A DNA stretch of 64,000 nucleotides from Thermococcus sp. M39 (lineage in GTDB: Archaea > Methanobacteriota_B > Thermococci > Thermococcales > Thermococcaceae). The DNA is taken from positions 141,211 to 205,210 of the forward strand of contig NZ_SNUG01000002.1 in NCBI RefSeq assembly GCF_012027325.1. Direction: 5' to 3'. The notes beneath the pieces were generated by a model. The model was not told where the DNA came from, did no database searches, and was given only the letters and a program-made list of their open reading frames with translations. This document shows, piece by piece, positions 1-64,000 of the stretch. The position numbers and the translations under genes are program-made. Every line of letters begins with the position of its first letter. The first letter of the stretch is position 1.

Positions 1-1138
1 GGAATGATGCCCTAGCTGTCCCCTGCAGTTTCAGCCTCTTCACCACGGGCAGTACGCAGTGGTGACCTGAGCGTATCATGATGTTGTGCTCGTCTAAGAT
101 AGCAGCAATATCGTGAGGATGAAGCCTAAATCCTGCAAGGTGAGGGGCAGCGATGTTGAAGCTTACAACCCCAGCATGCTTCTTTAAATTTCTTGGTCCA
201 TACCACTCAATGCCAAGGTCATCAAAACCTTCTGTAGTGCGCTTGACAAGTTTATATTCCTGCCTCTCAATTTTATCAAGGCCAATTTTAGTAATATAGT
301 CTATTGCAGCACCTAAGCCTATTGCACCGGCTATGTTTGGTGTTCCTGCTTCGTATCTTTCTGGAGGAGCTGTGAGCTTGTATTCATTTAGGCTCACATC
401 TTCAATGGTTCCGCCGCCGATTAAAGGGGGCTCAAATATGTCAAACATCTCCTCTCTTACATATAGAACTCCTATTCCAGTTGGCCCCATAGGCCCTTTG
501 TGTCCTGAGAAAGCCAAAAAGTCAGCATGGAGCTTTCTAACATCCACTTCCATGTGCCCAACGCTTTGAGCAGCATCAACAACAAATATCGCCCCTTCTT
601 CCTTTGCCATCTTTCCAAGCTCCTCGACCTCGTGAATAACGCCTAAAATATTAGAAACGTGCTGGACAGCAACAAGCTTTGCTCCCCTGATTTTCTTTTC
701 TGCATCAGCCAGATCTAAGTTACCTTCGTCATCACCCTCAATAAATTCTAATTTTAATCCATATTTCCTTGCCACTCTAATCCAAGGTAATAAGTTGGAG
801 TGATGCTCATAAGGTGTTGTGACTATTTTGTCCCCTTTCTTCCATTCCAAACCCCATGCTATCAAATTTAAACTTTCTGATGCATTTTTTGTGAAGATAA
901 CTTCTTCAAATTCGGCATTTATAAATTTAGCAACTTTCTCACGGGCTTTTTCGTACTCATGAGTTGCCCTCTGAGATAAGCGATGAACCCCTCTATGGAC
1001 GTTTGCTCTGTATTTGAGATAATATTCGTTCATTGCCTGAATAACAGGCAAAGGCGTCAAACTTGTTGCAGCATTGTCAAAATATATTACTTCCTGAGTT
1101 AATGGAATGTCCTTTCTGACATCATCCGGAACTTTCAT
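1..1138 (-). CDS. Cysteine desulfurase, SufS-like (class V aminotransferase), C-terminus cut by window edge
   Basis: PLP enzyme that would remove sulfur from cysteine for Fe-S cluster or thio-cofactor synthesis. I translated it from the ATG at 1138 to the window edge, 379 residues, against about 400 for the family, so roughly the last 20 are missing. Visible landmarks are YFDNAATS near the N-terminus, SGHKGPMGPTG with the PLP lysine at about residue 214, and SGHHC with the catalytic cysteine at about residue 361, followed by GTARASF. HHC is the SufS-type context. It is divergent from the cysteine synthase at 1333, so both share the intergenic region. The class is secure; SufS versus another class V desulfurase is inferred from the HHC loop. 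Confidence 0.93.
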   Translation of the reverse strand, partial: MKVPDDVRKDIPLTQEVIYFDNAATSLTPLPVIQAMNEYYLKYRANVHRGVHRLSQRATHEYEKAREKVAKFINAEFEEVIFTKNASESLNLIAWGLEWKKGDKIVTTPYEHHSNLLPWIRVARKYGLKLEFIEGDDEGNLDLADAEKKIRGAKLVAVQHVSNILGVIHEVEELGKMAKEEGAIFVVDAAQSVGHMEVDVRKLHADFLAFSGHKGPMGPTGIGVLYVREEMFDIFEPPLIGGGTIEDVSLNEYKLTAPPERYEAGTPNIAGAIGLGAAIDYITKIGLDKIERQEYKLVKRTTEGFDDLGIEWYGPRNLKKHAGVVSFNIAAPHLAGFRLHPHDIAAILDEHNIMIRSGHHCVLPVVKRLKLQGTARASF

Positions 1139-1245
1139 CCCTTCCACCAAATTGATGAAAATTATTACATGTATATAAGCCTTTCTATTGTTGTGCATTA
1201 TTATGCGTTTTTGCTTAAATTCATTTATAAGTGAGTTATAATTAC

Positions 1246-1272
1246 ACAAAATTGTCCAGAAATGTTTAAAAA
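1246..1272 (+). promoter_or_regulatory. Promoter block shared with the ferredoxin/DUF169 operon
   Basis: A 27-base block here is identical to 10042-10068. It contains ATTGTCCAGAAATGTTT, whose 3' half (AGAAATGTTTAAAA) reads as a BRE/TATA element. The upstream half (ACAAAATTGTCC) is more conserved than a core promoter needs and may be a regulator site. Similarity continues downstream (GTTATTAAA and AATAATTCATG in both). The first gene downstream is the cysteine synthase at 1333. Confidence 0.65.
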
Positions 1273-1332
1273 TGATGTTATTAAACATAACAATCGTTGA
1301 AAAATAATTCATGGAATAAAGAGGGGGAGAAC

Positions 1333-2256
1333 ATGAACGTATTTAAAAATACGCTAGAACTCTTCGAGAAGTTCAAGCCAACACCTCTAGTAAAGTTGCA
1401 AAGTCTTTCTGGGGAAAATAGAGAGATATTTGCCAAATTAGAGTTCTTTAACCCATTCAGCAGAAGCATAAAAGACAGAGCTGTTTTCAACATGCTCATG
1501 AAAGCCAAGCAGAGAGGAGAAATAAACGGAAGGAACAAGCTTTTTGAAGCCACTTCTGGGAACGTTGGAATTGCAATAGCGGCGCTTTCTAATATTATGG
1601 GAGCAAAGTTCAGGGCATACTTGCCTAAACCAACACCAAAGACGACGGAAGTTTTGCTCAAAGTTCTTGGCGCAGAAGTTGTTAGGACAGATTTTGAAAC
1701 CATAGATCCCGAGGTGATAGCGTTTGTCAGGAGAGAAGCAGAGAAAGAATATGCCATCAACTTGAATCAGTTTGAGAATGATGATAATTTTGAAGCGCAC
1801 TATAAGTACACAGCAAAAGAAATTGACGAGCAGCTTAAGAGTATAGGGAAGAAGCCTGATGTTATAATGGCAGGAAGTGGTACTTCTGGACACATCGGAG
1901 GTTTGTCAAAGTACTTCAAAGAAAAATATAAAGACGTCAAAGTTATTGGCGTTGTTCCAGCAAAGGGAGAAAAAATTCCAGGGATAAAACGTCCAGAAAC
2001 AAGGCCGAAGTGGTTCTTCCAAGTTGAGATTGATGATGTTGTTGAAGTAACACAAAGAGAAGCAGTTAAGGGAGTGTTTGAAATTGCAAGGAACGAAGGT
2101 ATTCTGATAGGGTTGAGCTCTGGTGCCGTGGTTAAGGCTTTTGAGAGGATTAAGAATAAATACGAAGGAACGTATGTTTTGATATTTCCAGACGATGGGT
2201 TTAAATACGTGGAGGTATTTGAGACATATCTTCAGGGAGGTCATGAAATTTGCTAG
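1333..2256 (+). CDS. Cysteine synthase family protein (PLP fold type II)
   Basis: Likely makes cysteine from an activated serine (O-acetylserine or, in archaea, O-phosphoserine) and sulfide in the cytoplasm. The PLP lysine is in SRSIKDRA at about residue 47, the substrate loop TSGNVG at about 74-79, and the glycine-rich phosphate loop AGSGTSGHIGG near 183. The 307-residue length suits the CysK/CysM family. The start is the ATG at 1333 after GAGGGGGAGAAC; a TTG 36 bases upstream keeps the frame open but lacks a ribosome binding site. It is divergent from a cysteine desulfurase and shares its promoter block with the operon at 10138, which points to sulfur-responsive control. Substrate choice cannot be read from the sequence. 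Confidence 0.9.
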   Translation: MNVFKNTLELFEKFKPTPLVKLQSLSGENREIFAKLEFFNPFSRSIKDRAVFNMLMKAKQRGEINGRNKLFEATSGNVGIAIAALSNIMGAKFRAYLPKPTPKTTEVLLKVLGAEVVRTDFETIDPEVIAFVRREAEKEYAINLNQFENDDNFEAHYKYTAKEIDEQLKSIGKKPDVIMAGSGTSGHIGGLSKYFKEKYKDVKVIGVVPAKGEKIPGIKRPETRPKWFFQVEIDDVVEVTQREAVKGVFEIARNEGILIGLSSGAVVKAFERIKNKYEGTYVLIFPDDGFKYVEVFETYLQGGHEIC

Positions 2257-2313
2257 TTATTTCACTCCCTCAAAACCTAAGCCAAAAATACTTCCGCTTT
2301 TAACTCAAGAATT

Positions 2314-2329
2314 CGAAAATTATTTAAAC
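2314..2329 (+). promoter_or_regulatory. Candidate promoter of the Mrp antiporter operon
   Basis: CGAAAATTATTTAAACAT resembles a BRE plus TATA element upstream of the first Mrp gene. The implied leader would be very short, so the weaker TTTTAAC at about 2299 is an alternative. Confidence 0.35.
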
Positions 2330-2361
2330 ATGTGTTAGATCCAACAAATGGAGGGTCGGTA

Positions 2362-3819
2362 GTGAAACTCGTTCTTGCATCGTTCATAATCCCTCTAATA
2401 ATTGGAATCGCACTCTTTAGGCTTGATGGAAGGAAAGCTAACATAGTCATGATCTCCTCATTTTTCTTTGCGATGATATTCCAAGTCGTAAACGCTCTCA
2501 ATTATCTCAAAACAATGCACCACGAAAAAGTGATCCACGTTCCCCTACTCGCAACAGAAAGGCTTGGAGAGGTTTATGGCATAATCATCGATCCAATGAG
2601 CGTTTTGATTGGAACCGTTGTTGCTGTTGCAGGTTTCATCTTCATGTTCTATGGAATAGAGTACATGAGTCCTCGAAATCGCCATCATCCCGTGAAGAAG
2701 GGCAAAGGTTTATTCTACGCTTGGATGACAATATTCGAGGGAGCCACCCTTGGGTTCATATACTCCTCGACCTTTCTTCAACTGTTGATATTCTTTGAGT
2801 TGATGGGATTAGCTTGTTGGGGTGTCGTGAGTTACTATGGAACGCCTGCTGGGTATAGGGCGGGATTCAAGGCCTTTATAGTCCCTAACATAGGCGCGAT
2901 AATTGGATTTTACACTGCCATCTGGCTTGGAATAACTCAACTTCACGATTTAAGTTTGTTCGCATTGAAAAACCTTGATGAAAGCCTAAAGCTTCCTCTA
3001 TTTTTAGCTTTGCTAATAGCAGGCTACACTAAGAGTGCCCAGTTCCCAACTTATTCTTGGATTCCGGATGCAATGGCTGCTCCAACGCCAGCTAGTGCGT
3101 TTTTACATGGCGCTGCAATGGTCGAGATGGGCGTCTACTTAGTTGCAAGGGTTCTCCAATTCATGGCTCCTTTACCGATCAAGGTTTTTTACATAATGGG
3201 CATATTTGTCTCGCTAACCCTCTTAGTGGCAGTTCTCAATTATCCCGCTCAAAAGGATGCTAAACGTTTGTTGGCATATTCAACAATAGCCGAAGCTGGA
3301 GTAATGTTTGTTGGTTTAGTTTACGCTTCACTTGGTTATATAAGCGGAATTCAAGCGGCAATGTATCAGCTAACCACTCACGCATTCATAAAAGGTCTAG
3401 CATTTCTAACTGCCGGAACATTTAGCTACTCTCTCGGTACACTTGACATGACAAAAATTAAGGGCCTAAAGGATATTTTGCCTTTGAATGGCTTTGCCTG
3501 GAGCGTGGCTTTACTCGGCTTAGCGGGAATTCCTCCAATGGGCATAGCCTTCAGCAAGGCGGAGATACTAACTAATCTAAAAGCAATGGAGATCAGCTGG
3601 TTCGCTTGGGTGCCGATAATATTCGTTCTCCTTGATTCGATAGTATTCTTTGCTGTTGCCATAACGTGGATTAAAAGAATGGTCTTAAGCAAGACAGAGA
3701 GGAAAAAACCTCATACCCACTGGATGATTAATATATCATTGGCAACTTTAATCGTCTTAAGCCTAATTGTGGCGTTCATTGCCCTTCCACTCGTAGAGGA
3801 AATAAGCTTTTTGAGGTGA
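2362..3819 (+). CDS. Mrp/Mnh antiporter subunit, NuoL/MrpA-like
   Basis: Membrane ion-translocating subunit of the NuoL/M/N family, about 485 residues with many hydrophobic helices. KSAQFPTYSWIPDAMAAPTPASAF is the central signature of this family, containing the conserved helix-7/8 region with lysine and proline; it resembles MrpA/NuoL more than MrpD. The start is GTG 2362, seven bases after GGAGG; the longer frame from 2332 has no such site. It is the first gene of a nine-gene operon ending at 9837. Unlike full MrpA it lacks the C-terminal DUF4040/MrpB part, which is split into the genes at 6386 and 6640. The ion transported (Na+ or H+) is not readable from sequence. Confidence 0.88.
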   Translation: MKLVLASFIIPLIIGIALFRLDGRKANIVMISSFFFAMIFQVVNALNYLKTMHHEKVIHVPLLATERLGEVYGIIIDPMSVLIGTVVAVAGFIFMFYGIEYMSPRNRHHPVKKGKGLFYAWMTIFEGATLGFIYSSTFLQLLIFFELMGLACWGVVSYYGTPAGYRAGFKAFIVPNIGAIIGFYTAIWLGITQLHDLSLFALKNLDESLKLPLFLALLIAGYTKSAQFPTYSWIPDAMAAPTPASAFLHGAAMVEMGVYLVARVLQFMAPLPIKVFYIMGIFVSLTLLVAVLNYPAQKDAKRLLAYSTIAEAGVMFVGLVYASLGYISGIQAAMYQLTTHAFIKGLAFLTAGTFSYSLGTLDMTKIKGLKDILPLNGFAWSVALLGLAGIPPMGIAFSKAEILTNLKAMEISWFAWVPIIFVLLDSIVFFAVAITWIKRMVLSKTERKKPHTHWMINISLATLIVLSLIVAFIALPLVEEISFLR

Positions 3820-3823
3820 AATC

Positions 3824-5737
3824 ATGGAAGTGTTAGGTTTAGCTTTAACGTTCTTTGCATTGGGGATGGCTTCGAGCATAATTTATAAAGATTACAAGCT
3901 GAGCGTTAGGTTGGCGAGCATATCTGCCTTTTTAGGCTCAATCTTCGTGTTCATAACTGCCATTGAAGGTATTAAAAGAAGAATAGAGCTTGAACTCTTT
4001 AAATATTTTTTCCCAATCCCAATAGAGATCGATCCGTTGGCATCATTCTTTCTATTAACGATTGGGTTTATTGGGGCTGTTAATTCTCTCTATTCCTTAA
4101 AGTACATGGAACGCTTCGATAGAAGAGCTTGGCTTTACGCCCTAGCTTACAATGGGGCTTTAGCTTCATCTATACTTTTTGTCTCAACCAGCAACATTGA
4201 GAGATTTACACTATTCTACGAGCTTTTAGCTTTGTTTTCTTTCATCCTAATAGTTTGGGATAACTCAAGGATAAGCGTTAGGTACGGATGGATCTACTTT
4301 ATAACAACCCAGATTTTTGGTGTCATTCCACTTTTACTTGCTTCAGCCATAGCATTCACTGCAGTAGGGGACGTGCATTACTTAACTTTCCATGAGCTTA
4401 AGCTCAATCTCGATAAAATACATTCTCTGCTTCCCCTCCTTTATGGACTATTTTTGGTCTCCTCCCTTGTTAGGAGCGGGGTCTTTCCTTTCCACTTCTG
4501 GGTTCCAAAGGTTTATCGCTCCATTCCAAGCAACTTCGTTGTGCTGTTTATAATCATGGAGGGTTTGGGCTTTTATGGGTTGATTAGAACAACATATCTC
4601 ACATTGCCCCCAAGTAGAAATTTAGGCTACATAATAGCCGCTTTAGGAACTCTCTCAACATTTGCAACCGCATACGCATTTAAATCCGTCAAGCTAAAGA
4701 GGAAGATGGCTTACCACAGCATAATGGACATTGGCTTTGCTTATTTAGCGTTAGGCATTGGAATGATACTATTGCCAGTAGACCACATGTTCTCAACAAT
4801 GGCATTGTTTGGAGCCCTGCTCCATGTGCTTTATCAAATCGTGTACAAAAGCTCGATTTATTTGTTTATGGGTTCACTTGAATACATAGGTACTGATCCT
4901 GACATTTTCTCAATTAAGAGAATCTACCGCGGAATAACCTTCGTCTTGGCTGTGATACCTGTGCTCTCACTTTCAGCTGTTCCACCATTTGCAGCATTCA
5001 CTTCAAAGTGGCTGGTTTATCAAAGTGCCTTAGCATCCAAGGACGTCTTGATAGTTTTAATGTTCTCCTTTGCAGCATTTATGGGGTCTTTCTCACTCGC
5101 GTCTTTTATAAACTTGAAAAGAATGTTAGATAAGTTGTACAAAGAGGAAGTTGAGGTTGAAGAAATACCCACTTTAATAAGGCTTTCCCAAGGAGTACTG
5201 GCCGCTGTGGCATTGATCCTAGGGCCTATCTCGTGGATGGAATTTTCATGGTTAGTGAAGTCCCTTAAAGAGATTATCATATTTCCACCAACAGGTGATA
5301 CTTTGGAAATATTCCTCCCAATAACTCTCTTTTCGGTTATGGCACTAGCAATACTTTTCGGCTCCTTGATTCTGGCTTATAAGATAGGAAAAATGCAGAA
5401 CAGTAAAATATCAGAGCTACTTTTAATATTCTACAACATAGGAGACATACTCAGAGATGTTGGGAAGTTTTTGATTTCAGGCATTTACACACTCTACATT
5501 AATTACCTAGCTAGAGTCATAACGGAGATTCCAAAATCTGAAATAATAAACAGCATTGAGGATCTGTACAAGTTTAAGAACCGCTACTTAGACGAGCTTG
5601 TAGTTATGCCTTTCCTGAGATTTATTCAACGGCTTGTAAAGGACGTTGAAGAAAGGGTAGTTGATATGAACGCATTACTGACCTTTGCAGCAGTAGGATT
5701 TGCCTTGTTAATAATCATCTTTGGGGTGGGAACATGA
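3824..5737 (+). CDS. Mrp-associated NuoM/N-like proton-translocating subunit
   Basis: A 637-residue polytopic protein of the proton-translocating antiporter family. VRSGVFPFHFWVPKVYR at about 217-233 corresponds to the family's conserved central helix region, but is more diverged than in the first or last gene of the operon. A C-terminal extension of about 150 residues carries a charged segment and a last membrane helix, reminiscent of the lateral-helix arrangement in NuoL. It starts four bases after the previous stop and overlaps the next gene by four bases. It could be a second antiporter-like half channel of the same complex. The family is secure; its exact equivalence to MrpA, MrpD or a hydrogenase subunit is not. 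Confidence 0.82.
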   Translation: MEVLGLALTFFALGMASSIIYKDYKLSVRLASISAFLGSIFVFITAIEGIKRRIELELFKYFFPIPIEIDPLASFFLLTIGFIGAVNSLYSLKYMERFDRRAWLYALAYNGALASSILFVSTSNIERFTLFYELLALFSFILIVWDNSRISVRYGWIYFITTQIFGVIPLLLASAIAFTAVGDVHYLTFHELKLNLDKIHSLLPLLYGLFLVSSLVRSGVFPFHFWVPKVYRSIPSNFVVLFIIMEGLGFYGLIRTTYLTLPPSRNLGYIIAALGTLSTFATAYAFKSVKLKRKMAYHSIMDIGFAYLALGIGMILLPVDHMFSTMALFGALLHVLYQIVYKSSIYLFMGSLEYIGTDPDIFSIKRIYRGITFVLAVIPVLSLSAVPPFAAFTSKWLVYQSALASKDVLIVLMFSFAAFMGSFSLASFINLKRMLDKLYKEEVEVEEIPTLIRLSQGVLAAVALILGPISWMEFSWLVKSLKEIIIFPPTGDTLEIFLPITLFSVMALAILFGSLILAYKIGKMQNSKISELLLIFYNIGDILRDVGKFLISGIYTLYINYLARVITEIPKSEIINSIEDLYKFKNRYLDELVVMPFLRFIQRLVKDVEERVVDMNALLTFAAVGFALLIIIFGVGT

Positions 5738-6018
5738 ACATCGAGTTGGTATTTTATAAGGCGATGTATTTTGTAGCCTTCCTTTACATACTGGCGTTTA
5801 TACTCTATGGAATCAGAGCTTTAAAGGGTCCAACAACGGCAGATATAATACTCGCAGTTGATTGTCTCTCTTTCGACATGGCTGCCTTCATGGTTATCCT
5901 GGCAATTTACTTTAAATCAGCAATGCTCGTTAGTGGTGCGATACTCCTAACTCTGTGGGCATACATGCTTGACATTTACTATTCTAAATATGTCCTTTAT
6001 GGGGAGGTGGAGGTATGA
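5734..6018 (+). CDS. Antiporter subunit MrpF/MnhF-like
   Basis: Small membrane subunit of 94 residues with three hydrophobic helices. The loop ALKGPTTADIILAVD after helix 1 matches the MrpF signature (KGPT...D...A.D). MrpF is needed for assembly of the multisubunit cation/proton antiporter. It overlaps the previous and next genes by ATGA, so translation is probably coupled across the operon. Confidence 0.88.
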   Translation: MNIELVFYKAMYFVAFLYILAFILYGIRALKGPTTADIILAVDCLSFDMAAFMVILAIYFKSAMLVSGAILLTLWAYMLDIYYSKYVLYGEVEV

Positions 6019-6389
6019 CAATCAACGAGGTGATCTTCGTTCTTGGGATGATCGCAATAATCCTTGGGGGAATTTATGATCTAATAGCCGCAATAGGGAT
6101 GCTCAGATTTAACGACTTCTACCTTAGGCTACATGCATCAACGGTTGGAACGATTGGTGGCGCTGCACTTCCCACATTCGGGGCGGGATTAGTTGCATTA
6201 GTTAGCCCTCAGCTTGGTGAGTTGAAATACTTCATAGCGGGCTCAGCCTTTACTGTTGCTATCTTAATACTATTAACAGCACCCACTGGTTCCCACTCTC
6301 TGGCATCAACTGCTTATTTGGGGAAGATAGCAAAGCCACAGAATCTCGTGGTTGATCACTTAAAGGAGGACAGAGGTGAAAAAAAGTGA
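6015..6389 (+). CDS. Antiporter subunit MrpG/MnhG-like
   Basis: A 124-residue membrane subunit. The core IGMLRFNDFYLRLHASTVG around residue 30 is the MrpG signature (R..D...R.HA.T...T.G). Three helices are visible, with a polar C-terminal tail ending in a lysine-rich stretch. It overlaps MrpF and the downstream DUF4040 gene by four bases each. The assignment rests on the motif and on the gene order F-G. Confidence 0.9.
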   Translation: MTINEVIFVLGMIAIILGGIYDLIAAIGMLRFNDFYLRLHASTVGTIGGAALPTFGAGLVALVSPQLGELKYFIAGSAFTVAILILLTAPTGSHSLASTAYLGKIAKPQNLVVDHLKEDRGEKK

Positions 6390-6643
6390 TTGACATTCAC
6401 CTCTTCCTTTTGGCAATTGCTGTTTCATTTGGCTTTATCTTCTCATACCTAGCGTTAAAGGAGAGAGACCTGTTAAAGGCCTTAGCTTTGTCCTCTGTCC
6501 AGTCAACATTCTTTGCAATTGGCTTCTACATTTTGGCTGCGCCAGATATAGTTTTGGCATATCTTGCTATTGCCATTGGTGCTTATACTGCTCTGATAAT
6601 TCTGGCAATTAGCAAAACTGAGAGATACGAGGTGGGAGAATGA
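6386..6643 (+). CDS. DUF4040 / MrpB N-terminal-like membrane subunit
   Basis: An 85-residue, three-helix protein matching the hydrogenase/Mrp subunit family DUF4040 (the MbhD position in membrane-bound hydrogenases and the C-terminal part of bacterial MrpA). APDIVLAYLAIAIGAYTAL is the recognisable segment. It begins with GTG inside the GTGA overlap with MrpG. In archaeal Mrp systems this piece is a separate gene, as here. Confidence 0.8.
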   Translation: MIDIHLFLLAIAVSFGFIFSYLALKERDLLKALALSSVQSTFFAIGFYILAAPDIVLAYLAIAIGAYTALIILAISKTERYEVGE

Positions 6644-7401
6644 GGAGAGAGATAATAGCGGCTGTAACTTTACTCCTTGCATTTTTTGTGCTTTCCTACT
6701 TAATAGTCATGAACAACGGAATAGGCTTAAGAGAGAACGAGTTAAGGTCCTTAGGTAAGTTTTACTTGGAGAATGCCTTCTCCCATGAAGGCACCTACAC
6801 CTCCCACAGTCCAGAAGTTGTTACTGCAATAATCTGGAACTACAGGGGATTTGATACCTTCTTTGAAACGTTCGTCTTCTTTCTTGCAATAATCGGGAGT
6901 TTGTCAGCCCTTAGAATGACTGAAAAGCAGAAGGATATGCTTAAGGTTCTTTCCACATTTGAACGAATTAGGAAGATGGACTTAATAATCAGAGGAATCA
7001 CAAGGGTAGTTGTTGTCATGATAGTTGCAATTTCAGCTTCAATAGCCCTTCATGGCCACTTAACTCCAGGAGGAGGCTTTCAGGGAGGTGCCGCTTTAAC
7101 CGTCGCGACACTTCTTTTCTTTGCAACGCATTCAAAGTACACCGCTGAGAGAAAGGGTTTGACACTGGAAAGATCCCTGGGAGTTTATGCATTGGGTTTG
7201 CTTATAATAATCACTACCGTTCTGATTCCAGTTTACTTGGGAGGAAGAATACTCGAAATAAACCTCTTGGGAGAGGTTGGACTCTTCAACTTGGATTTGG
7301 GTGAGTATTTAGCCGTAGGAGCTGGATTCCTTTCAATATTCCTAATTTTAGGAATCCCAGAGAAGATATTTAGAGAGCTCCTCAGGGGTGAAGTAGAATG
7401 A
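6640..7401 (+). CDS. Antiporter subunit MrpB/MnhB-like (with MbhE-like N-terminal part)
   Basis: A 253-residue membrane protein. The N-terminal 80 residues contain one helix, an extracellular-looking segment with the SPEVVTAIIWNYRGFDT motif typical of MbhE/MrpA C-terminal regions, and another helix. The C-terminal half has LHGHLTPGGGFQGGAA at about 137-152, the diagnostic MrpB signature. It thus appears to be a fusion of MbhE-like and MbhF/MrpB-like pieces that are often separate in Thermococcales hydrogenases. It overlaps both neighbours by four bases. Confidence 0.88.
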   Translation: MRREIIAAVTLLLAFFVLSYLIVMNNGIGLRENELRSLGKFYLENAFSHEGTYTSHSPEVVTAIIWNYRGFDTFFETFVFFLAIIGSLSALRMTEKQKDMLKVLSTFERIRKMDLIIRGITRVVVVMIVAISASIALHGHLTPGGGFQGGAALTVATLLFFATHSKYTAERKGLTLERSLGVYALGLLIIITTVLIPVYLGGRILEINLLGEVGLFNLDLGEYLAVGAGFLSIFLILGIPEKIFRELLRGEVE

Positions 7402-7784
7402 TGACCACAACTGTTCTTTGGTTCTACACCTTAATAACGCTCCTTGGGATGATACTCCTTGGAATCTATGGTGTTGCAACGAGGTCAAACATGATCAAAA
7501 AGATCATCATGCTCAACATAGTGAATGATGCAATAAATATGATATTCATCCTAATTGGATACCGTTTGATTCATCCAGTGTATCCCCCGATCTACGAGAC
7601 CGTTTTAACCCTGAAGGAGTTCCTTGACACAGCCGTTGATCCACTTCCTCAAGCATTAGTTATTACTTCAGTTGTTATTGGTATGGCTATAAACGTTCTT
7701 CTAGTGACTTTTGCAGTCCAAATATATCGCATTTATGGAACAGTTGATGTAAGGGACATAGCACACCTGAAGAGGGGGGATTAA
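7398..7784 (+). CDS. Antiporter subunit MrpC/MnhC-like (NuoK family)
   Basis: A 128-residue, three-helix protein of the NuoK/MrpC family. The segment DPLPQALVITSVVIGMAIN at about 80-98 is the classic signature of this family, including the conserved PQALVLTAIVI-type helix. It normally sits between MrpB and MrpD in the complex. The start ATG overlaps the preceding stop, and the next gene starts two bases after its stop. Confidence 0.92.
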   Translation: MMTTTVLWFYTLITLLGMILLGIYGVATRSNMIKKIIMLNIVNDAINMIFILIGYRLIHPVYPPIYETVLTLKEFLDTAVDPLPQALVITSVVIGMAINVLLVTFAVQIYRIYGTVDVRDIAHLKRGD

Positions 7785-7785
7785 C

Positions 7786-8277
7786 ATGAAGGGGTTCGTC
7801 TCAACAGTCATCATAGTTCTCGGCACTTATTTGCTTTACACTGGCTCAGCAACTCCCTACGATATACTTTCTGGTTTTATCATTGGACTAATAGTGACCT
7901 TCATTGTCAAAGATTGGGTTATCGAGAACGATTCAAAGTTCCTGAATCCAAAGAGATGGTTCTACATGGCAATCTATTCAATCAAGTACTTTTTCATAAC
8001 AGAGACCTTAACACACATCGATGTTGCCAAAAGGGTCTTTACACTACACACGAAGCCTGGGATAGTAAGGATTCCTCTAAATGTTAAGAGCGACTACGGG
8101 AAGATACTCGTTGCAAACTCGATAACCAACACCCCCGGAACTGTTGTAGTTGACATAGATGAGGAAAACAATGTTCTCTACGTTCACTGGATCGATGTTT
8201 CAACCTTCGATGAGGATGAGATTAAGAATGCAGTTGTTAGTTACTTTGAGGATTATGCGAAAAAGATTTTCGACTGA
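7786..8277 (+). CDS. Antiporter subunit MrpE/MnhE-like
   Basis: A 163-residue protein with two N-terminal helices and a soluble C-terminal domain. The segments PGIVRIPLNV and LVANSITNTPGTVVVDID at about 93-120 are the MrpE signature (ANSIT.TPGT). In Thermococcales hydrogenase operons the MrpE-like gene is first, before F and G; here it sits between MrpC and MrpD. The ATG follows GGGGGGATTAAC at the end of MrpC. Confidence 0.9.
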   Translation: MKGFVSTVIIVLGTYLLYTGSATPYDILSGFIIGLIVTFIVKDWVIENDSKFLNPKRWFYMAIYSIKYFFITETLTHIDVAKRVFTLHTKPGIVRIPLNVKSDYGKILVANSITNTPGTVVVDIDEENNVLYVHWIDVSTFDEDEIKNAVVSYFEDYAKKIFD

Positions 8278-8286
8278 GGTGAGACA

Positions 8287-9837
8287 ATGGAGGTTGGAAT
8301 AATTCCAATAATTCCTGCAGTCTTCGGATTTTTACTCCCAATAACTGCGATAATAACGAAAAAAAGAAAGATCATATATGCCTACACATTAATTGCAACC
8401 ACCTTAACTTTCTTGGCATCGCTGAAATTAGTGGAGCTAGCTTTTAACTCAGAAAAACCTTTGGTTTACGCTTTTGGTAACTGGATGGCGCCAATTGGAA
8501 TAGTTCTTGAAGTTGATAGAGTTAGTAGCCTGTTGGTCTTAACCACGGCCTCTCTTTTTTTATTGACAACAATTTACAGCATTAGATACTTGGAGCATGA
8601 CCATGGAATTGAATACTACTTCACGGCCTTTTTGGGATTGGAAGCTGGAGTTTTAGGGGCATTTATGACCGGAGATGCCTTTAACCTGTTTATCATGCTC
8701 GAAGTAATCGGAGCATCTTCCTACTCACTAGTGAGCTTTTATAGAAATAGAGGAGAGAGTATTGAGGCGACATTTAAATACGCCATAATCGGTGCCATTG
8801 GAACCTCAATGTATTTCCTAGCTTTAGGAATTGCATATTCGGCATTTGGAACTCTAAACATGGCTGACTTAAGTGCCAAATTACATGGAATAAACTTCCC
8901 AATAACAGATGGTTCAATAGGGGATGTAGCATCAGCCGCATCGATATTTCTAGCTTTGAGCTTGTTTGCATTTATGGTCAAAGCAGCAATATTTCCAACG
9001 CACTTCTGGCTTCCAGACGCTCATCCTGCAGCGCCTTCTCCAATTAGTGCTCTACTCAGCGGCGTGGTTGTTGCCGTTGGAGCCTATGCTACAGCAAGGT
9101 ACCTCTATACTATACTTTGGGATTTGCCTTTTGCTATCCTCTTCAAGGTTTCTACGGTGCTCTTAGTTTTGGGCACGATATCAGCTTTACTTGGTTCTTT
9201 CATGATGCTCATTCAGAGGGATTTGAAGCGCTTGATAGCATACTCAACAATAATGCACATGGGCTATCTTTTTATGGCAATTGGGGTACTGAACGAACTG
9301 GGCTTGATAGCAACAATCTACCACATCATCAACCATGCCATAGGAAAAACTCTCCTCTTCCTCTCCGCTGGTGCCTTCATGCACTATGCTCACTCAAGAG
9401 ATTTAGAGGATTTAGCAGGAATAGGAAAGAAGATGCCGATAGCTACTTTTGCCTTTGTGATTTCTACCCTGGCACTTGTTGGTGTCCCTCCACTAAACGT
9501 CTTTTTCAGTAAAATGCTCATCTATGATGCCTTAATCCAACGGTCATTCTTCTTAGGCTCTGTAATAATCTTCACGAGTGCTTTAGCAGCTTGGGCATAC
9601 ATTAAAGCTGTGGCAACCTTGTGGAGAGGAGAGCCAAAGAGAGAGATAGAAGCCGAGGATAATCCTGAGATGAGCATTGTTATGTTGACTCTTACTTTAG
9701 TGGTAGTTATAGTAGGCATTTTATCACCAATAATTTTGGACAAATACATAATCCCGTCAGCAGAGCAAGCAATGGATTACAAGCTTTATATAAACGCCGT
9801 GTTGGAGTATGCTAGAGCCTACTTCTCCACTTTTTAA
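8287..9837 (+). CDS. Antiporter subunit MrpD/MnhD-like (NuoN/M family)
   Basis: A 516-residue polytopic ion-translocating subunit. MVKAAIFPTHFWLPDAHPAAPSP at about 230-252 is the family signature with the conserved lysine and PDAHP. LKRLIAYSTIMHMGY near 311 is the second conserved segment containing lysine. It starts after GAGGTGAGACA and is the last gene of the operon. The next 200 bases hold no gene. It is well conserved compared with the NuoM-like gene at 3824, so it is probably the canonical antiporter module. Confidence 0.92.
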   Translation: MEVGIIPIIPAVFGFLLPITAIITKKRKIIYAYTLIATTLTFLASLKLVELAFNSEKPLVYAFGNWMAPIGIVLEVDRVSSLLVLTTASLFLLTTIYSIRYLEHDHGIEYYFTAFLGLEAGVLGAFMTGDAFNLFIMLEVIGASSYSLVSFYRNRGESIEATFKYAIIGAIGTSMYFLALGIAYSAFGTLNMADLSAKLHGINFPITDGSIGDVASAASIFLALSLFAFMVKAAIFPTHFWLPDAHPAAPSPISALLSGVVVAVGAYATARYLYTILWDLPFAILFKVSTVLLVLGTISALLGSFMMLIQRDLKRLIAYSTIMHMGYLFMAIGVLNELGLIATIYHIINHAIGKTLLFLSAGAFMHYAHSRDLEDLAGIGKKMPIATFAFVISTLALVGVPPLNVFFSKMLIYDALIQRSFFLGSVIIFTSALAAWAYIKAVATLWRGEPKREIEAEDNPEMSIVMLTLTLVVVIVGILSPIILDKYIIPSAEQAMDYKLYINAVLEYARAYFSTF

Positions 9838-10041
9838 TTATAGCCCATGCCATATTCTTTCTTTATTTCCAAACGGACTTTAAAACGCTGAACTAAAAGA
9901 ATAGCATAGTTATTATTTATCCAACAGATATTAAGAATGTTCCAAGACTTTGAAGTTATAACGCCGCCCATTTCCGATTTTTAAAGTAAGCTAAAAAATC
10001 TGAATTTAACTAGTCCATTGGCAGCTTTATCTTAACACTAT
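9838..10041. other. Intergenic stretch after the Mrp operon
   Basis: A+T-rich sequence between the MrpD stop and the conserved promoter block at 10042. I see no coding frame with a ribosome binding site, RNA-gene signature or repeat in it. Confidence 0.5.
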
Positions 10042-10068
10042 ACAAAATTGTCCAGAAATGTTTAAAAA
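10042..10068 (+). promoter_or_regulatory. Second copy of the shared promoter block
   Basis: Identical over 27 bases to 1246-1272, including ATTGTCCAGAAATGTTT and the TATA-like TTTAAAAA. It lies about 70 bases before the start of the ferredoxin gene at 10138, a spacing similar to the copy before the cysteine synthase. Such length of identity between two otherwise unrelated promoters suggests a common regulator. Confidence 0.65.
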
Positions 10069-10137
10069 ACCAAGTTATTAAATTTGATTACTGAAGAATA
10101 ATTCATGCGAAATAATTTCAAATTTGGGGTGAAAAAC

Positions 10138-10395
10138 ATGGCAGTGCCAGAGTTAAACGTTGCCATATTCAAACCAGGAGCAGAGATTTACATAGATGAG
10201 GATAAATGTGTGGGTTGTGGAAGATGCGTTGAAGTTTGTCCAGAGGACGTATATACTCTCGAGAAACGCCCTGAAGAAAAAGATCCCGATAAAGAGTACA
10301 AATCTGTCGCAATACACCCAGAAAGATGCATATTATGCTTGTCTTGCCTAGAGATCTGTGGTAAAAATGCAATTTACATATATGGCCAACAGTGA
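10138..10395 (+). CDS. Ferredoxin with two [4Fe-4S] motifs
   Basis: An 85-residue ferredoxin-like electron carrier. CVGCGRCVEVCP and CILCLSCLEICG each supply the four cysteines of a [4Fe-4S] cluster. The start chosen is ATG 10138 behind GGGGTGAAAAAC; an upstream in-frame ATG at 10105 lies within the conserved leader and lacks a site. It is followed 11 bases later by the DUF169 gene and is probably its partner protein, delivering electrons to it. Confidence 0.88.
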   Translation: MAVPELNVAIFKPGAEIYIDEDKCVGCGRCVEVCPEDVYTLEKRPEEKDPDKEYKSVAIHPERCILCLSCLEICGKNAIYIYGQQ

Positions 10396-10406
10396 GGTGA
10401 TAAGAA

Positions 10407-11222
10407 ATGGCCGGCCCTCTTCTTAAGGAGCAGCTTGTTAAGCCTAGATATAACTGGAAAGAACTCACAGAAAAGCTAGTCAAAGAATTAAACTTAACTT
10501 ACGAACCAGTGGGAGTTTATTTAATTCCCTCAGTACATGCGGAGCGCTATGAACAGTTTTTTAGAGATATTCCACGTCCAAAAAGAAAACTTACCTACTG
10601 CCAAGCAATTTACACCGTTAGAGGTCCTGGCAACTATTCTGGTCTTCCAGAAAGGCCAGATATTCTCCTTATGAAAGCAGAAGACTTCTTATGTTCTGCG
10701 GGAGCTGCTAACTTAGGATTCTATGATTTGCCAGAAGCAATAAAGAATGGTGAACGAGACTTCCTCCTGAGGAGATTTTATTCACTAGAGAGCTCTAAGA
10801 TAACGCGTGACATGATTCCACGCCTTGAACCGGGTTCCACTTCCGCCATAGTCGTATTCAAACTTTCAAAAGCACCAGTGGATCCCCACGTAGTACTTGT
10901 ATTCGGTACACCCGCTCAGATCATGGCTTTAGAAGGACCGTATGTGATGAAGGAAGGAGGGCGTATAATAGCAGATCTTCTTGGAACCTGCGGAGTTTGT
11001 GCAGAAATGACAGTTTCCCCGATAATAAACAGAAAAATGAACATAAGCTTACTGTGTGGGGGAGCTAGACATCATGCATTTAAAGATCCCACAGAAATGG
11101 GAGCAGGAATTCCAGGATACAAGTTCCCAGAACTTGTTCAGAATCTACTTGTAAGGCAAAAAATACCTAGAAGGCAAGACCTTCCAAGAGAGGAATGGGA
11201 CAAGTTCATATTGAAAGAATAA
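10407..11222 (+). CDS. DUF169 family protein
   Basis: A 271-residue cytoplasmic protein of the DUF169 (COG2043) family, whose function is not established. Recognisable features are the N-terminal YEPVGVYLIP segment, several cysteines (YCQAIYTV at about 65, FLCSAGAANLG near 95) and GTCGVCAEMTVSPI at about 194-207, the best conserved region. Clustered cysteines and the preceding ferredoxin suggest a redox or metal-cofactor role, which is inference only. It lies in an operon with the ferredoxin and, 124 bases downstream, a TauE/SafE transporter. Confidence 0.85.
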   Translation: MAGPLLKEQLVKPRYNWKELTEKLVKELNLTYEPVGVYLIPSVHAERYEQFFRDIPRPKRKLTYCQAIYTVRGPGNYSGLPERPDILLMKAEDFLCSAGAANLGFYDLPEAIKNGERDFLLRRFYSLESSKITRDMIPRLEPGSTSAIVVFKLSKAPVDPHVVLVFGTPAQIMALEGPYVMKEGGRIIADLLGTCGVCAEMTVSPIINRKMNISLLCGGARHHAFKDPTEMGAGIPGYKFPELVQNLLVRQKIPRRQDLPREEWDKFILKE

Positions 11223-11346
11223 TGTCGAATTTAGCATTGTCTTGTTTTATTTTTATTTAATTTGTTTCAGTTTGGAGAGAGCTCAATGTATTTTGAGAGC
11301 TGTTCAAGTAAGGCTCCTAAGCTCCTAATGTTGGAGGTGATCTGAA

Positions 11347-12129
11347 ATGGTCAATATAATTGCTGCAATCATTTCGGGATTTTTATCAGGACTGGCATTA
11401 GGTCTAACAGGAGGGGGAGGTTCTATCTTGGCAGTTCCTCTGCTGGTATATATTGTTGGTTTAGAACCCCATCTTGCAATTGGGACTTCTTTAGTAGCTG
11501 TTGGAATAACTGCTTTTGTAAGTTCTGTTCAACACATGCGACGAGGAAATGTGCTGTTTAAAATAGGTCTATTAATGGGTAGCACGAGTATTGTTGGAGT
11601 TTACATTGGAAGCTACTTGAATAAGGCTGTAGAAGGACCAGTCCTTCTAATACTTTTTGCTTTATTAATGATATTCATTGGAGTTAAGATGATCAGAAAA
11701 AAAGAAGATCAGAAAAAAGAATATGTGCCTGCTTTAAAGACGCAAAATATTGACTATCCAAGGATTTTAGGGCTTGGTCTAATTACCGGACTTGTGTCTG
11801 GATTCATTGGGATTGGAGGGGGATTCTTGATAGTTCCTGCACTCCTCTGGGGAGCAGGACTTGAGATGCATGAAGCAGTGGGGACATCACTGTTCATAAT
11901 CTTCCTCAAGGGGATTGCTGGATTGGTAAGCTACGAGCTTCAAGGAAGGCCAATAGATTTCTCCATAACTGCAATTTTCGTCTTGGGGGGATTCATTGGA
12001 GGAAGCCTAGGGGCTCGTATAGGTACAGCAGTCTCGGGCAAAACCTTAAGATACGCCTTTGCAACCTTGGTGTTTATAATAGCAGCATACATATTAGTTT
12101 CGAATATTCCAGCCCTAAATATTCTGTAG
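11347..12129 (+). CDS. TauE/SafE (TSUP) family membrane transporter
   Basis: A 260-residue protein with about eight hydrophobic helices in two homologous halves. Each half begins with a glycine-rich motif: GLALGLTGGGGSILAVPLL near residue 16 and GFIGIGGGFLIVPAL near 155, the hallmark of the family that exports or imports sulfite, sulfonates or related sulfur anions. It starts after GGAGGTGATCTGAA. Its place behind the ferredoxin and DUF169 genes, with a promoter shared with cysteine synthase, supports a sulfur-compound substrate, though the exact substrate is unknown. Confidence 0.88.
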   Translation: MVNIIAAIISGFLSGLALGLTGGGGSILAVPLLVYIVGLEPHLAIGTSLVAVGITAFVSSVQHMRRGNVLFKIGLLMGSTSIVGVYIGSYLNKAVEGPVLLILFALLMIFIGVKMIRKKEDQKKEYVPALKTQNIDYPRILGLGLITGLVSGFIGIGGGFLIVPALLWGAGLEMHEAVGTSLFIIFLKGIAGLVSYELQGRPIDFSITAIFVLGGFIGGSLGARIGTAVSGKTLRYAFATLVFIIAAYILVSNIPALNIL

Positions 12130-12142
12130 TTCTCGAACTCAG

Positions 12143-12160
12143 CTTTATTTTTATTTTATC
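12143..12160 (+). terminator. Poly-T termination region after the TSUP gene
   Basis: CTTTATTTTTATTTTAT follows the TSUP stop codon. Oligo-T runs are the usual intrinsic termination signal in Thermococcales. Confidence 0.45.
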
Positions 12161-12251
12161 TTAAACCTAACCAACGATTATACATCAAAAAAGGGCATCC
12201 ATACATTGTTTAATACCCGCGGGTTTTCAGGCTGTACACTAAAAATAAAAG

Positions 12252-12746
12252 TCAAAGGATGAGTGCATCTTGATGAAGTTCTCTAGTCTTAGCATTTTTG
12301 AGTTCTGCAACTATCTTTCCTTCTCTTGCCCAGAGGATGTCATTTATGTCGCCGTACTTAAGAGCCTCAGTTGGGCACGCTGAGACACACGCTGGAAGCT
12401 TTCCCTCAGCCCTTCTCCCAGCACAGAGCGCACACTTGTCCATAATCTTGTTATTCTCGTCTAGCTTTGGAATGCCGAATGGGCATGCCAGTGTACACAT
12501 TAGACAGCCAATGCACTTGAGGGGATCGAGGAGAACAGCTCCATCGGAATCTCTGTAGAGTGCCTTGGTTAGGCATACATCCATACAGGGAGCTTTTTCA
12601 CAGTGACGGCAGTTAAATGCAATACTGGTCAAGTCAGGGAACTCAAAAACCCTAATTTTTGCTTCGCCATTGATTACTTCACATGCTACTTCACAAGCCT
12701 TACAGGCGATGCAGCGCTTAAAATCGATAAATATCTTCTTGCTCAT
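12252..12746 (-). CDS. Polyferredoxin electron-transfer subunit (HycB/FdhB-like)
   Basis: A 164-residue iron-sulfur protein with four cysteine groups: CIACKACEVAC, CRHCEKAPCMDVC, CIGCLMCTLACP and CALCAGRRAEGKLPACVSACP. This is the arrangement of HycB/FdhB-type subunits with four [4Fe-4S] clusters that pass electrons from a molybdopterin catalytic subunit. It starts five bases after the stop of the catalytic subunit gene at 12752 and is almost certainly its partner. No membrane anchor or hydrogenase subunit follows, so the pair may be a soluble ferredoxin-linked enzyme. Confidence 0.88.
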   Translation of the reverse strand: MSKKIFIDFKRCIACKACEVACEVINGEAKIRVFEFPDLTSIAFNCRHCEKAPCMDVCLTKALYRDSDGAVLLDPLKCIGCLMCTLACPFGIPKLDENNKIMDKCALCAGRRAEGKLPACVSACPTEALKYGDINDILWAREGKIVAELKNAKTRELHQDALIL

Positions 12747-12751
12747 TTAAA

Positions 12752-14815
12752 TCACCCCTTAACCTTGGAGATCCTACATGCGGCCGTCTTCAGCTCGGGC
12801 ATCTCAACGTACTTATCAAGCACATCTGTAGTCAAGTAGTTAAAGTCCCAATGCCAGGGCATTGCTATTACCCCCTCCCTGATATTTGGAGTAACTTCTG
12901 CTCTGGCAGTTAGTGAGCCCCTCCTTGTCTCCACCTTTACTAAATCCCCTGTTTTGATGCCCAACTTCGCCGCATCACTCACATTTATCATAACGAAAGG
13001 CTCCGGCCACCTCTTTTCGAGGCTCCTACTCCTGAAACTCCTGACTCCAGTACGGAACTGCCCAACCAACGTGAAGTTAGTAAGCCAGAATGGATACTCC
13101 TCGTCAGGCACTTCTCCAGGAGGTTCATAATCCACTGGAATTAAATGAGCTTTCCCATCTGGAGTCATGAACCCATCAAGGAACAGCCTCGGAGTTTCTG
13201 TTTTTTCATCGGGGCATGGGAAGATGCAGCCTTCAATATTCTCTTTAAGCCTCTCTGGAGTAGCTCCTGCGAGTATGGGAACCGCCCGATTTATTTCCCG
13301 CAGTATATCATCCACACTCGAATAGTTAAAGTACTCTCCAAGCCCTAATGCTCTGGCAACTTCAACTATTATCTGCCAATCTGGCTTGGCGTCTCCAGGA
13401 GGGTCTGCAGCTTTAAAACTTCTCTGGACTCTTCTTTCAAAACTCATTATCGTGCCTTCTTGCTCATACCATGCTGCAGCGGGGAGAACAATGTCCGCAT
13501 ACTGAGCAGTCTCGTTTGGGAAAACATCCTGAACCACAATAAACTCCGCTTTTTTCAGAGCTTCCCTGACAAATGCCGAGTTTGGAGCACCTTTTGCAGG
13601 GTTAACCCCCACTATGTATAACGCCTTAACCTTTCCTTCGTTGATTGCCTCTATTATCCTGAAGTATGTGAGCCCCGGTTTTCTCGGTATTTTGAAGCCC
13701 CAGATTTCTTCGATCCTCTTTACTTCTTCTTCATCTTCCACTGAGACTCTTCCTGGCAGCATATCACAATCAACGCCCATTATTGAGACTCCCATAGCGT
13801 TGTATGCACCGGGTATTGCCCCAGACATTACTCCCTCCTTTCCAACGTACCCGCAGATAACAATGAGGGCTGCCAGTGCCATGTGCAGTAAAGTACCATT
13901 AGCATGCTGGGTTGACCCCATCTGCTGCAATAATGCTCCCTTTCCTGCAGTTGCGAATGTTATTGCAGCTTTTTCAATTAATTCTGCCGGAACACCGCTG
14001 ATCTTTTCTGCCCACCGTGGGGTGTACTGCTCAACTTTCTTTGCCAGCTCCTCAAAACCCTCAACTCTCTCAGCGATAAAGTCCTTGTCGTACAGTTCAT
14101 TCTTTATTATCACATTGAGCATTGCCAAAGCGACTGCCAAATCAGTTCCGGGATATGGCTGAATGTGAATGTCAGCGAACTTAGCAGTTTCGGTCTTCCT
14201 TGGGTCAACAACAATTAACTTGGCTCCATTGTCTAGAATGGCCTTTTCAACATACTGTCCAAAGAACACTGGACTTGTTGCTGCGGGGTTATAACCCCAA
14301 ATCAAGATTGCTTTTGTTTTTGTTATGTCCTCGAACGGGTTTGTCAGAAATGGATTTCCGAGTATCTTCTGCTTGGCAAAGAACACTGTAGACTGACAGA
14401 ATCTTCCGGGATGCTCCACATTATTCGTCCCCAGTGCTCTGGCCAGCTTTTGCAGAACATAATTTGCTTCTACTGATATTCTTTCAGTTCCCAAGAAGGC
14501 TAGTGCATCTGGACCGTATTTTTCTTTTATTTCTTTTAGTTTTTGAGCAATTTCTTTAATCGCTTCTTCCCAGCTAATTTCAACAAACTTTCCCTCTCCC
14601 CTTTCGCCAACCCTCTTAAGAGGTTTCTTGAGTCTGTCCGGATGTCTAAGATACTGGAATGAAGCAACACCCTTCGGGCAGAGCTTTCCATTATTTACTG
14701 TATAATGGTCATAATCAAACTCAATCCTCTTGGGATACCCACTGTCATTTACTATGTACAACCTGCATCCGACAGAACACCAAGCACAAACTACAGGAAC
14801 CAATTTTTCTGCCAT
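12752..14815 (-). CDS. Molybdopterin oxidoreductase, formate dehydrogenase alpha-like
   Basis: Catalytic subunit (687 residues) binding a tungsto- or molybdopterin. The N-terminal [4Fe-4S] ligands are C10, C13, C17 and C45 (CAWCSVGC...KLCPKG). The expected metal ligand is C140 in HPGRFCQSTV, a cysteine rather than selenocysteine. Formate dehydrogenases normally have His immediately after this residue; here it is Gln, so formate as substrate is not assured. C-terminal dinucleotide-binding features (MPWHWDFN) are present. ATG 14815 is preferred because AGGAG lies ten bases before it; the GTG at 14824 is too close. Its promoter carries a repeated GTTGTT operator. It could be a formate dehydrogenase variant or act on another small oxidised substrate. 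Confidence 0.82.
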   Translation of the reverse strand: MAEKLVPVVCAWCSVGCRLYIVNDSGYPKRIEFDYDHYTVNNGKLCPKGVASFQYLRHPDRLKKPLKRVGERGEGKFVEISWEEAIKEIAQKLKEIKEKYGPDALAFLGTERISVEANYVLQKLARALGTNNVEHPGRFCQSTVFFAKQKILGNPFLTNPFEDITKTKAILIWGYNPAATSPVFFGQYVEKAILDNGAKLIVVDPRKTETAKFADIHIQPYPGTDLAVALAMLNVIIKNELYDKDFIAERVEGFEELAKKVEQYTPRWAEKISGVPAELIEKAAITFATAGKGALLQQMGSTQHANGTLLHMALAALIVICGYVGKEGVMSGAIPGAYNAMGVSIMGVDCDMLPGRVSVEDEEEVKRIEEIWGFKIPRKPGLTYFRIIEAINEGKVKALYIVGVNPAKGAPNSAFVREALKKAEFIVVQDVFPNETAQYADIVLPAAAWYEQEGTIMSFERRVQRSFKAADPPGDAKPDWQIIVEVARALGLGEYFNYSSVDDILREINRAVPILAGATPERLKENIEGCIFPCPDEKTETPRLFLDGFMTPDGKAHLIPVDYEPPGEVPDEEYPFWLTNFTLVGQFRTGVRSFRSRSLEKRWPEPFVMINVSDAAKLGIKTGDLVKVETRRGSLTARAEVTPNIREGVIAMPWHWDFNYLTTDVLDKYVEMPELKTAACRISKVKG

Positions 14816-14832
14816 AATTTTCACGCTCCTAA

Positions 14833-14876
14833 AACAACTTTGGTTGTTGTAAGGTCAACAACAAACTATTTAAAGT
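14833..14876 (-). promoter_or_regulatory. Promoter and repeated GTTGTT/AACAAC operator of the oxidoreductase operon
   Basis: On the minus strand a TATA-like CTTTAAATAG (14867-14876) is followed by overlapping inverted repeats. On the plus strand these read AACAAC (14833-14838), TTTG, GTTGTTG (14843-14849), TAAGGT, CAACAAC (14856-14862). The elements fall around the expected transcription start, a repressor-like position. Confidence 0.55.
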
Positions 14877-14959
14877 ATCCCCTAACTTTCGATTTAAACT
14901 TTGGTCAAATGTTTAAATATCTACGCGTTTAAGTAATTAAAAGTAGATTAAACATTACA

Positions 14960-15343
14960 ATGAAAGATGACAAACTGAAGGTGGTTTTCCATTTATGCCT
15001 TGACGATACACCAACACTAATGCTGACGTTGACATTCATCAATAACCTCCGCAGGGACATAGGGCAAGAAAAATGCCAAAATCGCTATTCTTGCTAATGC
15101 ACTTTGCTGTAAAGCTCTTTATCAAAGATTCTAATATAAAGTTCAGAGAGCAGCTTGAAGATTTGCATAATCGAGGGAGTTAAATTTTTATATCTGCAAC
15201 AATGCATTAAACATACACCACATTGACAAAGCCAACATATTTGAATTTTGCGAAATAGTACCAGCAGGAATAACAAAACATATAGAACTTCAAAAAGAAA
15301 GCTATGTCTATGTCAAGATGCAATGCTATGTTTTGTTGTTAAT
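14960..15343 (+). pseudogene. Frameshifted DsrE-family sulfur-relay protein remnant
   Basis: No single frame is open, but successive frames spell a DsrE/DsrF-like protein. From ATG 14960: MKDDKLKVVFHLCLDD, then NNLRRDIG. After a shift near 15068 comes NAKIAILANAL, after a further shift AVKLFIKDSNIKFREQL, and after another near 15175 NFYICNNALNIHHIDK and IVPAGITKHIELQKESY. The CNNALN and VPAG..K..ELQ segments are typical of small DsrE-like proteins of about 110-120 residues. At least three indels are needed, so it should be inactive. The exact 3' end is uncertain. It is divergent from the oxidoreductase operon and converges on the broken DUF257 gene. Confidence 0.7.
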
Positions 15344-15344
15344 T

Positions 15345-15998
15345 TTAAATTTTTATCTCTATTTTATCAAGTTCGTTGTTTACAGACTTCAGCACTGAGA
15401 AATGAAAGCTTTTCCTCTGTTTGTTTATCCGGATTATAGTACTTGCGAGCTCTTCAAAGAGATATAAAACTCCCTGGCCGATGCACCTTAGTATATCCAC
15501 ATTGACAAAGTAGTATGCAATCCTCTTTGTATCCCCTACATAGGAAACAAATAGATTCATGTTTTCCAGGATTTCCCTTTTAGAACCTGTAGCTAGCATG
15601 AGGAGTTTTTCCATACCTAGAACGGGATTAATTATTGTCTTTTCGTTTTCATCAAAAATAGGTTTTGCAATTCTTTCATACTCCCGTCTTTGAATTTCTG
15701 CTTCTTTTATGCCAATATGTCCCACTATTTTTCCGACTTTTAATCTTCCTCCTTCCTTTATTACCCTGACATCGCTCAGAATACTTGTGTCCAATCCAGC
15801 CAGCTACATATGGGCAAAATACAAAGGATATGTATCAAGTATATCATCGACCACCACAGGATAACCATTCTCTCTGGCCCATGTAACGAGGAGGGATAAA
15901 GCCAAATAAGGTGCTGTGTTTGAAGTATGTTCGATTAATACAGTCTCGCCGGGCTTTATTGAGTTTAAAATCCCCGCAAATGTAATTACGTTTTCCAT
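15345..15998 (-). pseudogene. DUF257-like gene interrupted by an in-frame TAG
   Basis: The frame from ATG 15998 (after GGTGACAAGAAC) gives 64 residues including KPGETVLIEHTSN and PVVVDDILDTYPLYFAHM. It then meets TAG at 15804-15806 and continues in the same frame as LAGLDTSILSDVRVIKEGG to the stop at 15345. The joined product of about 216 residues resembles DUF257, a Thermococcales family of unknown function related to RecA-like folds. AAG to TAG would restore a lysine. A nonsense mutation is the simplest reading, since pyrrolysine is not known in Thermococcales. Re-initiation downstream at TTG codons is possible but unlikely to give a whole protein. Confidence 0.72.
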
Positions 15999-16012
15999 GT
16001 TCTTGTCACCAT

Positions 16013-16026
16013 TGACATATATGTCA
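16013..16026 (-). promoter_or_regulatory. Perfect palindrome between TATA box and start of the DUF257 gene
   Basis: TGACATATATGTCA is a 14-base perfect palindrome. On the minus strand it follows a TATA-like TTTATATA (around 16030-16037) and precedes the DUF257 ribosome binding site, the place for an operator. Confidence 0.45.
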
Positions 16027-16163
16027 TAGACAATATATAAAACTTTTTATTTGTCATAATTTTTATTCATTAAAGTCAATTTTAATTTTGATTTTTGTAT
16101 ATCAAAAAGATTTCTTGTTAAGTTTAAGTTAATGTGATTGGAAAGGAGAATAAATGAGAAACA

Positions 16164-16631
16164 TCAGAATAATTTTATAATACCCAAACTTGGTATTAGG
16201 GTTATTAACATACTCATTAGACCTCCAATCACCAATGCAGGAATTGTTTTTCTATTTTCCATTCCAAAGATATAAGCGGCTAAACTCCCAGTCCAGACTC
16301 CAGTGCCTGGCAAAGGCACAGCGACAAATATTATCAATCCATAGAGCCCCCACTTTTTAACATATGGACGGGCTTTTTTCCTAACTCGTTCCACATAGCC
16401 TAGATAAATCCCAGCAATTTTTCCCAGAGGCGTTTTCTCAAGCTTAAGCATTAAAACATCGATTAAAGGCAGCACAAACGGCAGAACAAGCGAAAGAAGT
16501 AGAACTCCAAGGAAAGCTGCTAAAAGTGTTCCCCATAGTGGATACCCTCTCCCAACTCCATAGACAATAGCATACCTCCCTTCGAATGTCGGAATCAGTG
16601 AAAGCAGGAAGATGTATATGAATTCATTCAA
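16164..16631 (-). CDS. Small multidrug-export family membrane protein (COG2426-like)
   Basis: A 155-residue integral membrane protein with four to five helices. SLIPTFEGRYAIVYGVG at about 12-28 and VPLPGTGVWTGSLAA at about 105-119 match the family annotated as putative small multidrug export protein (Pfam Sm_multidrug_ex). Transport function for the family is weakly supported. It overlaps the upstream PAP2 gene by eight bases, with GGAGGTG ahead of the start, and is the last of four co-directional genes starting at 18074. Confidence 0.75.
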   Translation of the reverse strand: MNEFIYIFLLSLIPTFEGRYAIVYGVGRGYPLWGTLLAAFLGVLLLSLVLPFVLPLIDVLMLKLEKTPLGKIAGIYLGYVERVRKKARPYVKKWGLYGLIIFVAVPLPGTGVWTGSLAAYIFGMENRKTIPALVIGGLMSMLITLIPSLGIIKLF

Positions 16632-17265
16632 CTTTGAACACCTCCAATTTTAATTTTTCCATAGTGGAATTGTAAATTGGGAACCAGATATCCTCTGTAA
16701 ACTCTACTAACATCGAAACCCACACCCCAAGGAGCAGAGCGAATAAAACATCACTCAGCCAGTGAACTTGTAGTAATAATCTTGATAGTGCAACTAAAAA
16801 AGCATAGCTCCACCAGAGGGGCTTATAATTGGGGAAGCGTTTACTTAAGAAATATGCCAAAATAGATGCTCTCGCTGTATGACCAGAAGGAAACGCAAAG
16901 TAGTCCACATTTAGGAGCATCTGGTAAAGTGACAGGTTTAGCACAGCTTCATTTGGTCTTGGAACCCCAGTTGAGACCTTTAAAACACCAACAATAATCA
17001 TACCTGCAACAAAAGCAAGAATAAACTCTAAAGTTAGCTTAGTAAGCTTTCTAACACGTTTAAAATCTAGGAACATAAAAAGTCCAATGTAAATCAAAAA
17101 GACTCCCAAACTTGCCGAATTAGTGACTATCTTAACCAGAAAGGACGTTGTTGGTGGGATGTGGTTATATACTACAACATTAACCCCAGTAAGTATGTCA
17201 AGCTTCTCCAATATTAGCAGTGTTAATAACGTAATGCTCAATACATTAAATGATCCCCTATTCAA
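16624..17265 (-). CDS. PAP2 superfamily membrane phosphatase
   Basis: A 213-residue membrane protein with the three catalytic motifs of lipid phosphatases: KVSTGVPRP at about 101-109, FPSGHTAR at about 128-135 and SRLLLQVHWLSD at about 164-175. It probably dephosphorylates a polyprenyl or lipid phosphate at the membrane. No ATG is available; the TTG at 17265 lies just after GGAGGAGGA, and another TTG eight codons in is an alternative. It overlaps the stop of the preceding gene and the start of the next, so the operon is translationally coupled. The location near glycosyltransferase and deacetylase genes fits a lipid-carrier role, which is inference. Confidence 0.85.
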   Translation of the reverse strand: MNRGSFNVLSITLLTLLILEKLDILTGVNVVVYNHIPPTTSFLVKIVTNSASLGVFLIYIGLFMFLDFKRVRKLTKLTLEFILAFVAGMIIVGVLKVSTGVPRPNEAVLNLSLYQMLLNVDYFAFPSGHTARASILAYFLSKRFPNYKPLWWSYAFLVALSRLLLQVHWLSDVLFALLLGVWVSMLVEFTEDIWFPIYNSTMEKLKLEVFKVE

Positions 17266-17542
17266 TCCTCCTCCTCTCCTTTAGTGCTACTGCAACAAAG
17301 AACAGTGCAATTATTATGAACTCAATGAACTTTACGAGTAAATCTAAAGTTCCCCCCTCTATTTCAGGAAATACTATGTCAATCTGCTCTACAAATTCCT
17401 TTGCCGCATAGAGGGAAAATGCTAATGAAACTATCAAAAACTTTCTCAGCCTAGTTTTTTTGTATGCAATAAGTGAAGCTCCCGTAAGTAGCAAGGAAAA
17501 TATAACTATTCCCAAGCTCAAAATCTGTTCAGCATCAAGCAT
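17258..17542 (-). CDS. Small three-helix membrane protein, unknown
   Basis: A 94-residue protein with three hydrophobic helices and short charged loops (KKTRLRKF, EFVEQID). Comparable small proteins occur next to ArsR-type regulators in Thermococcales; no function is known to me. ATG 17542 follows GGGGGTGATTGAA, placed across the stop of the regulator gene upstream. A longer frame starts 57 bases earlier but overlaps the regulator. Probably works with, or is controlled by, the regulator at 17544. Confidence 0.7.
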   Translation of the reverse strand: MLDAEQILSLGIVIFSLLLTGASLIAYKKTRLRKFLIVSLAFSLYAAKEFVEQIDIVFPEIEGGTLDLLVKFIEFIIIALFFVAVALKERRRIE

Positions 17543-17543
17543 T

Positions 17544-18074
17544 TCAATCACCCCCAAAGTCCAGGAATATGTCCACAATCCTATCAGCCCATCTTTCAAG
17601 CAAACTCGGATGATAGTTCCTGATCATCTTAATGAACAACTCTCTATCTTCTACAAAGTAATATCTCACAAATTTTCCCGCCCTATTGCCTTCAACCAGT
17701 CCCAACTTTTCAAGTTTACTCATGTAATAGTTAATTGTTGGAGGAGATAAACCAATTTTCTCACACAGTTCTTTTTGAGTGATTCCTGGATTAGTGATTA
17801 AATACATTATTATTTCCCTCATATTTTCGCTTGAAATAAGACTGAGAACATCCTCCTCCTTTTCACTAAAGATTCCTGCTGGAAAATAATGCCTTTTCAA
17901 TCCGCTTCTTTTGGACTTTACCATCCCCATCTTTTCAAGCTTGTATAGGTGATACTGTAAGTCTCCCTTAGCTAGCCCAAGTCTTCGAGATATTTCATTG
18001 AAATTTAGGCCAGGATTCTCTTTAATGAATTCAAACACTCGCTTTGTTGTCTCATTGAGCTCTTTCCCGCCCAT
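17544..18074 (-). CDS. Two-winged-helix transcriptional regulator
   Basis: A 176-residue protein made of two winged-helix DNA-binding domains in tandem. The first (about 10-65) has NFNEISRRLGLAKGDLQYHL and the second (about 80-150) has TQKELCEKIGLSPPTINYYM. This is a common archaeal form of ArsR/MarR-like regulator. It is the first gene of a four-gene operon of membrane proteins (to 16164) and is divergent from the PepSY protein at 18281, so it may control both directions. A ribosome binding site is weak, AAGGAT before ATG 18074. No ligand-binding or cysteine sensor motif is obvious apart from a single Cys in the second domain. Confidence 0.85.
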   Translation of the reverse strand: MGGKELNETTKRVFEFIKENPGLNFNEISRRLGLAKGDLQYHLYKLEKMGMVKSKRSGLKRHYFPAGIFSEKEEDVLSLISSENMREIIMYLITNPGITQKELCEKIGLSPPTINYYMSKLEKLGLVEGNRAGKFVRYYFVEDRELFIKMIRNYHPSLLERWADRIVDIFLDFGGD

Positions 18075-18280
18075 TGCTATCCTTGTATTTTACTGATTTG
18101 AGACAAATAATACTTTTGTGGTTCAATTTTAGAAATGTTATTTGTACTGTATTCCCTATATTCAAAAATGAAATTGCTCATATTTCGAAAATTGAACTAA
18201 CAATTCTAGTATTGAACCAGAAGAGCTTTATAGGGGCTTTGTTTAATACAAAACTGAAGAACCGTATGGAGGTGAAAAAC

Positions 18281-18805
18281 ATGAAGATCTGGAAATTTAA
18301 TATTGGAAAGAAAATTGTAGCAGCGCTGGCAGCGCTAATAGTAGGACTTGGCATTGGAGCCTTTGCATTAGCAGCGTCAAACACAGCTGATAATGAAACA
18401 CAAACTGGCATTCACTCACCAAATTATGTTGGAAGTATAACTGTCCCTCAAACCACGGGAGATATCAGCGAGGATCAAGAGGCAAAATCACTTCAAAGTT
18501 TAGCAAAGATAACTCCGGAGCAAGCAAAGCAAGCGGCTCTAGCAAAAGTTAATGGGAACGTTATCAAAGTTGAACTGGATAATGAAAATGGATATCTTAT
18601 TTATTCAGTTGAGGTCAAAACCAGTGATGGTACTATAAAAGACGTAAAAGTCGACGCAGGAAATGGAAAAATACTCTATATTGACAGCGACATTGAAGAA
18701 GAAACTGATAAAGAGTTAGAGGAACATAACAAAAACGAGCTTTCAAACGACAGCAATGATACAGACAACATTCAGGAGGAAGTAGAACAAGAAGGAGAGA
18801 GCTGA
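18281..18805 (+). CDS. Exported PepSY-domain protein
   Basis: A 174-residue protein with an N-terminal signal or anchor helix (GKKIVAALAALIVGLGIGAF) and one PepSY domain at about 70-135. The domain shows ITPEQAKQAALAKVNG and DVKVDAGNGKILYIDSD, typical of this fold. The C-terminus is very acidic. PepSY domains are associated with protease inhibition or envelope functions. ATG 18281 follows GGAGGTGAAAAAC; the longer frame from 18074 has no support. It is divergent from the double winged-helix regulator, its likely controller. Confidence 0.82.
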   Translation: MKIWKFNIGKKIVAALAALIVGLGIGAFALAASNTADNETQTGIHSPNYVGSITVPQTTGDISEDQEAKSLQSLAKITPEQAKQAALAKVNGNVIKVELDNENGYLIYSVEVKTSDGTIKDVKVDAGNGKILYIDSDIEEETDKELEEHNKNELSNDSNDTDNIQEEVEQEGES

Positions 18806-18810
18806 AATCT

Positions 18811-18850
18811 TTCTAACTTTCATTTTTTGGCACCTCCGTTTTTACTTTTT
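18811..18850 (+). terminator. Poly-T termination region after the PepSY gene
   Basis: Several T runs (CATTTTTT, GTTTTTACTTTTT) follow the PepSY stop. Confidence 0.4.
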
Positions 18851-18911
18851 ATAACACTTTGAGAAATGAACCACTTAACTTTTAAGTATGGTATAAGAGA
18901 AGACGGTAGGG

Positions 18912-19790
18912 ATGAAGATGATAACTATAGGGGAATATACTAATCTCCTCAAATCATTAAATAAAACCAGTTTGGAACTCATTACAATCGCTTTGGCTTT
19001 ATATTACTTAAGTACTATCATCTATGCCCTTCGCTGGAAAATTATACTGGATAACATGGGAAAAAATGTGCCCTTGATTGATCTCTTAAAAGCAATCCTT
19101 TCCTCTATTTTTGTTAATAACGTTACTCCAATGAGCCGTGGGGGTGGAGAAATTCTGAGAGTTACGTGGATATCAAAAAAATATAAGATTCCATTGAGCT
19201 TATCGACTGTCAGCATACTTTATGAAAGGATAATGGAGGCCTTTCCAGTAACAATCTTATTGTTTTTGGGAGTGACATATTTTGCTAAACATATCATCTA
19301 TTTTGTTTCAATCGCAATCTTTGTTGTGGTGCTTATTTGGCTCAATTGGGAAAAGTTCATAAAGCTTTCAGTTAAAATAATTAAAGTGAAACTTACAGCA
19401 GAAGAACTCATAAGCATAGTTTCATTAAAGCAAAGATTCTCATTAAATATTCTTGTAGTTGGATTAAGTTCGGCAGTTTGGTTTTTGGATATGCTCAGAC
19501 TCAAGCTTATAGCACTGGCTTTTGGTTGGAATCCAAGCATTGGATTGTTGGCAATAGTCTCACTTGCAAATCTCATATTTGGCCTTATGGCATTTACCCC
19601 TGGAGGGATTGGTATAGTAGAGGGCGGGCTAATAGGAACACTTACCTACTTTGGAATTCCTTCAACCTTGGCTGTCTCAATAACGCTAATTGAGCGCTTT
19701 ATATCTTATGTGCTGAGCTCAATAGTTGGATTTGTAACGTTAGTTGTATCTGGAGGTGCCGAAATATGGAAAGCCTTAAAATCGCACTAG
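18912..19790 (+). CDS. Flippase-like membrane protein (LPG synthase TM / UPF0104 family)
   Basis: A 292-residue protein with about eight helices. YYLSTIIYALRWKIIL, NNVTPMSRGGGEILR at about 69-83 and TPGGIGIVEGGLIG near 235-248 are family signatures of the lysylphosphatidylglycerol synthase membrane region, also called UPF0104. Archaeal members are thought to move or present lipid-linked substrates, but this is not proven. It overlaps the following glycosyltransferase gene by 25 bases, and a deacetylase follows, so the three probably act together on a lipid-linked glycan or glycolipid. The start could also be the ATG six bases downstream. Confidence 0.82.
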   Translation: MKMITIGEYTNLLKSLNKTSLELITIALALYYLSTIIYALRWKIILDNMGKNVPLIDLLKAILSSIFVNNVTPMSRGGGEILRVTWISKKYKIPLSLSTVSILYERIMEAFPVTILLFLGVTYFAKHIIYFVSIAIFVVVLIWLNWEKFIKLSVKIIKVKLTAEELISIVSLKQRFSLNILVVGLSSAVWFLDMLRLKLIALAFGWNPSIGLLAIVSLANLIFGLMAFTPGGIGIVEGGLIGTLTYFGIPSTLAVSITLIERFISYVLSSIVGFVTLVVSGGAEIWKALKSH

Positions 19791-20992
19791 CATCTGACTG
19801 GTTTTTCCCCAGTATTGGTGGGATAGAATATCATATTCATGATCTGGCTACAAATTTAGTTAAGATGGGGCATAATGTCCATATTATCACCCGTTTTGGA
19901 GATTATTCCGATGAAAAGCTCCCCTACAGTGTTCATCGCTTTAGAGGATATATAAACTTGGATAGTTTTTATATTAGCATTGGAACGAACTTGCTAAGGA
20001 AAGTAAATGAACTCTACAAAAAAGAACACTTTGACATAACACATGGCCATAGCATTTATTCTCCAATAGCTGTCGGAGTCTCAAATCTCTCCAGTGGTAT
20101 CAGAGGCATTCCAAGTGTCATGACTAATCATTCTTTCCTAGGAAAATCAATATTGAACCCTACTTATATCCTTCTACTTCGGGCATCGTTGAGAAAAATT
20201 AATGGATTCATAGCAGTTAGCAATGCTGTTAGGCAAGACTTAGAAAACATATTAGGAAAGAGCCTAAGGAACAGACCAATACATGTTGTACCAAATGGTA
20301 TAGACACAAATTTCTGGACGCCTGTGGAAGATAAAGAAGAATGGAAAAGCAAGATTGGACTAGATGGAATAGTAATAACAACTACTTCACGACTCACAAA
20401 GAGAAAAAGAATAGATATAATACCCAAATTGGCTAGGATTATCACTGAAAAATACGGAATGACTGATATAAAATTCGTAATAATAGGTGATGGTCCGGAG
20501 AGAAGGAAAATCGAAGAACTCATTAAGGCGTATCATGTTCAGGATAAGGTTTTAATGGTTGGAAAACAACCTAGGGAAAAAGTTAGAGAATATCTTTGGG
20601 CAAGTGACATTTACTTATCCCCAACGATTTATGAAGCATTTGGAATAGCAGCCCTTGAAGCTCTCTCTTGTGGAGTCCCTGTAGTTGCAAACAACCATGG
20701 TGGGATAAGTGAGATAGTCAAGCATGGTCTCACGGGACTAGTATCCCAAGATGATAAAGAGCTGCTGGAAAACATTCTATATCTGTTGGACAATCCAGAG
20801 CTGATTGAGAAAATGGGTAGAAATGCAAGAAAAGCTGTGAAGGAAGAATTTTCATGGAAAAAGATAGCAAAAGAGATAGTTGAGATATACAAGAAGACGA
20901 TAGAAACGTTTGAAGAGAACCCATTCATTTTATACACCCTCCACCAAGTGCTGAGAGGAGGAATAACAAATGTTGGTATCTTTAACCTTTGA
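19766..20992 (+). CDS. Glycosyltransferase family 4 protein
   Basis: A 408-residue GT-B fold glycosyltransferase. The N-terminal Rossmann domain starts with SDWFFPSIGGIEYHI. The C-terminal nucleotide-sugar domain has VPNGIDTNFW, TSRLTKRKRIDIIPK, IGDGPERRKIEEL and the EAFGIAALEAL motif (E-x7-E) at about 291-301. The sequence resembles PIG-A-like transferases that add a sugar to a lipid acceptor at the cytoplasmic face. It starts behind GGAGGTGCC within the end of the flippase-like gene and overlaps the deacetylase gene by 23 bases. Donor and acceptor are not readable from sequence. Confidence 0.9.
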   Translation: MESLKIALASDWFFPSIGGIEYHIHDLATNLVKMGHNVHIITRFGDYSDEKLPYSVHRFRGYINLDSFYISIGTNLLRKVNELYKKEHFDITHGHSIYSPIAVGVSNLSSGIRGIPSVMTNHSFLGKSILNPTYILLLRASLRKINGFIAVSNAVRQDLENILGKSLRNRPIHVVPNGIDTNFWTPVEDKEEWKSKIGLDGIVITTTSRLTKRKRIDIIPKLARIITEKYGMTDIKFVIIGDGPERRKIEELIKAYHVQDKVLMVGKQPREKVREYLWASDIYLSPTIYEAFGIAALEALSCGVPVVANNHGGISEIVKHGLTGLVSQDDKELLENILYLLDNPELIEKMGRNARKAVKEEFSWKKIAKEIVEIYKKTIETFEENPFILYTLHQVLRGGITNVGIFNL

Positions 20993-21683
20993 TGTCGAGC
21001 AGGACTGCCCCCCCTACTTAAACACTACTAGAGGTATGGAAAAGGGCTTGCCGAAGATACTCGATCTTCTCAATGAAAAGAAGGTTAAAGCAACGTTCTT
21101 CTTCACTGTGGAGATGGCAAGAAAATATCCGAATCTCACAAAGAGGGTTGTTGATGAAGGGCATGAGCTCGGCTGTCATGGCTTTAATCACGAGCGGTTT
21201 GATAAGCTTGAGAAAAACAAAGCTGAAATGATCATTAAAAAGTCTCTAGACATTTTGAGAGAGTTTGGAGATGTTGTATCGTTTAGGGCTCCAAATCTTC
21301 ACTTTCCTCACTATCTTTTTCCAGCTTTAAGAGAAAACGGGGTATTTGTGGACTCATCAAAGGCGAGATATAAAGGATATAAAGGAGGAATTAAAGCGTT
21401 CGATGGTGTTTTAGAGATTCCAGTATCGATAACGTCTTCCGTATTAAGGCTTCCGTGGGCAATACAGAAAGTTATCCACAAGAGGTTGAATGAGCCGAGA
21501 GTCTATTTTGCTCATCCTTGGGAGTTTGTTCCAATGCAGAAGGAAAGAATCCGACTCGACTGTAAGTTCAATACTGGAGATAAAGCGCTAATGCTTTTAG
21601 AAAAGCTAATTGATCACTATAAGGAGCAGAATGCTAAATTTGTGACGATGAGGGAATATCAGGATATATATGGAAACGAATAA
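20970..21683 (+). CDS. Polysaccharide deacetylase (NodB-like)
   Basis: A 237-residue carbohydrate esterase 4 type protein without signal peptide. Catalytic signatures are TFDVEQD at about 6-12 (Asp pair), GCHGFNHERF near 68-77 (two metal His), and FRAPN near 106. The C-terminal FAHPWEF supplies the catalytic His. It probably removes an acetyl group from a sugar made or transferred by the neighbouring GT4 enzyme. ATG 20970 follows GAGGAGGAATAACAA inside the glycosyltransferase gene. Confidence 0.88.
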   Translation: MLVSLTFDVEQDCPPYLNTTRGMEKGLPKILDLLNEKKVKATFFFTVEMARKYPNLTKRVVDEGHELGCHGFNHERFDKLEKNKAEMIIKKSLDILREFGDVVSFRAPNLHFPHYLFPALRENGVFVDSSKARYKGYKGGIKAFDGVLEIPVSITSSVLRLPWAIQKVIHKRLNEPRVYFAHPWEFVPMQKERIRLDCKFNTGDKALMLLEKLIDHYKEQNAKFVTMREYQDIYGNE

Positions 21684-21707
21684 AGAATGATAGTAGCAAA
21701 GAGCACA

Positions 21708-22424
21708 TTACTCCTTTTCAATCGGACTACTTATTATCTCCTTGAACTCCTCATCGCCCAGATATCTAGGCTTGTATTCAATCCCCTTTTCCTCCAGGGC
21801 TTTAACAAGAACCCTTAAATGATTTCTAGAGGCTTTTGCCAGCACCTCATAGATCAGCTCAACGTCTTCGCTTTTGGTTTTCAGTAGCAAAGATTCAAGC
21901 TTGAAAACTACATGCTCTTGAGCAATAGCAGCTGCTCGCAGGCCATCAATATCCGATTTGCTCCCTTCCTCCTTAATTATATTATAGAGCGACTGGATTT
22001 CTGGATTTATAAACTCACCAGCTCCTGTTTTTGTTGCAGGATCTTCAAGATTATACTTCTGAATGAGCAGTAGAACAGCATCCATGTGACTCTGTGTTGC
22101 ATCAAATAGTTCTGAAAATAAAGGATTGTTCCATTTGCTTTGAAGAAACAGGTACGTATCCCTGAGAAGCTTCTCTTCCTCTCTAATGTACAGTATGCCG
22201 TTAATTTCTTCTTCGCTTATTTCGCCTTTTGGCATATCCATGACAGCTACTCTCAGAGCGGAGGTATCAATCAGCGTAATGCCGCTTTCTTTAACCAGTA
22301 TGTAGGTTCTCTTTTCAGTTGTAGTTGCTGCTGAAGTTGGGGATTCCTTATTAGTACACCCAATGGCAAGACTCATGATGAGTACCATTAACAAGAATGC
22401 TAAGTATCTTCTCACCCTTTTCAT
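21708..22424 (-). CDS. DUF2202 lipoprotein, paralogue 1
   Basis: A 238-residue exported protein. The signal peptide ends in a lipobox (SLAIGC), so it is probably anchored outside the membrane. A DUF2202 domain covers about 75-230, with REEEKLLRDTY, QSHMDAVLLLIQKY and NHLRVLVKALEEKG. The family is ferritin-like by its E, D and H pattern, though metal binding is not shown. ATG 22424 follows AAGGTGACAAGA. It is convergent with the deacetylase and is the most diverged of three DUF2202 genes in this window (others at 25289 and 28470). Confidence 0.85.
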   Translation of the reverse strand: MKRVRRYLAFLLMVLIMSLAIGCTNKESPTSAATTTEKRTYILVKESGITLIDTSALRVAVMDMPKGEISEEEINGILYIREEEKLLRDTYLFLQSKWNNPLFSELFDATQSHMDAVLLLIQKYNLEDPATKTGAGEFINPEIQSLYNIIKEEGSKSDIDGLRAAAIAQEHVVFKLESLLLKTKSEDVELIYEVLAKASRNHLRVLVKALEEKGIEYKPRYLGDEEFKEIISSPIEKE

Positions 22425-22710
22425 TCTTGTCACCTTGATCTGCTTCTCTCATTCCAGTTCGGTTCCTTATCCTAATAGAGTTTTCTGTATGGAGTAATGT
22501 CAATAATTTAGACTTCCTAACTTCATCAAGTGGCTGCATGAGGTATCTTGAAATTTCCCTTTGAGCTTGGAGCGAAAAGATGGAAAGAATTAGTATTGAG
22601 GGGCACATTTATAATTAGGTCCTAAGTAAGGGAGATTGTATAGGAGAAGAGGATGTTAAATTGGGAAACACTACTCTAGAATTCTTAAAGTCGTTAAGGA
22701 GCTGATGGAA

Positions 22711-22905
22711 ATGAGGATAATAACAGCGATTCCACCAGAAGAACTTGAGATAATCTTAAAGAAGTCAAACGCTGCGGTTAGACTGGAGATTAGAGAAGCT
22801 GAGCCTTTCCATGGAATGCCCAGATACGAGGTAATTATTAAAGGGGATAAAGAGGAGATAGAGAAGTTTATGAAAGCTCTGAGGTTAGCAAGGGCTGGCG
22901 GTTAA
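22711..22905 (+). CDS. Small conserved protein, unknown
   Basis: A 64-residue acidic/basic alpha-beta protein: RIITAIPPEELEIIL, then a strand RYEVIIKGDKEEIEKFMKAL. No domain recognised, although the layout resembles small ACT-like or RNP-like folds. ATG 22711 lies nine bases after AAGGAG; the ATG six bases earlier is too close to it. Its stop overlaps the convergent small frame at 22902. Confidence 0.6.
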   Translation: MRIITAIPPEELEIILKKSNAAVRLEIREAEPFHGMPRYEVIIKGDKEEIEKFMKALRLARAGG

Positions 22906-23042
22906 CTTTTCTTTTTTAAGCGTCTTTTCTCAAGGTATTTCTCCAACAAAGTTTTCAGCACAAACAGCGCCAAAAATACTACTATAATGAGAGCAACTTT
23001 TTCACATGAAATTCCACCAGGAACAGATATGGGATTATACAC
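22902..23042 (-). CDS. Candidate small membrane protein of 46 residues
   Basis: A short frame starting with GTG 23042 five bases after GAGGTG gives MYNPISVPGG, then a hydrophobic helix ALIIVVFLALFVLKTLL and a lysine/arginine-rich tail (EKRRLKKKS). That topology is typical of small archaeal membrane proteins. It follows the radical SAM gene on the same strand, 19 bases away, and its stop overlaps the convergent gene by four bases. No homologue recognised. Confidence 0.5.
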   Translation of the reverse strand: MYNPISVPGGISCEKVALIIVVFLALFVLKTLLEKYLEKRRLKKKS

Positions 23043-23061
23043 GATATCACCTCATATTATC

Positions 23062-24117
23062 TTATTCCACCATTGCATTTTTCAACTCAAACTCTGCAAC
23101 AAGTTCAACTGCTTTCTTCATTTCCTCATAGTTTAGCATTCTGGCAATTTCTGGGTATCTATCAGCTCTATATTCTGGTCTGTACTGAAACATCACATTT
23201 ACTCTAACTTCCTTTCCAAGATTCTCCGCTATCCACTTCAAAATCGGCTTAGTGCAGCATTCCAGATGACTTGGCATTACCAAATGCCTTATCAAAAACT
23301 CTGCCTTATAGTGTTCTTTGGCTAGAAGGAAGTTTCTCGTCACAACTTCCCAATAGCGAGGAGCTTTTGAATACTTTAGAGCGTCCTCGTTGTTACCCCA
23401 CTTAAAATCAGCCAAGTAAACATCAACTATTCCATCCAAGAGCCTCATTGTAATCTCGCTCATATACATGTTAGAATTCCAAACCACTGGAATTGGAACT
23501 TTAACGTATCTGAGAGTCTCAAGGATAAAAGGCAAATTTGGTGTTGGTTCTCCTCCAACAAAATTCACATTTTTAGCACCCTCAGCATACGCAACAGCAA
23601 TTTTAATCGCCATTTCTTCTGGGGAATATCTTAATCCACTCCTGTACTGACTTATGTCCCAGTTCTGGCAAAACACACATCTAAAATTGCACCCTGAGAA
23701 GAATATGGTGTATGATGGAATTAGCTCGGGCTCTTCTCCAAGATGCAGAAAGTCACTTGCAATCAAGCTATCCTTAACTCGACAGTAGCCAATGCCCTCC
23801 TTTCTGTTTACTCGGCATTTAATCTCACAAAGTTCACACTTTTCAATTATTCTATCTGCTATCAAAGCCTTCAGATCAAGAAGACTTTTCTCTAAATTTT
23901 TGCTTAAATCGTTCTCTTTCAATTTTTCCATACCTTCTTCATGGGCCTTCCAAAGTTCCTCAAGAGGATCATCTTTTGAAAAATTGACCTTCACTTGCTT
24001 TGCATAGAAAAAGTTAGGCTTTTCTCTCCCAGAGAGGACTTCAAAATAATGAGGCATTGCTCTCTTTGCTTTTTCGATTTCCCCTATATCAACTCTGCGG
24101 AACCACATAACCATCAT
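23062..24117 (-). CDS. Radical SAM protein, PflA-related (COG1313-like)
   Basis: A 351-residue radical SAM enzyme. The SAM-cluster motif CNFRCVFC is at about 143-150, with an extra N-terminal cysteine group C94, C97, C101 and C112 (CELCEIKC...GYC). GGEPTPN near 190 is the SAM-binding GGE motif. This layout matches uncharacterised pyruvate-formate-lyase-activating-like proteins found widely in archaea. Substrate unknown. The start at 24117 lacks a clear ribosome binding site; ATG 24108 is an alternative. A possible small membrane protein gene follows it. Confidence 0.85.
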   Translation of the reverse strand: MMVMWFRRVDIGEIEKAKRAMPHYFEVLSGREKPNFFYAKQVKVNFSKDDPLEELWKAHEEGMEKLKENDLSKNLEKSLLDLKALIADRIIEKCELCEIKCRVNRKEGIGYCRVKDSLIASDFLHLGEEPELIPSYTIFFSGCNFRCVFCQNWDISQYRSGLRYSPEEMAIKIAVAYAEGAKNVNFVGGEPTPNLPFILETLRYVKVPIPVVWNSNMYMSEITMRLLDGIVDVYLADFKWGNNEDALKYSKAPRYWEVVTRNFLLAKEHYKAEFLIRHLVMPSHLECCTKPILKWIAENLGKEVRVNVMFQYRPEYRADRYPEIARMLNYEEMKKAVELVAEFELKNAMVE

Positions 24118-24149
24118 TAAAAAATAAGCAAAAATCCTTAAAAATTATT

Positions 24150-24350
24150 TCAAACTTCCTCAAGCTTCTTCTTAACCTCTTCAGTATACCTCTTCGTTTC
24201 TTCTAAGGCATTTCTAAGATTGCTAAGCTCAAGTTTAAGCTCATTTAGTGTTTTATTCATCTGATAGAAGGCAAAAACGACAATGACAATGAGGATTAGG
24301 CCTAAAATTATTGAAATCCATCCACTTGGTGTTCCACCATATGCAGGCAT
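24150..24350 (-). CDS. Small membrane-anchored coiled-coil protein
   Basis: A 66-residue protein: short N-terminus, one membrane helix (ISIILGLILIVIVVFAF), then about 40 residues of charged coiled coil (NELKLELSNLRNALEETK). It starts behind GGAGTGAAAG, four bases after the ArsR-like regulator gene, so the two are co-transcribed. Its architecture parallels the protein at 30845, which lies in the other half of this accessory region. No function known. Confidence 0.7.
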   Translation of the reverse strand: MPAYGGTPSGWISIILGLILIVIVVFAFYQMNKTLNELKLELSNLRNALEETKRYTEEVKKKLEEV

Positions 24351-24353
24351 CTT

Positions 24354-24650
24354 TCACTCCTCCTTCAGGTTTTTTATAATGTCATTATCGATTATGAGCC
24401 TAAAAGGTTTTGCCTTGTAATATTTTTTAGCCCTTGGATCGCCAGGCTCAAGACGGAGCTCACTCTCAACGAGATTTGCTTTTTCAAGCTTTTTCAAATG
24501 GAGATACAAAAGCTGACGAGAAATGTTAAGCTCCTTTGCTAATTCATAAACGTACCACTCCTTTTCACAGAGCATCTTGAGTATCTTAACCCTTATCGGA
24601 ACGCTTAAAGCCTCTGCAATCACTGTTAGCTCTTGTATGCTCTCAACCAT
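24354..24650 (-). CDS. ArsR-like winged-helix regulator
   Basis: A 98-residue winged-helix DNA-binding protein. LSVPIRVKILKML, YELAKELNISRQLLYLHLKKL (recognition helix) and a basic wing around GDPRAKKYYKAK are clear. There is no cysteine metal-sensor pair in the helix; it has only one Cys. It is in an operon with the small coiled-coil membrane protein. An inverted repeat TTGCATA/TATGCAA just upstream (24672-24706) suggests self-regulation. It could also act on the neighbouring exported-protein promoters. Confidence 0.83.
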   Translation of the reverse strand: MVESIQELTVIAEALSVPIRVKILKMLCEKEWYVYELAKELNISRQLLYLHLKKLEKANLVESELRLEPGDPRAKKYYKAKPFRLIIDNDIIKNLKEE

Positions 24651-24671
24651 TTTCATCACGTATCTAAATTA

Positions 24672-24706
24672 TTGCATAAGCTAAAATTCCCTTACATACT
24701 ATGCAA
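24672..24706 (-). promoter_or_regulatory. Inverted repeat upstream of the ArsR-like regulator
   Basis: TTGCATA (24672-24678) and TATGCAA (24700-24706) form seven-base arms separated by 21 bases, between a TATA-like run (about 24712-24722, minus strand) and the regulator gene. About two helical turns separate the arm centres, suitable for a winged-helix dimer. Confidence 0.4.
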
Positions 24707-24732
24707 AAAGGAAAGATAAAAAGTTTTCGAAA

Positions 24733-24915
24733 TCATTTCTTGGCGATTAAATAAATTAATGCACCAATCAGTATGAATGGCAGCAGTAGGAAAGCTAACC
24801 TAAACAGCAGGAGGAATATTCCAAAGATTCCGAACCCCCACCACCAGCCAAATCCCCATCTTCTTCTACCAAACATTGGGCCTCTCATTATAGGTCCTCC
24901 AAATCCTCTAGGCAT
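24733..24915 (-). CDS. Small Gly/Trp/Arg-rich membrane protein
   Basis: A 60-residue protein with a glycine/methionine/arginine-rich head (PRGFGGPIMRGPMFGRRRWGFGWWWG) followed by hydrophobic helices (IFGIFLLLFRLAFLLLPFILIG). ATG 24915 is six bases after GAGGTG, just past the stop of the upstream KIVGDY-domain gene, so it shares that transcript. Similar Gly/Trp-rich small membrane proteins occur beside DUF2202 genes. Function unknown. Confidence 0.62.
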   Translation of the reverse strand: MPRGFGGPIMRGPMFGRRRWGFGWWWGFGIFGIFLLLFRLAFLLLPFILIGALIYLIAKK

Positions 24916-24925
24916 TCTCATCACC

Positions 24926-25231
24926 TCACTCTGGTAAATACAGCCAGCCAACAATCTTTTCGTTATAATCAAGTGTTACCTTGATTCCAAATGCTGTTTG
25001 GTAAGCGCTTCCAATGCTCAGCTCTTCAATCGAGTAATCGCCGACAATCTTTCCAACATAATGACCGTATCTATCAGTGAGCTTCTGGATAACGCCCCTT
25101 GATGTCTGAAACTTCTCAACCTTTGTACTTCTCAAGACATTTAATGCGTCTTCCTCAACTTCCTCAACGGGAATTTCTTCAATCGGAAATTCCCCATATT
25201 CAACGAGGTGAAACATTTTAACAGCTTCCAT
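24926..25231 (-). CDS. KIVGDY-domain protein without signal peptide
   Basis: A 101-residue soluble protein. The C-terminal 65 residues contain EKFQTSRGVIQKL, HYVGKIVGDYSIEEL and GIKVTLDYNEKIVGWLYL. This domain also forms the C-terminus of the exported protein at 31839, with clear residue-by-residue similarity. ATG 25231 follows GGAGGATGAGAAT; an earlier start at 25246 lies inside that site. It lies between a DUF2202 gene and a small membrane protein on the same strand. I know of no named family. Confidence 0.68.
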   Translation of the reverse strand: MEAVKMFHLVEYGEFPIEEIPVEEVEEDALNVLRSTKVEKFQTSRGVIQKLTDRYGHYVGKIVGDYSIEELSIGSAYQTAFGIKVTLDYNEKIVGWLYLPE

Positions 25232-25288
25232 ATTCTCATCCTCCACAATGCTTAGCCATAAAGTTGGAAATATGGGAAAAGAAGGACT

Positions 25289-26014
25289 TCACCATCTCCC
25301 TCTACCAAATCCTCCCATACCTCTACCTCTGAATCCACTAACTCCACCCATTCCAGTGTTCATAGGACTTGAGATTATCTCGTTGTACTCATCCTCACTA
25401 ATCACTTGAGGTTCATATGTTACACCGTAGTTTTGAAGCACGCTTGTGAATGCCCTTAAGTGGTTCTCTGAACCTGCCATGAGGTTTTCGTATACCTGAA
25501 TTATGTCAGCATTGTCAGTCTTTGTAATCCACTCCTCCAGGTCCTTGATGTCCGTCTCCTCAATGAGCGCCCCAACCTTGAGTGCATCTTCAACGCTTTG
25601 GCTTCCCATTGCTATAAGCTGGTCATATAAAGCCTGAAGCTCTGGGTTTGTGAATACTCCAACTTCATCAACTGCTGGATCCTCAATGCCGTACTTTTCG
25701 AGTAAGGTTAACACTGCATCCATGTGCATCTGCTCACTGTTTGCTATGTTCTGGAATATCTGCAAACCGTACATTTCATAGAGTGTTAAATAGACATCCC
25801 TCGCAAGCTTTTCTTCTTCCCTCATCCAGAGCAATCCATCAATCTCTTCCTGTGTGAGTGTGTCGTTTTCATAGATTGCAACGTATGGCCTATCCCATGT
25901 TGTGCTACCTCCTCTGTCCCATGCATCTGTCCACCATGGCATTGCTGCTACACTACCGAATATAATACCAAACATGAGACCCAACAACCCTAAACTTAAT
26001 ATCTTATTCCTCAT
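25289..26014 (-). CDS. DUF2202 exported protein, paralogue 2
   Basis: A 241-residue protein with a cleavable-looking signal peptide (KILSLGLLGLMFGIIFGSVAAM). The DUF2202 domain runs from about 50 to 205: LWMREEEKLARDVYLTLYE, NSEQMHMDAVLTLLEKYG and NHLRAFTSVLQNYG. The last 25 residues are rich in Gly and Arg (GFRGRGMGGFGRGRW), which the other paralogues lack. ATG 26014 follows GGAGGAGGCTAAGAAC. The promoter has the CATATGTAA inverted repeat also found before the 31839 gene. Likely a ferritin-like protein outside the membrane, by family pattern. Confidence 0.88.
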   Translation of the reverse strand: MRNKILSLGLLGLMFGIIFGSVAAMPWWTDAWDRGGSTTWDRPYVAIYENDTLTQEEIDGLLWMREEEKLARDVYLTLYEMYGLQIFQNIANSEQMHMDAVLTLLEKYGIEDPAVDEVGVFTNPELQALYDQLIAMGSQSVEDALKVGALIEETDIKDLEEWITKTDNADIIQVYENLMAGSENHLRAFTSVLQNYGVTYEPQVISEDEYNEIISSPMNTGMGGVSGFRGRGMGGFGRGRW

Positions 26015-26029
26015 GTTCTTAGCCTCCTC

Positions 26030-26082
26030 CATATGTAACTCTATTATTACATATGTAGTCAGAATTTATAAAGTTTTCGGTT
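26030..26082 (-). promoter_or_regulatory. Strong BRE/TATA promoter with CATATGTAA inverted-repeat operator (copy 1)
   Basis: CATATGTAA (26030-26038) and TTACATATG (26047-26055) are perfect nine-base inverted arms with an eight-base spacer. On the minus strand they follow a TATA box CTTTATAAA (26065-26073) and CCGAAAA BRE, so they cover the transcription start. The whole element recurs at 32322-32375. Confidence 0.7.
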
Positions 26083-26124
26083 ATGGAAAAGAATTTTAAG
26101 TTTAGAATAACATGAGGACAATCC

Positions 26125-27177
26125 ATGAAGAGACTGCTGAGGAAGATAATTGAAGAGTGGATATTTTCTATTTCCTTAGCTGGCTTAGTTGGGACTTCTC
26201 TCTACTTAAAACGATTCCCGCATTATTCCTATAGCGATTTTAAAGTCATATTCACACTTTTCGTATTTCTCGTAATTGTGAAAGGTCTCGAGAAGAATAA
26301 AGTTCTGAAGTTCCTAGCATGGAAATTTGAAAAAGGTAGGCTTATCTCAGTGAAGTTAGTTCTACTGACTGCTGTATTATCTATGTTCATGACCAATGAC
26401 GTCGCTCTAATAACTATTGTTCCTCTAACTTTAGCATTGAATGTTGGAGATGTTGAACTTTTAGTGATATTGGAAACCATAGTAGCCAATGGAGCCTCAG
26501 CTTTAACTCCTTTCGGAAATCCTCAAAACATATTCCTCTACTATCACTACAACGTTTCGCCAGCTGCTTTTATCATGACAATTCTCCCCTTTGCAGTATT
26601 TTTCACTATACTCGCTCTCTTACTTGCCTTCAAAATTAAAGATTCCTCCCCCATTCAGTCTGCTAAGCCGCTTCCAAACAAAGAAGGATATATTTATGGT
26701 ATATTCTTTGTCCTTTTTGTCCTTGCTGTCCTTCATGTAATTCCCCTTTGGATTGGAGTAGTGCCCATTATTTATGCATTCTTTACAAATAGAGAAATTT
26801 TAAACATTGATTATTTTCTGCTTGGAACTTTCATAGCATTTTTCGGATTCACAGATAATCTTATGCACGTTTTAACATTTTCATTGGATTCCCCAAGGAA
26901 TGTGTTCTTCACGACTGCGTTTTTAAGCCAAATAATGAGCAATGTTCCGGCAACTTTACTTCTTGCTGACTTCACACCAAATTGGAGAGCACTGTTGTGG
27001 GGAGCAAGTGTTGGGGGCTTTGGGACTCTCATTGGATCTTTGGCTAACTTGATATCCTACCGTATATATCAAACCCACAAAGGACAGCCCAAAAGATACC
27101 TCATAAGGTTCCACATTTATAGCTTCACGGCATTCCTTTTAGGAATCCTTCTGTATCTAATAGTGTGTACGTGCTGA
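26125..27177 (+). CDS. ArsB/NhaD-like anion or ion transporter
   Basis: A 350-residue membrane protein with about ten helices. MTNDVALITIVPLTLAL at about 92-108 and NGASALTPFGNPQNIFLYY near 125-143 match the ion transporter superfamily of ArsB, NhaD and citrate/SLC13-type carriers; the TPFGNPQN motif is characteristic. At 350 residues it is shorter than the usual 400-430, so one or two helices may be missing. Substrate cannot be predicted. It is divergent from the DUF2202 gene at 25289. Confidence 0.8.
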   Translation: MKRLLRKIIEEWIFSISLAGLVGTSLYLKRFPHYSYSDFKVIFTLFVFLVIVKGLEKNKVLKFLAWKFEKGRLISVKLVLLTAVLSMFMTNDVALITIVPLTLALNVGDVELLVILETIVANGASALTPFGNPQNIFLYYHYNVSPAAFIMTILPFAVFFTILALLLAFKIKDSSPIQSAKPLPNKEGYIYGIFFVLFVLAVLHVIPLWIGVVPIIYAFFTNREILNIDYFLLGTFIAFFGFTDNLMHVLTFSLDSPRNVFFTTAFLSQIMSNVPATLLLADFTPNWRALLWGASVGGFGTLIGSLANLISYRIYQTHKGQPKRYLIRFHIYSFTAFLLGILLYLIVCTC

Positions 27178-27226
27178 GAACAACCTTTTTTATTCCAAGC
27201 TTTCGTCTATTTATAGGGAGCTAACA

Positions 27227-28429
27227 ATGCCATTCCTACTTAAATACAAACTTGTTATAGTCCTGATGAATACTGGTTTTCTCGGTGGCATCCTAACAAT
27301 ATACTTCCTCATAAAGGGCTTCAGTTACAGCCAGATTGGTATTTACACAGCAATCTCGACCATAGGATTTTTTCTTTTTGAAGTTCCAACGGGAGTTGTT
27401 GCAGATAAAATTTCCAGAAAGACGAGCGTTCTCATCGGCTGGATACTTTCCTTTTTAGGTTCTCTGCTGCTCCTTTATCTAAAGAACTTTGTGATGTTGA
27501 TTTTGTATGGTGTTATAACAAGCATAGGGATAACTTTCATAAGCGGGGTACTGCAGGCATGATGGTTCTACGACAACTTTCTCCACTTGGGAATTGAAAA
27601 ATAATACAGAAAGTTTATGAAAGATGCAAAGTCCCTAGCATTTCCAATTTCTGCTGTTACAATTGCAATTGGAGGTTTTCTAGCCCAATTTTATGGATTT
27701 AAGGTTCCACTAATTTTGGGCATTCTCATAAATGCTGTGGGAATAATCGTGATTGCAAGCATTCCAGAATACGAGTTCAAGAAGCTTGAAGTTCCCTACC
27801 ATCTACATGTGCTCCACTCCTTTAGAGAATTGCTGAAGCCAAACATATTCTGGCTCATCATGGTCAGCATATTCGTCGGTATGTCCATCAATCAGTTTAG
27901 AAAATTCTTTGAGCCGTATCTGGCAGAGATTCTAGCATCTTCTTTGAAAACCACAATGATGAGAACTCTCGGGATTCTGGGCATAGTTGAGGCTCTCGTT
28001 AAGTCAATTCCTAAGATTGTGGGTGTTAGGCTGAAAGAGGAGTGGAGCAAAATTGCATACTCACTCGCTCCAGTTACAATCCCCATGCTGACCGCTTTAT
28101 CTGTCGTTCTTCCAAATCCAGCTTTCATAGTTGCTCTTGGAATAATTGCAACAGTGGTAAACACTGCATACAGCTTTAACTTCGGAATTGAGCTCCAGAC
28201 CAGAATACCAAGCGAAAAGAGAGCAACAATCCTTTCTTTAAACTCAATGCTAGCTGCTCTCATTATGGCGACGTTTTATGCTATTTACGGCATTGTCGTT
28301 GATAAGCTGACCCTTCCAAAAGCAAGGCTTCTCTTTGCTCTGATGCTGCTTGTCGTTGGGGTAATAGTAAAAGCTCTTGAGCGAATGGAAATACTAAAAG
28401 AAGCATTAAATTTGAAGCACTTAGGGTGA
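27227..28429 (+). pseudogene. MFS transporter interrupted by two in-frame stops
   Basis: The frame from ATG 27227 reads as an MFS transporter (SYSQIGIYTAISTIGFFLFEVPTG, then VADKISRKTSVLIGW, the loop 2-3 signature). It stops at TGA 27560-27562 and again at a TAA near 27602, then continues in the same frame through KDAKSLAFPISAVTIAIGGFL to 28429. Between the stops the translation WFYDNFLHLGIEK matches the family's usual DN..HLG loop, so the frame is genuine. A joined product would be about 400 residues, normal for MFS. Two point nonsense mutations with no indel indicate a recent pseudogene. Confidence 0.8.
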
Positions 28430-28469
28430 ACACCAAAAATAAATTAAAAAGTCCATCAAGGAAAAGAAG

Positions 28470-29240
28470 TCAGCCGCTTGATCCGGTTTCAAGTGGACTG
28501 TTTATTATCTGCTCATATTCCTCTTTGCTGAGGTATTGGGGTTCATAGGTCACGCCGTACTTTTCGAGCTGGCTGACGAATGATCTTAAGTGATTTCTTG
28601 AGCCTTTCATAAGATTCTCATAGACTGTTATTATGTCCTGCTTATTCGTTTTGCTTATCCACTTCTGCAAATCGACGATGTCAAGCTCCTCAATCATTGC
28701 ACCCACTTCAAGGGCATCTATTTCCGACTTGCTACCTTTTTCAACAAGCTCGTTGTACAGCTTCTGAAGTTCTGGATTGCTAAACTTTCCAACAGCTTCA
28801 TCTGCAACTGGGTCTGAGAGATTGTATTTTTCCAGGAGTAATTTTACTGAGTCCATGTGTGTTTGTTCACTTTTTGCAATGTTTTGGAATATTGGAAGCT
28901 TCCACTTCTCATAAAGCGTTAGATAAACATCTCTCGCCAATTTTTCTTCTTCACGCATCCAAAGCAGACCTTGCTTCTCTTCCTCTGTCAGAGGTTCCGC
29001 TGGAACTGAATCGATGTACTGTTTTAATGCTTGGGTATCAATCGAAGTGTTGCCCTCACCGCCTACATTTATAAAATCTGAACCTTTTCCTTCTGGCGGA
29101 CCATATTGCCCCTGTGTTGTAGGTGAAGTTGTTGTTTGAGTTTGTGTAGCAGTTTGGGTAGTAGATGTCTTACTGACACAGCCTGCTACAAATCCGACCA
29201 AAATTAGACCAATCAGTGCCAGTATTCCTATCTTTTTCAT
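28470..29240 (-). CDS. DUF2202 lipoprotein, paralogue 3
   Basis: A 256-residue lipoprotein. The signal ends in a lipobox (VGFVAGC) and is followed by a Thr/Gln/Ser-rich linker (about 22-45) of the kind glycosylated in archaeal surface proteins. The DUF2202 domain covers about 85-245, with LWMREEEKLARDVYLTLYEKW, KSEQTHMDSVKLLLEKY and NHLRSFVSQLEKYG. It is very similar to paralogue 2 in this domain. ATG 29240 follows GGTGATAGAA. Its promoter lacks the CATATGTAA repeat. Confidence 0.88.
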   Translation of the reverse strand: MKKIGILALIGLILVGFVAGCVSKTSTTQTATQTQTTTSPTTQGQYGPPEGKGSDFINVGGEGNTSIDTQALKQYIDSVPAEPLTEEEKQGLLWMREEEKLARDVYLTLYEKWKLPIFQNIAKSEQTHMDSVKLLLEKYNLSDPVADEAVGKFSNPELQKLYNELVEKGSKSEIDALEVGAMIEELDIVDLQKWISKTNKQDIITVYENLMKGSRNHLRSFVSQLEKYGVTYEPQYLSKEEYEQIINSPLETGSSG

Positions 29241-29445
29241 TTCTATCACCATTTAGAAAAATGTTTTCCATTTGATATTTCTCCATGATTTCGTTAATAA
29301 ACCTTACTTGGAGCAGTGTACTGTATGCTTAGAAAATAGGATTTAAAATCTGATTTAAGCGTGCTGATTTTATTGCAATTTATTTGAGCAGTGGTATATA
29401 GCATTTTATTCATTATTTAAGCAGAAAAGGAAGAGATGGGGGAGT

Positions 29446-30618
29446 TCAGGGTTTTCTTCTGCCCCCAACAGGCATGTGAGATTTCTCTTTGATTATGTCC
29501 TTACCACCCATGTAGCATGTCCTGAGCTGCTCCCTTAATTTGACCATAAGTTCTTGAGCAGTATCGTAATCTCCGTTTCTTATTGCCGCTTTTATCTGCT
29601 CCATTAACTGTAATGCTACTGTCACGTTAACACCTAGCCTCTCCATGACCCTAATCTGTGCCTCAATTCTCACGATTTCTCTTTCTAGTCTCATTTTTGT
29701 GTTCTTTGCTATCATCTTTCTAATATCCTCTCCAGCAAGCCTAATGACTACTTCGGCCTTTGACTTTGCAGCTATTGCAAGGCCATAAGCCAAGCCGTAT
29801 TTTCCAGTGTTATATGCATCTTTTGCATCTTCAAGCTGCTTCTCTGCAATTGCAAGGAGGTTTTCAATAGCCGGGTTTGTTGCATTCTCAGCTAGTTCCT
29901 TTGCAGTATTTATTTTCTCTTCAGCTATCTGTATTGCCTCAAGTGCTCTTTCAGCAGTCATGTTAACTTGAACCTTTGTACAGTTGCACTCTTTGAACTG
30001 TTTTCTAAGCTGCTCATGTATCCTGAGCATTGTTTGGTTCACGTACGGAGTTTCTACCGTCGTAAAGTTTCCAGTTCTAATCCTTAGCTTCTCCATAATC
30101 CTTGTAATGTTTGTAGTCTGATTTACTAGGATTATCATTGCCCTCTCTTGAATTGCAAGCTGTAATGCTTTTTCAATTCCTGCTAAGTCCGTACCTGCCA
30201 CAAGGATAACTCTGTTTTGTAACTGAAGCTGGAACTTTACCGTAGCGTTCTTGATAAACGCCAAGTCCGTTTCGTATCTGTTCTCGCCCCACCATCTTTC
30301 AACAGTAATGCCTAAGTTCTGCAGGTCTTCAGCATATTCCTCCGGAACTGCAACTGGGCCACCAATGATAATGACTTCATCAGGGGCATAACTGATAATC
30401 TCTGCAGTCACATTTGGATCATAGACTCCCCACGGTGTCTTAATGACTACCACATTAACTGTCAAGTTTGCAATGTAATTTGCTAATGCACAGTCTGCCT
30501 CGTTGTTGCTCACTAGAATTACTATTGTGCCATCTGCAGCACTAACAGGTTTGAATGTTACTGGGACTGCTAGCATCATTAAACCAAATATTATTGACAA
30601 TGCCTTTTTCCACATCAT
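29446..30618 (-). CDS. Exported protein with cell-wall-binding-repeat-2-like N-terminal domain
   Basis: A 390-residue secreted or surface protein with a signal peptide (ALSIIFGLMMLAVPVTF). Residues about 30-170 resemble the cell wall binding repeat 2 fold: EVIIIGGPVAVPEEYAEDL, ITVERWWGENRYETDLAF, RVILVAGTDLAGIEKAL. This fold is common in Thermococcales surface proteins. The C-terminal 190 residues are charged alpha-helical repeats, probably a helical bundle. Many N-x-S/T sites suggest N-glycosylation. ATG 30618 lies after GAGGTGATTGAGT. It is isolated between A+T-rich gaps. Function unknown beyond the surface location. Confidence 0.78.
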   Translation of the reverse strand: MMWKKALSIIFGLMMLAVPVTFKPVSAADGTIVILVSNNEADCALANYIANLTVNVVVIKTPWGVYDPNVTAEIISYAPDEVIIIGGPVAVPEEYAEDLQNLGITVERWWGENRYETDLAFIKNATVKFQLQLQNRVILVAGTDLAGIEKALQLAIQERAMIILVNQTTNITRIMEKLRIRTGNFTTVETPYVNQTMLRIHEQLRKQFKECNCTKVQVNMTAERALEAIQIAEEKINTAKELAENATNPAIENLLAIAEKQLEDAKDAYNTGKYGLAYGLAIAAKSKAEVVIRLAGEDIRKMIAKNTKMRLEREIVRIEAQIRVMERLGVNVTVALQLMEQIKAAIRNGDYDTAQELMVKLREQLRTCYMGGKDIIKEKSHMPVGGRRKP

Positions 30619-30844
30619 ACTCAATCACCTCTACTATTTTTTAATGAATGCGACATATTTAAGCTTTTTTCACGAAATCGTCAAATATTGTTTTTGTTTG
30701 TTTAATTTAAAGCTCGGACATGTCAAATTTGGAGTTTGAAGGTTAAATAACGTTTGCAATCGTTTATCTTTGTTTAAATCCGTCTTAGACAAGCTTTTTA
30801 GAAAAATAAATAAATGCAACGACTTTTTTAAAATTTGAAAACCC

Positions 30845-31066
30845 TTAAACTTCTTGCAACAATTCATTGACACTTTTGCTCTGCTCTTTCAGCTTCTGTG
30901 CAACGGCGTTTATCCCTTTGACTTCATCAAGCACTCCATCAAGAGAGTTCTTCAATGAATGCATTGAAAACGCTACGATAATCAGCAAAATTATCCAAAA
31001 GCCAACTATTAGGTAATCAACTCTCGTCATTTCAGAGTAAAAAGCTGGGAAGTAGGGTCCAGGCAT
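30845..31066 (-). CDS. Small membrane-anchored coiled-coil protein
   Basis: A 73-residue protein: short extracellular-looking head (PGPYFPAFYSEM), one helix (YLIVGFWIILLIIVAFSM) and a C-terminal coiled coil (KNSLDGVLDEVKGINAVAQK). It starts behind AAAGGTGG, two bases after the stop of the broken DUF4405 gene, so they form a transcript. The layout matches the 66-residue protein at 24150. Confidence 0.66.
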   Translation of the reverse strand: MPGPYFPAFYSEMTRVDYLIVGFWIILLIIVAFSMHSLKNSLDGVLDEVKGINAVAQKLKEQSKSVNELLQEV

Positions 31067-31067
31067 C

Positions 31068-31679
31068 TCAGCCACCTTTAGCTTTTTGTATTGCCTCAGC
31101 TAAGATATCTTTAAACTCACTATTCGCTAGTCCATTCTTCTCCGCAACATCCGAAAGGAGTTCATTTGGCTCTGCTTTAATTCCATAATCTGTTTCAAGT
31201 ATTGAAATTAGTTTATCTACTGGCACATGATACGCATCAGCTATCTGCTGGACAGTCATTTCTTTGATAACACTCCCAGTTATTTCTATTTCCTCACTTG
31301 TGGTTTCCTCAGTTGAAGTTTCTTCCTCTGCTGTTATCTTCACAAAGGCAAAGTATCCCCAATTAAAATCAAAGCTATTACAGCCAGCCCTGCTATTGTC
31401 TTAGCCTTACTCTTTTTGAACGCTGACTTGAGCATAACAATCATGCTGTTAAAATCCAAGTACTAAGTGAATTGCTACTAGACCTATCATGACGAATCCT
31501 AAGTACGTGTGAACTGCTTCCCATGTGGCTCTTGTTACTCCTAAGAAAGTCCATCCAATCAATTCTGCAACTTTTTCTGATGGTGCTAAATACAGGGCTA
31601 TTCCGGAGACTGCAACTAGTACAAACACTACAGTTAGGATTAAATCAACAACTCCTCTTACTAATGCTGATGCTTTCAT
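31068..31679 (-). pseudogene. DUF4405-like membrane protein with two compensating frameshifts
   Basis: From ATG 31679 the frame gives a DUF4405-type heme-binding membrane domain (VAVSGIALYL, WEAVHTYLGFVMIGLVAIHL) up to a TAA at 31449. Removing one base at GG 31456-31457 continues as DFNSMIVMLKSAFKKSKAKT with a further helix (IAGLAVIALILIG). Adding one G at 31357-31360 returns to the original frame as GYFAFVKITAEEETSTEE, a helical acidic domain ending at 31068. The product would be about 203 residues and makes sense only when joined. Both lesions are in G runs, so sequencing error is possible. An alternative is three separate short proteins. Confidence 0.65.
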
Positions 31680-31838
31680 TTCCATCACCCACAATCCTTT
31701 TTAGAACATTCCTCTTTTTGAGCTATTACGGGCATTGGAATTGAATTATCTCCTTTCTCAATAATTAATGATGAGAGTAAAATTTTAATTTTTTCCAGCA
31801 TCCTCATTTCACCTCATAAAAGAAAAAGAGGAAAAGAA

Positions 31839-32306
31839 TCACTTCATGAGGAAGAACCCCACAATGTTTCCATCATAGCTTAGGAAGACTTTTATTCCAT
31901 TCTGGGTCTCGTATGCTTTGTACACTTCAAGTGAGCTGATGTCATAGTCGCCTACTATCTTTCCGATGTACTGTCCATCAAGCACCAGCTTTTGTACTGT
32001 GATTCCTCTTGGGGTCACAAACTTCTCAATGGTAACGTTGCTTAAGTATTCTTGCACTTGCTTTTCATCAATCTCTGCCTCTCCGAGATACTGTCCCTTA
32101 ACTCCAAGTCCCATAAACTGGGGAGTTCCCTTTCCATGGTCACCATTTTGACCGTGCATGTATCTTGCCTGAACAAAGCTTCCACACATGCAACCGTCTG
32201 TTGTTTGTGCTGTATTTTCAGGCACTCCCTGATATGCTGCAACTGCTCCAAACACCAAACCAACTACCAAAGCTAACAACCCAATACCCAATATTTTCTT
32301 TCTCAT
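31839..32306 (-). CDS. Exported KIVGDY-domain protein
   Basis: A 155-residue secreted protein. The signal peptide (KKILGIGLLALVVGLVFGAVAA) resembles that of DUF2202 paralogue 2. A middle region has a CMC pair (GCMCGSF) and HGQNGDHGKG, potential metal ligands. The C-terminal domain (EKFVTPRGITVQKL, GQYIGKIVGDYDISSL, GIKVFLSYDGNIVGFF) is homologous to the protein at 24926. ATG 32306 follows GAGGTGGTTCGAC. Its promoter and operator are nearly the same as those of the DUF2202 gene at 25289, so the two should be co-regulated. Confidence 0.78.
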   Translation of the reverse strand: MRKKILGIGLLALVVGLVFGAVAAYQGVPENTAQTTDGCMCGSFVQARYMHGQNGDHGKGTPQFMGLGVKGQYLGEAEIDEKQVQEYLSNVTIEKFVTPRGITVQKLVLDGQYIGKIVGDYDISSLEVYKAYETQNGIKVFLSYDGNIVGFFLMK

Positions 32307-32321
32307 GTCGAACCACCTCTG

Positions 32322-32375
32322 CATATGTAACTTCATTATTACATATGTAGCCAAGCTTTATAAAGTTTTCGGTTA
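32322..32375 (-). promoter_or_regulatory. BRE/TATA promoter with CATATGTAA inverted-repeat operator (copy 2)
   Basis: CATATGTAA (32322-32330) and TTACATATG (32339-32347), spacer eight bases, followed upstream by TATA CTTTATAAA (32357-32365) and AACCGAAAA. Arm sequence, spacer length, distance to TATA and BRE match the copy at 26030-26082. Confidence 0.7.
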
Positions 32376-32629
32376 AGAAAAGTGTGATTAAAATGTATCT
32401 CAAAGTACATCTTTCTTACTCTATGTTTCGAAATAGAACACCGATGAACGCAAAGTATTCGTTTTGCACATTTTATTATGTAAAAGCTTCGAAAAATTTT
32501 GATAAACAGAAAAACTTATTTGAGCAAAGTTTGTTAAATGTTTGCATTTTCTCAAAACAGAACGGTTAAAGATTTTTGTGAACTCAAAGCTTTTATAGAA
32601 TTTTATCATTATGAAATATGGTGATTTCT
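32376..32629. other. Intergenic region before the formaldehyde oxidoreductase
   Basis: A+T-rich. It holds short spurious frames on both strands without ribosome binding sites. GCTTTTATAGA (about 32589-32599) is a plausible TATA box for the downstream gene. Confidence 0.4.
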
Positions 32630-34492
32630 ATGAAAGGTTGGTGGGGCAGAATTTTAAGAGTTGATTTAACTAACAACAAAGTTAAAGTGCAGGAGTATTC
32701 TCCAGAGGTCGCTCAGCTTTTCATCGGTGGTAGGGGGTTAGCTGCAAAGATTCTCTGGGATGAAGTTAAGGGTGTTGATCCTCTAAGCCCAGAGAACAAG
32801 CTCGTTATAGCTGCTGGACCTTTTAATGGCCTCTCGACTCCAAGTGGCGGAAAGCTGGTAGTTGCCGCAAAGAGCCCGCTCACCGGTGGTTATGGTGACG
32901 GTAACTTAGGGACAATGGCAACTGTTCACTTGAGAAAAGCTGGTTATGATGCCATCGTTATCGAGGGCAAAGCTAAGAAGCCCGTATATTTGTACATTGA
33001 AGATGATAACGTGAGCATCCTCAGTGCTGAGGGACTTTGGGGACTTGACACATTTGAGACTGAAAAGAAATTGAGAGAAATACACGGCAAAAACGTTGGT
33101 ATATTAAGCATTGGACCCGGTGGAGAGAACTTAGTTAAGTACGCTGTCATCATGTCTCAAGAAGGCAGAGCTGGTGGAAGACCAGGTATCGGTGCTGTAA
33201 TGGGTTCAAAGAAGCTCAAGGCAATCGTAATCAAGGGTACAAAAGATATACCCGTTGCTGACAAGGATGAGCTTAGAAAGCTTAGCAAAGAGGCTTATGA
33301 AGAAATCCAAAGCAAGCCAACCTATGAGTTCTGGCACAGGCAGGGAACTATGGCTGCAATTGAGTGGACAAATGAAAATTCTGCACTGCCAACATACAAC
33401 TTCCAAGACGGTTCATTCAAGTTCGCAAGGTCAATTGATGGATACACCTTAGAAGGAATGAAAGTCAAACAGAGAGGCTGTCCATATTGTAATATGCCAT
33501 GTGGAAATGTTGTTCTCGATGCTGAAGGCCTTGAGAGCGAGCTTGATTATGAGAACGTCGCTTTGCTAGGTTCAAACCTCGGAATTGGACAGCTCAACAA
33601 GGTTGCTACTTTGAACAGACTCGCTGATATGTACGGTCTTGACACCATTTCCCTTGGCGGTTCAATAGCATTCATCATGGAAGCGGTTGAGAGAGGACTT
33701 CTCAAAGAAGGTCCAACATTCGGAGACTACAAAGGAGCAAAAGAGCTCGTCAAAGAGATTGCATTCAGGAGCAGCGAGCTTGGAAACTTTGCCGCTGAAG
33801 GTGTAATGAGAATGGCTCAAAAAGTGGAAGGCGGAGAGAACTTTGCAATGCACGTTAAAGGATTAGAAGTCAGCGGATACAACAGCTATATCTACCCAGC
33901 AATGGCATTAGCTTTCGCGACCTCATCAATAGGTGCCCACCACAAGGAGGCATGGGTCATTGCTTGGGAAATTGGTACAGCACCAATTGAAGGAGAGCAA
34001 GCAAAGAAAGTTGAATACAAGATTACCTATGGCCCAGAGAAGGCCGCAAAGGTCATTGAACTGCAGAGATACAGAGGTGGACTCTTTGAGATGCTCTCTG
34101 CATGTAGATTGCCATGGATTGAGCTTGGATTGAACATTGATTACTATCCAAAGCTCCTCAAGGCAATAACTGGAGTTACATACACATGGGATGACCTCTT
34201 TGCAGCAGCTGACAGGCTCTATGCATTGATTAGAGCTTACTGGGTTAGAGAATTCAACGGCAACTGGAGCAGAAAGATGGACTACCCACCAAAGAGATGG
34301 TTCATCGAAGGACTCAAGAGCGGACCATACAAGGGCAAGCACCTTGAAGAGGACAAGTACGACAAGCTGCTCAGTGAATACTACAAGATGCGCGGCTGGG
34401 ACGAGAGAGGAATCCCAACTAAGGAAACACTTCAGAAGCTCAAGCTTGATTTCGTCATCCCAGAGCTTGAGAAAGTCACAAAGCTTCAGTGA
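32630..34492 (+). CDS. for: Formaldehyde:ferredoxin oxidoreductase (tungsten aldehyde oxidoreductase family)
   Basis: Oxidises short aldehydes to acids in the cytoplasm with ferredoxin as acceptor, using a tungstopterin. The 621 residues equal the length of the P. furiosus enzyme as I remember it, and long stretches match (N-terminal [15 protein letters not shown], central [18 protein letters not shown]). [4Fe-4S] ligands are C284, C287 and C291 (CPYCNMPC) and about C492 (SACRLPW). Pterin-binding segments [17 protein letters not shown] and DTISLGG are present. ATG 32630 follows GGTGATTTCT. A MoaD-like gene follows 100 bases later, consistent with cofactor supply. Confidence in FOR rather than AOR is high because of the first 100 residues. 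Confidence 0.95.
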
Positions 34493-34518
34493 TTTCTCTC
34501 TATTTCTTCGTTTTTCTC
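34493..34518 (+). terminator. T-rich stretch after the formaldehyde oxidoreductase gene
   Basis: TTTCTCTCTATTTCTTCGTTTTTC directly follows the stop codon and looks like an archaeal terminator, perhaps a leaky one since co-directional genes follow. Confidence 0.4.
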
Positions 34519-34593
34519 AATGTTCCCTTGAAATGCTGGACGCAGTTTAAAAACTTTTTAAATTCCAGTGCAAATCTCCTTTAGGTGATGCTC

Positions 34594-34824
34594 ATGATAA
34601 GAATTAAGCTCATGGGGGCTTTGGCCCATTTAGCTGAATCCAACGAAGTTTACGTTGAGATTGATAAACCGAAAACTGTTGATGAGATTTTAAGAGAGGT
34701 AATCAAAGACTATGACAAGCTTCACGACAAGATAATAATGGTAAACGGAAAGGTTGCGAGAGGAGATGCCATAGTCAATGACGGTGATGAAATAAAGGTA
34801 ATGCCGGTACTAAGTGGTGGCTGA
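34594..34824 (+). CDS. MoaD/ThiS-like sulfur carrier protein
   Basis: A 76-residue ubiquitin-like protein ending in GG (VMPVLSGG), the terminus that is activated and thiocarboxylated. MKLMGAL-type N-terminus and DGDEIKVMPV match MoaD. It would donate sulfur to the molybdopterin dithiolene. Its place directly after the tungsten-dependent oxidoreductase supports a role in making that enzyme's cofactor. ATG 34594 follows AGGTGATGCTC; two earlier start codons lie inside the site. Confidence 0.88.
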   Translation: MIRIKLMGALAHLAESNEVYVEIDKPKTVDEILREVIKDYDKLHDKIIMVNGKVARGDAIVNDGDEIKVMPVLSGG

Positions 34825-34825
34825 G

Positions 34826-34996
34826 ATGGACGAGAGACTAAAAGCTTGCAAAAATTGTCGGTGGTTTGGCCCAATTGATTCCTACTTTCTTACCCAAGGA
34901 ATATGTAGAAAGCACATGAAAACAACCCACATGAACGCTATTTGCGATGACTGGGAGCCGTTATGGGGTAGCAAAGATGGAAATAGCGAAAGTTAA
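34826..34996 (+). CDS. Small cysteine-rich protein, unknown
   Basis: A 56-residue protein with four cysteines arranged CKNC...GIC...AIC and three histidines (KHMKTTHM), which could bind zinc or an Fe-S cluster. It starts one base after the MoaD-like stop, with GGTGG inside the end of that gene, and overlaps the next gene by 20 bases. The tight packing with the FOR and MoaD-like genes suggests a shared job. No family name recognised. Confidence 0.65.
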   Translation: MDERLKACKNCRWFGPIDSYFLTQGICRKHMKTTHMNAICDDWEPLWGSKDGNSES

Positions 34997-35789
34997 GGGG
35001 CTTAGATTTAAAGTTCCAAAAGATTCATGGTTCAGCTTTTTTGACACTCCATATCCTGCTCACAAGCTGGGGACAGCCGTTGATGTTTATTTTTATGAGA
35101 AAGCTCTTTTTCCATTTGAAGAAGGAAAGCTTCTGGAAATTAAGAAAGTTAGGACTCCACAATACGTTCCCATTAGGGAAGACTATCTCACGATTTTTCA
35201 AGTTGATGATTTTTGCTTAAAAGTCCTTCATATTAAACCCAGCATTAAAGTTGGGGAGAAAGTTTATCTGGGAGATGAAATTGGCAAATTAATTGTTTCA
35301 GGCTTTTTTAGACCGTGGAGTGATAAGCACGCTCACTTTGAGCTGAGAGATTGCAAAGATAGATACAGGGCAAGGGGAGGCTTTTTAATGCATCCAAAAA
35401 TTCTAAAACTCGTGCCCACAATTAAAGGAAACGAGTTTGAGGTTGTTGAGAAAGCTGAACACTACTACTGGCTGAGGTCTCTGAGGAGAGGCGAGAAAAA
35501 TCTAACGCCCTTATCTTTTGATGGCACTCCAATTGAAGGCGGCTTGCCTCACTACCACTATGGAGCGGTTTTTGGCAAATTAAAAGAAGTTGAGATTTTT
35601 GAAGCAAAGTTTTCAGTAAGTCAAGAGCTTCCCAACGGAGTTGGAATTTTTAATGCCGATTTCCAGATATTTGCAAATGGGCAGAAAGTGAGAGGCATAG
35701 GGGTTTACTGCAACCAAGAAAGGATAAAGCTGATTGGGGGAGAGTTTGAGGTTGGGGATGTTGTAGAGATTAGGTTTCTTAAAAAATAA
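34977..35789 (+). CDS. Peptidase M23-like (duplicated hybrid motif) protein, cytoplasmic
   Basis: A 270-residue protein with no signal peptide. HKLGTAVDVY at about 29-38 and DKHAHFELRD near 117-126 resemble the two metal-binding segments of LytM/M23 peptidases (H...D and HxH), and VGEKVYLGDEIGKL resembles the beta-barrel between them. Archaea lack peptidoglycan and this protein seems cytoplasmic, so a biotinyl/lipoyl-like or other binding role is as likely as proteolysis. The C-terminal third is beta-rich. ATG 34977 was chosen for GGGGTAGC upstream; it overlaps the Cys-rich gene by 20 bases. Confidence 0.6.
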   Translation: MEIAKVKGLRFKVPKDSWFSFFDTPYPAHKLGTAVDVYFYEKALFPFEEGKLLEIKKVRTPQYVPIREDYLTIFQVDDFCLKVLHIKPSIKVGEKVYLGDEIGKLIVSGFFRPWSDKHAHFELRDCKDRYRARGGFLMHPKILKLVPTIKGNEFEVVEKAEHYYWLRSLRRGEKNLTPLSFDGTPIEGGLPHYHYGAVFGKLKEVEIFEAKFSVSQELPNGVGIFNADFQIFANGQKVRGIGVYCNQERIKLIGGEFEVGDVVEIRFLKK

Positions 35790-35833
35790 CAATTATAACG
35801 CCGATTATAATAATCATGGTTATACAAACGTCC

Positions 35834-36679
35834 TTACTTCTTATACACCCTCACATCCAAAACGACATGCCAAACTCCAGGGGCATAGCGTTTGATTATC
35901 CTGCTTTCCAAAAGCTCAGCCTCATAGCCATATTCTCTTGCTACTCTCTCAAATGTTGCAAAAGGCTCTTTGGGCATTAATTTTTCAGGAACAGTGTTGT
36001 GATAGTGGATTACTGCATCATCTTTCGCAATCTCCAGAGCCTTTGGAATGAATTCATGAGTTTTAATCACATAGCCCATAAGAATTCTGTCTGCAATGTT
36101 CTCTCCAGGAAACTCTCTATTATCGATGTTGTAAGCAGTCATTCTATCTTGAACTTTATTGAGCTCAATGTTCTCTACCAAGAACTTGAACGTGTATGGA
36201 TTTTTCTCAATTGCAATAACCTTGGCTTTGCAGTGCTTTGCTATTGGGAGCGAGAGGTGCCCAATTCCAGCAAACATATCTACAACAAGCTCATTTGGTC
36301 TTGCTATGCTTGCCATTCTAACCCTTTCCTTAACATTAGCTGGAGAGAACATCACTCTTGCCACATCAAGCTTGTAGAGAATACCGTTCTCCTTGTGAAC
36401 CGTTACCGTGTCTTCGCCGTAAATAACCTCATAATGAGGCTCTCTAAATTCTCCCAAAATCCAGCCTTTCCTTAAGACGGTCTTTACCCCCAAAACTTCA
36501 GCATAAACTTTGGCTATTTCGTATTTGTACGGCAAAAGCTCTTCTCTAAGCGGTAGAATCAAAACATCCCCAATTTGAACCCAATGCTTAGGGAGAAGAT
36601 CAACTAACCCTTGGGGAAGCTTTTTGCTTAGTATCTCCCTTATTCGAGGTTTTATGAGTTGGGTCTTTCTCTTCTTCAT
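35834..36679 (-). CDS. taw2: tRNA wyosine-pathway aminocarboxypropyltransferase Taw2 (TYW2)
   Basis: Transfers the 3-amino-3-carboxypropyl group of SAM to the wyosine base at position 37 of tRNA-Phe. The 281-residue length and sequence match the Pyrococcus TYW2 protein: FSPANVKERVRM, DMFAGIGHLSLPIA (SAM loop), AIEKNPYTFKFLVENI, NREFPGENIADRILMGYV and the terminal RYAPGVWHVVLDVRV. Start: ATG 36679, with AAGGAG 12 bases upstream; a TTG one codon earlier is also possible. The nearest paralogue Trm5 has a longer N-terminal domain and different motif 3. Monocistronic as far as I can see. Confidence 0.88.
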   Translation of the reverse strand: MKKRKTQLIKPRIREILSKKLPQGLVDLLPKHWVQIGDVLILPLREELLPYKYEIAKVYAEVLGVKTVLRKGWILGEFREPHYEVIYGEDTVTVHKENGILYKLDVARVMFSPANVKERVRMASIARPNELVVDMFAGIGHLSLPIAKHCKAKVIAIEKNPYTFKFLVENIELNKVQDRMTAYNIDNREFPGENIADRILMGYVIKTHEFIPKALEIAKDDAVIHYHNTVPEKLMPKEPFATFERVAREYGYEAELLESRIIKRYAPGVWHVVLDVRVYKK

Positions 36680-36831
36680 CAAATGTAAGCTCCTTGTGAG
36701 ATGTTTAAAACTCTTTGGTATCATAAATCCTTCGTAGTAACTTGTCGTTTAGGCAAAAAGCGATTGAAAAAGCTTAAAAAGGGAGAGGCCTAATAAGAAT
36801 AATGAGAACCAATCGGAGGTAGAGTTAAACA

Positions 36832-37182
36832 ATGGATGAAGAAGGCTCGAGTAGTTTTTGGTTTATGAAGATATTTAAATCGAAGAAAAAAGATGGAGTT
36901 CTGGAGCAAAAAATCACAGAAGATGCCTATGAAGATTTGAGGGCTCTTTTAATGAGGGCAAAGCCCGAAGTTGAGAACGATAAAATTATTCTGAAACTAC
37001 CTCGTGGCGATGTTATCTTAACAAAGGACAAGCTCAGGATAGTTGCAAAAAGCAGAGAAGACGCGGAGAAAATTTTAAGGAATCTGCACCATTACTCAAT
37101 GCCTCCAGGAATTTGGCCGGCTTATGGGCTGAGCTATTCTATAAAGAGAGATTCTGCTGTTTTGAGAAAGAGTAAAGCATGA
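36832..37182 (+). CDS. Conserved hypothetical protein
   Basis: A 116-residue, mixed-charge soluble protein: N-terminal basic stretch (KIFKSKKKDG), then ITEDAYEDLRALLMRA, KIILKLPRGDVILTKD and REDAEKILRNLHHY. No family recognised; secondary structure looks alpha-beta. GGAGGTAGAG lies 13 bases before ATG 36832, a rather long spacing. It is followed by T-rich sequence and a C/D box sRNA. Confidence 0.55.
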   Translation: MDEEGSSSFWFMKIFKSKKKDGVLEQKITEDAYEDLRALLMRAKPEVENDKIILKLPRGDVILTKDKLRIVAKSREDAEKILRNLHHYSMPPGIWPAYGLSYSIKRDSAVLRKSKA

Positions 37183-37215
37183 TTTTTAATTTTTTACCCT
37201 GTTTTTCCGCTCTTT
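37183..37215 (+). terminator. Poly-T region after the hypothetical gene
   Basis: Three T runs (TTTTTAATTTTTT, GTTTTT, CTTTT) follow the stop at 37182. Confidence 0.4.
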
Positions 37216-37260
37216 TATCTTACCCTAAAGGTTTTAAGCTAAGCTTTAGATACTCTATTC

Positions 37261-37318
37261 AGCGGATGATGGGCCTTGCCCAGTCTGAGCGGTGATGACG
37301 TCGGTATTAGCTGACGCT
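37261..37318 (+). ncRNA. C/D box guide sRNA
   Basis: All four boxes are present in order: C-like ATGATGG (37266-37272), 12-nt spacer, D' CTGA (37285-37288), GCG, C' GTGATGA (37292-37298), 12-nt spacer, D CTGA (37311-37314). AGCG (37261-37264) pairs with CGCT (37315-37318) as a terminal stem. The spacers GCCTTGCCCAGT and CGTCGGTATTAG have the standard archaeal 12-nt length. TTTTAAG at 37232 is a suitable TATA box 25-30 bases upstream. By the D+5 rule the second guide would direct methylation of the U in 5'-CUAAU. Only the last base of the C box departs from consensus. Confidence 0.85.
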
Positions 37319-37346
37319 ACTTTAGCTTTCACTAGGAGGCAGAGCA

Positions 37347-37970
37347 ATGAGCGATGAGCTGCTTGAGTTCTATGCAAGTGAGGCTTTGACATGCCCTCGT
37401 CGAATATACTTCAGACTCAAAGGGTATCCCGAAAAGTGGCCAGAATTTGTCAAAGTTAGACTAAATCAAGGTGTTAAGACTCATAACATTTTGGGTGAAA
37501 TTTTAAGCAGAAGGTTTGGCTTTGAGCTTGAAAAGCACATGATTCTCCGCTCTTCTCGTTTGGGTTTTGAGATTCACGGAAGAATTGATGCCTATCGGGA
37601 TTTTCCCATCGAAATAAAAGGCAAAACTTCCCTCCCAAGGCTCCCCTACGAATATCACCTTGCCCAGCTGAACATCTATCTAAGATGGGCTGAAAGCGAA
37701 TATGGTTATCTTTACTACATAAAGCTTGACGAGAATCCCCATAGAGTTTTGAAATGGATAGACTTTTCAAACTTCCCAATAGTTAAGGGGAAAAACTTCA
37801 AGGCCTTTGAAATTCCCTATGACGAGAAGCTGTTTAAGGAAACCGTAAAGCAGTTCTACATGGTAAAAAAGCATTATGAAAAAGATAAACCTCCAGAGGG
37901 ATGGAAGAACTATATGTGCAAGTTCTGTCCCTATTATTACATCTGTTATGGGAATGGCTTTGAACTCTGA
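37347..37970 (+). CDS. Stand-alone Cas4-like PD-(D/E)XK nuclease
   Basis: A 207-residue RecB-type nuclease. One N-terminal Cys (C16 in CPRRIYF) and C191, C194, C200 (CKFCPYYYIC) form the expected [4Fe-4S] cluster. Nuclease residues are H46, D81 (GRIDAY), E89 and K91 (PIEIKGK), with QLNIY at 107-111. All catalytic positions are intact. No cas gene or CRISPR repeat lies in the window, so it may act in general DNA repair or in an immune system elsewhere. AGGAGGCAGAGCA precedes ATG 37347. The C/D sRNA at 37261 lies just upstream. The 3' end overlaps the convergent broken TrmO gene by 25 bases. Confidence 0.85.
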   Translation: MSDELLEFYASEALTCPRRIYFRLKGYPEKWPEFVKVRLNQGVKTHNILGEILSRRFGFELEKHMILRSSRLGFEIHGRIDAYRDFPIEIKGKTSLPRLPYEYHLAQLNIYLRWAESEYGYLYYIKLDENPHRVLKWIDFSNFPIVKGKNFKAFEIPYDEKLFKETVKQFYMVKKHYEKDKPPEGWKNYMCKFCPYYYICYGNGFEL

Positions 37971-38603
37971 GATTTCAATTTGTCCTTTATCTCCACTGGC
38001 AACTTTTCATAGACTTCCTCAAGCACTTTTATAAGTTCTACAAGCTCTTTAGCTGTAAGATGCGTTGTCTTGGCCCCCAACTCCACAACAAGAGCGATAT
38101 ATTCCTCTGGAGAAACTTCCTCAAGCTCATCGAGATGCTCGCTTACCCTTGGAATTAAATTGAGCCCACCTATCTGCCGTGCGTTTCCAATGTCCAGCTC
38201 CCATTCCTCGACTTTTCTTCCTGTTGAACAGTCTAAACGCTCAACAAAGATTTTTATATCAGCTATTGGCGTCCCATCATCAGCATCAATCCAGTCAACA
38301 TAAATTCTGTTCTCTTCAATTCTGTGAATTTGAACCGTATAGATGGCTAAAGGATTTAGGCCTCACTGGAGAGCGGGTAGCGAAAACTCCAGTTAAGGGA
38401 TTTTGCGGATTGTTGTATGGGTGAACTTTCAAGATTTGCCGCTTTTCTGGGGTGTCGCTTTTATGAAACCAGAGAATAAGCTTAATCCAGTCCCCCTCAT
38501 GTAAGCCGTCAATGGCATCCTTAAACTCAGGAAAGATTTCTAGAATCGTCTCCACTTTATCCTTTCTCACAATTCCAACTGGTGTGATTTTAAACTTCTC
38601 CAT
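37946..38603 (-). pseudogene. TrmO-like tRNA methyltransferase gene with a frameshift
   Basis: From ATG 38603 (after GAGGTGATTGC) the first part is TrmO (also YaeB/UPF0066): ITPVGIVRKDK, DGLHEGDWIKLILWFH and ATRSPVRP. At AGGCCTAAATCC (about 38353) one extra A breaks the frame. The original frame ends at 38316, whereas removing the base continues with NPLAIYTVQIHRIEENRIYV and VDWIDADDGTPIADIKIF to a stop at 37946. The joined protein of about 218 residues has the catalytic domain plus a C-terminal domain. TrmO methylates t6A37 in tRNA. Since only one homopolymer base is involved, a sequencing error must be considered. Confidence 0.78.
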
Positions 38604-38607
38604 GCAA

Positions 38608-39480
38608 TCACCTCACTTTCCACTTTAAATCATTCTTAACAACAGCTTCAATCATTTCTTTGTTATAGAGCTCTGCTATAAATGCCCTTATTGAGACTTG
38701 GTTTAAAGCTAATGTTTGAGGCGTTACTTTTGCCTTAAACTCCTTAGCTAAATGATAGCTCAGCTCACTTATGCTCATTGGCTTCTCTAACAGCTCTAAA
38801 ATTTTCTTTTCAGCCTCTTCAACTCTCTGAAGATTGAACTCAAGCAGCTTTTCGGCTTCCTCCCCTTTGACGGGCTTTCCATGAGATGGTACCAGCAGAA
38901 ACCCTTCAATTACATAATTATATAATTGCATAATTGAAGCTTTAAATAATTCAACATCAACTAAATAGGGAACTCCAACAGCTTGGATTATCCTTTCCCC
39001 AAGGAAGCTGTCCCCTGCATATATAACAGCGTTTTCTTCATCCATAAACCCAGTCATTCCTGGTGAATGGCCGTTGAGCTTAATTGTATTTAATCCAAAG
39101 AGCTCATCATTCCATTCAAAAACGGCATGCACCTTTACCTCATGGGGAAACTGAAACACTAAGAATCCCTTAGGAGCTTTTGAGCCAAACGTTAAAAGCT
39201 CTCGGTTGAGGGGACTTTCAGCAATCGAAAACTCAAAGCGATGCATGAAAAGAGGCTTATCAATCTTTACAGCCACGCTTATATGGTCAGCATGCCCGTG
39301 GGTTGCCAAAAGAGCTTTAGCCTCGCTTCCGAGCTTTCTAACTTCTCTCAGCAAATCTTTATGCCTCCCGCTTCCATGTCCAACATCAACAAGAACAGCT
39401 TTCCCATCATAGAGCTTTATCATGGTTGAAGGACTTCCAGGATAAAGATATAAGTCTTCACCTAGCTTTCTCACTCCCAT
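38608..39480 (-). CDS. Metallo-beta-lactamase fold hydrolase
   Basis: A 290-residue MBL-fold hydrolase. Metal ligands: THGHADH at about 61-67, LNGHSPGM near 133-140, YAGDSFLG near 151-158, VPSHGKPV near 197-204. The C-terminal 80 residues are helical with a winged-helix look (SISELSYHLAKEF), as in several archaeal MBL proteins related to LACTB2-type enzymes. Substrate unknown, perhaps RNA or a thioester. ATG 39480 lies after GGTGATTTT; it precedes the TrmO gene by four bases and may be co-transcribed with it. Confidence 0.87.
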   Translation of the reverse strand: MGVRKLGEDLYLYPGSPSTMIKLYDGKAVLVDVGHGSGRHKDLLREVRKLGSEAKALLATHGHADHISVAVKIDKPLFMHRFEFSIAESPLNRELLTFGSKAPKGFLVFQFPHEVKVHAVFEWNDELFGLNTIKLNGHSPGMTGFMDEENAVIYAGDSFLGERIIQAVGVPYLVDVELFKASIMQLYNYVIEGFLLVPSHGKPVKGEEAEKLLEFNLQRVEEAEKKILELLEKPMSISELSYHLAKEFKAKVTPQTLALNQVSIRAFIAELYNKEMIEAVVKNDLKWKVR

Positions 39481-39513
39481 AAAATCACCGAAAAAATTAT
39501 GCATTAGAAGTAA

Positions 39514-40062
39514 TTAACCTTTCCTAAGCTTTTCAATTTCGTTAATGAGTTCTCGAAAGTGTTCATAGAATTCGCTTTTCTTTAAATACTCAAGAGCGGA
39601 CCAAAACTCATCAAGATCCCTAAAGCCAGCTTTCTCATATTCATACGCCTGAAGAACCATCTCAAGTTTATCTGCGAACTTAACTAACCTCCCCTCTAGA
39701 CTGCTCTCTTCCTCATACTCCTCGAACAGCCTGAAATACTCAAAACTTTTGTCTCCGACCTCAAGTAAAAGCTCCATAACAGCCTTTTTTTCAGCTTTCT
39801 TCTTGTCTATGTATCTTTGAGCTTCCAGGGGAAGATCAGTTATCTTTGATTCCCCTAAATCATGAAGAAGAGCAATCTTCAAAGCTTTCTCAACGTTAAT
39901 GTTAATGCCTTTCTCTTTAAGCTCATCAGCCAATAAAAGAGTAATAAACGCAACCCTAAAGCTGTGGTCTGCCACACTTTCCGGATTTGGGATTCCTCTA
40001 AGCAGCCAACCCATTCTCGGCAGCCTTTTAAGCTTCCCTATCTCAAGAAAAAGCTTAATCAT
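39514..40062 (-). CDS. HD-domain nucleotidase (YfbR/HDDC2-like)
   Basis: A 182-residue HD phosphohydrolase. VADHSFRVAF (H, position about 32), LLHDLGESKITD (HD plus E, about 68-79) and KFADKLEMVLQAYEY (D, about 128-142) are the metal ligands of 5'-deoxynucleotidases of the YfbR/HDDC2 group. RMGWLLRGIPNPESVADH matches the family N-terminus. It probably removes phosphate from dNMPs. Three bases separate it from the upstream gene, so they share a transcript. Confidence 0.87.
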   Translation of the reverse strand: MIKLFLEIGKLKRLPRMGWLLRGIPNPESVADHSFRVAFITLLLADELKEKGININVEKALKIALLHDLGESKITDLPLEAQRYIDKKKAEKKAVMELLLEVGDKSFEYFRLFEEYEEESSLEGRLVKFADKLEMVLQAYEYEKAGFRDLDEFWSALEYLKKSEFYEHFRELINEIEKLRKG

Positions 40063-40064
40063 AG

Positions 40065-40379
40065 CTACTCCTCCGAGACGTACAATGCCTTTTCAGTCTC
40101 TATAGCTCTCGCTATTATGCCGTCACCAACGAATCTGCCATAAACTTTTACTTGATCCCCTATGCCAATATACGGAGTTCCAGAAAACTCAATTTTCAAT
40201 CCATTTATCCGGAAGGTGGTCCTATAACTGGGCAATTCCATGGGAAGGAACTCTATGGTAGGCTTATCCTCTATAACTCCTTCGAGGACAACGTTTTTGC
40301 CACGAAACTTGTTATCCTTTAAATCATCGGGGAGAACAATGTAATAGTAGTGATGACCAAACTTTACTCTCTTTGGCAT
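40065..40379 (-). CDS. Conserved hypothetical beta-rich protein (OB-fold-like)
   Basis: A 104-residue, beta-rich protein with segments KNVVLEGVIEDK and IGIGDQVKVYGRFVGDGIIA, which resemble the strands of an OB fold. Basic N-terminus (PKRVKFGHHYYY). No named family recognised. ATG 40379 follows AAAGGTGGTTGGG. It is directly upstream of the HD nucleotidase and divergent from the GTPase at 40436. A nucleic-acid-binding role would be a guess. Confidence 0.6.
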   Translation of the reverse strand: MPKRVKFGHHYYYIVLPDDLKDNKFRGKNVVLEGVIEDKPTIEFLPMELPSYRTTFRINGLKIEFSGTPYIGIGDQVKVYGRFVGDGIIARAIETEKALYVSEE

Positions 40380-40435
40380 CCCAACCACCTTTACACTTAT
40401 ATTACCCCTTGGTGATATAATTATAGGTGAGAGGG

Positions 40436-41002
40436 ATGATAAAGGTTGCGATCATTGGTGCTGAGAATGTTGGCAAATCTACGCTCATGAATGCGCTCCT
40501 TGGGAAGAAGGTCTCTGAGACTGCTGAGATTCCAGGAACCACAAAAAGCATCATAAGAAAGACATTTGGAAAGGTGAAAATCCCAAAGAGCATGAAGAAT
40601 CCATTCGGGGGAGCTGATGAATTCGTTTTAATTGATACGGCAGGTCTTTTTGATCCGCAATATGAGTTTAGAGGCAAAGTCCTAAGCGAGGAGAAGTTTA
40701 AGGAGATTTTAAATGAGATAACGTCAGCTGACATCGTTATTCACATGATTGACGCTCAATATGGTCTGCATAGGGGAATGGAAAAACTCCATCACTTGCT
40801 TAAATTCAGATATGAGAAGCCGATAATTGTCGTAATTAACAAGATTGACTTAGTCCCAAAAGAGAAAGTCGAAGAACTTAGACAAATCGTGAAAAAGCGC
40901 CTAGAACAAGAACCTATACTTCTGTCTTTAGTTACATATGAAGGATTTAACGATCTGCTGAAAGCACTCGTGTATTATGCACAGTACGCAAAGAAAAGCT
41001 AG
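40436..41002 (+). CDS. Small Era/Obg-type GTPase
   Basis: A 188-residue P-loop GTPase. G1 GAENVGKST (about 8-16), G2 around T36 (PGTTKSI), G3 DTAG (about 68-71), G4 NKID (about 135-138). There is no C-terminal KH or TGS domain, so it is a minimal TRAFAC GTPase. Start ATG 40436 after AGGTGAGAGGG. Family members act in ribosome assembly or ion transport; the sequence alone does not say which. The 3' end overlaps a convergent gene by four bases. Confidence 0.85.
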   Translation: MIKVAIIGAENVGKSTLMNALLGKKVSETAEIPGTTKSIIRKTFGKVKIPKSMKNPFGGADEFVLIDTAGLFDPQYEFRGKVLSEEKFKEILNEITSADIVIHMIDAQYGLHRGMEKLHHLLKFRYEKPIIVVINKIDLVPKEKVEELRQIVKKRLEQEPILLSLVTYEGFNDLLKALVYYAQYAKKS

Positions 41003-41235
41003 GTTCTCTTAAAACTTGAATATTTTGAAAACTTAGCTAGAGTTTTTAACGAGATAATTTCATCCAACAGAGCATACTCATTTGCAAGCTCTTCAGCCAG
41101 CTCATTAGGAATGCCATTCCTAACTAATGCCCTTTTAAACTTTCGTCTGCTTCTCCGTATCGTCCTCTTAATTCCAGCCAGATTCCACAAAAACTTTGGA
41201 ATCAAAAACAAAAGTCGGAAAAAGGAAAGGATCAT
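40999..41235 (-). CDS. Small basic protein, unknown
   Basis: A 78-residue protein with a short hydrophobic N-terminus (ILSFFRLLFLIPKFLW), then a strongly basic stretch (KRTIRRSRRKFKRALV) and an alpha-helical end (NELAEELANEYALLDEI). Its ATG overlaps the stop of the coiled-coil gene (TGATG), with GAGGAG just upstream, so translation is coupled. It may be a peripheral membrane protein. It is the last gene of a run from 42283 and ends convergently with the GTPase. Confidence 0.6.
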   Translation of the reverse strand: MILSFFRLLFLIPKFLWNLAGIKRTIRRSRRKFKRALVRNGIPNELAEELANEYALLDEIISLKTLAKFSKYSSFKRT

Positions 41236-41819
41236 CACAGCTCCTCCTCAAAGTCTTCGCTCACCTTCCTCTTCCCGAGCTTTTTCAACTCTTCGAAATC
41301 CTTTATTTTGCCCATTTTTTCTTTCATGAATGCAGCGATTAGTGTCTTTACTATGTTCATACTTTCCATATACTCCTTTGTAAGCTCAAAGGCCTTATCT
41401 GGATCCATTCCCGCTGCAACAAGCTCTTTGTAAAAGTTGGCAACATTTTTACCGAATTTTTCAGCTTTATCTGGGTCGTATGCCTCGTTTATGAGCTCCT
41501 TAATTGGGCCAAATATTGAGTCCATTATCTTTGGCAAGCTCTCTGAAAGGACACCCATGATCTCTTTGAGTTCTTGAATGTCCTCCTCATCTCCTTTGCT
41601 CTTCTCATATGTCTTGAGCATCTCTTTAAGCATCTCAATTTTCTTTTCTATAACCTCTAAATCCTCTTCGCTCTTAGCCTCTTTGAGCTGTTGTGTGAGA
41701 TCCCTTATTGTTTCTTCAATCAGTTTTTTTACCTCACTTTCGCTATCCACGGCTTTTTCCATAACCTCGAAGATTTTCTTCTTCATTTCTTTTTCAAACT
41801 CTTTTTCATCAAACTCCAT
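41235..41819 (-). CDS. Coiled-coil protein, unknown
   Basis: A 194-residue acidic protein dominated by charged helices (EFEKEMKKKIFEVMEKA, EEDLEVIEKKIEMLKEMLK) with a more compact middle (PKIMDSIFGPIKELINEA). No catalytic motif. ATG 41819 follows GAGGTGATTGAG. It sits between a winged-helix protein and a small basic protein, all co-directional and tightly spaced, suggesting a three-gene unit. Function unknown. Confidence 0.68.
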   Translation of the reverse strand: MEFDEKEFEKEMKKKIFEVMEKAVDSESEVKKLIEETIRDLTQQLKEAKSEEDLEVIEKKIEMLKEMLKTYEKSKGDEEDIQELKEIMGVLSESLPKIMDSIFGPIKELINEAYDPDKAEKFGKNVANFYKELVAAGMDPDKAFELTKEYMESMNIVKTLIAAFMKEKMGKIKDFEELKKLGKRKVSEDFEEEL

Positions 41820-41839
41820 CTCAATCACCTCGATAATTA

Positions 41840-42283
41840 TTATTTCCGCTCAAACCTAATTGGAATTCCGATTAAATCAAACCACTTATTGATCACTTCT
41901 TTTCTCAGCGTGTAGCACTTTCCTTTCTCGCCCTCTACTTCTTCGAAAACGTTGAGCTTCAAAAGAAGTTCAACTTTCTCTCTAACAGTATTTCTCGAGC
42001 CTTTTCCACGCCTCGCCTTAAGCTCCCTCGCTATCTGACTTATGTTCGCTTTTTTAAGGTAAAATACTATCTTAACTATCTCCCTCGCAATTGGATCATG
42101 CTTAATTTCTGGAATTACAATATCAATGCTGAGTTCGCCATATTGTGCGTAAATGTTTATTAGTCTAAGATAGTTCTGGGCTAATTGGGAGACAAGCTCA
42201 AAGCTCCTCATTAGCTCGTTCATGGCTTTTCTTAATGTCCTCAGCTCCTCTGCAAGCTTCTCGACATCTTTGTCTTCTGGCAT
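41840..42283 (-). CDS. Winged-helix DNA-binding protein with coiled coil
   Basis: A 147-residue protein. The N-terminal 50 residues form a coiled coil (EDKDVEKLAEELRTLRKAM); the C-terminal half has a winged helix (IVKIVFYLKKANISQIAREL, recognition helix around NTVREKVELLLKLN). Basic residues GKGSRN precede it. The start could be ATG 42283 or 42286; GGGAG spacing favours 42283. A regulator of the downstream coiled-coil genes is the simplest idea. Confidence 0.75.
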   Translation of the reverse strand: MPEDKDVEKLAEELRTLRKAMNELMRSFELVSQLAQNYLRLINIYAQYGELSIDIVIPEIKHDPIAREIVKIVFYLKKANISQIARELKARRGKGSRNTVREKVELLLKLNVFEEVEGEKGKCYTLRKEVINKWFDLIGIPIRFERK

Positions 42284-42350
42284 CATTGCTCCCAATAATT
42301 AATTGGTTGCTCACTTCATATAGGTGTTTTGATTAAAAATGAGCAAAAAA

Positions 42351-43100
42351 TCAAAGAATCTCTATGCCTCCCCGAACGACCCAATATCTAAAGCTCTTAA
42401 GCTCAAAGTTGGGAAGGATGGACTTTGTTATCCTGAGCTTTCCCCCAATTCTATTTTCCACTTCATGTGAGCTTATTGAGATTACTTGATCAGCTATGCT
42501 TGAAAGCCATGCAGAAAATCTTGGAGACACTTCGTCCTTGTTAAGGAAGTAAATCCTAGTTGGAAATGAGATGCCCTTTTCAAGTTTAAGCTTCTCATTG
42601 AATGCCATTGATTCCTCTATGATTTCCATGTATCTTTCTTCACCGATCCGCATTGCAAATGCGCCAGTAGTGAAAATAGCACCTATTGAGTTTTCTATTT
42701 GGGTTGGGGTTAGCAACTTTTCAAAGAGTTCGACCATTTTTGGAATGTATGTCCTTGGATCAAAGCTCCCAAATTGTTTAACTCCTTCGTATGGATACTT
42801 GATGTCATACTGCGAGCCGAACACATCGAGTATCTTAAGTCTGCCTTCTCTTAGCATAGCCTCTGCGTTCAACCCTACTATCGAAAGGCGATTAAAGAGC
42901 TTTGAGAGTGGGTATCTGTGGTTAATCAGAATACCCAGATCCTCATTGTCAATCCTATTTTTGAATATCTTAAGACCTAAAATCCATCCAGCAGAACCGT
43001 TTAAATCACTTTCATAAGAGACTACAATGAGACCTCCTTTAACGAGCCCTCCTCCCAATGCTAAGTCCAGCTCAGGAATCCCAGTAGAAATTACCTCCAT
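42351..43100 (-). CDS. RecA/KaiC-like protein with degenerate Walker A motif
   Basis: A 249-residue protein. ISTGIPELDLALGGGLVKGGLIVVSY is the KaiC/RadA-type N-terminus, but where GxxGxGKT is expected the sequence is SYESDLNGSAGW, with no lysine for ATP. The Walker B-like region (LKILDVFG) is weak too. This type of inactive KaiC-like protein, similar to DUF257, is frequent in Thermococcales; it may bind nucleotides weakly or act as a regulator. ATG 43100 follows AGGTGAAATAC. Confidence 0.7.
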   Translation of the reverse strand: MEVISTGIPELDLALGGGLVKGGLIVVSYESDLNGSAGWILGLKIFKNRIDNEDLGILINHRYPLSKLFNRLSIVGLNAEAMLREGRLKILDVFGSQYDIKYPYEGVKQFGSFDPRTYIPKMVELFEKLLTPTQIENSIGAIFTTGAFAMRIGEERYMEIIEESMAFNEKLKLEKGISFPTRIYFLNKDEVSPRFSAWLSSIADQVISISSHEVENRIGGKLRITKSILPNFELKSFRYWVVRGGIEIL

Positions 43101-43147
43101 GTATTTCACCTAAGTATAGTACCACTACCAAGTAAATAAGGATTTAG

Positions 43148-43549
43148 CTAGCAAGTGCATAGTTTAACAAGAATTTTTCTAAGCCTTGGACCATCGAGTT
43201 CAACAAACAGAATGCTCTGCCACGTTCCCAGCTCTAGTTTTCCGTCTTTAATTGGAATTGTGATACTTGGATTCAACAGGATTGCCCGCAGGTGGGAATG
43301 GGCGTTGTTGTCAATTCTATCATGCCTGTACCCCTTTCCTCTTGGAGCAATGTTTTCCAGTAGCATTTCAATGTCTGAAAGGAGTCTCTTTTCATTTTCA
43401 TTTACAATCAAGGCCGTTGTTGTGTGTTCTGTGAAAACTACTGCAATGCCCTCTTGTATGTTGCTTTCTTTCACAATTTTTTGGACCTCTGATGTTATGT
43501 CAATTATCTCAAACTCCTTGTTAGTATGGATCTCAATTTCATAAATCAT
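43148..43549 (-). CDS. YjbQ/UPF0047 family protein
   Basis: A 133-residue protein of the widespread YjbQ family. Signatures: VFTEHTTTALIVNENE, HRHDRIDNNAHSHLRA-like segment with several His, PIKDGKLELGTWQSILFVELDGPR. Thiamine phosphate synthase side activity was described for relatives; the true role is unresolved. ATG 43549 is seven bases after AGGTGATGC and overlaps nothing; the 100-residue gene upstream ends six bases before it, so they are co-transcribed. Confidence 0.9.
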   Translation of the reverse strand: MIYEIEIHTNKEFEIIDITSEVQKIVKESNIQEGIAVVFTEHTTTALIVNENEKRLLSDIEMLLENIAPRGKGYRHDRIDNNAHSHLRAILLNPSITIPIKDGKLELGTWQSILFVELDGPRLRKILVKLCTC

Positions 43550-43554
43550 TAGCA

Positions 43555-43857
43555 TCACCTTGATACAACATGGATAAGGGAATTTTTCACGTCTTTCAGT
43601 ATGTTCTTATCCAGAGAACTCTTATTCTGAAGACAATATCGGAGAATGGCTATCTTCTCAAATGCATTCAGCAAGTTATCATCTTTTGAACCCAAAGCAA
43701 GCTGGCGGAGCATAAGGTACATCTCCTCCACAGTATCAGTTAAAAGTATCTTATCATTAAAGATATCGTCATTTGTAAGGATCCTGTCTACAAGTCTCAA
43801 TACAAACTCAACTTTTTCCTTTTTCTCAGCTCCTGTGAGCTTGTCAAGGATTGGCAT
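43555..43857 (-). CDS. Hypothetical helical protein
   Basis: A 100-residue all-alpha protein (GAEKKEKVEFVLRLVDRIL, TVEEMYLMLRQLALG, AFEKIAILRYCL). No known domain. It overlaps the helical-repeat gene upstream by 14 bases and leads into the YjbQ gene, so it belongs to a short operon. It may interact with the helical-repeat protein, both being all-alpha. Confidence 0.62.
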   Translation of the reverse strand: MPILDKLTGAEKKEKVEFVLRLVDRILTNDDIFNDKILLTDTVEEMYLMLRQLALGSKDDNLLNAFEKIAILRYCLQNKSSLDKNILKDVKNSLIHVVSR

Positions 43858-45121
43858 TTACAACACCTCTTTTCTCAAGCTCTTGATCAACAACTTTTAC
43901 AAGTATTTCAGATATCAATATCGAAGACAGCTTTGGATCCTCAACATGCATCACCAAATCGAGGGCATCTCCAATCTGATTGTTCTTAAGTAAATAATGT
44001 GCAATGTCTCCAAGTGCCAAGGATCTAAGCCTTTTATCCCTTAATCTACCCGCTATGCGTGCTGCATCTACTATTCTGTCCAGCTTAAGGTAGTATTGAA
44101 CAGCCTTCACCAGAGCCTGCTCTGACTCAATATTTTCAGAAATATACTTAGCAATGTCAAGGTACTCTTCTAGGGGATGGTCAATTAGATAGTTCATAAC
44201 TACCTTACTAGCATACTCGGCATCTTTTGAACCCAATGCCTGAAGGTAAGGGATGACAATTTTTGGACGTCTTTGGAGTAATATCTTCATGACCTCTTCA
44301 AGCTTCTGCTCTCTATCGTTTACAAATTTAAGGGCTACTATTGAATGGTCAATATCTCCATTTACAGCAAATACAACCGCCAAATCCTCCTTTATGTCAA
44401 TGTCATACTGTTCAGAAATGTTTATTGCCACATTAAGGAGTTTTTCTGCATATTCCTTGTCGAGGTTCTTGTGCTTGAGATAAAAGAGAACTTCCTTAAC
44501 AGTCTGCTTAAGCCAATATTTATTCTTCAGTTCTCCAATCATCAAAATTGCCCTCTCATATTCGCCAATTTTAAGATAGGCCTTTATAACTTCCGCTATT
44601 GCGTACGATCTGTACGGCTCTTTTGTTATGTGTTCTAAAAGCAAGTTTATTTTCCTCATTCTGTGAAGCACTCTAATTTTCTCACCAACTAAGTTTTCCA
44701 AGTGATTCTTAAGAATTTCAACAAGGATTTCATTCATCAATTTTTCATTTGAAATCTGGGTAGCATAATAAAAAGCCTCATCAACTTCATTGAGCTGGAG
44801 CATATATGCAACCATTTCTTGAAATATCTTATCTCGAACTTTTTTTGGAAAGTTTGCAACATCTTCAGCAACTTGTCTGAACATTTTCTTGGAGGACTTT
44901 ATGTTTGCCTCTCCGAGATAGAATGCAATAGCCAAAAGAGTCCTCAAAAGTTCAATAGGATCGTCTATCTCGCTCACTACATCAAGGGCTCTCTTGAATG
45001 CCTTTTCATACAACGGATTTTTAGCCTGGGCTAATCTCGCCCCGAGTCTCGCATAAGTAACAGCCTTTAGGTAAGGATTCTGAATGACCTCAACAGTGGC
45101 AAGGGCTTCTTCAATAAGCAT
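43844..45121 (-). CDS. Helical-repeat (TPR/HEAT-like) protein
   Basis: A 425-residue protein built of paired amphipathic helices of roughly 30-40 residues each (AVTYARLGARLAQAKNP, AIAEVIKAYLKIGEYERAI, EDLAVVFAVNGDIDHSIVAL), as in TPR- or HEAT-like solenoids. It has no catalytic motif and probably serves as a protein-binding scaffold. ATG 45121 follows GGTGATGATT. First gene of the unit containing the 100-residue helical protein and YjbQ. Confidence 0.68.
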   Translation of the reverse strand: MLIEEALATVEVIQNPYLKAVTYARLGARLAQAKNPLYEKAFKRALDVVSEIDDPIELLRTLLAIAFYLGEANIKSSKKMFRQVAEDVANFPKKVRDKIFQEMVAYMLQLNEVDEAFYYATQISNEKLMNEILVEILKNHLENLVGEKIRVLHRMRKINLLLEHITKEPYRSYAIAEVIKAYLKIGEYERAILMIGELKNKYWLKQTVKEVLFYLKHKNLDKEYAEKLLNVAINISEQYDIDIKEDLAVVFAVNGDIDHSIVALKFVNDREQKLEEVMKILLQRRPKIVIPYLQALGSKDAEYASKVVMNYLIDHPLEEYLDIAKYISENIESEQALVKAVQYYLKLDRIVDAARIAGRLRDKRLRSLALGDIAHYLLKNNQIGDALDLVMHVEDPKLSSILISEILVKVVDQELEKRGVVNANP

Positions 45122-45218
45122 AATCATCACCAGATCTGATTTATCTCTGTTTAGACGTTAATCTTTATTAATCTTCGGTTGCCAAATCTTTTTAAATAGT
45201 AATTTCCAGCTTCAATTC

Positions 45219-46313
45219 ATGTATGCAGTAATCTTAGGGAAAAATCCCAAGCTTAGTGAGGCTGAATTTCATGCATTTGCTAACAGATTTGAACTTAGAG
45301 TTAAAATCATCGAGAGCTCTCACAACTGGATAGTGTTCGAAAGCTCCAAAAAGATTGAACATCTCTTTCATAAGTTAGGCGGTTCGCTGAAACTTGTGAA
45401 GATAGTTGGTGAAGGGGAAGACTTTATCCAAGAACTTACATATTCAAAGCTTTTTACAGTTAGCATCTACGGGAAAGAGGACTGGAAGCTCTGGAGAAAG
45501 CTTGGAAGCCAGATAAAGAAAACCTTCAAGAGTGAAGGTTCCGCTAAATTCTTTAAGCCAGCCAAGGTCTATGCTATGCCCTCTGAACTAATTCTAAAAG
45601 GATTCCCAGAGACAAAGGATTTTGTGTTCATCTATGGAGAAAAACTCTGGGTAGGAGAGACGATAAAAATTACCGACCCATTTGAGCTGAAAAAGCTTGA
45701 TGTTGAGAGACCAGTTCAAAGGGCCATTTTTTCAATCCCTCCTAGATTAGCGAGGATAATGGTTAATCTGACAGAGGTTAGACAAGGAAATTTCTTGGAT
45801 CCTTTCTGTGGCATTGGAACAATAGTTCAAGAATTTCTTCTTCAAGGGCTAAATGCATATGGAAGCGACTCAGATCCCAGGGCAATTAAAGGGGCAAAGG
45901 AGAATCTGAAGTGGTTGAAGAAAGAATTTAGAGTCAAAAAAACCGCTCACCTAGAAGTGTGTGATGCTAGAAAGCTTAAACGCTGCTTTAGAATTAAGTT
46001 TGATGCCATAGTTACAGAGCCCTGGCTGGGAAAACCCCTCAAGTATAATCCCACAAGGGGAGAGGCCATACAACTGGCAAATCAACTTGACCGCTTTTAC
46101 TATCAAGTTTTTGACAGTTTTAGAGAGGTGCTTAAAAGGAATGGGAGAGTTGTATTTGTATTTCCAGCATACAAGCTCAAGGATGGGAGGATATACAGGA
46201 AAGAAAGAAAATGGCTGGAAAAACTTGGCTTTGAAGTCATAGCAAAGTACACAGATTTTGAGGAAAGACACAAAGTAGTTAGAGACATTCACGTGCTGAG
46301 ATTTAAAGGATAA
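45219..46313 (+). CDS. TRM11/TrmG10-like SAM-dependent RNA methylase
   Basis: A 364-residue protein: N-terminal 150-residue domain of the kind found in tRNA G10 methylases, then a Rossmann methylase domain with LDPFCGIGTIVQEFLLQG (SAM loop, about 195-212) and GSDSDPRAIKGAKENLKWL. The catalytic motif IV is TEPWLGKPL where N2-G methylases have DPPYG, so the amino acceptor chemistry may differ. RNA is the likely substrate by family. ATG 45219 has no obvious ribosome binding site, with a TATA box TTTTTAAATAG about 28 bases upstream, so the mRNA may be leaderless. Confidence 0.8.
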   Translation: MYAVILGKNPKLSEAEFHAFANRFELRVKIIESSHNWIVFESSKKIEHLFHKLGGSLKLVKIVGEGEDFIQELTYSKLFTVSIYGKEDWKLWRKLGSQIKKTFKSEGSAKFFKPAKVYAMPSELILKGFPETKDFVFIYGEKLWVGETIKITDPFELKKLDVERPVQRAIFSIPPRLARIMVNLTEVRQGNFLDPFCGIGTIVQEFLLQGLNAYGSDSDPRAIKGAKENLKWLKKEFRVKKTAHLEVCDARKLKRCFRIKFDAIVTEPWLGKPLKYNPTRGEAIQLANQLDRFYYQVFDSFREVLKRNGRVVFVFPAYKLKDGRIYRKERKWLEKLGFEVIAKYTDFEERHKVVRDIHVLRFKG

Positions 46314-46319
46314 TACTAG

Positions 46320-46754
46320 CTACAAATCTCCAAACAGCCTTTCGTGCTCTTGCTTTATGCATCTATGGGCAACTGCAGTAAGCCCAGCTTCTTTTGCCTT
46401 TTTGAATGCGTTTCTGTTATAGGTATAGAATTGGAACCACACAACTTTGGCTCCCTTCTTTATTGCTTGGTCAACGATCTCTTCAGTGAATTCAGGCCTT
46501 ACAAATATATCAACGATGTCAATGTCTCCTGGAATATCAAGCACTGAAGGATAGCATTTTCTTCCAAGCACTTCATCATATTTCGGATTGACTGGTATCA
46601 CATCATAGCCGTGTTCTAGAAGATAGCGCATAACAGTGTTTGCGTCTCTTTCAGGCTTTGGAGAAGCCCCAACTAAGGCAATTCGCTTGTATTTTGTGAG
46701 AATCTCTCGAATGTCATCATCTGTTAACCTATCTAGAGGCATCTTCTTGACCAT
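46320..46754 (-). CDS. CoA-binding domain protein (YccU-like)
   Basis: A 144-residue Rossmann protein of the CoA_binding_2 family. IALVGASPKPERDANTVMRYLLEHG, VIPVNPKYDEVLGRKCYPSV and VVWFQFYTYNRNAFKKAKEAGL are typical. Function beyond CoA binding is unknown. ATG 46754 follows CAGGTGATTTT; the longer frame runs into the neighbouring divergent promoter. It ends convergently with the methylase gene, six bases apart. Confidence 0.87.
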   Translation of the reverse strand: MVKKMPLDRLTDDDIREILTKYKRIALVGASPKPERDANTVMRYLLEHGYDVIPVNPKYDEVLGRKCYPSVLDIPGDIDIVDIFVRPEFTEEIVDQAIKKGAKVVWFQFYTYNRNAFKKAKEAGLTAVAHRCIKQEHERLFGDL

Positions 46755-46848
46755 AAAATCACCTGAAACTGATTTAGCATGAATGGATAAAACTATTGCG
46801 GTGATAATATTTAAATTCATGAAAACTTTTTCATTAATGGGTGGTAAA

Positions 46849-47292
46849 ATGCTCTATGAAGAAAAGGTATCAAGCAAGTGGATTCTCTCCCTGATTTTTA
46901 TGCCAATCATGATTTCAGTTCTCTTTGGTATTTGGGCTACTTATCAGGCAGGAGAGGACATTAGAATTCCGCTTGCTGTTGGTGCGCTTGTTATTCCATT
47001 AATAATTGATGGATCTTACATGAGAATTCAAATTGACGATAGGGAAATCAGAATTAGGGGAGCGTTAGGGTTGATAATACGTAAAACGATAAAGCTTGAA
47101 GACATTATAAGCTTTGAAGTTCACGAGGGATGGATGAGTTGCCCTGGATTCATTCACTTCAATATGCCCGCAAAAGGCTGTGTTGTGTTGAACACAAAAC
47201 GATGGAGCGTCTCATTTTCAACCAACAATCCAGAAGAGATCGCTCAAGTATTAGCTACTCTCGGCATTCCACGAGAAGCTTCAAACCTTTAG
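46849..47292 (+). CDS. Membrane protein with PH-like domain, unknown
   Basis: A 147-residue protein: two helices at the N-terminus (WILSLIFMPIMISVLFGIW, IPLAVGALVIPLIIDG), then a soluble beta domain with MRIQIDDREIRIRGALG and a final helix (NPEEIAQVLATLGIP). This organisation resembles small bacterial PH-domain membrane proteins. ATG 46849 follows GGGTGGTAAA. The 3' end overlaps the convergent NfeD gene by 38 bases. Confidence 0.62.
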   Translation: MLYEEKVSSKWILSLIFMPIMISVLFGIWATYQAGEDIRIPLAVGALVIPLIIDGSYMRIQIDDREIRIRGALGLIIRKTIKLEDIISFEVHEGWMSCPGFIHFNMPAKGCVVLNTKRWSVSFSTNNPEEIAQVLATLGIPREASNL

Positions 47293-47650
47293 CTCCCACA
47301 ACTTTTACCTTCTCTCCAGCTTTTGCCTTTCCGTTTATGCATTCTGCTATCCAATATTCATTTCCAATTTTCACAACCCCTTCAGGAGTTAAATCCTCAA
47401 CAACAAGTGCTTCCTTTCCTATTAATGCCTCGATGCCTACTTCTGCCTTTTTCCTTAAAATCTGTCCGAAAGATGGCACTATTGCGATGTCTTTTATGAT
47501 GAGAAGTGCTATAACAGTAACAGACAATGCTAAAGGAACTCTAATCCCCGCAGATGGGAGGATTACAAGCAAAAATATCCCAGCTATAATCTCGTCCATC
47601 ATCAAAAGTACAAGCCTTAGCATGTCTTTTAGCATCTCTTTTAGTTTCAT
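47255..47650 (-). CDS. Short NfeD-like membrane protein
   Basis: A 131-residue protein with an N-terminal membrane region of two to three helices and a C-terminal OB-fold domain (IGKEALVVEDLTPEGVVKIGNEYWIAE, GEKVKVVGAKGLKLLV) typical of NfeD. Short NfeD proteins usually pair with a stomatin-like gene, which is not found here. It starts nine bases after the stop of the DUF1624 gene. Confidence 0.78.
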   Translation of the reverse strand: MKLKEMLKDMLRLVLLMMDEIIAGIFLLVILPSAGIRVPLALSVTVIALLIIKDIAIVPSFGQILRKKAEVGIEALIGKEALVVEDLTPEGVVKIGNEYWIAECINGKAKAGEKVKVVGAKGLKLLVECRE

Positions 47651-47659
47651 TTAACCACC

Positions 47660-48415
47660 TCACAGGCTTAAATTTGGCAAGGAACCGTAAATTAGCAGTA
47701 ATAATCCCACAAGAATTGGCTGATGAATTATGTAAACCTTAAGAGTATTTCTCCCAGCCCAGCATATGAACTCAACCGGCATCGTTTTTGGAAAGTTCAA
47801 GTTAAACCTTCTCATCCCATCTGGATAGAGAAGAGAACCTATAGTCATGCCGAGCAAATAAACGCCAAACCAAGGGAATATTGGAAAGTAATCAAGCGTG
47901 AAAAATTCAGAGGGTATTATGCCCATAGGGAGCAGGAGGAGAGAGTTAACAGTTATTCTAGAGACAATTAGACTTCCCAACAAAAAGAATACTGCAAAAA
48001 AGATGTTCTTCTCTCTAAAGCGATAAAAGGGGATTGCCAACAAACTAGCAACTCCAAGGAAGTGAAGAACTCCAAAGTATATCGTTCCAGAACTTAGGAG
48101 AACCTTTGTTGTGATTGTTATAAGAATGCCCAATCCAAAGAGCTTTGCAAATCTCTTCAAGTACTTCTTATATGGTCTTGGGTTTTTCTTTGTGCTTCGT
48201 GAATAGCTTATCCAAAATGATAGCCCAGAAATAAAGACAAATATCGATGCTGTTGTATAGGCAAAAATTCTCCAAAACATCTGATGCTCTGAATAATTGA
48301 GAAAATACTGCAAATCGGTGATAAAGTTCGAAATAACCATCATTATGATTCCAATTCCTCTTACAAAATCCACCTCCCAAAAGCGTCCAGAGGAATAAAT
48401 TTGACTGCTAAACAT
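47660..48415 (-). CDS. DUF1624 / heparan-alpha-glucosaminide acetyltransferase-like membrane protein
   Basis: A 251-residue membrane protein with about seven helices. WEVDFVRGIGIIMMVISNF near the N-terminus is the family signature (RG..I..M...N), and FPWFGVYLLGMTIGSLLYP and IIHQPILVGLLL follow. Such proteins may acetylate sugars across a membrane, but archaeal activities are untested. Downstream NfeD lies nine bases away. Start choice is between ATG 48415 and a TTG at 48424. Confidence 0.82.
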   Translation of the reverse strand: MFSSQIYSSGRFWEVDFVRGIGIIMMVISNFITDLQYFLNYSEHQMFWRIFAYTTASIFVFISGLSFWISYSRSTKKNPRPYKKYLKRFAKLFGLGILITITTKVLLSSGTIYFGVLHFLGVASLLAIPFYRFREKNIFFAVFFLLGSLIVSRITVNSLLLLPMGIIPSEFFTLDYFPIFPWFGVYLLGMTIGSLLYPDGMRRFNLNFPKTMPVEFICWAGRNTLKVYIIHQPILVGLLLLIYGSLPNLSL

Positions 48416-48457
48416 CTGTATCAAAAATGTATTAATCCCCTATGAATATTTAAGTTT

Positions 48458-49264
48458 GTGGTGCGTGTGAGGATAATAGAAACAAGAGTCAAAAGCATCT
48501 ACACAAAAAGCAGAATTCCCGGTGTTGATTACGTTATCAATCAATATGTTGGATGTCAATTTGCCTGTAAATACTGTTATGCAAAGTTTATCTGCAAGTG
48601 GAAGCCTTACGGAGAGTGGGGAACCTGGGTTGAAGTAAAAGTCAACGCTCCAGAGCTTTCAAGAAAGTATGTAGAGGGAGAAGTTGTAATGTCAAGCATT
48701 TCTGATTCTTATCAGCCAATTGAAGCAAAAATGAAACTAACACGAAAGGTTTTACAAAATATGAGCAAGCGAATAAACTTAAGCATCCTTACAAAGTCCC
48801 CTCTTGTTATGAGAGACATTGATATTTTTAGGCAGTTTAAGAACATTGAAGTTGGTTTGACAGTTAACAGCTTTGAAGGAAAAGAAAAGAAGCTTTTTGA
48901 GCCTTTAGCTCCAATTCAGAGGGCAAGAATTAACGCTCTAAAAGTTCTCCATGAAGAAGGAATAAAAACATACGCTTTTATAAGTCCCATAATTCCAGAG
49001 GTTACAGATGTTGAAGCAATTGTTAGGGAAACAAAATCCTTTGCAGACCACTTTTTCTTTGAGGTATTAAACTTAAGAGCAAGCGGAAAAGAGTTCCAGC
49101 AGATTTTGAGAGATAACTATCCAGAAAGCTATGAAATTATGGTTAATGATGAAAAGTTTTGGAGATTCATAAAGCGACTAAAAGAAGAAATTAATAGGTT
49201 AAATGTAAAAACAGAGGGGATTGAGGTGCATAAAAGAGGATGGGAGTTTATTCAACTCCAATAA
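48458..49264 (+). CDS. Radical SAM protein (SplB-like)
   Basis: A 268-residue radical SAM enzyme. CQFACKYCYA at about 33-42 is the SAM-cluster motif within NQYVGCQFACKYCYA, which is typical of the Rv2578c/SplB-like group. SSISDSYQPIEAK is the second conserved segment. Substrate unknown. No ATG near the N-terminus; the GTG at 48458 or later GTGs must start it, with no strong ribosome binding site. It overlaps the convergent glycerate kinase by 17 bases. Confidence 0.85.
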   Translation: MVRVRIIETRVKSIYTKSRIPGVDYVINQYVGCQFACKYCYAKFICKWKPYGEWGTWVEVKVNAPELSRKYVEGEVVMSSISDSYQPIEAKMKLTRKVLQNMSKRINLSILTKSPLVMRDIDIFRQFKNIEVGLTVNSFEGKEKKLFEPLAPIQRARINALKVLHEEGIKTYAFISPIIPEVTDVEAIVRETKSFADHFFFEVLNLRASGKEFQQILRDNYPESYEIMVNDEKFWRFIKRLKEEINRLNVKTEGIEVHKRGWEFIQLQ

Positions 49265-50597
49265 CGGCTATGAAAATCGAATTAACATTCGTCCTTGTTG
49301 GTCCTGTAATGAGCAAAGCTTTCGCCTTTTTCAAGGCATCGTAAGCGTTGTGCAATGATAAGTATTCCTCAACGTCAATCCCCTCTTTTTTCAAAACATC
49401 GAGAGTGTAACTGTCAACTAATCCTCCAGCAGCATCTGTGGGACCGTCAGTTCCATCTGTATCCATTGCCAAAACTGCCGTCCCTCTCAATCCAGAGATT
49501 TTCCTAGTTATGCTCAAAGCAATCTCTTGATTAGGACCACCTAAACCGGCTTTTCCTAAAATCGTAACTGTCGTTTCTCCCCCAGCTATCAGAACTACGG
49601 GCTTCTCAAAGGGTCTGTTTCTATTATAAACCTCTTCTATAATTGAGCCCAAAGCTAAAGCAACATCTTTTGCTTCTCCCTCAAGTGTCGTCGTTAAGAT
49701 GTACACTTTTAGACCAAGCTTTTCCGCTTTCCTCTTTGCACTCTCACAAGCTATTGAAACACTACCGAGTATGAAGTTGTAAACATTGGGCAAATCCTCT
49801 TTGAGTGTCTCCTCAACTTCCCCTTTGAGACCTTTCTCTATGTGTCTTTTTACGCTCTCTGGAACCTTATCCCATATCCCATAGACTTTCAAAATTCTAT
49901 AAGCATCTTCAAAAGTCGTTGGGTCTTTAACCGTTGGTCCAGACGCTATTGCTTCTAAAGGATCTCCGACAACATCTGAGAGAATCAAGCTTATCAGCGT
50001 TCCTTTCACAAGTTTAGCCAATTTTCCACCCTTGACCTTTGAAATGTGCTTTCTTACGGTATTAATTTCATAAATTTTTGCACCACTCCTCAGCAAGAGT
50101 TCATTTGTCTTTATTTTATCTTCTAACCTTATTCCATCTTCTGGCAAGCAGAATAAGGCTGAACCGCCACCAGAGATGAGAACCAGAAGAATATCATCTT
50201 TGCCAACCTTTTTAACAAGTTCAACACCAGCCAAAGCACCTTTCATTGAGTTTTCATCTGGTATTGGATGTCCAGCTTCAATGACCTTTATTTTTTTCAA
50301 TGGAAGTGCATAGCTATACTTTGTAACAGCAACTCCTTCCTCAAGTTTATCTCTGAGAATTTCTTCAACAGCTTTGGCCATCGAACAAGCAGCTTTTCCA
50401 AAAGCCAAAACGTAGATTTTGCCTTTAATTGGGAACTCTTTTCCATTAACAATTATCTTCTCATCTTCCGTTTTCAAAGCTCTTTTAACTGCCTCATAGG
50501 GGTCTGAACTTTTTATCGCTTCTTCCATCAGAGTTAGAGCTATTTCTCTAGCCGTAACGTCACCATAACTTAGAAGTTCGTCTTTGTTAATATTCAT
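49248..50597 (-). CDS. Glycerate 2-kinase (MOFRL family)
   Basis: Phosphorylates glycerate to 2-phosphoglycerate, feeding the archaeal glycolytic trunk. The 449-residue length and motifs fit MOFRL kinases: AFGKAACSMA, LLVLISGGGSALFCLP (about 128-143), NTVRKHISKVKGGKLA, LSDVVGDPLEAIASGPT and VLAMDTDGTDGPTDAAGG. GGTGGTGGCTT precedes ATG 50597. The GntP permease gene lies 48 bases upstream on the same strand, suggesting uptake and phosphorylation of glycerate as one pathway. Confidence 0.93.
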   Translation of the reverse strand: MNINKDELLSYGDVTAREIALTLMEEAIKSSDPYEAVKRALKTEDEKIIVNGKEFPIKGKIYVLAFGKAACSMAKAVEEILRDKLEEGVAVTKYSYALPLKKIKVIEAGHPIPDENSMKGALAGVELVKKVGKDDILLVLISGGGSALFCLPEDGIRLEDKIKTNELLLRSGAKIYEINTVRKHISKVKGGKLAKLVKGTLISLILSDVVGDPLEAIASGPTVKDPTTFEDAYRILKVYGIWDKVPESVKRHIEKGLKGEVEETLKEDLPNVYNFILGSVSIACESAKRKAEKLGLKVYILTTTLEGEAKDVALALGSIIEEVYNRNRPFEKPVVLIAGGETTVTILGKAGLGGPNQEIALSITRKISGLRGTAVLAMDTDGTDGPTDAAGGLVDSYTLDVLKKEGIDVEEYLSLHNAYDALKKAKALLITGPTRTNVNSIFIAVIGVE

Positions 50598-50645
50598 AAG
50601 CCACCACCAAGTAAAATTTGGAAAAAGAAGTAAAAAGCTTTGGGC

Positions 50646-51995
50646 TCAAAGCAAAATTGCACCCATTATCAGGATTACTATCGCTGCTACAATACCCTCA
50701 ACGAATGTTGCCACGGTCTGAAGTCTATATCCTTGTGTAACATCCATGTTTGAGAACTGTGTAACTACCCAGAAATAGCTGTCGTTTGCGTGGCTTACAA
50801 CCATTGAACCTGCACCGATGGCAAGAACCGTTAATGCCCTTCCATATGGGGAAGCAAGACCAAGTGAAGGCAACAGTGGTGCTAAAAGAGCTGAAGTTGT
50901 TATTATTGCCACTGTTGAGGAACCTTGAGCAGTCTTTAAAAGTGCTGCTATTATGAAAGGTAGAAGCAAGCCAAGATGATATGATGAGAGTGTTGTTCCT
51001 ATGTAATCTCCGATTCCAGTTTGTCTGAGAACGTATCCAAATGATCCTCCAGCACCAGTTATCAAGATTATAACGGCTGCATTTTTTAATCCTTCTGCAA
51101 CCCAGCCAGTTGGTCCATATACATGCTCATCAAGCTTATCAACGAGCTTAAATGACAACAGAACTCCCAAGAGAAGGGCGGTTATTGGATGTCCGATGAA
51201 GTCGAAGAATTCTTTTGCCATACCAGTGCCAAAGGGGTGAGATGGGAAGTCTGCTATTGATTTTAGAACTATTAGAATTATTGGAACTACCAGAGGGGCA
51301 AAAGCCCATTTTGCTGGTGGGAGCTTTCCGTATTTCTTAATTAAATCCTCGTATGATTCCTCTATATCTGGTTCGATATCTATCTTGCTGCCAACTTTAA
51401 GGCCATAGTACAAACCAGCTAAAGCGGCGGGAATTGATGCAATAAGTCCAAGCAGGATAACCAGCCCAAGGTCTGCATTTAAATTAGCGGCGGCAGCAAT
51501 TGGCCCAGGAGTTGGTGGAACAAGAGTATGTGTAGCGTACAATCCGGTACTTAATGCCACAGCTGTAACTGCTAATGATATTCCAGCTCTCCTAGATAAC
51601 GCTTTGTTCAATGGGGAAAGAATTACAAATCCAGAGTCACAGAAAACTGGAATTGAAACTATGTATCCTATGATACTCATTGCGTGAGGAACTCTGTGTT
51701 TTCCAACGACTTTTAGAACAGCTTCTGCCATAGATATTGCTCCTCCAGATTTCTCTAAAACATAACCAATTATGGTACCTGCAGCAATCACTATTCCAAT
51801 GGACTTTAAAGTTCCACCAAAGCCAGCCGCAATTGCATCCACTGTTTTTGCAAGTCCAAGGCCTGAGAATATTCCTACAAAGTACGCTGCTGCTAGCAAA
51901 ACTAAAAATGCATGCACTCTGTACTTTCCTGTAAATAATATAATTAACACTACCGCTATTGCCAACAACAATAACAAAATAGAGCCAGGAACCAT
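50646..51995 (-). CDS. GntP-family sugar acid permease
   Basis: A 449-residue proton symporter of the gluconate permease family with about 12-14 helices. Family segments: GFGGTLKSIGIVIAAGTIIG, IPVFCDSGFVIL at about 117-128, HTLVPPTPGPIAAA near 155-168 and AQGSSTVAIITTSALLAPL near 359. Substrate is probably glycerate, given the kinase downstream. GGAGGGGAACTCA precedes ATG 51995. Family certain, substrate inferred. Confidence 0.92.
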   Translation of the reverse strand: MVPGSILLLLLAIAVVLIILFTGKYRVHAFLVLLAAAYFVGIFSGLGLAKTVDAIAAGFGGTLKSIGIVIAAGTIIGYVLEKSGGAISMAEAVLKVVGKHRVPHAMSIIGYIVSIPVFCDSGFVILSPLNKALSRRAGISLAVTAVALSTGLYATHTLVPPTPGPIAAAANLNADLGLVILLGLIASIPAALAGLYYGLKVGSKIDIEPDIEESYEDLIKKYGKLPPAKWAFAPLVVPIILIVLKSIADFPSHPFGTGMAKEFFDFIGHPITALLLGVLLSFKLVDKLDEHVYGPTGWVAEGLKNAAVIILITGAGGSFGYVLRQTGIGDYIGTTLSSYHLGLLLPFIIAALLKTAQGSSTVAIITTSALLAPLLPSLGLASPYGRALTVLAIGAGSMVVSHANDSYFWVVTQFSNMDVTQGYRLQTVATFVEGIVAAIVILIMGAILL

Positions 51996-52288
51996 TGAGT
52001 TCCCCTCCTGCCCATAGAGGGCGTCTATCTATATGCACAATATCATATATAACAGTTACGATTAGGAGAGAATTATTAATATGTTCATAACAAAATGTCA
52101 CATTATAGCGTAAATAACCCAACATATGCATACAGGAATATAACACAAATTTTGAAAGATTTTAAACAATAATACATAAAGTTATACCAAATATTTCATA
52201 ATATTTGTAAAATTTATCGGCCCAATATTAGCCCAAACGAAATAACTGATTTAGACAAAATCTAGGAAAAGATAAATAACAAGAATCC
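51996..52288. other. Intergenic region upstream of GntP
   Basis: A+T-rich, with several TATA-like stretches (for example the ATATCATATATAAC run at about 52041-52054 read on the minus strand as a TATA box). No gene seen. Confidence 0.4.
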
Positions 52289-52957
52289 TCAATCCAGCAT
52301 TCCCAAAATCTTGTCAACCTCGTTTGCTATCTCAACGTCAAACAAGTATATCGTTGGTAAAAGCCACCAGAGGCGGTAGTTGTGTATTTTATTCTCCTCC
52401 CCGTAATATTGGAATACAAACCTACCAAAGCCTGTCAAATCTCTGTGGATGTCTCTAACTTCTCTGAGAACTCTTCTAACTTTTGGCGGATATTCTTCAT
52501 GAGGTATTGGAATGCTTTTTGTAAACACATTATCCTTGTAAAAATCTGTAGTTAATCCTACGCTGTTGACATACTTCAAAAGCTGCTTAAACTTCTTTGC
52601 TTCCCAGAAGCGCTTAAGGATCAGCCTTGGGTCTTCCTTTGCCAGAGGAAATGTCTGCTCGTCCTCTTCGAGCCAGAAAACGAGATAAGGCTGCCCTTTC
52701 TCAATGATAATCTTAGCTAAAAGTCTTGCATTTGAAGGAATCTCCTGTTGTGTTTCTGTGATGTGATACTCCTTTCCTTTCACGGTGTATGTTTCTCCTT
52801 CCTCCCTTTCTCCTGCCCCTGAAACGAAGTAAGCCCTCTCACCTTCTATTGTTCCTAAATGCAAATCATAACCCCATGCTTTTAAATCTTTGAACTTAAA
52901 TCTCCTTTCTGCTGGCACTACTCCAGAGTTCTCAACTATATAGTACCCCTCAAGCAT
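52289..52957 (-). CDS. Conserved hypothetical protein
   Basis: A 222-residue soluble protein: N-terminal beta-rich part (GYYIVENSGVVPAERRFKF, GTIEGERAYFVSGAGERE) and a helical C-terminal part (VRRVLREVRDIHRDLTGFG, LWWLLPTIYLFDVEIANEV). No motif points to an enzyme class. Ribosome binding site is weak. It is downstream of the DUF371 gene and the sRNA on the same strand. Confidence 0.62.
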   Translation of the reverse strand: MLEGYYIVENSGVVPAERRFKFKDLKAWGYDLHLGTIEGERAYFVSGAGEREEGETYTVKGKEYHITETQQEIPSNARLLAKIIIEKGQPYLVFWLEEDEQTFPLAKEDPRLILKRFWEAKKFKQLLKYVNSVGLTTDFYKDNVFTKSIPIPHEEYPPKVRRVLREVRDIHRDLTGFGRFVFQYYGEENKIHNYRLWWLLPTIYLFDVEIANEVDKILGMLD

Positions 52958-53006
52958 TTTTCTTCACCAAAAGTTAATAAAAACTAAGGGATATTTAAAT
53001 CTTTGG

Positions 53007-53059
53007 TCAGCACTTAAAATCCTCATCATCTTTTCATCAGCGCTGCGCGGGGTCATCAT
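53007..53059 (-). ncRNA. C/D box guide sRNA overlapping the 3' end of the DUF371 gene
   Basis: On the minus strand the order is C ATGATGA (53059-53053), 12-nt spacer, D' CTGA (53040-53037), seven bases, C' ATGATGA (53029-53023), 12-nt spacer, D CTGA (53010-53007). All four boxes match consensus exactly. The first spacer CCCCGCGCAGCG is inside the last codons of the DUF371 gene, whose TGA stop is part of D'. The second spacer GGATTTTAAGTG is complementary to CACUUAAAAUCC, which resembles the anticodon loop of tRNA-Leu(UAA); the D+5 rule then selects U34. Probably processed from, or transcribed within, the DUF371 transcript. Confidence 0.85.
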
Positions 53060-53471
53060 CTATGATTAGCTCAATGATGGCTTTTTGATTTGGATTTTTT
53101 AATTTTTCAATTATTCTTCTATCAATATCTTTAGCCGCTTTGTTTGCCTTAATTGCAAGGGTTCGTCCATCAACATAGGTGCTTTTTCGTATGACCATTG
53201 AAACATCGTTTTCAAAAGTTAAACACTCATCTCCAGAGGCTATGATTTCATCAACAAGATCATCAACAACAATCCTAATTCTGATCTTTTTCCCGGATTT
53301 AAGGGCTTTTTTAAACTCATCGCTTAAATCTCTGAGGGCCTTATCAGCCTTAATGCAGATTATGCAGTCTCCTTTGGGAGTCAAAAAGTCTTCCCTTGTA
53401 ATCTCCAGAGTTGATTTGTGAGTCGCTTTAACGTTTTTGTGTCCATAGCAGTGGATTGTTTCCTTCAGCAT
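53037..53471 (-). CDS. DUF371 family protein
   Basis: A 144-residue archaeal protein of unknown function (DUF371). Signatures: IHCYGHKNVKATHKSTLEITRE, DFLTPKGDCIICIKADKA and SMVIRKSTYVDGRTLAIKANKAA. The last codons (IIDDDPAQR) also encode the C box, first guide and D' box of the sRNA above. GAAGGAAACA context before ATG 53471 is poor in ribosome binding sequence. Single-copy in many archaea by memory. Confidence 0.85.
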   Translation of the reverse strand: MLKETIHCYGHKNVKATHKSTLEITREDFLTPKGDCIICIKADKALRDLSDEFKKALKSGKKIRIRIVVDDLVDEIIASGDECLTFENDVSMVIRKSTYVDGRTLAIKANKAAKDIDRRIIEKLKNPNQKAIIELIIDDDPAQR

Positions 53472-53566
53472 GGTTTAAACTCTAGCTGGAGATTTATAAA
53501 CATAGCACCCCCCAGAGAGCAAGATATTAAAGGGAGTAGCAATCTATATGATAGTGGGATGATACT

Positions 53567-53791
53567 ATGCGAAGCTTCCTGACCGTAGTAATCTTCCCTC
53601 TATTTTTCGGGCTCTTCGCGATTTTAACAGTTTACGCCCTTGTACGCTACGGAATCCTTGCTGCTGTCTTTGCAATAGGGGGATTTGGTGTGTTGCCGTT
53701 TCTCGTGAGAGGAGCTAAGGGAGCTATAAGAAAGAGACGCAAGAATGAGTTTGAAGCTGAGGCCGAGAAGTACGGCATTAAAGTTTATTAA
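53567..53791 (+). CDS. Small membrane protein, unknown
   Basis: A 74-residue protein with two hydrophobic helices (VVIFPLFFGLFAILTVYALV, ILAAVFAIGGFGVLPFLV) and a basic tail (GAIRKRRKNEFEAEAEKYG). GTGGGATGATACT lies upstream of ATG 53567. It precedes S17e on the same strand by 87 bases, with its own TATA box. Function unknown. Confidence 0.66.
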   Translation: MRSFLTVVIFPLFFGLFAILTVYALVRYGILAAVFAIGGFGVLPFLVRGAKGAIRKRRKNEFEAEAEKYGIKVY

Positions 53792-53878
53792 GCCAGAAGT
53801 GAATTCCACGAAAAGTTTAAAACGGATTTATTTGATTGAGCTATTGGACATAATGTCAAGATTATCGGAGGGATGAAA

Positions 53879-54082
53879 ATGGGGAACATAAGGCAAGGTT
53901 TCATTAAGAGGGTCGCGAGAGAGCTTTTAGATAGGTATCCAAACGAGTTTACAACAGACTTCGAGCACAACAAGAAGAAGGTGCAAGAGCTGACAAATGT
54001 CACAAGCAAAACAATTAGAAACAGAATTGCTGGTTATTTAACAAAATTAGTTAGGATGAAGCAAGAAGGGAAGATACTTTAA
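53879..54082 (+). CDS. rps17e: Ribosomal protein S17e
   Basis: Small-subunit ribosomal protein of 67 residues, the normal archaeal length. [20 protein letters not shown] and [24 protein letters not shown] are characteristic. ATG 53879 is preceded by GGAGGGATGAAA; the ATG six bases earlier lies within that site. Its stop overlaps the convergent Phr gene by four bases. Confidence 0.96.
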
Positions 54083-54696
54083 ACGCTGTACAGTTCTTTC
54101 TTTATTCTTTTCAGTTCATTTATGAATTCTTTTGGCAAGAATGGTTCAATTTCTTTTAACAGCTCGTCAAACTCTTTCTCGCTTTCTTGAGCAATTCTAC
54201 GCATTAAGTTCTCTATGTAGGCCTCTGCAAGTAATCTTACCTCCTCTAGCTCTTGCTTAGCCCTCATGTGTTCGCTGATTTTTTCCTCAATTTCTCTCAG
54301 AAATTCTGCAAGTTCTCTGATCTTTGTCTCTACTGGTTCCTGAGACTTAATGAGTTCCTTTGCCTGCTCATACTCCGCTGTCTTTCTTGGAGCCTTTGGT
54401 TCGTACATCTCTGTTCCAAATAGGTAAGGCGTCAACAGAACTTCAAGTCTAAAGCCCCTCTTGATTGTGTAATACTTCCTTGGTCTGCCACGTGGTATCT
54501 TCTCAACTCTCCCTTCAATCAGTCCAGCTCTCTCTAAAATCCTCAAATGCTCTAGAACTGCTTTTTGTCCCACACCAAGCTCTTGAGAAAGCTCGCTAAC
54601 AAAATAGGGTCTCTTGGTGAGAAGTAAGAGTATCCTACGCCTAGTTTCATTTCCCAACACATCCAACAACTTTCCCATCTCATTATTTAACACCAT
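54079..54696 (-). CDS. phr: Heat-shock transcriptional repressor Phr
   Basis: A 205-residue ArsR-type winged-helix protein that matches the P. furiosus heat-shock regulator Phr closely in the DNA-binding half: [48 protein letters not shown] and [14 protein letters not shown]. The C-terminal half is a long coiled coil ([19 protein letters not shown]) for dimerisation. Phr represses hsp20, an AAA ATPase gene and itself, and is released on heating. A site matching its published consensus lies just upstream (54712-54733). GGGGGTGAGAGT precedes ATG 54696. Confidence 0.92.
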
Positions 54697-54711
54697 ACTC
54701 TCACCCCCACT

Positions 54712-54733
54712 TATCTAACTTAATGTTAGAAAA
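54712..54733 (-). promoter_or_regulatory. Phr-type operator in the phr promoter
   Basis: TATCTAAC, five bases, GTTAGAAAA. The consensus I recall for Phr is TTTnTnACnnnnnGTnAnnAAA; only one position differs. TCTAAC/GTTAGA form an exact inverted repeat. On the minus strand it follows a BRE/TATA (CCGAAAAGCTTAAGTTTAAA, about 54736-54755), so the site covers the transcription start, as expected for autoregulation. Confidence 0.75.
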
Positions 54734-54869
54734 GTTTAAACTTAAGCTTTTCGGTTAAAGAAGCAAAAGCAAACTTTAATGCCAAGTATAATTTTGGAGA
54801 AGCAAAATTGAAAAACTAGTATTCCCGGAGCAATCATCAAGAATAAAGAGGACTATGAAAATTAAAGTG

Positions 54870-55448
54870 CTAAGGGACTACATGATGCCTCCTACATCTT
54901 GCTTCATAACTTTCAAGTCCACCAACTAAAATAACTGGGGAATCTCTTGGCGCTGGCTTTCCATCAATCAAGCGCTGACTCCTCGTTGCTGGTGCTCCAC
55001 AGACGGTGCAGATTGCCGTTAAGTAAACTATGTTGTCAGCTCTAACTAAAAGTTCCTTGGTAACTGGAAAAGGATCGCCTTTAAAATCAAGATTAAGCCC
55101 GGCGGCAATTACATAAACCCCCTCATCTGCTAATTTATTTAGGGTTTCAACAATTGGGAGAGGGAAAAATTGAACTTCATCAACACCTATAACTTCAAGT
55201 TCTTCTCTTTTTGTTATGTCATAGATCATCTTAACTCCTTCTTCTGTGGTTGGAATGACATACGCCTCATATCTCAAACCGTTATGAGCTACTACTTCAC
55301 TTTCGCTGTATCTGTTGTCTATTGACGGTTTAAAGAGTGCAGCTTTCCTTTTTGCAAACATCTGCCTCTCAATTCTCTTTATAAGCTCTGTAGTCTTGCC
55401 AGCAAACATTGGACCAGTTATGACTTCTAAAAATCCCTCTGGATGCAT
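54870..55448 (-). CDS. tdk: Thymidine kinase
   Basis: Phosphorylates thymidine for salvage. A 192-residue type II TK: Walker A GPMFAGKTTELIKR at about 11-24, GVDEVQFF (Walker B-like, about 87-94), and a zinc site of cysteines CTVCGAPATRSQR and CRRHH near the end. ATG 55448 follows GGTGAGCCAA; the frame stays open about 50 codons further upstream but overlaps nothing meaningful. Probably transcribed separately from the RuBisCO gene, which ends 125 bases upstream. Confidence 0.93.
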   Translation of the reverse strand: MHPEGFLEVITGPMFAGKTTELIKRIERQMFAKRKAALFKPSIDNRYSESEVVAHNGLRYEAYVIPTTEEGVKMIYDITKREELEVIGVDEVQFFPLPIVETLNKLADEGVYVIAAGLNLDFKGDPFPVTKELLVRADNIVYLTAICTVCGAPATRSQRLIDGKPAPRDSPVILVGGLESYEARCRRHHVVP

Positions 55449-55573
55449 TTGGCTCACCAAGCTAGATGAGATGCAAGGAGTTAAAACATCTTTTCCCTCA
55501 AATTTTGACAGAAAGGCAACTTGGAACGAAAAATATTGAAGGTTGTATAAACATTTAGAAAAGAGAAGAAAAG

Positions 55574-56905
55574 TCAAACCGGAGTCACATGACCCCACTT
55601 CTCCAAAGCCCTTGCAAGCTCCTTGTGGGTCTTTGCGTATTCGTCAAGAGGTATTCCCTGCATTATAGCATCTAAAGCCTGCCTTACAGCCATTGCTCCA
55701 GCCTTCGGCCCATCTGGGTGTCCAAGGGTTCCACCACCGATCTGGAGGACAAGCTCAGTGCCAAGAGCATCTATGACTGGCTCGAGGTTACCTGGGTGAA
55801 GTCCACCAGAGCTGACGGGCATTGCTGGCTTTATGTGATAGAACTTCTGCTCGAGATGGAAGACATCATTTTCATCTGGGACGTAGTGTTTCTCTCTAAA
55901 GACTCTCGCAAACTGTATAACTTCCCATTTTCCACCTTCAAGCTTTCCTGCTCCAGCTGTTCCAACATGGAGCTGGTCGAGGCCTATAACTCTGTAGAGC
56001 TTGGCTAAGACAAACATTGAAATGCCGTGGTATTTGTTTCTAGTAAATGCAGCGTGCATTGCTCTGTGAGCATGTAAAGCGATGCCATAATCTTCAGCCA
56101 AATCCCTAATGTACTCCAGAGCTCCCCAGCCTGTAACAACCACATCAACCATTGCATGTGGATTGCCGTAGTCTGCAAGGATTTCCAATCTGCGCTCCAT
56201 CTCCCTTATGTCAGCTGTTATGTTGGCAAACCAGCTCTTCTTTTCTCCAGTCTCGTTTTCGACCTTTTCAATAACCTTCATGATGACCTCTGCTCTGTCC
56301 TCGAAGCGGTTGTACCATGGACTGGTTAGGTTTTCATCGTCCTTGATGTAGTCCATTCCTCCGCTGAGCAACTCATAAGCGAGCTTTTCAAGTTCTTCTG
56401 GAGAATAGCCGACTTTTGGCTTGGGCACAGTTCCCACAATTGGTCTATCTTTGATGCCAAATATCTTTCTAACTCCTTCAACACCGTGAGCTGGACCGCT
56501 GAACTCTCTTAAAAATCTCTCTGGGAGGTAAATATCCTCAAGCCTCAATCCCTTAACACGCTTCATTCCAAAGACGTTTCCAGCAACTGAAGCCAGCATT
56601 CCAGGCATGTTGCCCTCTTCAAAGAGGTGAACGGGATATGCTATCCTAACAATCCAGCTCCCATCACCCATGTCATGGAAGTAATATGCTTTGGCTGACA
56701 TATCCTCCCATCTCTCCTGCTCATACCATGGATACAAGCTGGTCCATGTTCCTGTAGAACTCTCAGCGGCAACAGCTCCGGCAGCGTCTTCAATGGTGAA
56801 GCCTTCTGCAGGGGTTATTCTAAAAACTGCTATCAAGTCTCTCTTTGGATTTGGCTCATATTCCTTATCTACATATTTGTCATATATCTCAAATTTCTCA
56901 GGCAT
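55574..56905 (-). CDS. rbcL: Type III ribulose-bisphosphate carboxylase
   Basis: A 443-residue archaeal form III RuBisCO. It works in the AMP/nucleoside degradation pathway, carboxylating ribulose 1,5-bisphosphate to two 3-phosphoglycerates. The carbamylated lysine is K188 in GGMDYIKDDEN, with metal ligands D190 and E191. GTVPKPKVG (about 158-166), HAHRAMHAAFTR, SSGGLHPGN and GGGTLGHPDGPKAG are all present. AGGAGGGAGCAAAA precedes ATG 56905. Companion pathway genes (AMP phosphorylase, R15P isomerase) are not in the window. Confidence 0.97.
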   Translation of the reverse strand: MPEKFEIYDKYVDKEYEPNPKRDLIAVFRITPAEGFTIEDAAGAVAAESSTGTWTSLYPWYEQERWEDMSAKAYYFHDMGDGSWIVRIAYPVHLFEEGNMPGMLASVAGNVFGMKRVKGLRLEDIYLPERFLREFSGPAHGVEGVRKIFGIKDRPIVGTVPKPKVGYSPEELEKLAYELLSGGMDYIKDDENLTSPWYNRFEDRAEVIMKVIEKVENETGEKKSWFANITADIREMERRLEILADYGNPHAMVDVVVTGWGALEYIRDLAEDYGIALHAHRAMHAAFTRNKYHGISMFVLAKLYRVIGLDQLHVGTAGAGKLEGGKWEVIQFARVFREKHYVPDENDVFHLEQKFYHIKPAMPVSSGGLHPGNLEPVIDALGTELVLQIGGGTLGHPDGPKAGAMAVRQALDAIMQGIPLDEYAKTHKELARALEKWGHVTPV

Positions 56906-57290
56906 TTTTGCTCCCTCCTATTTTCAAGTAATTATAGAATCATATTGATGCATATATAAACATTATTGGTCAAAAGTGCTGAAAATTAGAGAAAGATAGC
57001 TTTCTTGTTAAATCAAGTATTACCATTGGAACTTAAATGTGACATTGAAGTTATATAAATGGTAATATCTACAACTTTAATCACAAGATAGTTTAACTAC
57101 TTATAACATAATATTGCATAAAACACTTGCAGAAAGAGGGCTATCCACTAAAAAAGGCTACCTTGACCAATATCAATGTAGAATAACAAGCCCAGAAATT
57201 TCCAAACTTTGTGCTATCCAAATTATTTTGCCTAAACTCTCAATAAATATAAGAAAGATGAGCCGATAGTCAATGGAGAACGGTGCTTTT
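56906..57290. other. Intergenic region between rbcL and the histone gene
   Basis: About 385 bases of A+T-rich sequence. The only supported element at its left end is the rbcL promoter, read on the minus strand as AATGTTTATATATG (about 56950-56963). No frame with a ribosome binding site, RNA gene or repeat was recognised in the rest. Confidence 0.5.
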
Positions 57291-57308
57291 CCGAAAGGTT
57301 TATATAGG
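57291..57308 (+). promoter_or_regulatory. BRE/TATA promoter of the histone gene
   Basis: CCGAAAGGTTTATATAGG is a textbook Thermococcales strong promoter (BRE CCGAAAGG, TATA TTTATATA), about 60 bases before the histone start. Confidence 0.75.
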
Positions 57309-57367
57309 ACTTCTTTCAAAGAATAAAATGCAAATATTAACAAAACAACTTTAAGGAGGTAGGGGAA

Positions 57368-57571
57368 ATGGCTGAGTTACCAATTGCCCCAGTTGATAGA
57401 TTGATTAGAAAGGCCGGTGCACAAAGAGTTAGCGAAGAAGCAGCCAAGCTCTTAGCCGAGCACCTCGAGGAGAAGGCTATTGAGATTGCAAAGAAGGCTG
57501 TTGACCTCGCAAAGCACGCCGGCAGAAAGACAGTTAAGGCCGAGGACATCAAGCTCGCTATTAAGAGCTGA
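57368..57571 (+). CDS. Archaeal histone
   Basis: A 67-residue histone-fold protein that wraps DNA as dimers and longer polymers. The three helices are visible: [43 protein letters not shown] and [11 protein letters not shown], with RKTVKAEDI forming the second loop. It lacks tails. AAGGAGGTAGGGGAA precedes ATG 57368, and GC use in this gene is higher than in its surroundings, as expected for a highly expressed gene. Confidence 0.97.
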
Positions 57572-57574
57572 AGT

Positions 57575-57616
57575 CATTTTTCGTTCTTTTGACTTTTTCT
57601 GTGTTTTGTGTTTTTA
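57575..57616 (+). terminator. Poly-T termination region after the histone gene
   Basis: CATTTTTCGTTCTTTTGACTTTTTC and later GTGTTTTTAAG follow the histone stop. Confidence 0.5.
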
Positions 57617-57654
57617 AGTTTATGCGTCTTATTCAATGTAGCTGTTCTTTTAAG

Positions 57655-58158
57655 TCAAATCTTCCACAAATCCACAACTTCTACTCTAAAACTGGAGTTT
57701 TTAATTTTTGCAACAACAAAAGTTGGGCTGTTCATTCTGGGCAAAGTAGGAGAACCAGGATTCAAAAGGGCTATCTTTTTTCCAATGAATTCATAAACAT
57801 CATAGAAAAATCTGTGAGTATGCCCAAAGACTAAAACATCAACATCCATATCGAGAGCTTTATATTTCAAAGTTTGAGTATCCAAAGAAAGAAACTGATG
57901 CCCATGCAGAATCCCAATTCTAATATCTCCGACCTCAATAATCTTCTCTTCAGGTAAATTTAGAGTGTCTGTGTTACCTTTTACAGCGATGACCGGGGCT
58001 ATTTCTTCCAATTTTTCGAGGACAATTTTCTCATTTATGTCTCCAGTATGGATAATAAGCTCAACATTCTCTTCGCTGAACTTTTTAAAAATTAAATCAG
58101 GAATGTAAGAGGCCTTGTAGGGATAATGAGTATCACCTAAAATACCAACGGCAACCAT
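57655..58158 (-). CDS. Metallophosphoesterase (YfcE/MJ0936-like)
   Basis: A 167-residue calcineurin-like phosphodiesterase. Metal sites: GDTHYP (8-13), HTGDIN (37-42), GNTDTLNLP (about 61-69), HGHQF (85-89) and FGHTHRFF (111-118). Family members hydrolyse phosphodiesters such as cyclic nucleotides; the cellular substrate is unknown. ATG 58158 lies next to the candidate D box of the sRNA at 58158-58207, so the mRNA leader and the sRNA would share sequence. Confidence 0.9.
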   Translation of the reverse strand: MVAVGILGDTHYPYKASYIPDLIFKKFSEENVELIIHTGDINEKIVLEKLEEIAPVIAVKGNTDTLNLPEEKIIEVGDIRIGILHGHQFLSLDTQTLKYKALDMDVDVLVFGHTHRFFYDVYEFIGKKIALLNPGSPTLPRMNSPTFVVAKIKNSSFRVEVVDLWKI

Positions 58159-58207
58159 CGGCGAGGTCCCCTCTCATCACCTATCAGCGACGGGTTTGAA
58201 TCCTCAT
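58158..58207 (-). ncRNA. Candidate C/D box sRNA between tfb and the phosphoesterase gene
   Basis: Minus strand: C-like ATGAGGA (58207-58201), 13-nt spacer, D' CTGA (58087+100: 58187-58184), three bases, C' GTGATGA (58180-58174), 12-nt spacer GAGGGGACCTCG, D-like CCGA (58161-58158). D' and C' are perfect and the spacings fit. The C box has one mismatch and the D box reads CCGA, so it may be a degenerate or partial sRNA. CCA before the C box could pair with TGG after the D box. The first spacer is complementary to GGGTTTGAA, a tRNA T-arm-like sequence. Confidence 0.5.
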
Positions 58208-58211
58208 CTGG

Positions 58212-59141
58212 CTAAATTGTTAGCTTTATGTTCAGCTTTTCTACAAGCTCCTTATATCTATTTCTCACGGTAACTTCAGTGACGTGAGCAACTTCAGCAA
58301 CTTCCCTCTGCGTTCTTTTTTCACCTTCAAGGACGCTTGCAATATACAATGTAGCAGCAGCGACGCCCATAGGACCTCTTCCACTTGTCAGCCCCAGTTT
58401 AATAGCTTTTTGAAGGATTTTCACTGCCCTATTTTTTGTTCTTTCACTCAATCCCAACTGGTCAGCAAATCTGTTTACATAATCAATTGGATTCGTGGGA
58501 GTCAATCTTAGATGAAGCTCTCTTGCTATGAATCTATAACTCCTTCCTATTTCTTTCTTATCAACTCTTGCAACCTCTTCAATCTCATCTAAAGTTCTCG
58601 GCACTTTTGCCATTCTACACGCAGCATACAGACAAGCTGAAGTAACGCCTTCAATTGACCTACCTCTAATGAGTTTCTCCATCACAGCTTTTCTGTAAAG
58701 AGCGGCAGCCATTTCCTTAACATTTCTTGGAAGACCAAGCTGAGAAGCCATCCTATCTAGCTCACTCAGTGCAAATGCCAAATTTCTCTCGGTTGCATCG
58801 CTGACTCTAATTCTCCTCTGCCATTTTCTAAGACGGTACATCTTTGCTCTCATTGTTCCAGAAATATCGTTTCCGTGAATATCCTTGTTCTTCCAGTCAA
58901 TGGTGCTAGAAAGACCTTTATCGTGTATCATCATTGTCATCGGAGCGCCAACTCTTACCCTTTTAGCTTTCTGGTCGGCATCAAAAGCCCTCCATTCAGG
59001 GCCAGAATCGATGATATTCTGAGCAACAACATAACCACAGGATGCACATACAATTTCTCCCCTTTCGGGATCATAAATTAGCTTAACTGATCCACAAATA
59101 GGACATTTCTTAGTATCTTCAGCAGAAAGCAAGTGAGTCAC
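58212..59141 (-). CDS. tfb: Transcription initiation factor TFB
   Basis: Archaeal TFIIB homologue of 309 residues that recruits RNA polymerase to TBP-bound promoters. The N-terminal zinc ribbon has C13, C16, C32 and C35 (CPICG...CASCG). The B-reader segment [11 protein letters not shown] follows, then two cyclin-like repeats (about 110-200 and 205-300), with [16 protein letters not shown] and [22 protein letters not shown], the BRE-contacting helix, in the second. GTG 59141 overlaps the Gar1 stop (GTGA); TTG 59132 behind GGGGGTGA is an alternative start. Confidence 0.95.
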
Positions 59142-59449
59142 CCCCTCTTCCGGGGGGCAGGGCGCTTCTTCTTGAACTTTTTACCCTTACCCTTGCCTTT
59201 TTGTTCAGGTCTCTTTCTCCTTTTCCTTTCATCAACATAAAGAACTTGTCCAACGTACTCTTCGGGATTCTTCACTTTTGGCTTTACAGCCACATAAGGC
59301 ATTTTGACTGGCCCAAATACATCCTTAACGATGCCGACAAGCTGGAGATTTGTATCTACAACAGGATCATTTAAAGAGGGCACCCAATCAGAACGGAGTA
59401 TCAAGAACCCCTGCTTTGCATAATGAGAAACTTTACCTAAGCGCTTCAT
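59138..59449 (-). CDS. gar1: H/ACA RNP subunit Gar1
   Basis: A 103-residue beta-barrel protein of H/ACA ribonucleoproteins, which guide pseudouridylation of rRNA. The core shows [27 protein letters not shown], with the conserved G..V.D.FGP motif. The C-terminus is a basic tail ([20 protein letters not shown]) that probably binds RNA. Its stop codon overlaps the TFB start by three bases, so the two are translationally coupled, an arrangement common to Thermococcales. A TATA box (TTTAAAAAGATTTCGG read on the minus strand, about 59465-59480) lies just upstream. Confidence 0.92.
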
Positions 59450-59691
59450 AGCCCCACCCCAACCGAAATCTTTTTAAATCTTTTGCTTCATAACTTTTAA
59501 GTCTTTCGTATTATCACTTTACTTCGTAATTTAAAACAAAAAGTTTTTAATAGAGAAGTGATGTATCCAGTGGAATTTTATATTGTGCAAAGCAGATTTT
59601 TCTTGTTACTCAGAAATGCTTCCCGTTAAGCTTTTAAGACCTTTGATTTTAATAACAAAATGGTACTTTAAAATTAGCAGGGGGTGAAAGC

Positions 59692-61017
59692 ATGCCAGTG
59701 ATAGAAGAGATTACAAAAGTCAGCTTTGAAAGAGTAGGGAGTCATTCCCACATTAAAGGGTTAGGTTTAGATGAGAACGGAAAAGCAAAGTTCATCGCAG
59801 ATGGAATGGTGGGACAAACAAAAGCAAGAGAAGCCGCTGGTATCGCAGTTAAGCTGATAAAGAAAGGTAAGCTCGCTGGAAAGGGAATTCTCCTTGCTGG
59901 ACCTACTGGAAGCGGTAAAACGGCTATAGCAATGGGAATTGCCAAGGAGCTCGGCGAAGACGTCCCATTCGTCCAGATAAGCGGAAGCGAAATTTATTCC
60001 GCTGAGATCAAGAAGACAGAATTCTTAAAGCAGGCTTTGAGAAGAGCAATTGGTGTTAGAATAAGCGAAGAAAGGAAAGTTTACGAAGGGAAAGTTGAGA
60101 AAATTGAAATTAGAAGAACGAGGCACCCATTCAATCCTTATATCGAAATTCCCGAATCCGTAGTGCTAACCCTTAGGACAAGAGACGATGAGAAAACAAT
60201 TAGGGCTGGGAGAGAGATAGCTTACCAGCTTCTTGAGCTTGGAATTGAAGAAGGAGATGTAATCCAAATTGATGCTGAAACTGGAAGGATTTCAAAAATT
60301 GGAACAACAAAAGAAGAGGAAGGAATTTTCTTAAAGAGGAAAGTTGATATGCCAAGCGGTCCAGTGCTCAAGATTAAAGAGTTCACTTATACTGTGACGC
60401 TTCATGATTTGGATATGATTAACGCAAGAGCAGGCGGAATATTCAGCTTGTTCTTCGGAGGAGGACTAGAGATTACAGATGAGGTTAGGGAGAGAGTTGA
60501 TGAAACAGTTAAGCAGTGGGTAGAAGAAGGCAAGGCAGTATTAGTGCCAGGAGTTCTGTTCATTGACGAGTGTCATATGCTTGACATCGAGGCATTTTCA
60601 TTCCTTGCAAGAGCTATGGAAAGTGAGCTAGCACCAATCCTAATTCTTGCAACCAACAGAGGAAGGACAAAGATTAGGGGAACTGACATTGAATCACCTC
60701 ACGGAATCCCAATTGACATGCTCGATAGACTGCTCATTATCAACACAGAGCCATATAAGAAGGAAGAAATAAGAGAGATTGTAAAAATCAGAGCTAGGGA
60801 AGAAGGAATTGAAATAAGCGACGAAGCAGTTGAATACCTTGCAGAACTTGGAGAGAAGACAAGCTTGAGGTATGCAGTGCAGCTTTTAGCTCCAGCGAGC
60901 ATATTAGCAAACGGCAAGAGAGTGGAGAAGGAGCACATCATGAAAGCCGAAGAATACTTCGCTGACATAAAGAGGAGCATAAACTACGTAGAAAACTTAG
61001 AAGGAATGCTCCGCTGA
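59692..61017 (+). CDS. TIP49/RuvB-like AAA+ ATPase
   Basis: A 441-residue archaeal homologue of RuvBL1/2. Walker A GPTGSGKT at about 70-77 and Walker B DECH at 292-295 (FIDECHMLD), with an inserted OB-like domain between (about 125-235: EVEKIEIRRTRHP-like and VIQIDAETGRISKIG). SLRYAVQLLAPASILA near the end is the sensor 2/arginine-finger region. Eukaryotic relatives work in chromatin remodelling and box C/D snoRNP assembly; the archaeal role is unclear. GGGGGTGAAAGC precedes ATG 59692. Convergent with the PIN gene, sharing the boundary at 61017/61018. Confidence 0.93.
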   Translation: MPVIEEITKVSFERVGSHSHIKGLGLDENGKAKFIADGMVGQTKAREAAGIAVKLIKKGKLAGKGILLAGPTGSGKTAIAMGIAKELGEDVPFVQISGSEIYSAEIKKTEFLKQALRRAIGVRISEERKVYEGKVEKIEIRRTRHPFNPYIEIPESVVLTLRTRDDEKTIRAGREIAYQLLELGIEEGDVIQIDAETGRISKIGTTKEEEGIFLKRKVDMPSGPVLKIKEFTYTVTLHDLDMINARAGGIFSLFFGGGLEITDEVRERVDETVKQWVEEGKAVLVPGVLFIDECHMLDIEAFSFLARAMESELAPILILATNRGRTKIRGTDIESPHGIPIDMLDRLLIINTEPYKKEEIREIVKIRAREEGIEISDEAVEYLAELGEKTSLRYAVQLLAPASILANGKRVEKEHIMKAEEYFADIKRSINYVENLEGMLR

Positions 61018-62016
61018 TTATTTCTCTATTTTTAACTCTCTAAGCTTTCTGCTGAGCTCTAGATGGAAGGTGAACTCCTTGTAAATTGAATTGTGTAGGA
61101 ACTTTAATTTAAGCTCATTGAGCTTTACTTTTCCCCCAAATTCTCCAAAGACCAGCACGTCTCCGATCTGTATAACACCAAAAACTGCAGCTAAATTAAA
61201 GAGCAGAGTCCTCATATGATAAGGGGTTGCATAATGGAGCGAAATGTCTTCATACGGATACTCAAAGAGAAAGTACTCAAGCCCTTCAAGCTCCGCTATA
61301 TCTGTCATTGCAACATCTGCTGTCAGGAGAATAACGAGGGATGGAGTTTCTTTATCAAACCGTTTGAGCGATCTAACTATAAGTTCATCATTTGTACCAG
61401 TGTTTTCATGCACCCTTCTGACTTCTATTATTCTGTCTTTCAGAGCTTTAAACTCCTTAAGGGCTATGTATGCTGCTTTTCTTGATTTTTTCATTCTCCT
61501 GTTGTAGAATTCATCCAAAAGGTGGGAATTGTAAAGAATGCGCTTCAGAGCATGTATATGCCCCCGATGATATTTATAGTTCATGGACTGCTCAATTTCC
61601 CATATGACTACATCAACCACCGCAAGCTCATACCTTCTAAGTGGGGGATATGTGGAAATAAAGCGGTGGTAAAAAATGTTTGTATCTGGAGCAAAAATCA
61701 CTCTCTTGCTTAAAAGCTCATAACTCTCAAGATGTTTCTTAAACTCATTAAGGTTTGCATACTTTATTATGCCCGAAGCTAAGACACATTCGTGGAAATC
61801 CTTGTAATTCGGCAAATCATGAAGAGGATCCTTTTTTTCTGACAAAACCCTAGAAAAGTCTTCCGGCTTTGCTAAGGCTTCAATTTCATAGCCATAAACT
61901 TTTCTTCTAAATTTCAAGAGAGGAAAATTACCATAAAGCGGATAAGACACAATTGTATCATCAGGAAGAAGGTTAAGCAGAATTTGGAGTTCCGCTTTAT
62001 CTATGAGTAACTCCAT
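61018..62016 (-). CDS. PIN-domain protein, probable ribonuclease
   Basis: A 332-residue protein. An N-terminal domain of about 105 residues of unknown type is followed by a PIN domain (about 106-240) with acidic residues D111 (FAPDTNIFYHRF), E140 (VVIWEIEQ), D210 (GTNDELIV) and D234/D239 (TADVAMTD). A third domain of about 90 residues follows. The catalytic set is complete, so RNA cleavage is likely. It starts two bases after the stop of the CARF-like gene, with GGAGGGC just upstream, so the two are coupled. No antitoxin-like gene is adjacent. Confidence 0.82.
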   Translation of the reverse strand: MELLIDKAELQILLNLLPDDTIVSYPLYGNFPLLKFRRKVYGYEIEALAKPEDFSRVLSEKKDPLHDLPNYKDFHECVLASGIIKYANLNEFKKHLESYELLSKRVIFAPDTNIFYHRFISTYPPLRRYELAVVDVVIWEIEQSMNYKYHRGHIHALKRILYNSHLLDEFYNRRMKKSRKAAYIALKEFKALKDRIIEVRRVHENTGTNDELIVRSLKRFDKETPSLVILLTADVAMTDIAELEGLEYFLFEYPYEDISLHYATPYHMRTLLFNLAAVFGVIQIGDVLVFGEFGGKVKLNELKLKFLHNSIYKEFTFHLELSRKLRELKIEK

Positions 62017-62018
62017 GA

Positions 62019-62489
62019 TCAGCCCTCCATGAAGTCCTCAAGCTTTTGTGCATGAAGCGGGATCATCATATATGGTCTGTTTGCAAACTGAATATCCTTC
62101 TCAGCCAAGGCCAAGTAAAAGACGTGGTCAACTTTTAGCGGTACTCCTTGAACAAGTGCTCCAGCCACTAAAGCCTTTCTCCCAGAGGTTATATCTATAG
62201 CAATCTCAGCCCCTTTATTCTTGAGCTCCCTAAGGAGTTTCTCAACCTCTCTTCGTGCTTCCTTGAAATTTGCTTCCTTTATTACCCTCCACTCAATTTT
62301 GGGAGAAAATCCAAATGTATTTGAGATTATTTCAAGCGCTCTAACAGCTTTAGGGAGCTTATCTTGGTATGTGTCTTCCAAAAATATGTAAATCTCATCA
62401 GGCTTGTACTTCTTTTTCATTACAACGGCATAATATGCATTTATCATAGCCCATGTGGAGCGGCCCAGCATTGTTATGTAGGCTTTCAT
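62019..62489 (-). CDS. CARF-like Rossmann-fold protein
   Basis: A 156-residue protein. MKAYITMLGRSTWAMINAYYAVV at the N-terminus and IAIDITSGRKALVAGAL at about 96-112 fit the layout of CARF domains, in which the strand-4 motif D-x-T-G/S-G-x-K binds cyclic oligoadenylate in CRISPR ancillary proteins. DHVFYLAL follows. The protein has no effector domain of its own; the PIN nuclease gene is directly downstream. No CRISPR genes are in the window. The fold is an inference from motif shape; ligand binding is unproven. Confidence 0.62.
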   Translation of the reverse strand: MKAYITMLGRSTWAMINAYYAVVMKKKYKPDEIYIFLEDTYQDKLPKAVRALEIISNTFGFSPKIEWRVIKEANFKEARREVEKLLRELKNKGAEIAIDITSGRKALVAGALVQGVPLKVDHVFYLALAEKDIQFANRPYMMIPLHAQKLEDFMEG

Positions 62490-62496
62490 TTTTATC

Positions 62497-62958
62497 CTAA
62501 TCTACTAATATCAGCCCATACAAAACACTTTCGCTGAAGTCTAAGTCAACAATCTTGGACAGCTCTATCCCTACAGCATCAATGGAAGGCCTCACTTTTG
62601 TTGGCATCAAGCACTTGCCGCTCTTTTCGAACTTGCATTCGTCACAGAGGTTGCAGTTGCCGGGAAAGAGCGCAAGGGCGTAGGGGTGACCTGACTTAAA
62701 GAATTCTTCTTCCTTCTTGAGCAGATATAGGAGTACTTTTCTCTTTTCTTCTTCAAAATTCTCATAATTGATTTGAAACTTAATTAAAAGAGCTCTCTTG
62801 AAGTGCTTAATCCACTCTTTAGCTTCTTTCCAAGAAGGAGCATAAGGGGGACATGAGGGACTTTTACCGTAAACTGGGCAAGTTCTGCACTTCCAGATAG
62901 GTCTAGGAGAAACAACAATGTCCTCTACATTTATTTCCTTCTCATAAACAACCCGCAT
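62497..62958 (-). CDS. DUF2284 metal-binding protein
   Basis: A 153-residue protein with cysteine motifs WKCRTCPVYGKSPSCPP (about 22-38) and CNLCDECKFEKSGKCLMP (about 102-119), which fit DUF2284, a predicted metal- or Fe-S-binding family. Function unknown. ATG 62958 was preferred; nine codons upstream another ATG is in frame but neither has a good ribosome binding site. It lies eight bases upstream of the CARF-like gene on the same strand, probably in the same operon. Confidence 0.82.
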   Translation of the reverse strand: MRVVYEKEINVEDIVVSPRPIWKCRTCPVYGKSPSCPPYAPSWKEAKEWIKHFKRALLIKFQINYENFEEEKRKVLLYLLKKEEEFFKSGHPYALALFPGNCNLCDECKFEKSGKCLMPTKVRPSIDAVGIELSKIVDLDFSESVLYGLILVD

Positions 62959-63000
62959 GGCTATCAGAGATAAGAAGAAAGCCAAAAATAAAAGCTTTTC

Positions 63001-63723
63001 TCAGTCCATCAATCTTCCACCATTCACATCTATCAGCTCTCCGGTTATGTGGTCATTCTCCAAGAGGAAAATCACTGCATGGGCGACATCCTCTGGCTTT
63101 GCTATCTCTCCAGTGAGGGAAAGCTTTCTCAGCTTCTCCTTGATTTCTGGGGTTATAAGCTCTGTATCAACTGGGCCTGGAGCAACGGCATTTACCAAAA
63201 TATCTGGAGCTAGGTGTCTTGCCAAATTGAATGTTAAAGCAATGAGCCCTCCTTTTGAGGCAGCATAGTGAGCACCAACGGTTCCACCGTCCTTTCCAGC
63301 AATTGATGCTATGTTGACTATCTTTCCTTTTTTCATGTACTTCAGAACTTCTTGAGTTACAATAAAAGCACCTTTCAGATTTACATCCAAGACTCTGTCC
63401 CATTCCTCATCAGTTATCTCCATGGGCTTCATTGCCTTCCCAAGAATTCCCGCATTGTTAATTAGGATATCTATCCGGCCAAACTTCTCAATTATCTTTT
63501 CAACCATGGCCTTAACTTCCTCTCTTTTGCTCACATCAGCTTTTACTACAAGAGTTTCAACACCATAGGCTTTGCAGAGTTCTTCAGTTTTTCTTGCCTT
63601 CTCTTCGTTGTGACCATAATTTATAACTACATTCGCTCCCTTCTGAGCTAAAGCAACTGCAATTGCTCTTCCAATTCCTCTTGAAGCTCCGGTAACTAGG
63701 GCAACTTTCCCTCTCAACTCCAT
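63001..63723 (-). CDS. Short-chain dehydrogenase/reductase (FabG-like)
   Basis: A 240-residue NAD(P)-dependent oxidoreductase. VTGASRGIGRAIA (9-21) binds the cofactor; INNAGILG (about 87-94), S in IVNIASIAGKDG and YAASKGGLIALT (about 152-163, Tyr-x3-Lys) are the catalytic parts; VNAVAPGPVDTEL follows. Related to 3-oxoacyl-ACP reductase, but archaea lack fatty acid synthase, so the substrate is unknown. GGGTGATAAC precedes ATG 63723. Confidence 0.9.
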   Translation of the reverse strand: MELRGKVALVTGASRGIGRAIAVALAQKGANVVINYGHNEEKARKTEELCKAYGVETLVVKADVSKREEVKAMVEKIIEKFGRIDILINNAGILGKAMKPMEITDEEWDRVLDVNLKGAFIVTQEVLKYMKKGKIVNIASIAGKDGGTVGAHYAASKGGLIALTFNLARHLAPDILVNAVAPGPVDTELITPEIKEKLRKLSLTGEIAKPEDVAHAVIFLLENDHITGELIDVNGGRLMD

Positions 63724-63814
63724 GTTATCACCCTTTAAGATTTACAATGCTTAAATTAAAAACTCTTGCCTAATACCCGAAATATTTTTACGTTTTAAAA
63801 GCAAACAGGATAAC

Positions 63815-64000
63815 ATGAAAAGACTGCTTGTTAGTTTTGTGATATTCGTTCTTTTGGCATCTGGATGCCTTCAGAAAGAGGAGGAGAAAGAAATGAGCTT
63901 GAAGGTTACTTCTGTTTTTGGAGAGAATGAATTTATACCAAGCAAATACACCTGTGAGGGCTTAGACATTAATCCACCTCTAAAGCTTGAAGGGCTTAGC
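63815..64000 (+). CDS. PEBP (YbhB/YbcL)-like lipoprotein, cut by window edge
   Basis: The first 62 codons of a protein that runs off the window. The signal peptide ends in a lipobox (LLASGC), so it is likely a lipoprotein. FGENEFIPSKYTCEGLDINPPLKLEG is the typical start of the phosphatidylethanolamine-binding/YbhB fold (IP..YTC.G...P.L). AGGATAAC precedes ATG 63815. It is divergent from the SDR gene. Confidence 0.82.
   Translation, partial: MKRLLVSFVIFVLLASGCLQKEEEKEMSLKVTSVFGENEFIPSKYTCEGLDINPPLKLEGLS

What the first reader, a model, noticed from the sequence alone, without database searches (positions are those of the whole stretch)
53007..53059. C/D box sRNA embedded in the end of the DUF371 gene, guide fits tRNA-Leu(UAA) wobble base
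Boxes are perfect. The D' box contains the DUF371 stop codon, so one stretch of DNA codes protein and guide RNA. The second guide pairs with an anticodon-loop-like CACUUAAAAUCC, and the D+5 rule hits U34. The outermost pair may be a mismatch (stem position 30), which is tolerated next to the D box.
Basis: partly seen in the sequence, partly recalled or inferred. Interest (0 to 1): 0.65.

Follow-up and report, generated by a model that had tools for sequence, protein, structure and literature searches.

The report
tRNA-Leu methylation guide overlapping DUF371 gene
The end of a protein gene in this heat-loving archaeon (Thermococcus relative) also encodes a small guide RNA whose two guides both fit the same leucine tRNA; the RNA is of a known type, and the less expected part is that it sits in a different gene here than in Pyrococcus and has shaped the last residues of the protein.

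Summary
Confirmed. Window 53059→53007 (minus strand) is a textbook archaeal C/D box sRNA: ATGATGA-12nt-CTGA-7nt-ATGATGA-12nt-CTGA. The DUF371 stop TGA (53037-53039) lies inside box D'. No such pattern arose in 150 simulated 64-kb sequences. tRNA-Leu(CAA) mismatches exactly there. Both targets were already predicted for Pyrococcus, and 3'-overlap with a stop codon inside the sRNA is common, so this is a new member of a known kind. New here: in 7/7 genomes of this genus the sRNA sits at the DUF371 end; in 7/9 Pyrococcus-like genomes it sits at another locus; in five of those the DUF371 spot holds a different sRNA (sR30 model, matched in both scanned) using the same Asp-Asp codons as C box. The tail PAQR uses rare, invariant codons, so the RNA appears to dictate the protein end. 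Expression and methylation are untested.

The parts
53007..53059 (-). C/D box sRNA gene (dual guide, tRNA-Leu(UAA) U34 and G47)
53053..53059 (-). Box C, ATGATGA; also encodes Asp-Asp of DUF371
53041..53052 (-). D' guide CCCCGCGCAGCG; 10 contiguous pairs with tRNA-Leu(UAA) variable region/T stem, D'+5 = G47; codes (Asp)-Pro-Ala-Gln-Arg
53037..53040 (-). Box D' CTGA; its TGA (53037-53039) is the DUF371 stop codon
53030..53036 (-). D'-C' spacer TGAAAAG (7 nt; 3-5 nt in the Pyrococcus-like copies)
53023..53029 (-). Box C' ATGATGA
53011..53022 (-). D guide GGATTTTAAGTG; pairs with anticodon arm of tRNA-Leu(UAA), D+5 = U34
53007..53010 (-). Box D CTGA
53037..53471 (-). DUF371 gene (PF04027, 144 aa); tail DDPAQR lies beyond the Pfam domain and inside the sRNA
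53492..53500 (-). TATA-like TTTATAAAT about 20-30 nt upstream of the DUF371 ATG; likely promoter of the shared precursor (read from sequence, inference)
52991..53000 (-). TATA-like ATTTAAATAT just after box D, likely promoter of the UPF0128 gene (inference)
52289..52957 (-). UPF0128 gene (PF03673); directly follows DUF371 in several genus g4 genomes without an sRNA between them

Best explanation
An archaeal C/D box guide RNA, cut from the 3' end of the DUF371 mRNA. Bound by L7Ae, Nop5 and fibrillarin, it places two ribose methyl groups on one tRNA, tRNA-Leu(UAA): the D guide on wobble U34 and the D' guide on G47 in the variable region. It is the counterpart of the Pyrococcus guide already predicted for U34 and for G47. 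In this genus the gene lies in the DUF371 end, where the last codons (GAT GAT GA) serve as box C and the D' guide is translated as Pro-Ala-Gln-Arg before the stop in box D'. Shown: boxes, pairing, conservation, overlap, different location in the two genera. Inferred: processing from the mRNA, RNP assembly, methylation, single origin followed by relocation.
For: Four canonical boxes, 12-nt guides, no such pattern in 9.6 Mb of simulated sequence. D guide 11/12 pairs to own tRNA-Leu(UAA) with D+5 = U34, discriminating against CAA (predicted duplex -12.7 vs -8.6 kcal/mol). D' guide 10 contiguous pairs to the same tRNA; no other tRNA or rRNA exceeds 7 in register. Both guides, in the same order, in 7/7 genus g1 and 7/9 Pyrococcus-like g3 genomes, although nothing outside the sRNA is shared. 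Both guides share letters the tRNA does not demand (G next to D in 14 of 14 and next to D' in 13 of 14; T opposite G37 in 13 of 14), pointing to common descent. PAQR is encoded CCC GCG CAG CGC in all 7 g1 genomes, while only 37% of other amino-acid-invariant codons are codon-invariant; usage in this window is CGC 5%, GCG 8.5%, CCC 16%. In G004 the same stretch ends an unrelated Asp/Glu racemase in ...SDEPAQR. Literature: a U34 guide for tRNA-Leu(UAA) in three Pyrococcus species (PMC7994747) and predicted G47 in P. furiosus (PMC7668247).
Against: No RNA or methylation data. Below the gathering score of the generic Rfam family. The D' complementarity alone is not overwhelming: 0.65% of shuffled guides do as well against this tRNA, 5.7% against any tRNA, so conservation carries the case. 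Wolff et al. did not detect G47 methylation among the P. furiosus tRNAs they analysed. tRNA-Leu(UAG) could also pair weakly with the D guide (7 WC + 4 G:U). The tRNA target sites do not vary between the two genera, so no compensatory changes are available.
Confidence: 0.9

Rival explanations
1. Real guide for U34 only; the D' guide has no methylation target and is fixed by the coding sequence (an orphan guide made by the overlap).
For: For Pyrobaculum, tRNA-directed sRNAs are described as having one active guide and one without target (PMC7994747). G47 methylation was not detected in P. furiosus (PMC7668247).
Against: The D' guide is also conserved in four Pyrococcus-like genomes where the sRNA is not in a coding region (G005, G007, G009, G011), and uses rare codons where it is. 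Coding constraint explains neither.
Confidence: 0.2
2. The sRNA acts mainly as an RNA chaperone on tRNA-Leu(UAA): the GC-rich D' guide keeps the variable arm/T stem from pairing with the D arm; methylation at G47 is secondary.
For: The unmodified tRNA is predicted to prefer a non-cloverleaf fold (-46.3 vs -40.9 kcal/mol) in which exactly the D' target strand pairs with the D arm; guide 1 duplex -24.3 kcal/mol.
Against: Energy model without modifications or proteins; shuffle z-score only -1.07. Most genomes of the family keep this tRNA without a detected sRNA.
Confidence: 0.1
3. A chance C/D-like pattern inside a coding end, with no RNA function.
For: No expression data in hand.
Against: Zero in 9.6 Mb simulated; 14 genomes, two genera, different loci, same two guides; own tRNA fits.
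Confidence: 0.02
4. The U34/G47 guide arose twice independently, at DUF371 in g1 and near the racemase in Pyrococcus, rather than changing place.
For: No shared flanking sequence; the D half differs from the widespread Leu(CAA) guide by only two core letters, so it could be re-derived from it.
Against: Two guides in the same order, with the same non-required letters; the Leu(CAA) sRNA has a different D' guide.
Confidence: 0.15

Closest known systems
Pyrococcus C/D box sRNA predicted to methylate U34 of tRNA-Leu(UAA) (Clouet d'Orval et al. 2001, cited in PMC7994747; P. furiosus G47 prediction of snoRNAdb cited in PMC7668247)
   Same: Same two predicted targets; same boxes and near-identical guides in the Pyrococcus-like genomes.
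   Different: Different genomic site (DUF371 end instead of the racemase/DUF996-like locus); D'-C' spacer 7 nt instead of 3-5 nt. The 2001 paper itself is not held, so its sequence was not compared.
Thermococcales tRNA-Leu(CAA) wobble C34 guide sRNA
   Same: D guide half nearly identical (GATCTTGAGTG vs GATTTTAAGTG, then CTGA); its D' guide also fits Leu tRNAs (TTGCCGAG, D'+5 near G10).
   Different: Targets the CAA isoacceptor at C34; found in nearly all genomes listed, versus only g1 and g3 for the UAA guide.
sR30 (Rfam RF01134)
   Same: In five Pyrococcus-like genomes a C/D sRNA of this type occupies the same DUF371 3' end, with box C in the same Asp-Asp codons; of the two scanned with Rfam, both (G008, G012) match sR30.
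   Different: Both guides differ; the DUF371 stop is in its D' guide, not in box D'.
snoPyro_CD (Rfam RF00095)
   Same: Generic Pyrococcus C/D model; best match here, and two orthologues exceed the threshold.
   Different: This copy scores 34.9, below 45.
pre-tRNA-Trp intron C/D guide (Cm34, Um39)
   Same: Dual guide whose two guides serve one tRNA, including position 34.
   Different: Intron-encoded in its own target; here encoded in an mRNA end.

Membership tests
archaeal C/D box sRNA | Boxes C (RUGAUGA), D' (CUGA), C' (RUGAUGA), D (CUGA) in order within 50-60 nt | tested here: met
   All four perfect, 53 nt
archaeal C/D box sRNA | About 12-nt guides with target pairing whose 5th position from D/D' is the methylated nucleotide | tested here: met
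   D guide 11/12 to tRNA-Leu(UAA), U34; D' guide 10 contiguous, G47
archaeal C/D box sRNA | Conserved in related genomes with guides held more strictly than flanks | tested here: met
   14 genomes, boxes and guide cores conserved, flanks not
archaeal C/D box sRNA | Expressed as a small (often circular) RNA bound by L7Ae, Nop5, fibrillarin | not testable with these tools
   No RNA-seq available
Rfam snoPyro_CD RF00095 | Score at or above the gathering threshold of 45 bits | tested here: not met
   34.9 bits here; orthologues L169 46.2 and L168 45.7 pass
Pyrococcus tRNA-Leu(UAA) U34/G47 guide | Same two guide-target pairs in the same order | tested here: met
   Pyrococcus-like g3 genomes (genus inferred from Rfam sR30 and snoPyro matches, handles unnamed) carry both guides
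Pyrococcus tRNA-Leu(UAA) U34/G47 guide | Same genomic position (synteny) | tested here: not met
   g1 at DUF371; g3 beside a racemase or DUF996-like gene
Pyrococcus tRNA-Leu(UAA) U34/G47 guide | Um34 and Gm47 present in the mature tRNA | not testable with these tools
   G47 not detected in the P. furiosus tRNAs analysed

The most novel reading that the evidence does not exclude
[quoted passage not shown] This would be a concrete route by which archaeal C/D sRNA genes move or exchange.
Probability: 0.3. Interest if true: 0.55.

Novelty: new member of a known kind. Interest (0 to 1): 0.35.

Why it matters
It gives a checked example of one 53-nt stretch under two constraints, where the RNA seems to set the protein tail. 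[quoted passage not shown] It also suggests that tRNA-directed guides in Thermococcales use both guides on one tRNA, unlike the pattern reported for Pyrobaculum.

Tried and rejected
rRNA targets for either guide: best in-register runs 7 or less, weaker than the tRNA match as a whole. Idea that the sRNA hops within Pyrococcus: rejected; the racemase-side and DUF996-side contexts differ by an inversion of one gene block next to the sRNA (order c2- c3+ c4- c1- c0+ then sRNA, versus c0- c1+ c4+ c3- c2+ ... sRNA). A first mismatch pattern for the guide was wrongly spaced and its result is not used. Compensatory change: looked for, none possible because tRNA target sites are identical in g1 and g3. 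Original 2001 paper not held. The sigma-70-type promoter/terminator scan found nothing and is not apt for archaea.

Full report
OBSERVATION. Read on the minus strand, 53059→53007 is ATGATGA CCCCGCGCAGCG CTGA TGAAAAG ATGATGA GGATTTTAAGTG CTGA: four perfect boxes and two 12-nt guides. The strict pattern occurs once in the window and never in 150 simulated 64-kb sequences with the same dinucleotide content. The DUF371 gene (53471→53037, PF04027) ends with TGA at 53037-53039, inside box D'.

TARGET OF THE D GUIDE. There is no tRNA in the window, so the genome's tRNAs were located and identified. tRNA-Leu(UAA) has the anticodon arm GACUUAAGAUCC. D+5 is U34. tRNA-Leu(CAA) fails exactly at position 34. 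tRNA-Leu(UAG) can pair only with four G:U pairs. Predicted duplexes: -12.7 (UAA), -9.5 (UAG), -8.6 (CAA) kcal/mol.

TARGET OF THE D' GUIDE. It forms ten uninterrupted Watson-Crick pairs with GGCUGCGCGGGU of the same tRNA, more than with any other tRNA or rRNA of the genome (at most 7 in register). The variable region reads U-GCC-GGAG-GGC-U-G-C before the T stem, so the D'+5 nucleotide is G47. By shuffling alone this is moderate evidence (0.65% against this tRNA, 5.7% against any tRNA). Conservation makes it strong.

CONSERVATION. The exact D half was found in all 7 genomes of the window's genus (g1; contigs shared with named Thermococcus MAGs including one labelled T. paralvinellae) and in 7 of 9 genomes of g3, but in none of the 78 others. 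All 14 carry both guides in the same order. Nothing outside boxes and guides is shared between the two genera. With up to three mismatches the other genera show instead the Leu(CAA) guide TGATGA-N-GATCTTGAGTGCTGA. The mismatch list is truncated, so absence of a diverged UAA guide, for g6 in particular, is not proven.

RNA DICTATES THE PROTEIN END. The Pfam domain ends at residue 137 of 144. The tail PAQR is CCC GCG CAG CGC in all seven g1 genomes, whereas 37% of the other amino-acid-invariant codons are codon-invariant. In this window CGC is 5% of Arg, GCG 8.5% of Ala, CCC 16% of Pro codons. In G004 the same sRNA overlaps an unrelated Asp/Glu racemase, which ends ...SDEPAQR. In G006 and G008 the racemase stop falls in box C instead.

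WHERE IT SITS. In genus g4 genomes such as G024 and G028, DUF371 is followed directly by the UPF0128 gene, with about 35 nt between. In g1 the sRNA and a TATA-like stretch lie between the shared flanks: an empty and a filled site. In five g3 genomes (G004, G006, G008, G009, G012) the DUF371 end holds a different C/D sRNA, using the same GAT GAT GA codons as box C. It was scanned with Rfam in two of these, and both match sR30, RF01134 (73.9 bits in G008, 41.3 in G012). In G005, G007 and G011 an ATPase-like ORF lies between DUF371 and that sRNA. Some g5 genomes (G076, G080) have GATGATGAG there with no sRNA. The tRNA-Leu(UAA) guide of g3 lies elsewhere, beside the racemase or a DUF996-like gene (name from memory, not tested). 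These two contexts are one locus related by an inversion of a gene block. So one change of place, between genera, needs explaining.

HOW IT PROBABLY WORKS. DUF371 has a TATA-like TTTATAAAT shortly before its ATG. The sRNA has no evident promoter of its own and is probably trimmed from the mRNA 3' end, as is typical: most archaeal C/D genes depend on neighbouring transcripts, and internal boxes suffice for maturation (PMC7994747). The RNP would then methylate U34 and G47 of tRNA-Leu(UAA). Processing, assembly and methylation are inferred.

COMPARISON WITH THE KNOWN. [quoted passage not shown] A quarter of archaeal C/D genes overlap a 3' gene end and contain its stop codon (PMC7994747). For P. 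furiosus, G47 of tRNA-Leu(UAA) is listed as a predicted C/D target, but was not detected in the tRNAs analysed (PMC7668247). Hence: a new member of a known kind, in a new place. That one sRNA serves one tRNA with both guides differs from the rule given for Pyrobaculum, and the widespread Leu(CAA) guide may do the same, its D' guide matching UUGCCGAG of Leu tRNAs.

LIMITS. No RNA data. g1 and g3 tRNA target sites are identical, so there is no covariation test. The order of events at DUF371 (replacement of an sR30-type sRNA, or two independent arrivals) is unresolved.

Noticed in passing
DUF371 3' end in L277 (G008), L280 (G012), L273, L275, L278: A C/D sRNA of the sR30 type (RF01134 confirmed in L277 and L280) occupies the same DUF371 end in Pyrococcus-like genomes, with box C in the same Asp-Asp codons and the stop TAG in its D' guide.
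   Followed up: partly
L274, L276, L279 (G005, G007, G011): A 442-aa ATPase-like ORF lies precisely between DUF371 and the sR30-type sRNA, as if inserted at the junction.
   Followed up: no
L213-L242 (Leu(CAA) guide loci): The near-universal tRNA-Leu(CAA) C34 guide has a D' guide (CTCGGCA) that matches UUGCCGAG of Leu tRNAs, D'+5 near G10: possibly also a two-guide, one-tRNA RNA.
   Followed up: partly
L311-L317: In Pyrococcus-like genomes an inversion of a racemase-containing block has one breakpoint right at the sRNA, changing whether the sRNA overlaps a gene end.
   Followed up: partly
window 37262-37317 (+): Another C/D sRNA, Rfam snoPyro_CD, 50.5 bits.
   Followed up: no
tRNA-Leu(UAA), G000:C1:416476-416563(-), read as L079 98-185(-): The unmodified tRNA is predicted to prefer a non-cloverleaf fold in which the D' target strand pairs with the D arm.
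   Followed up: partly
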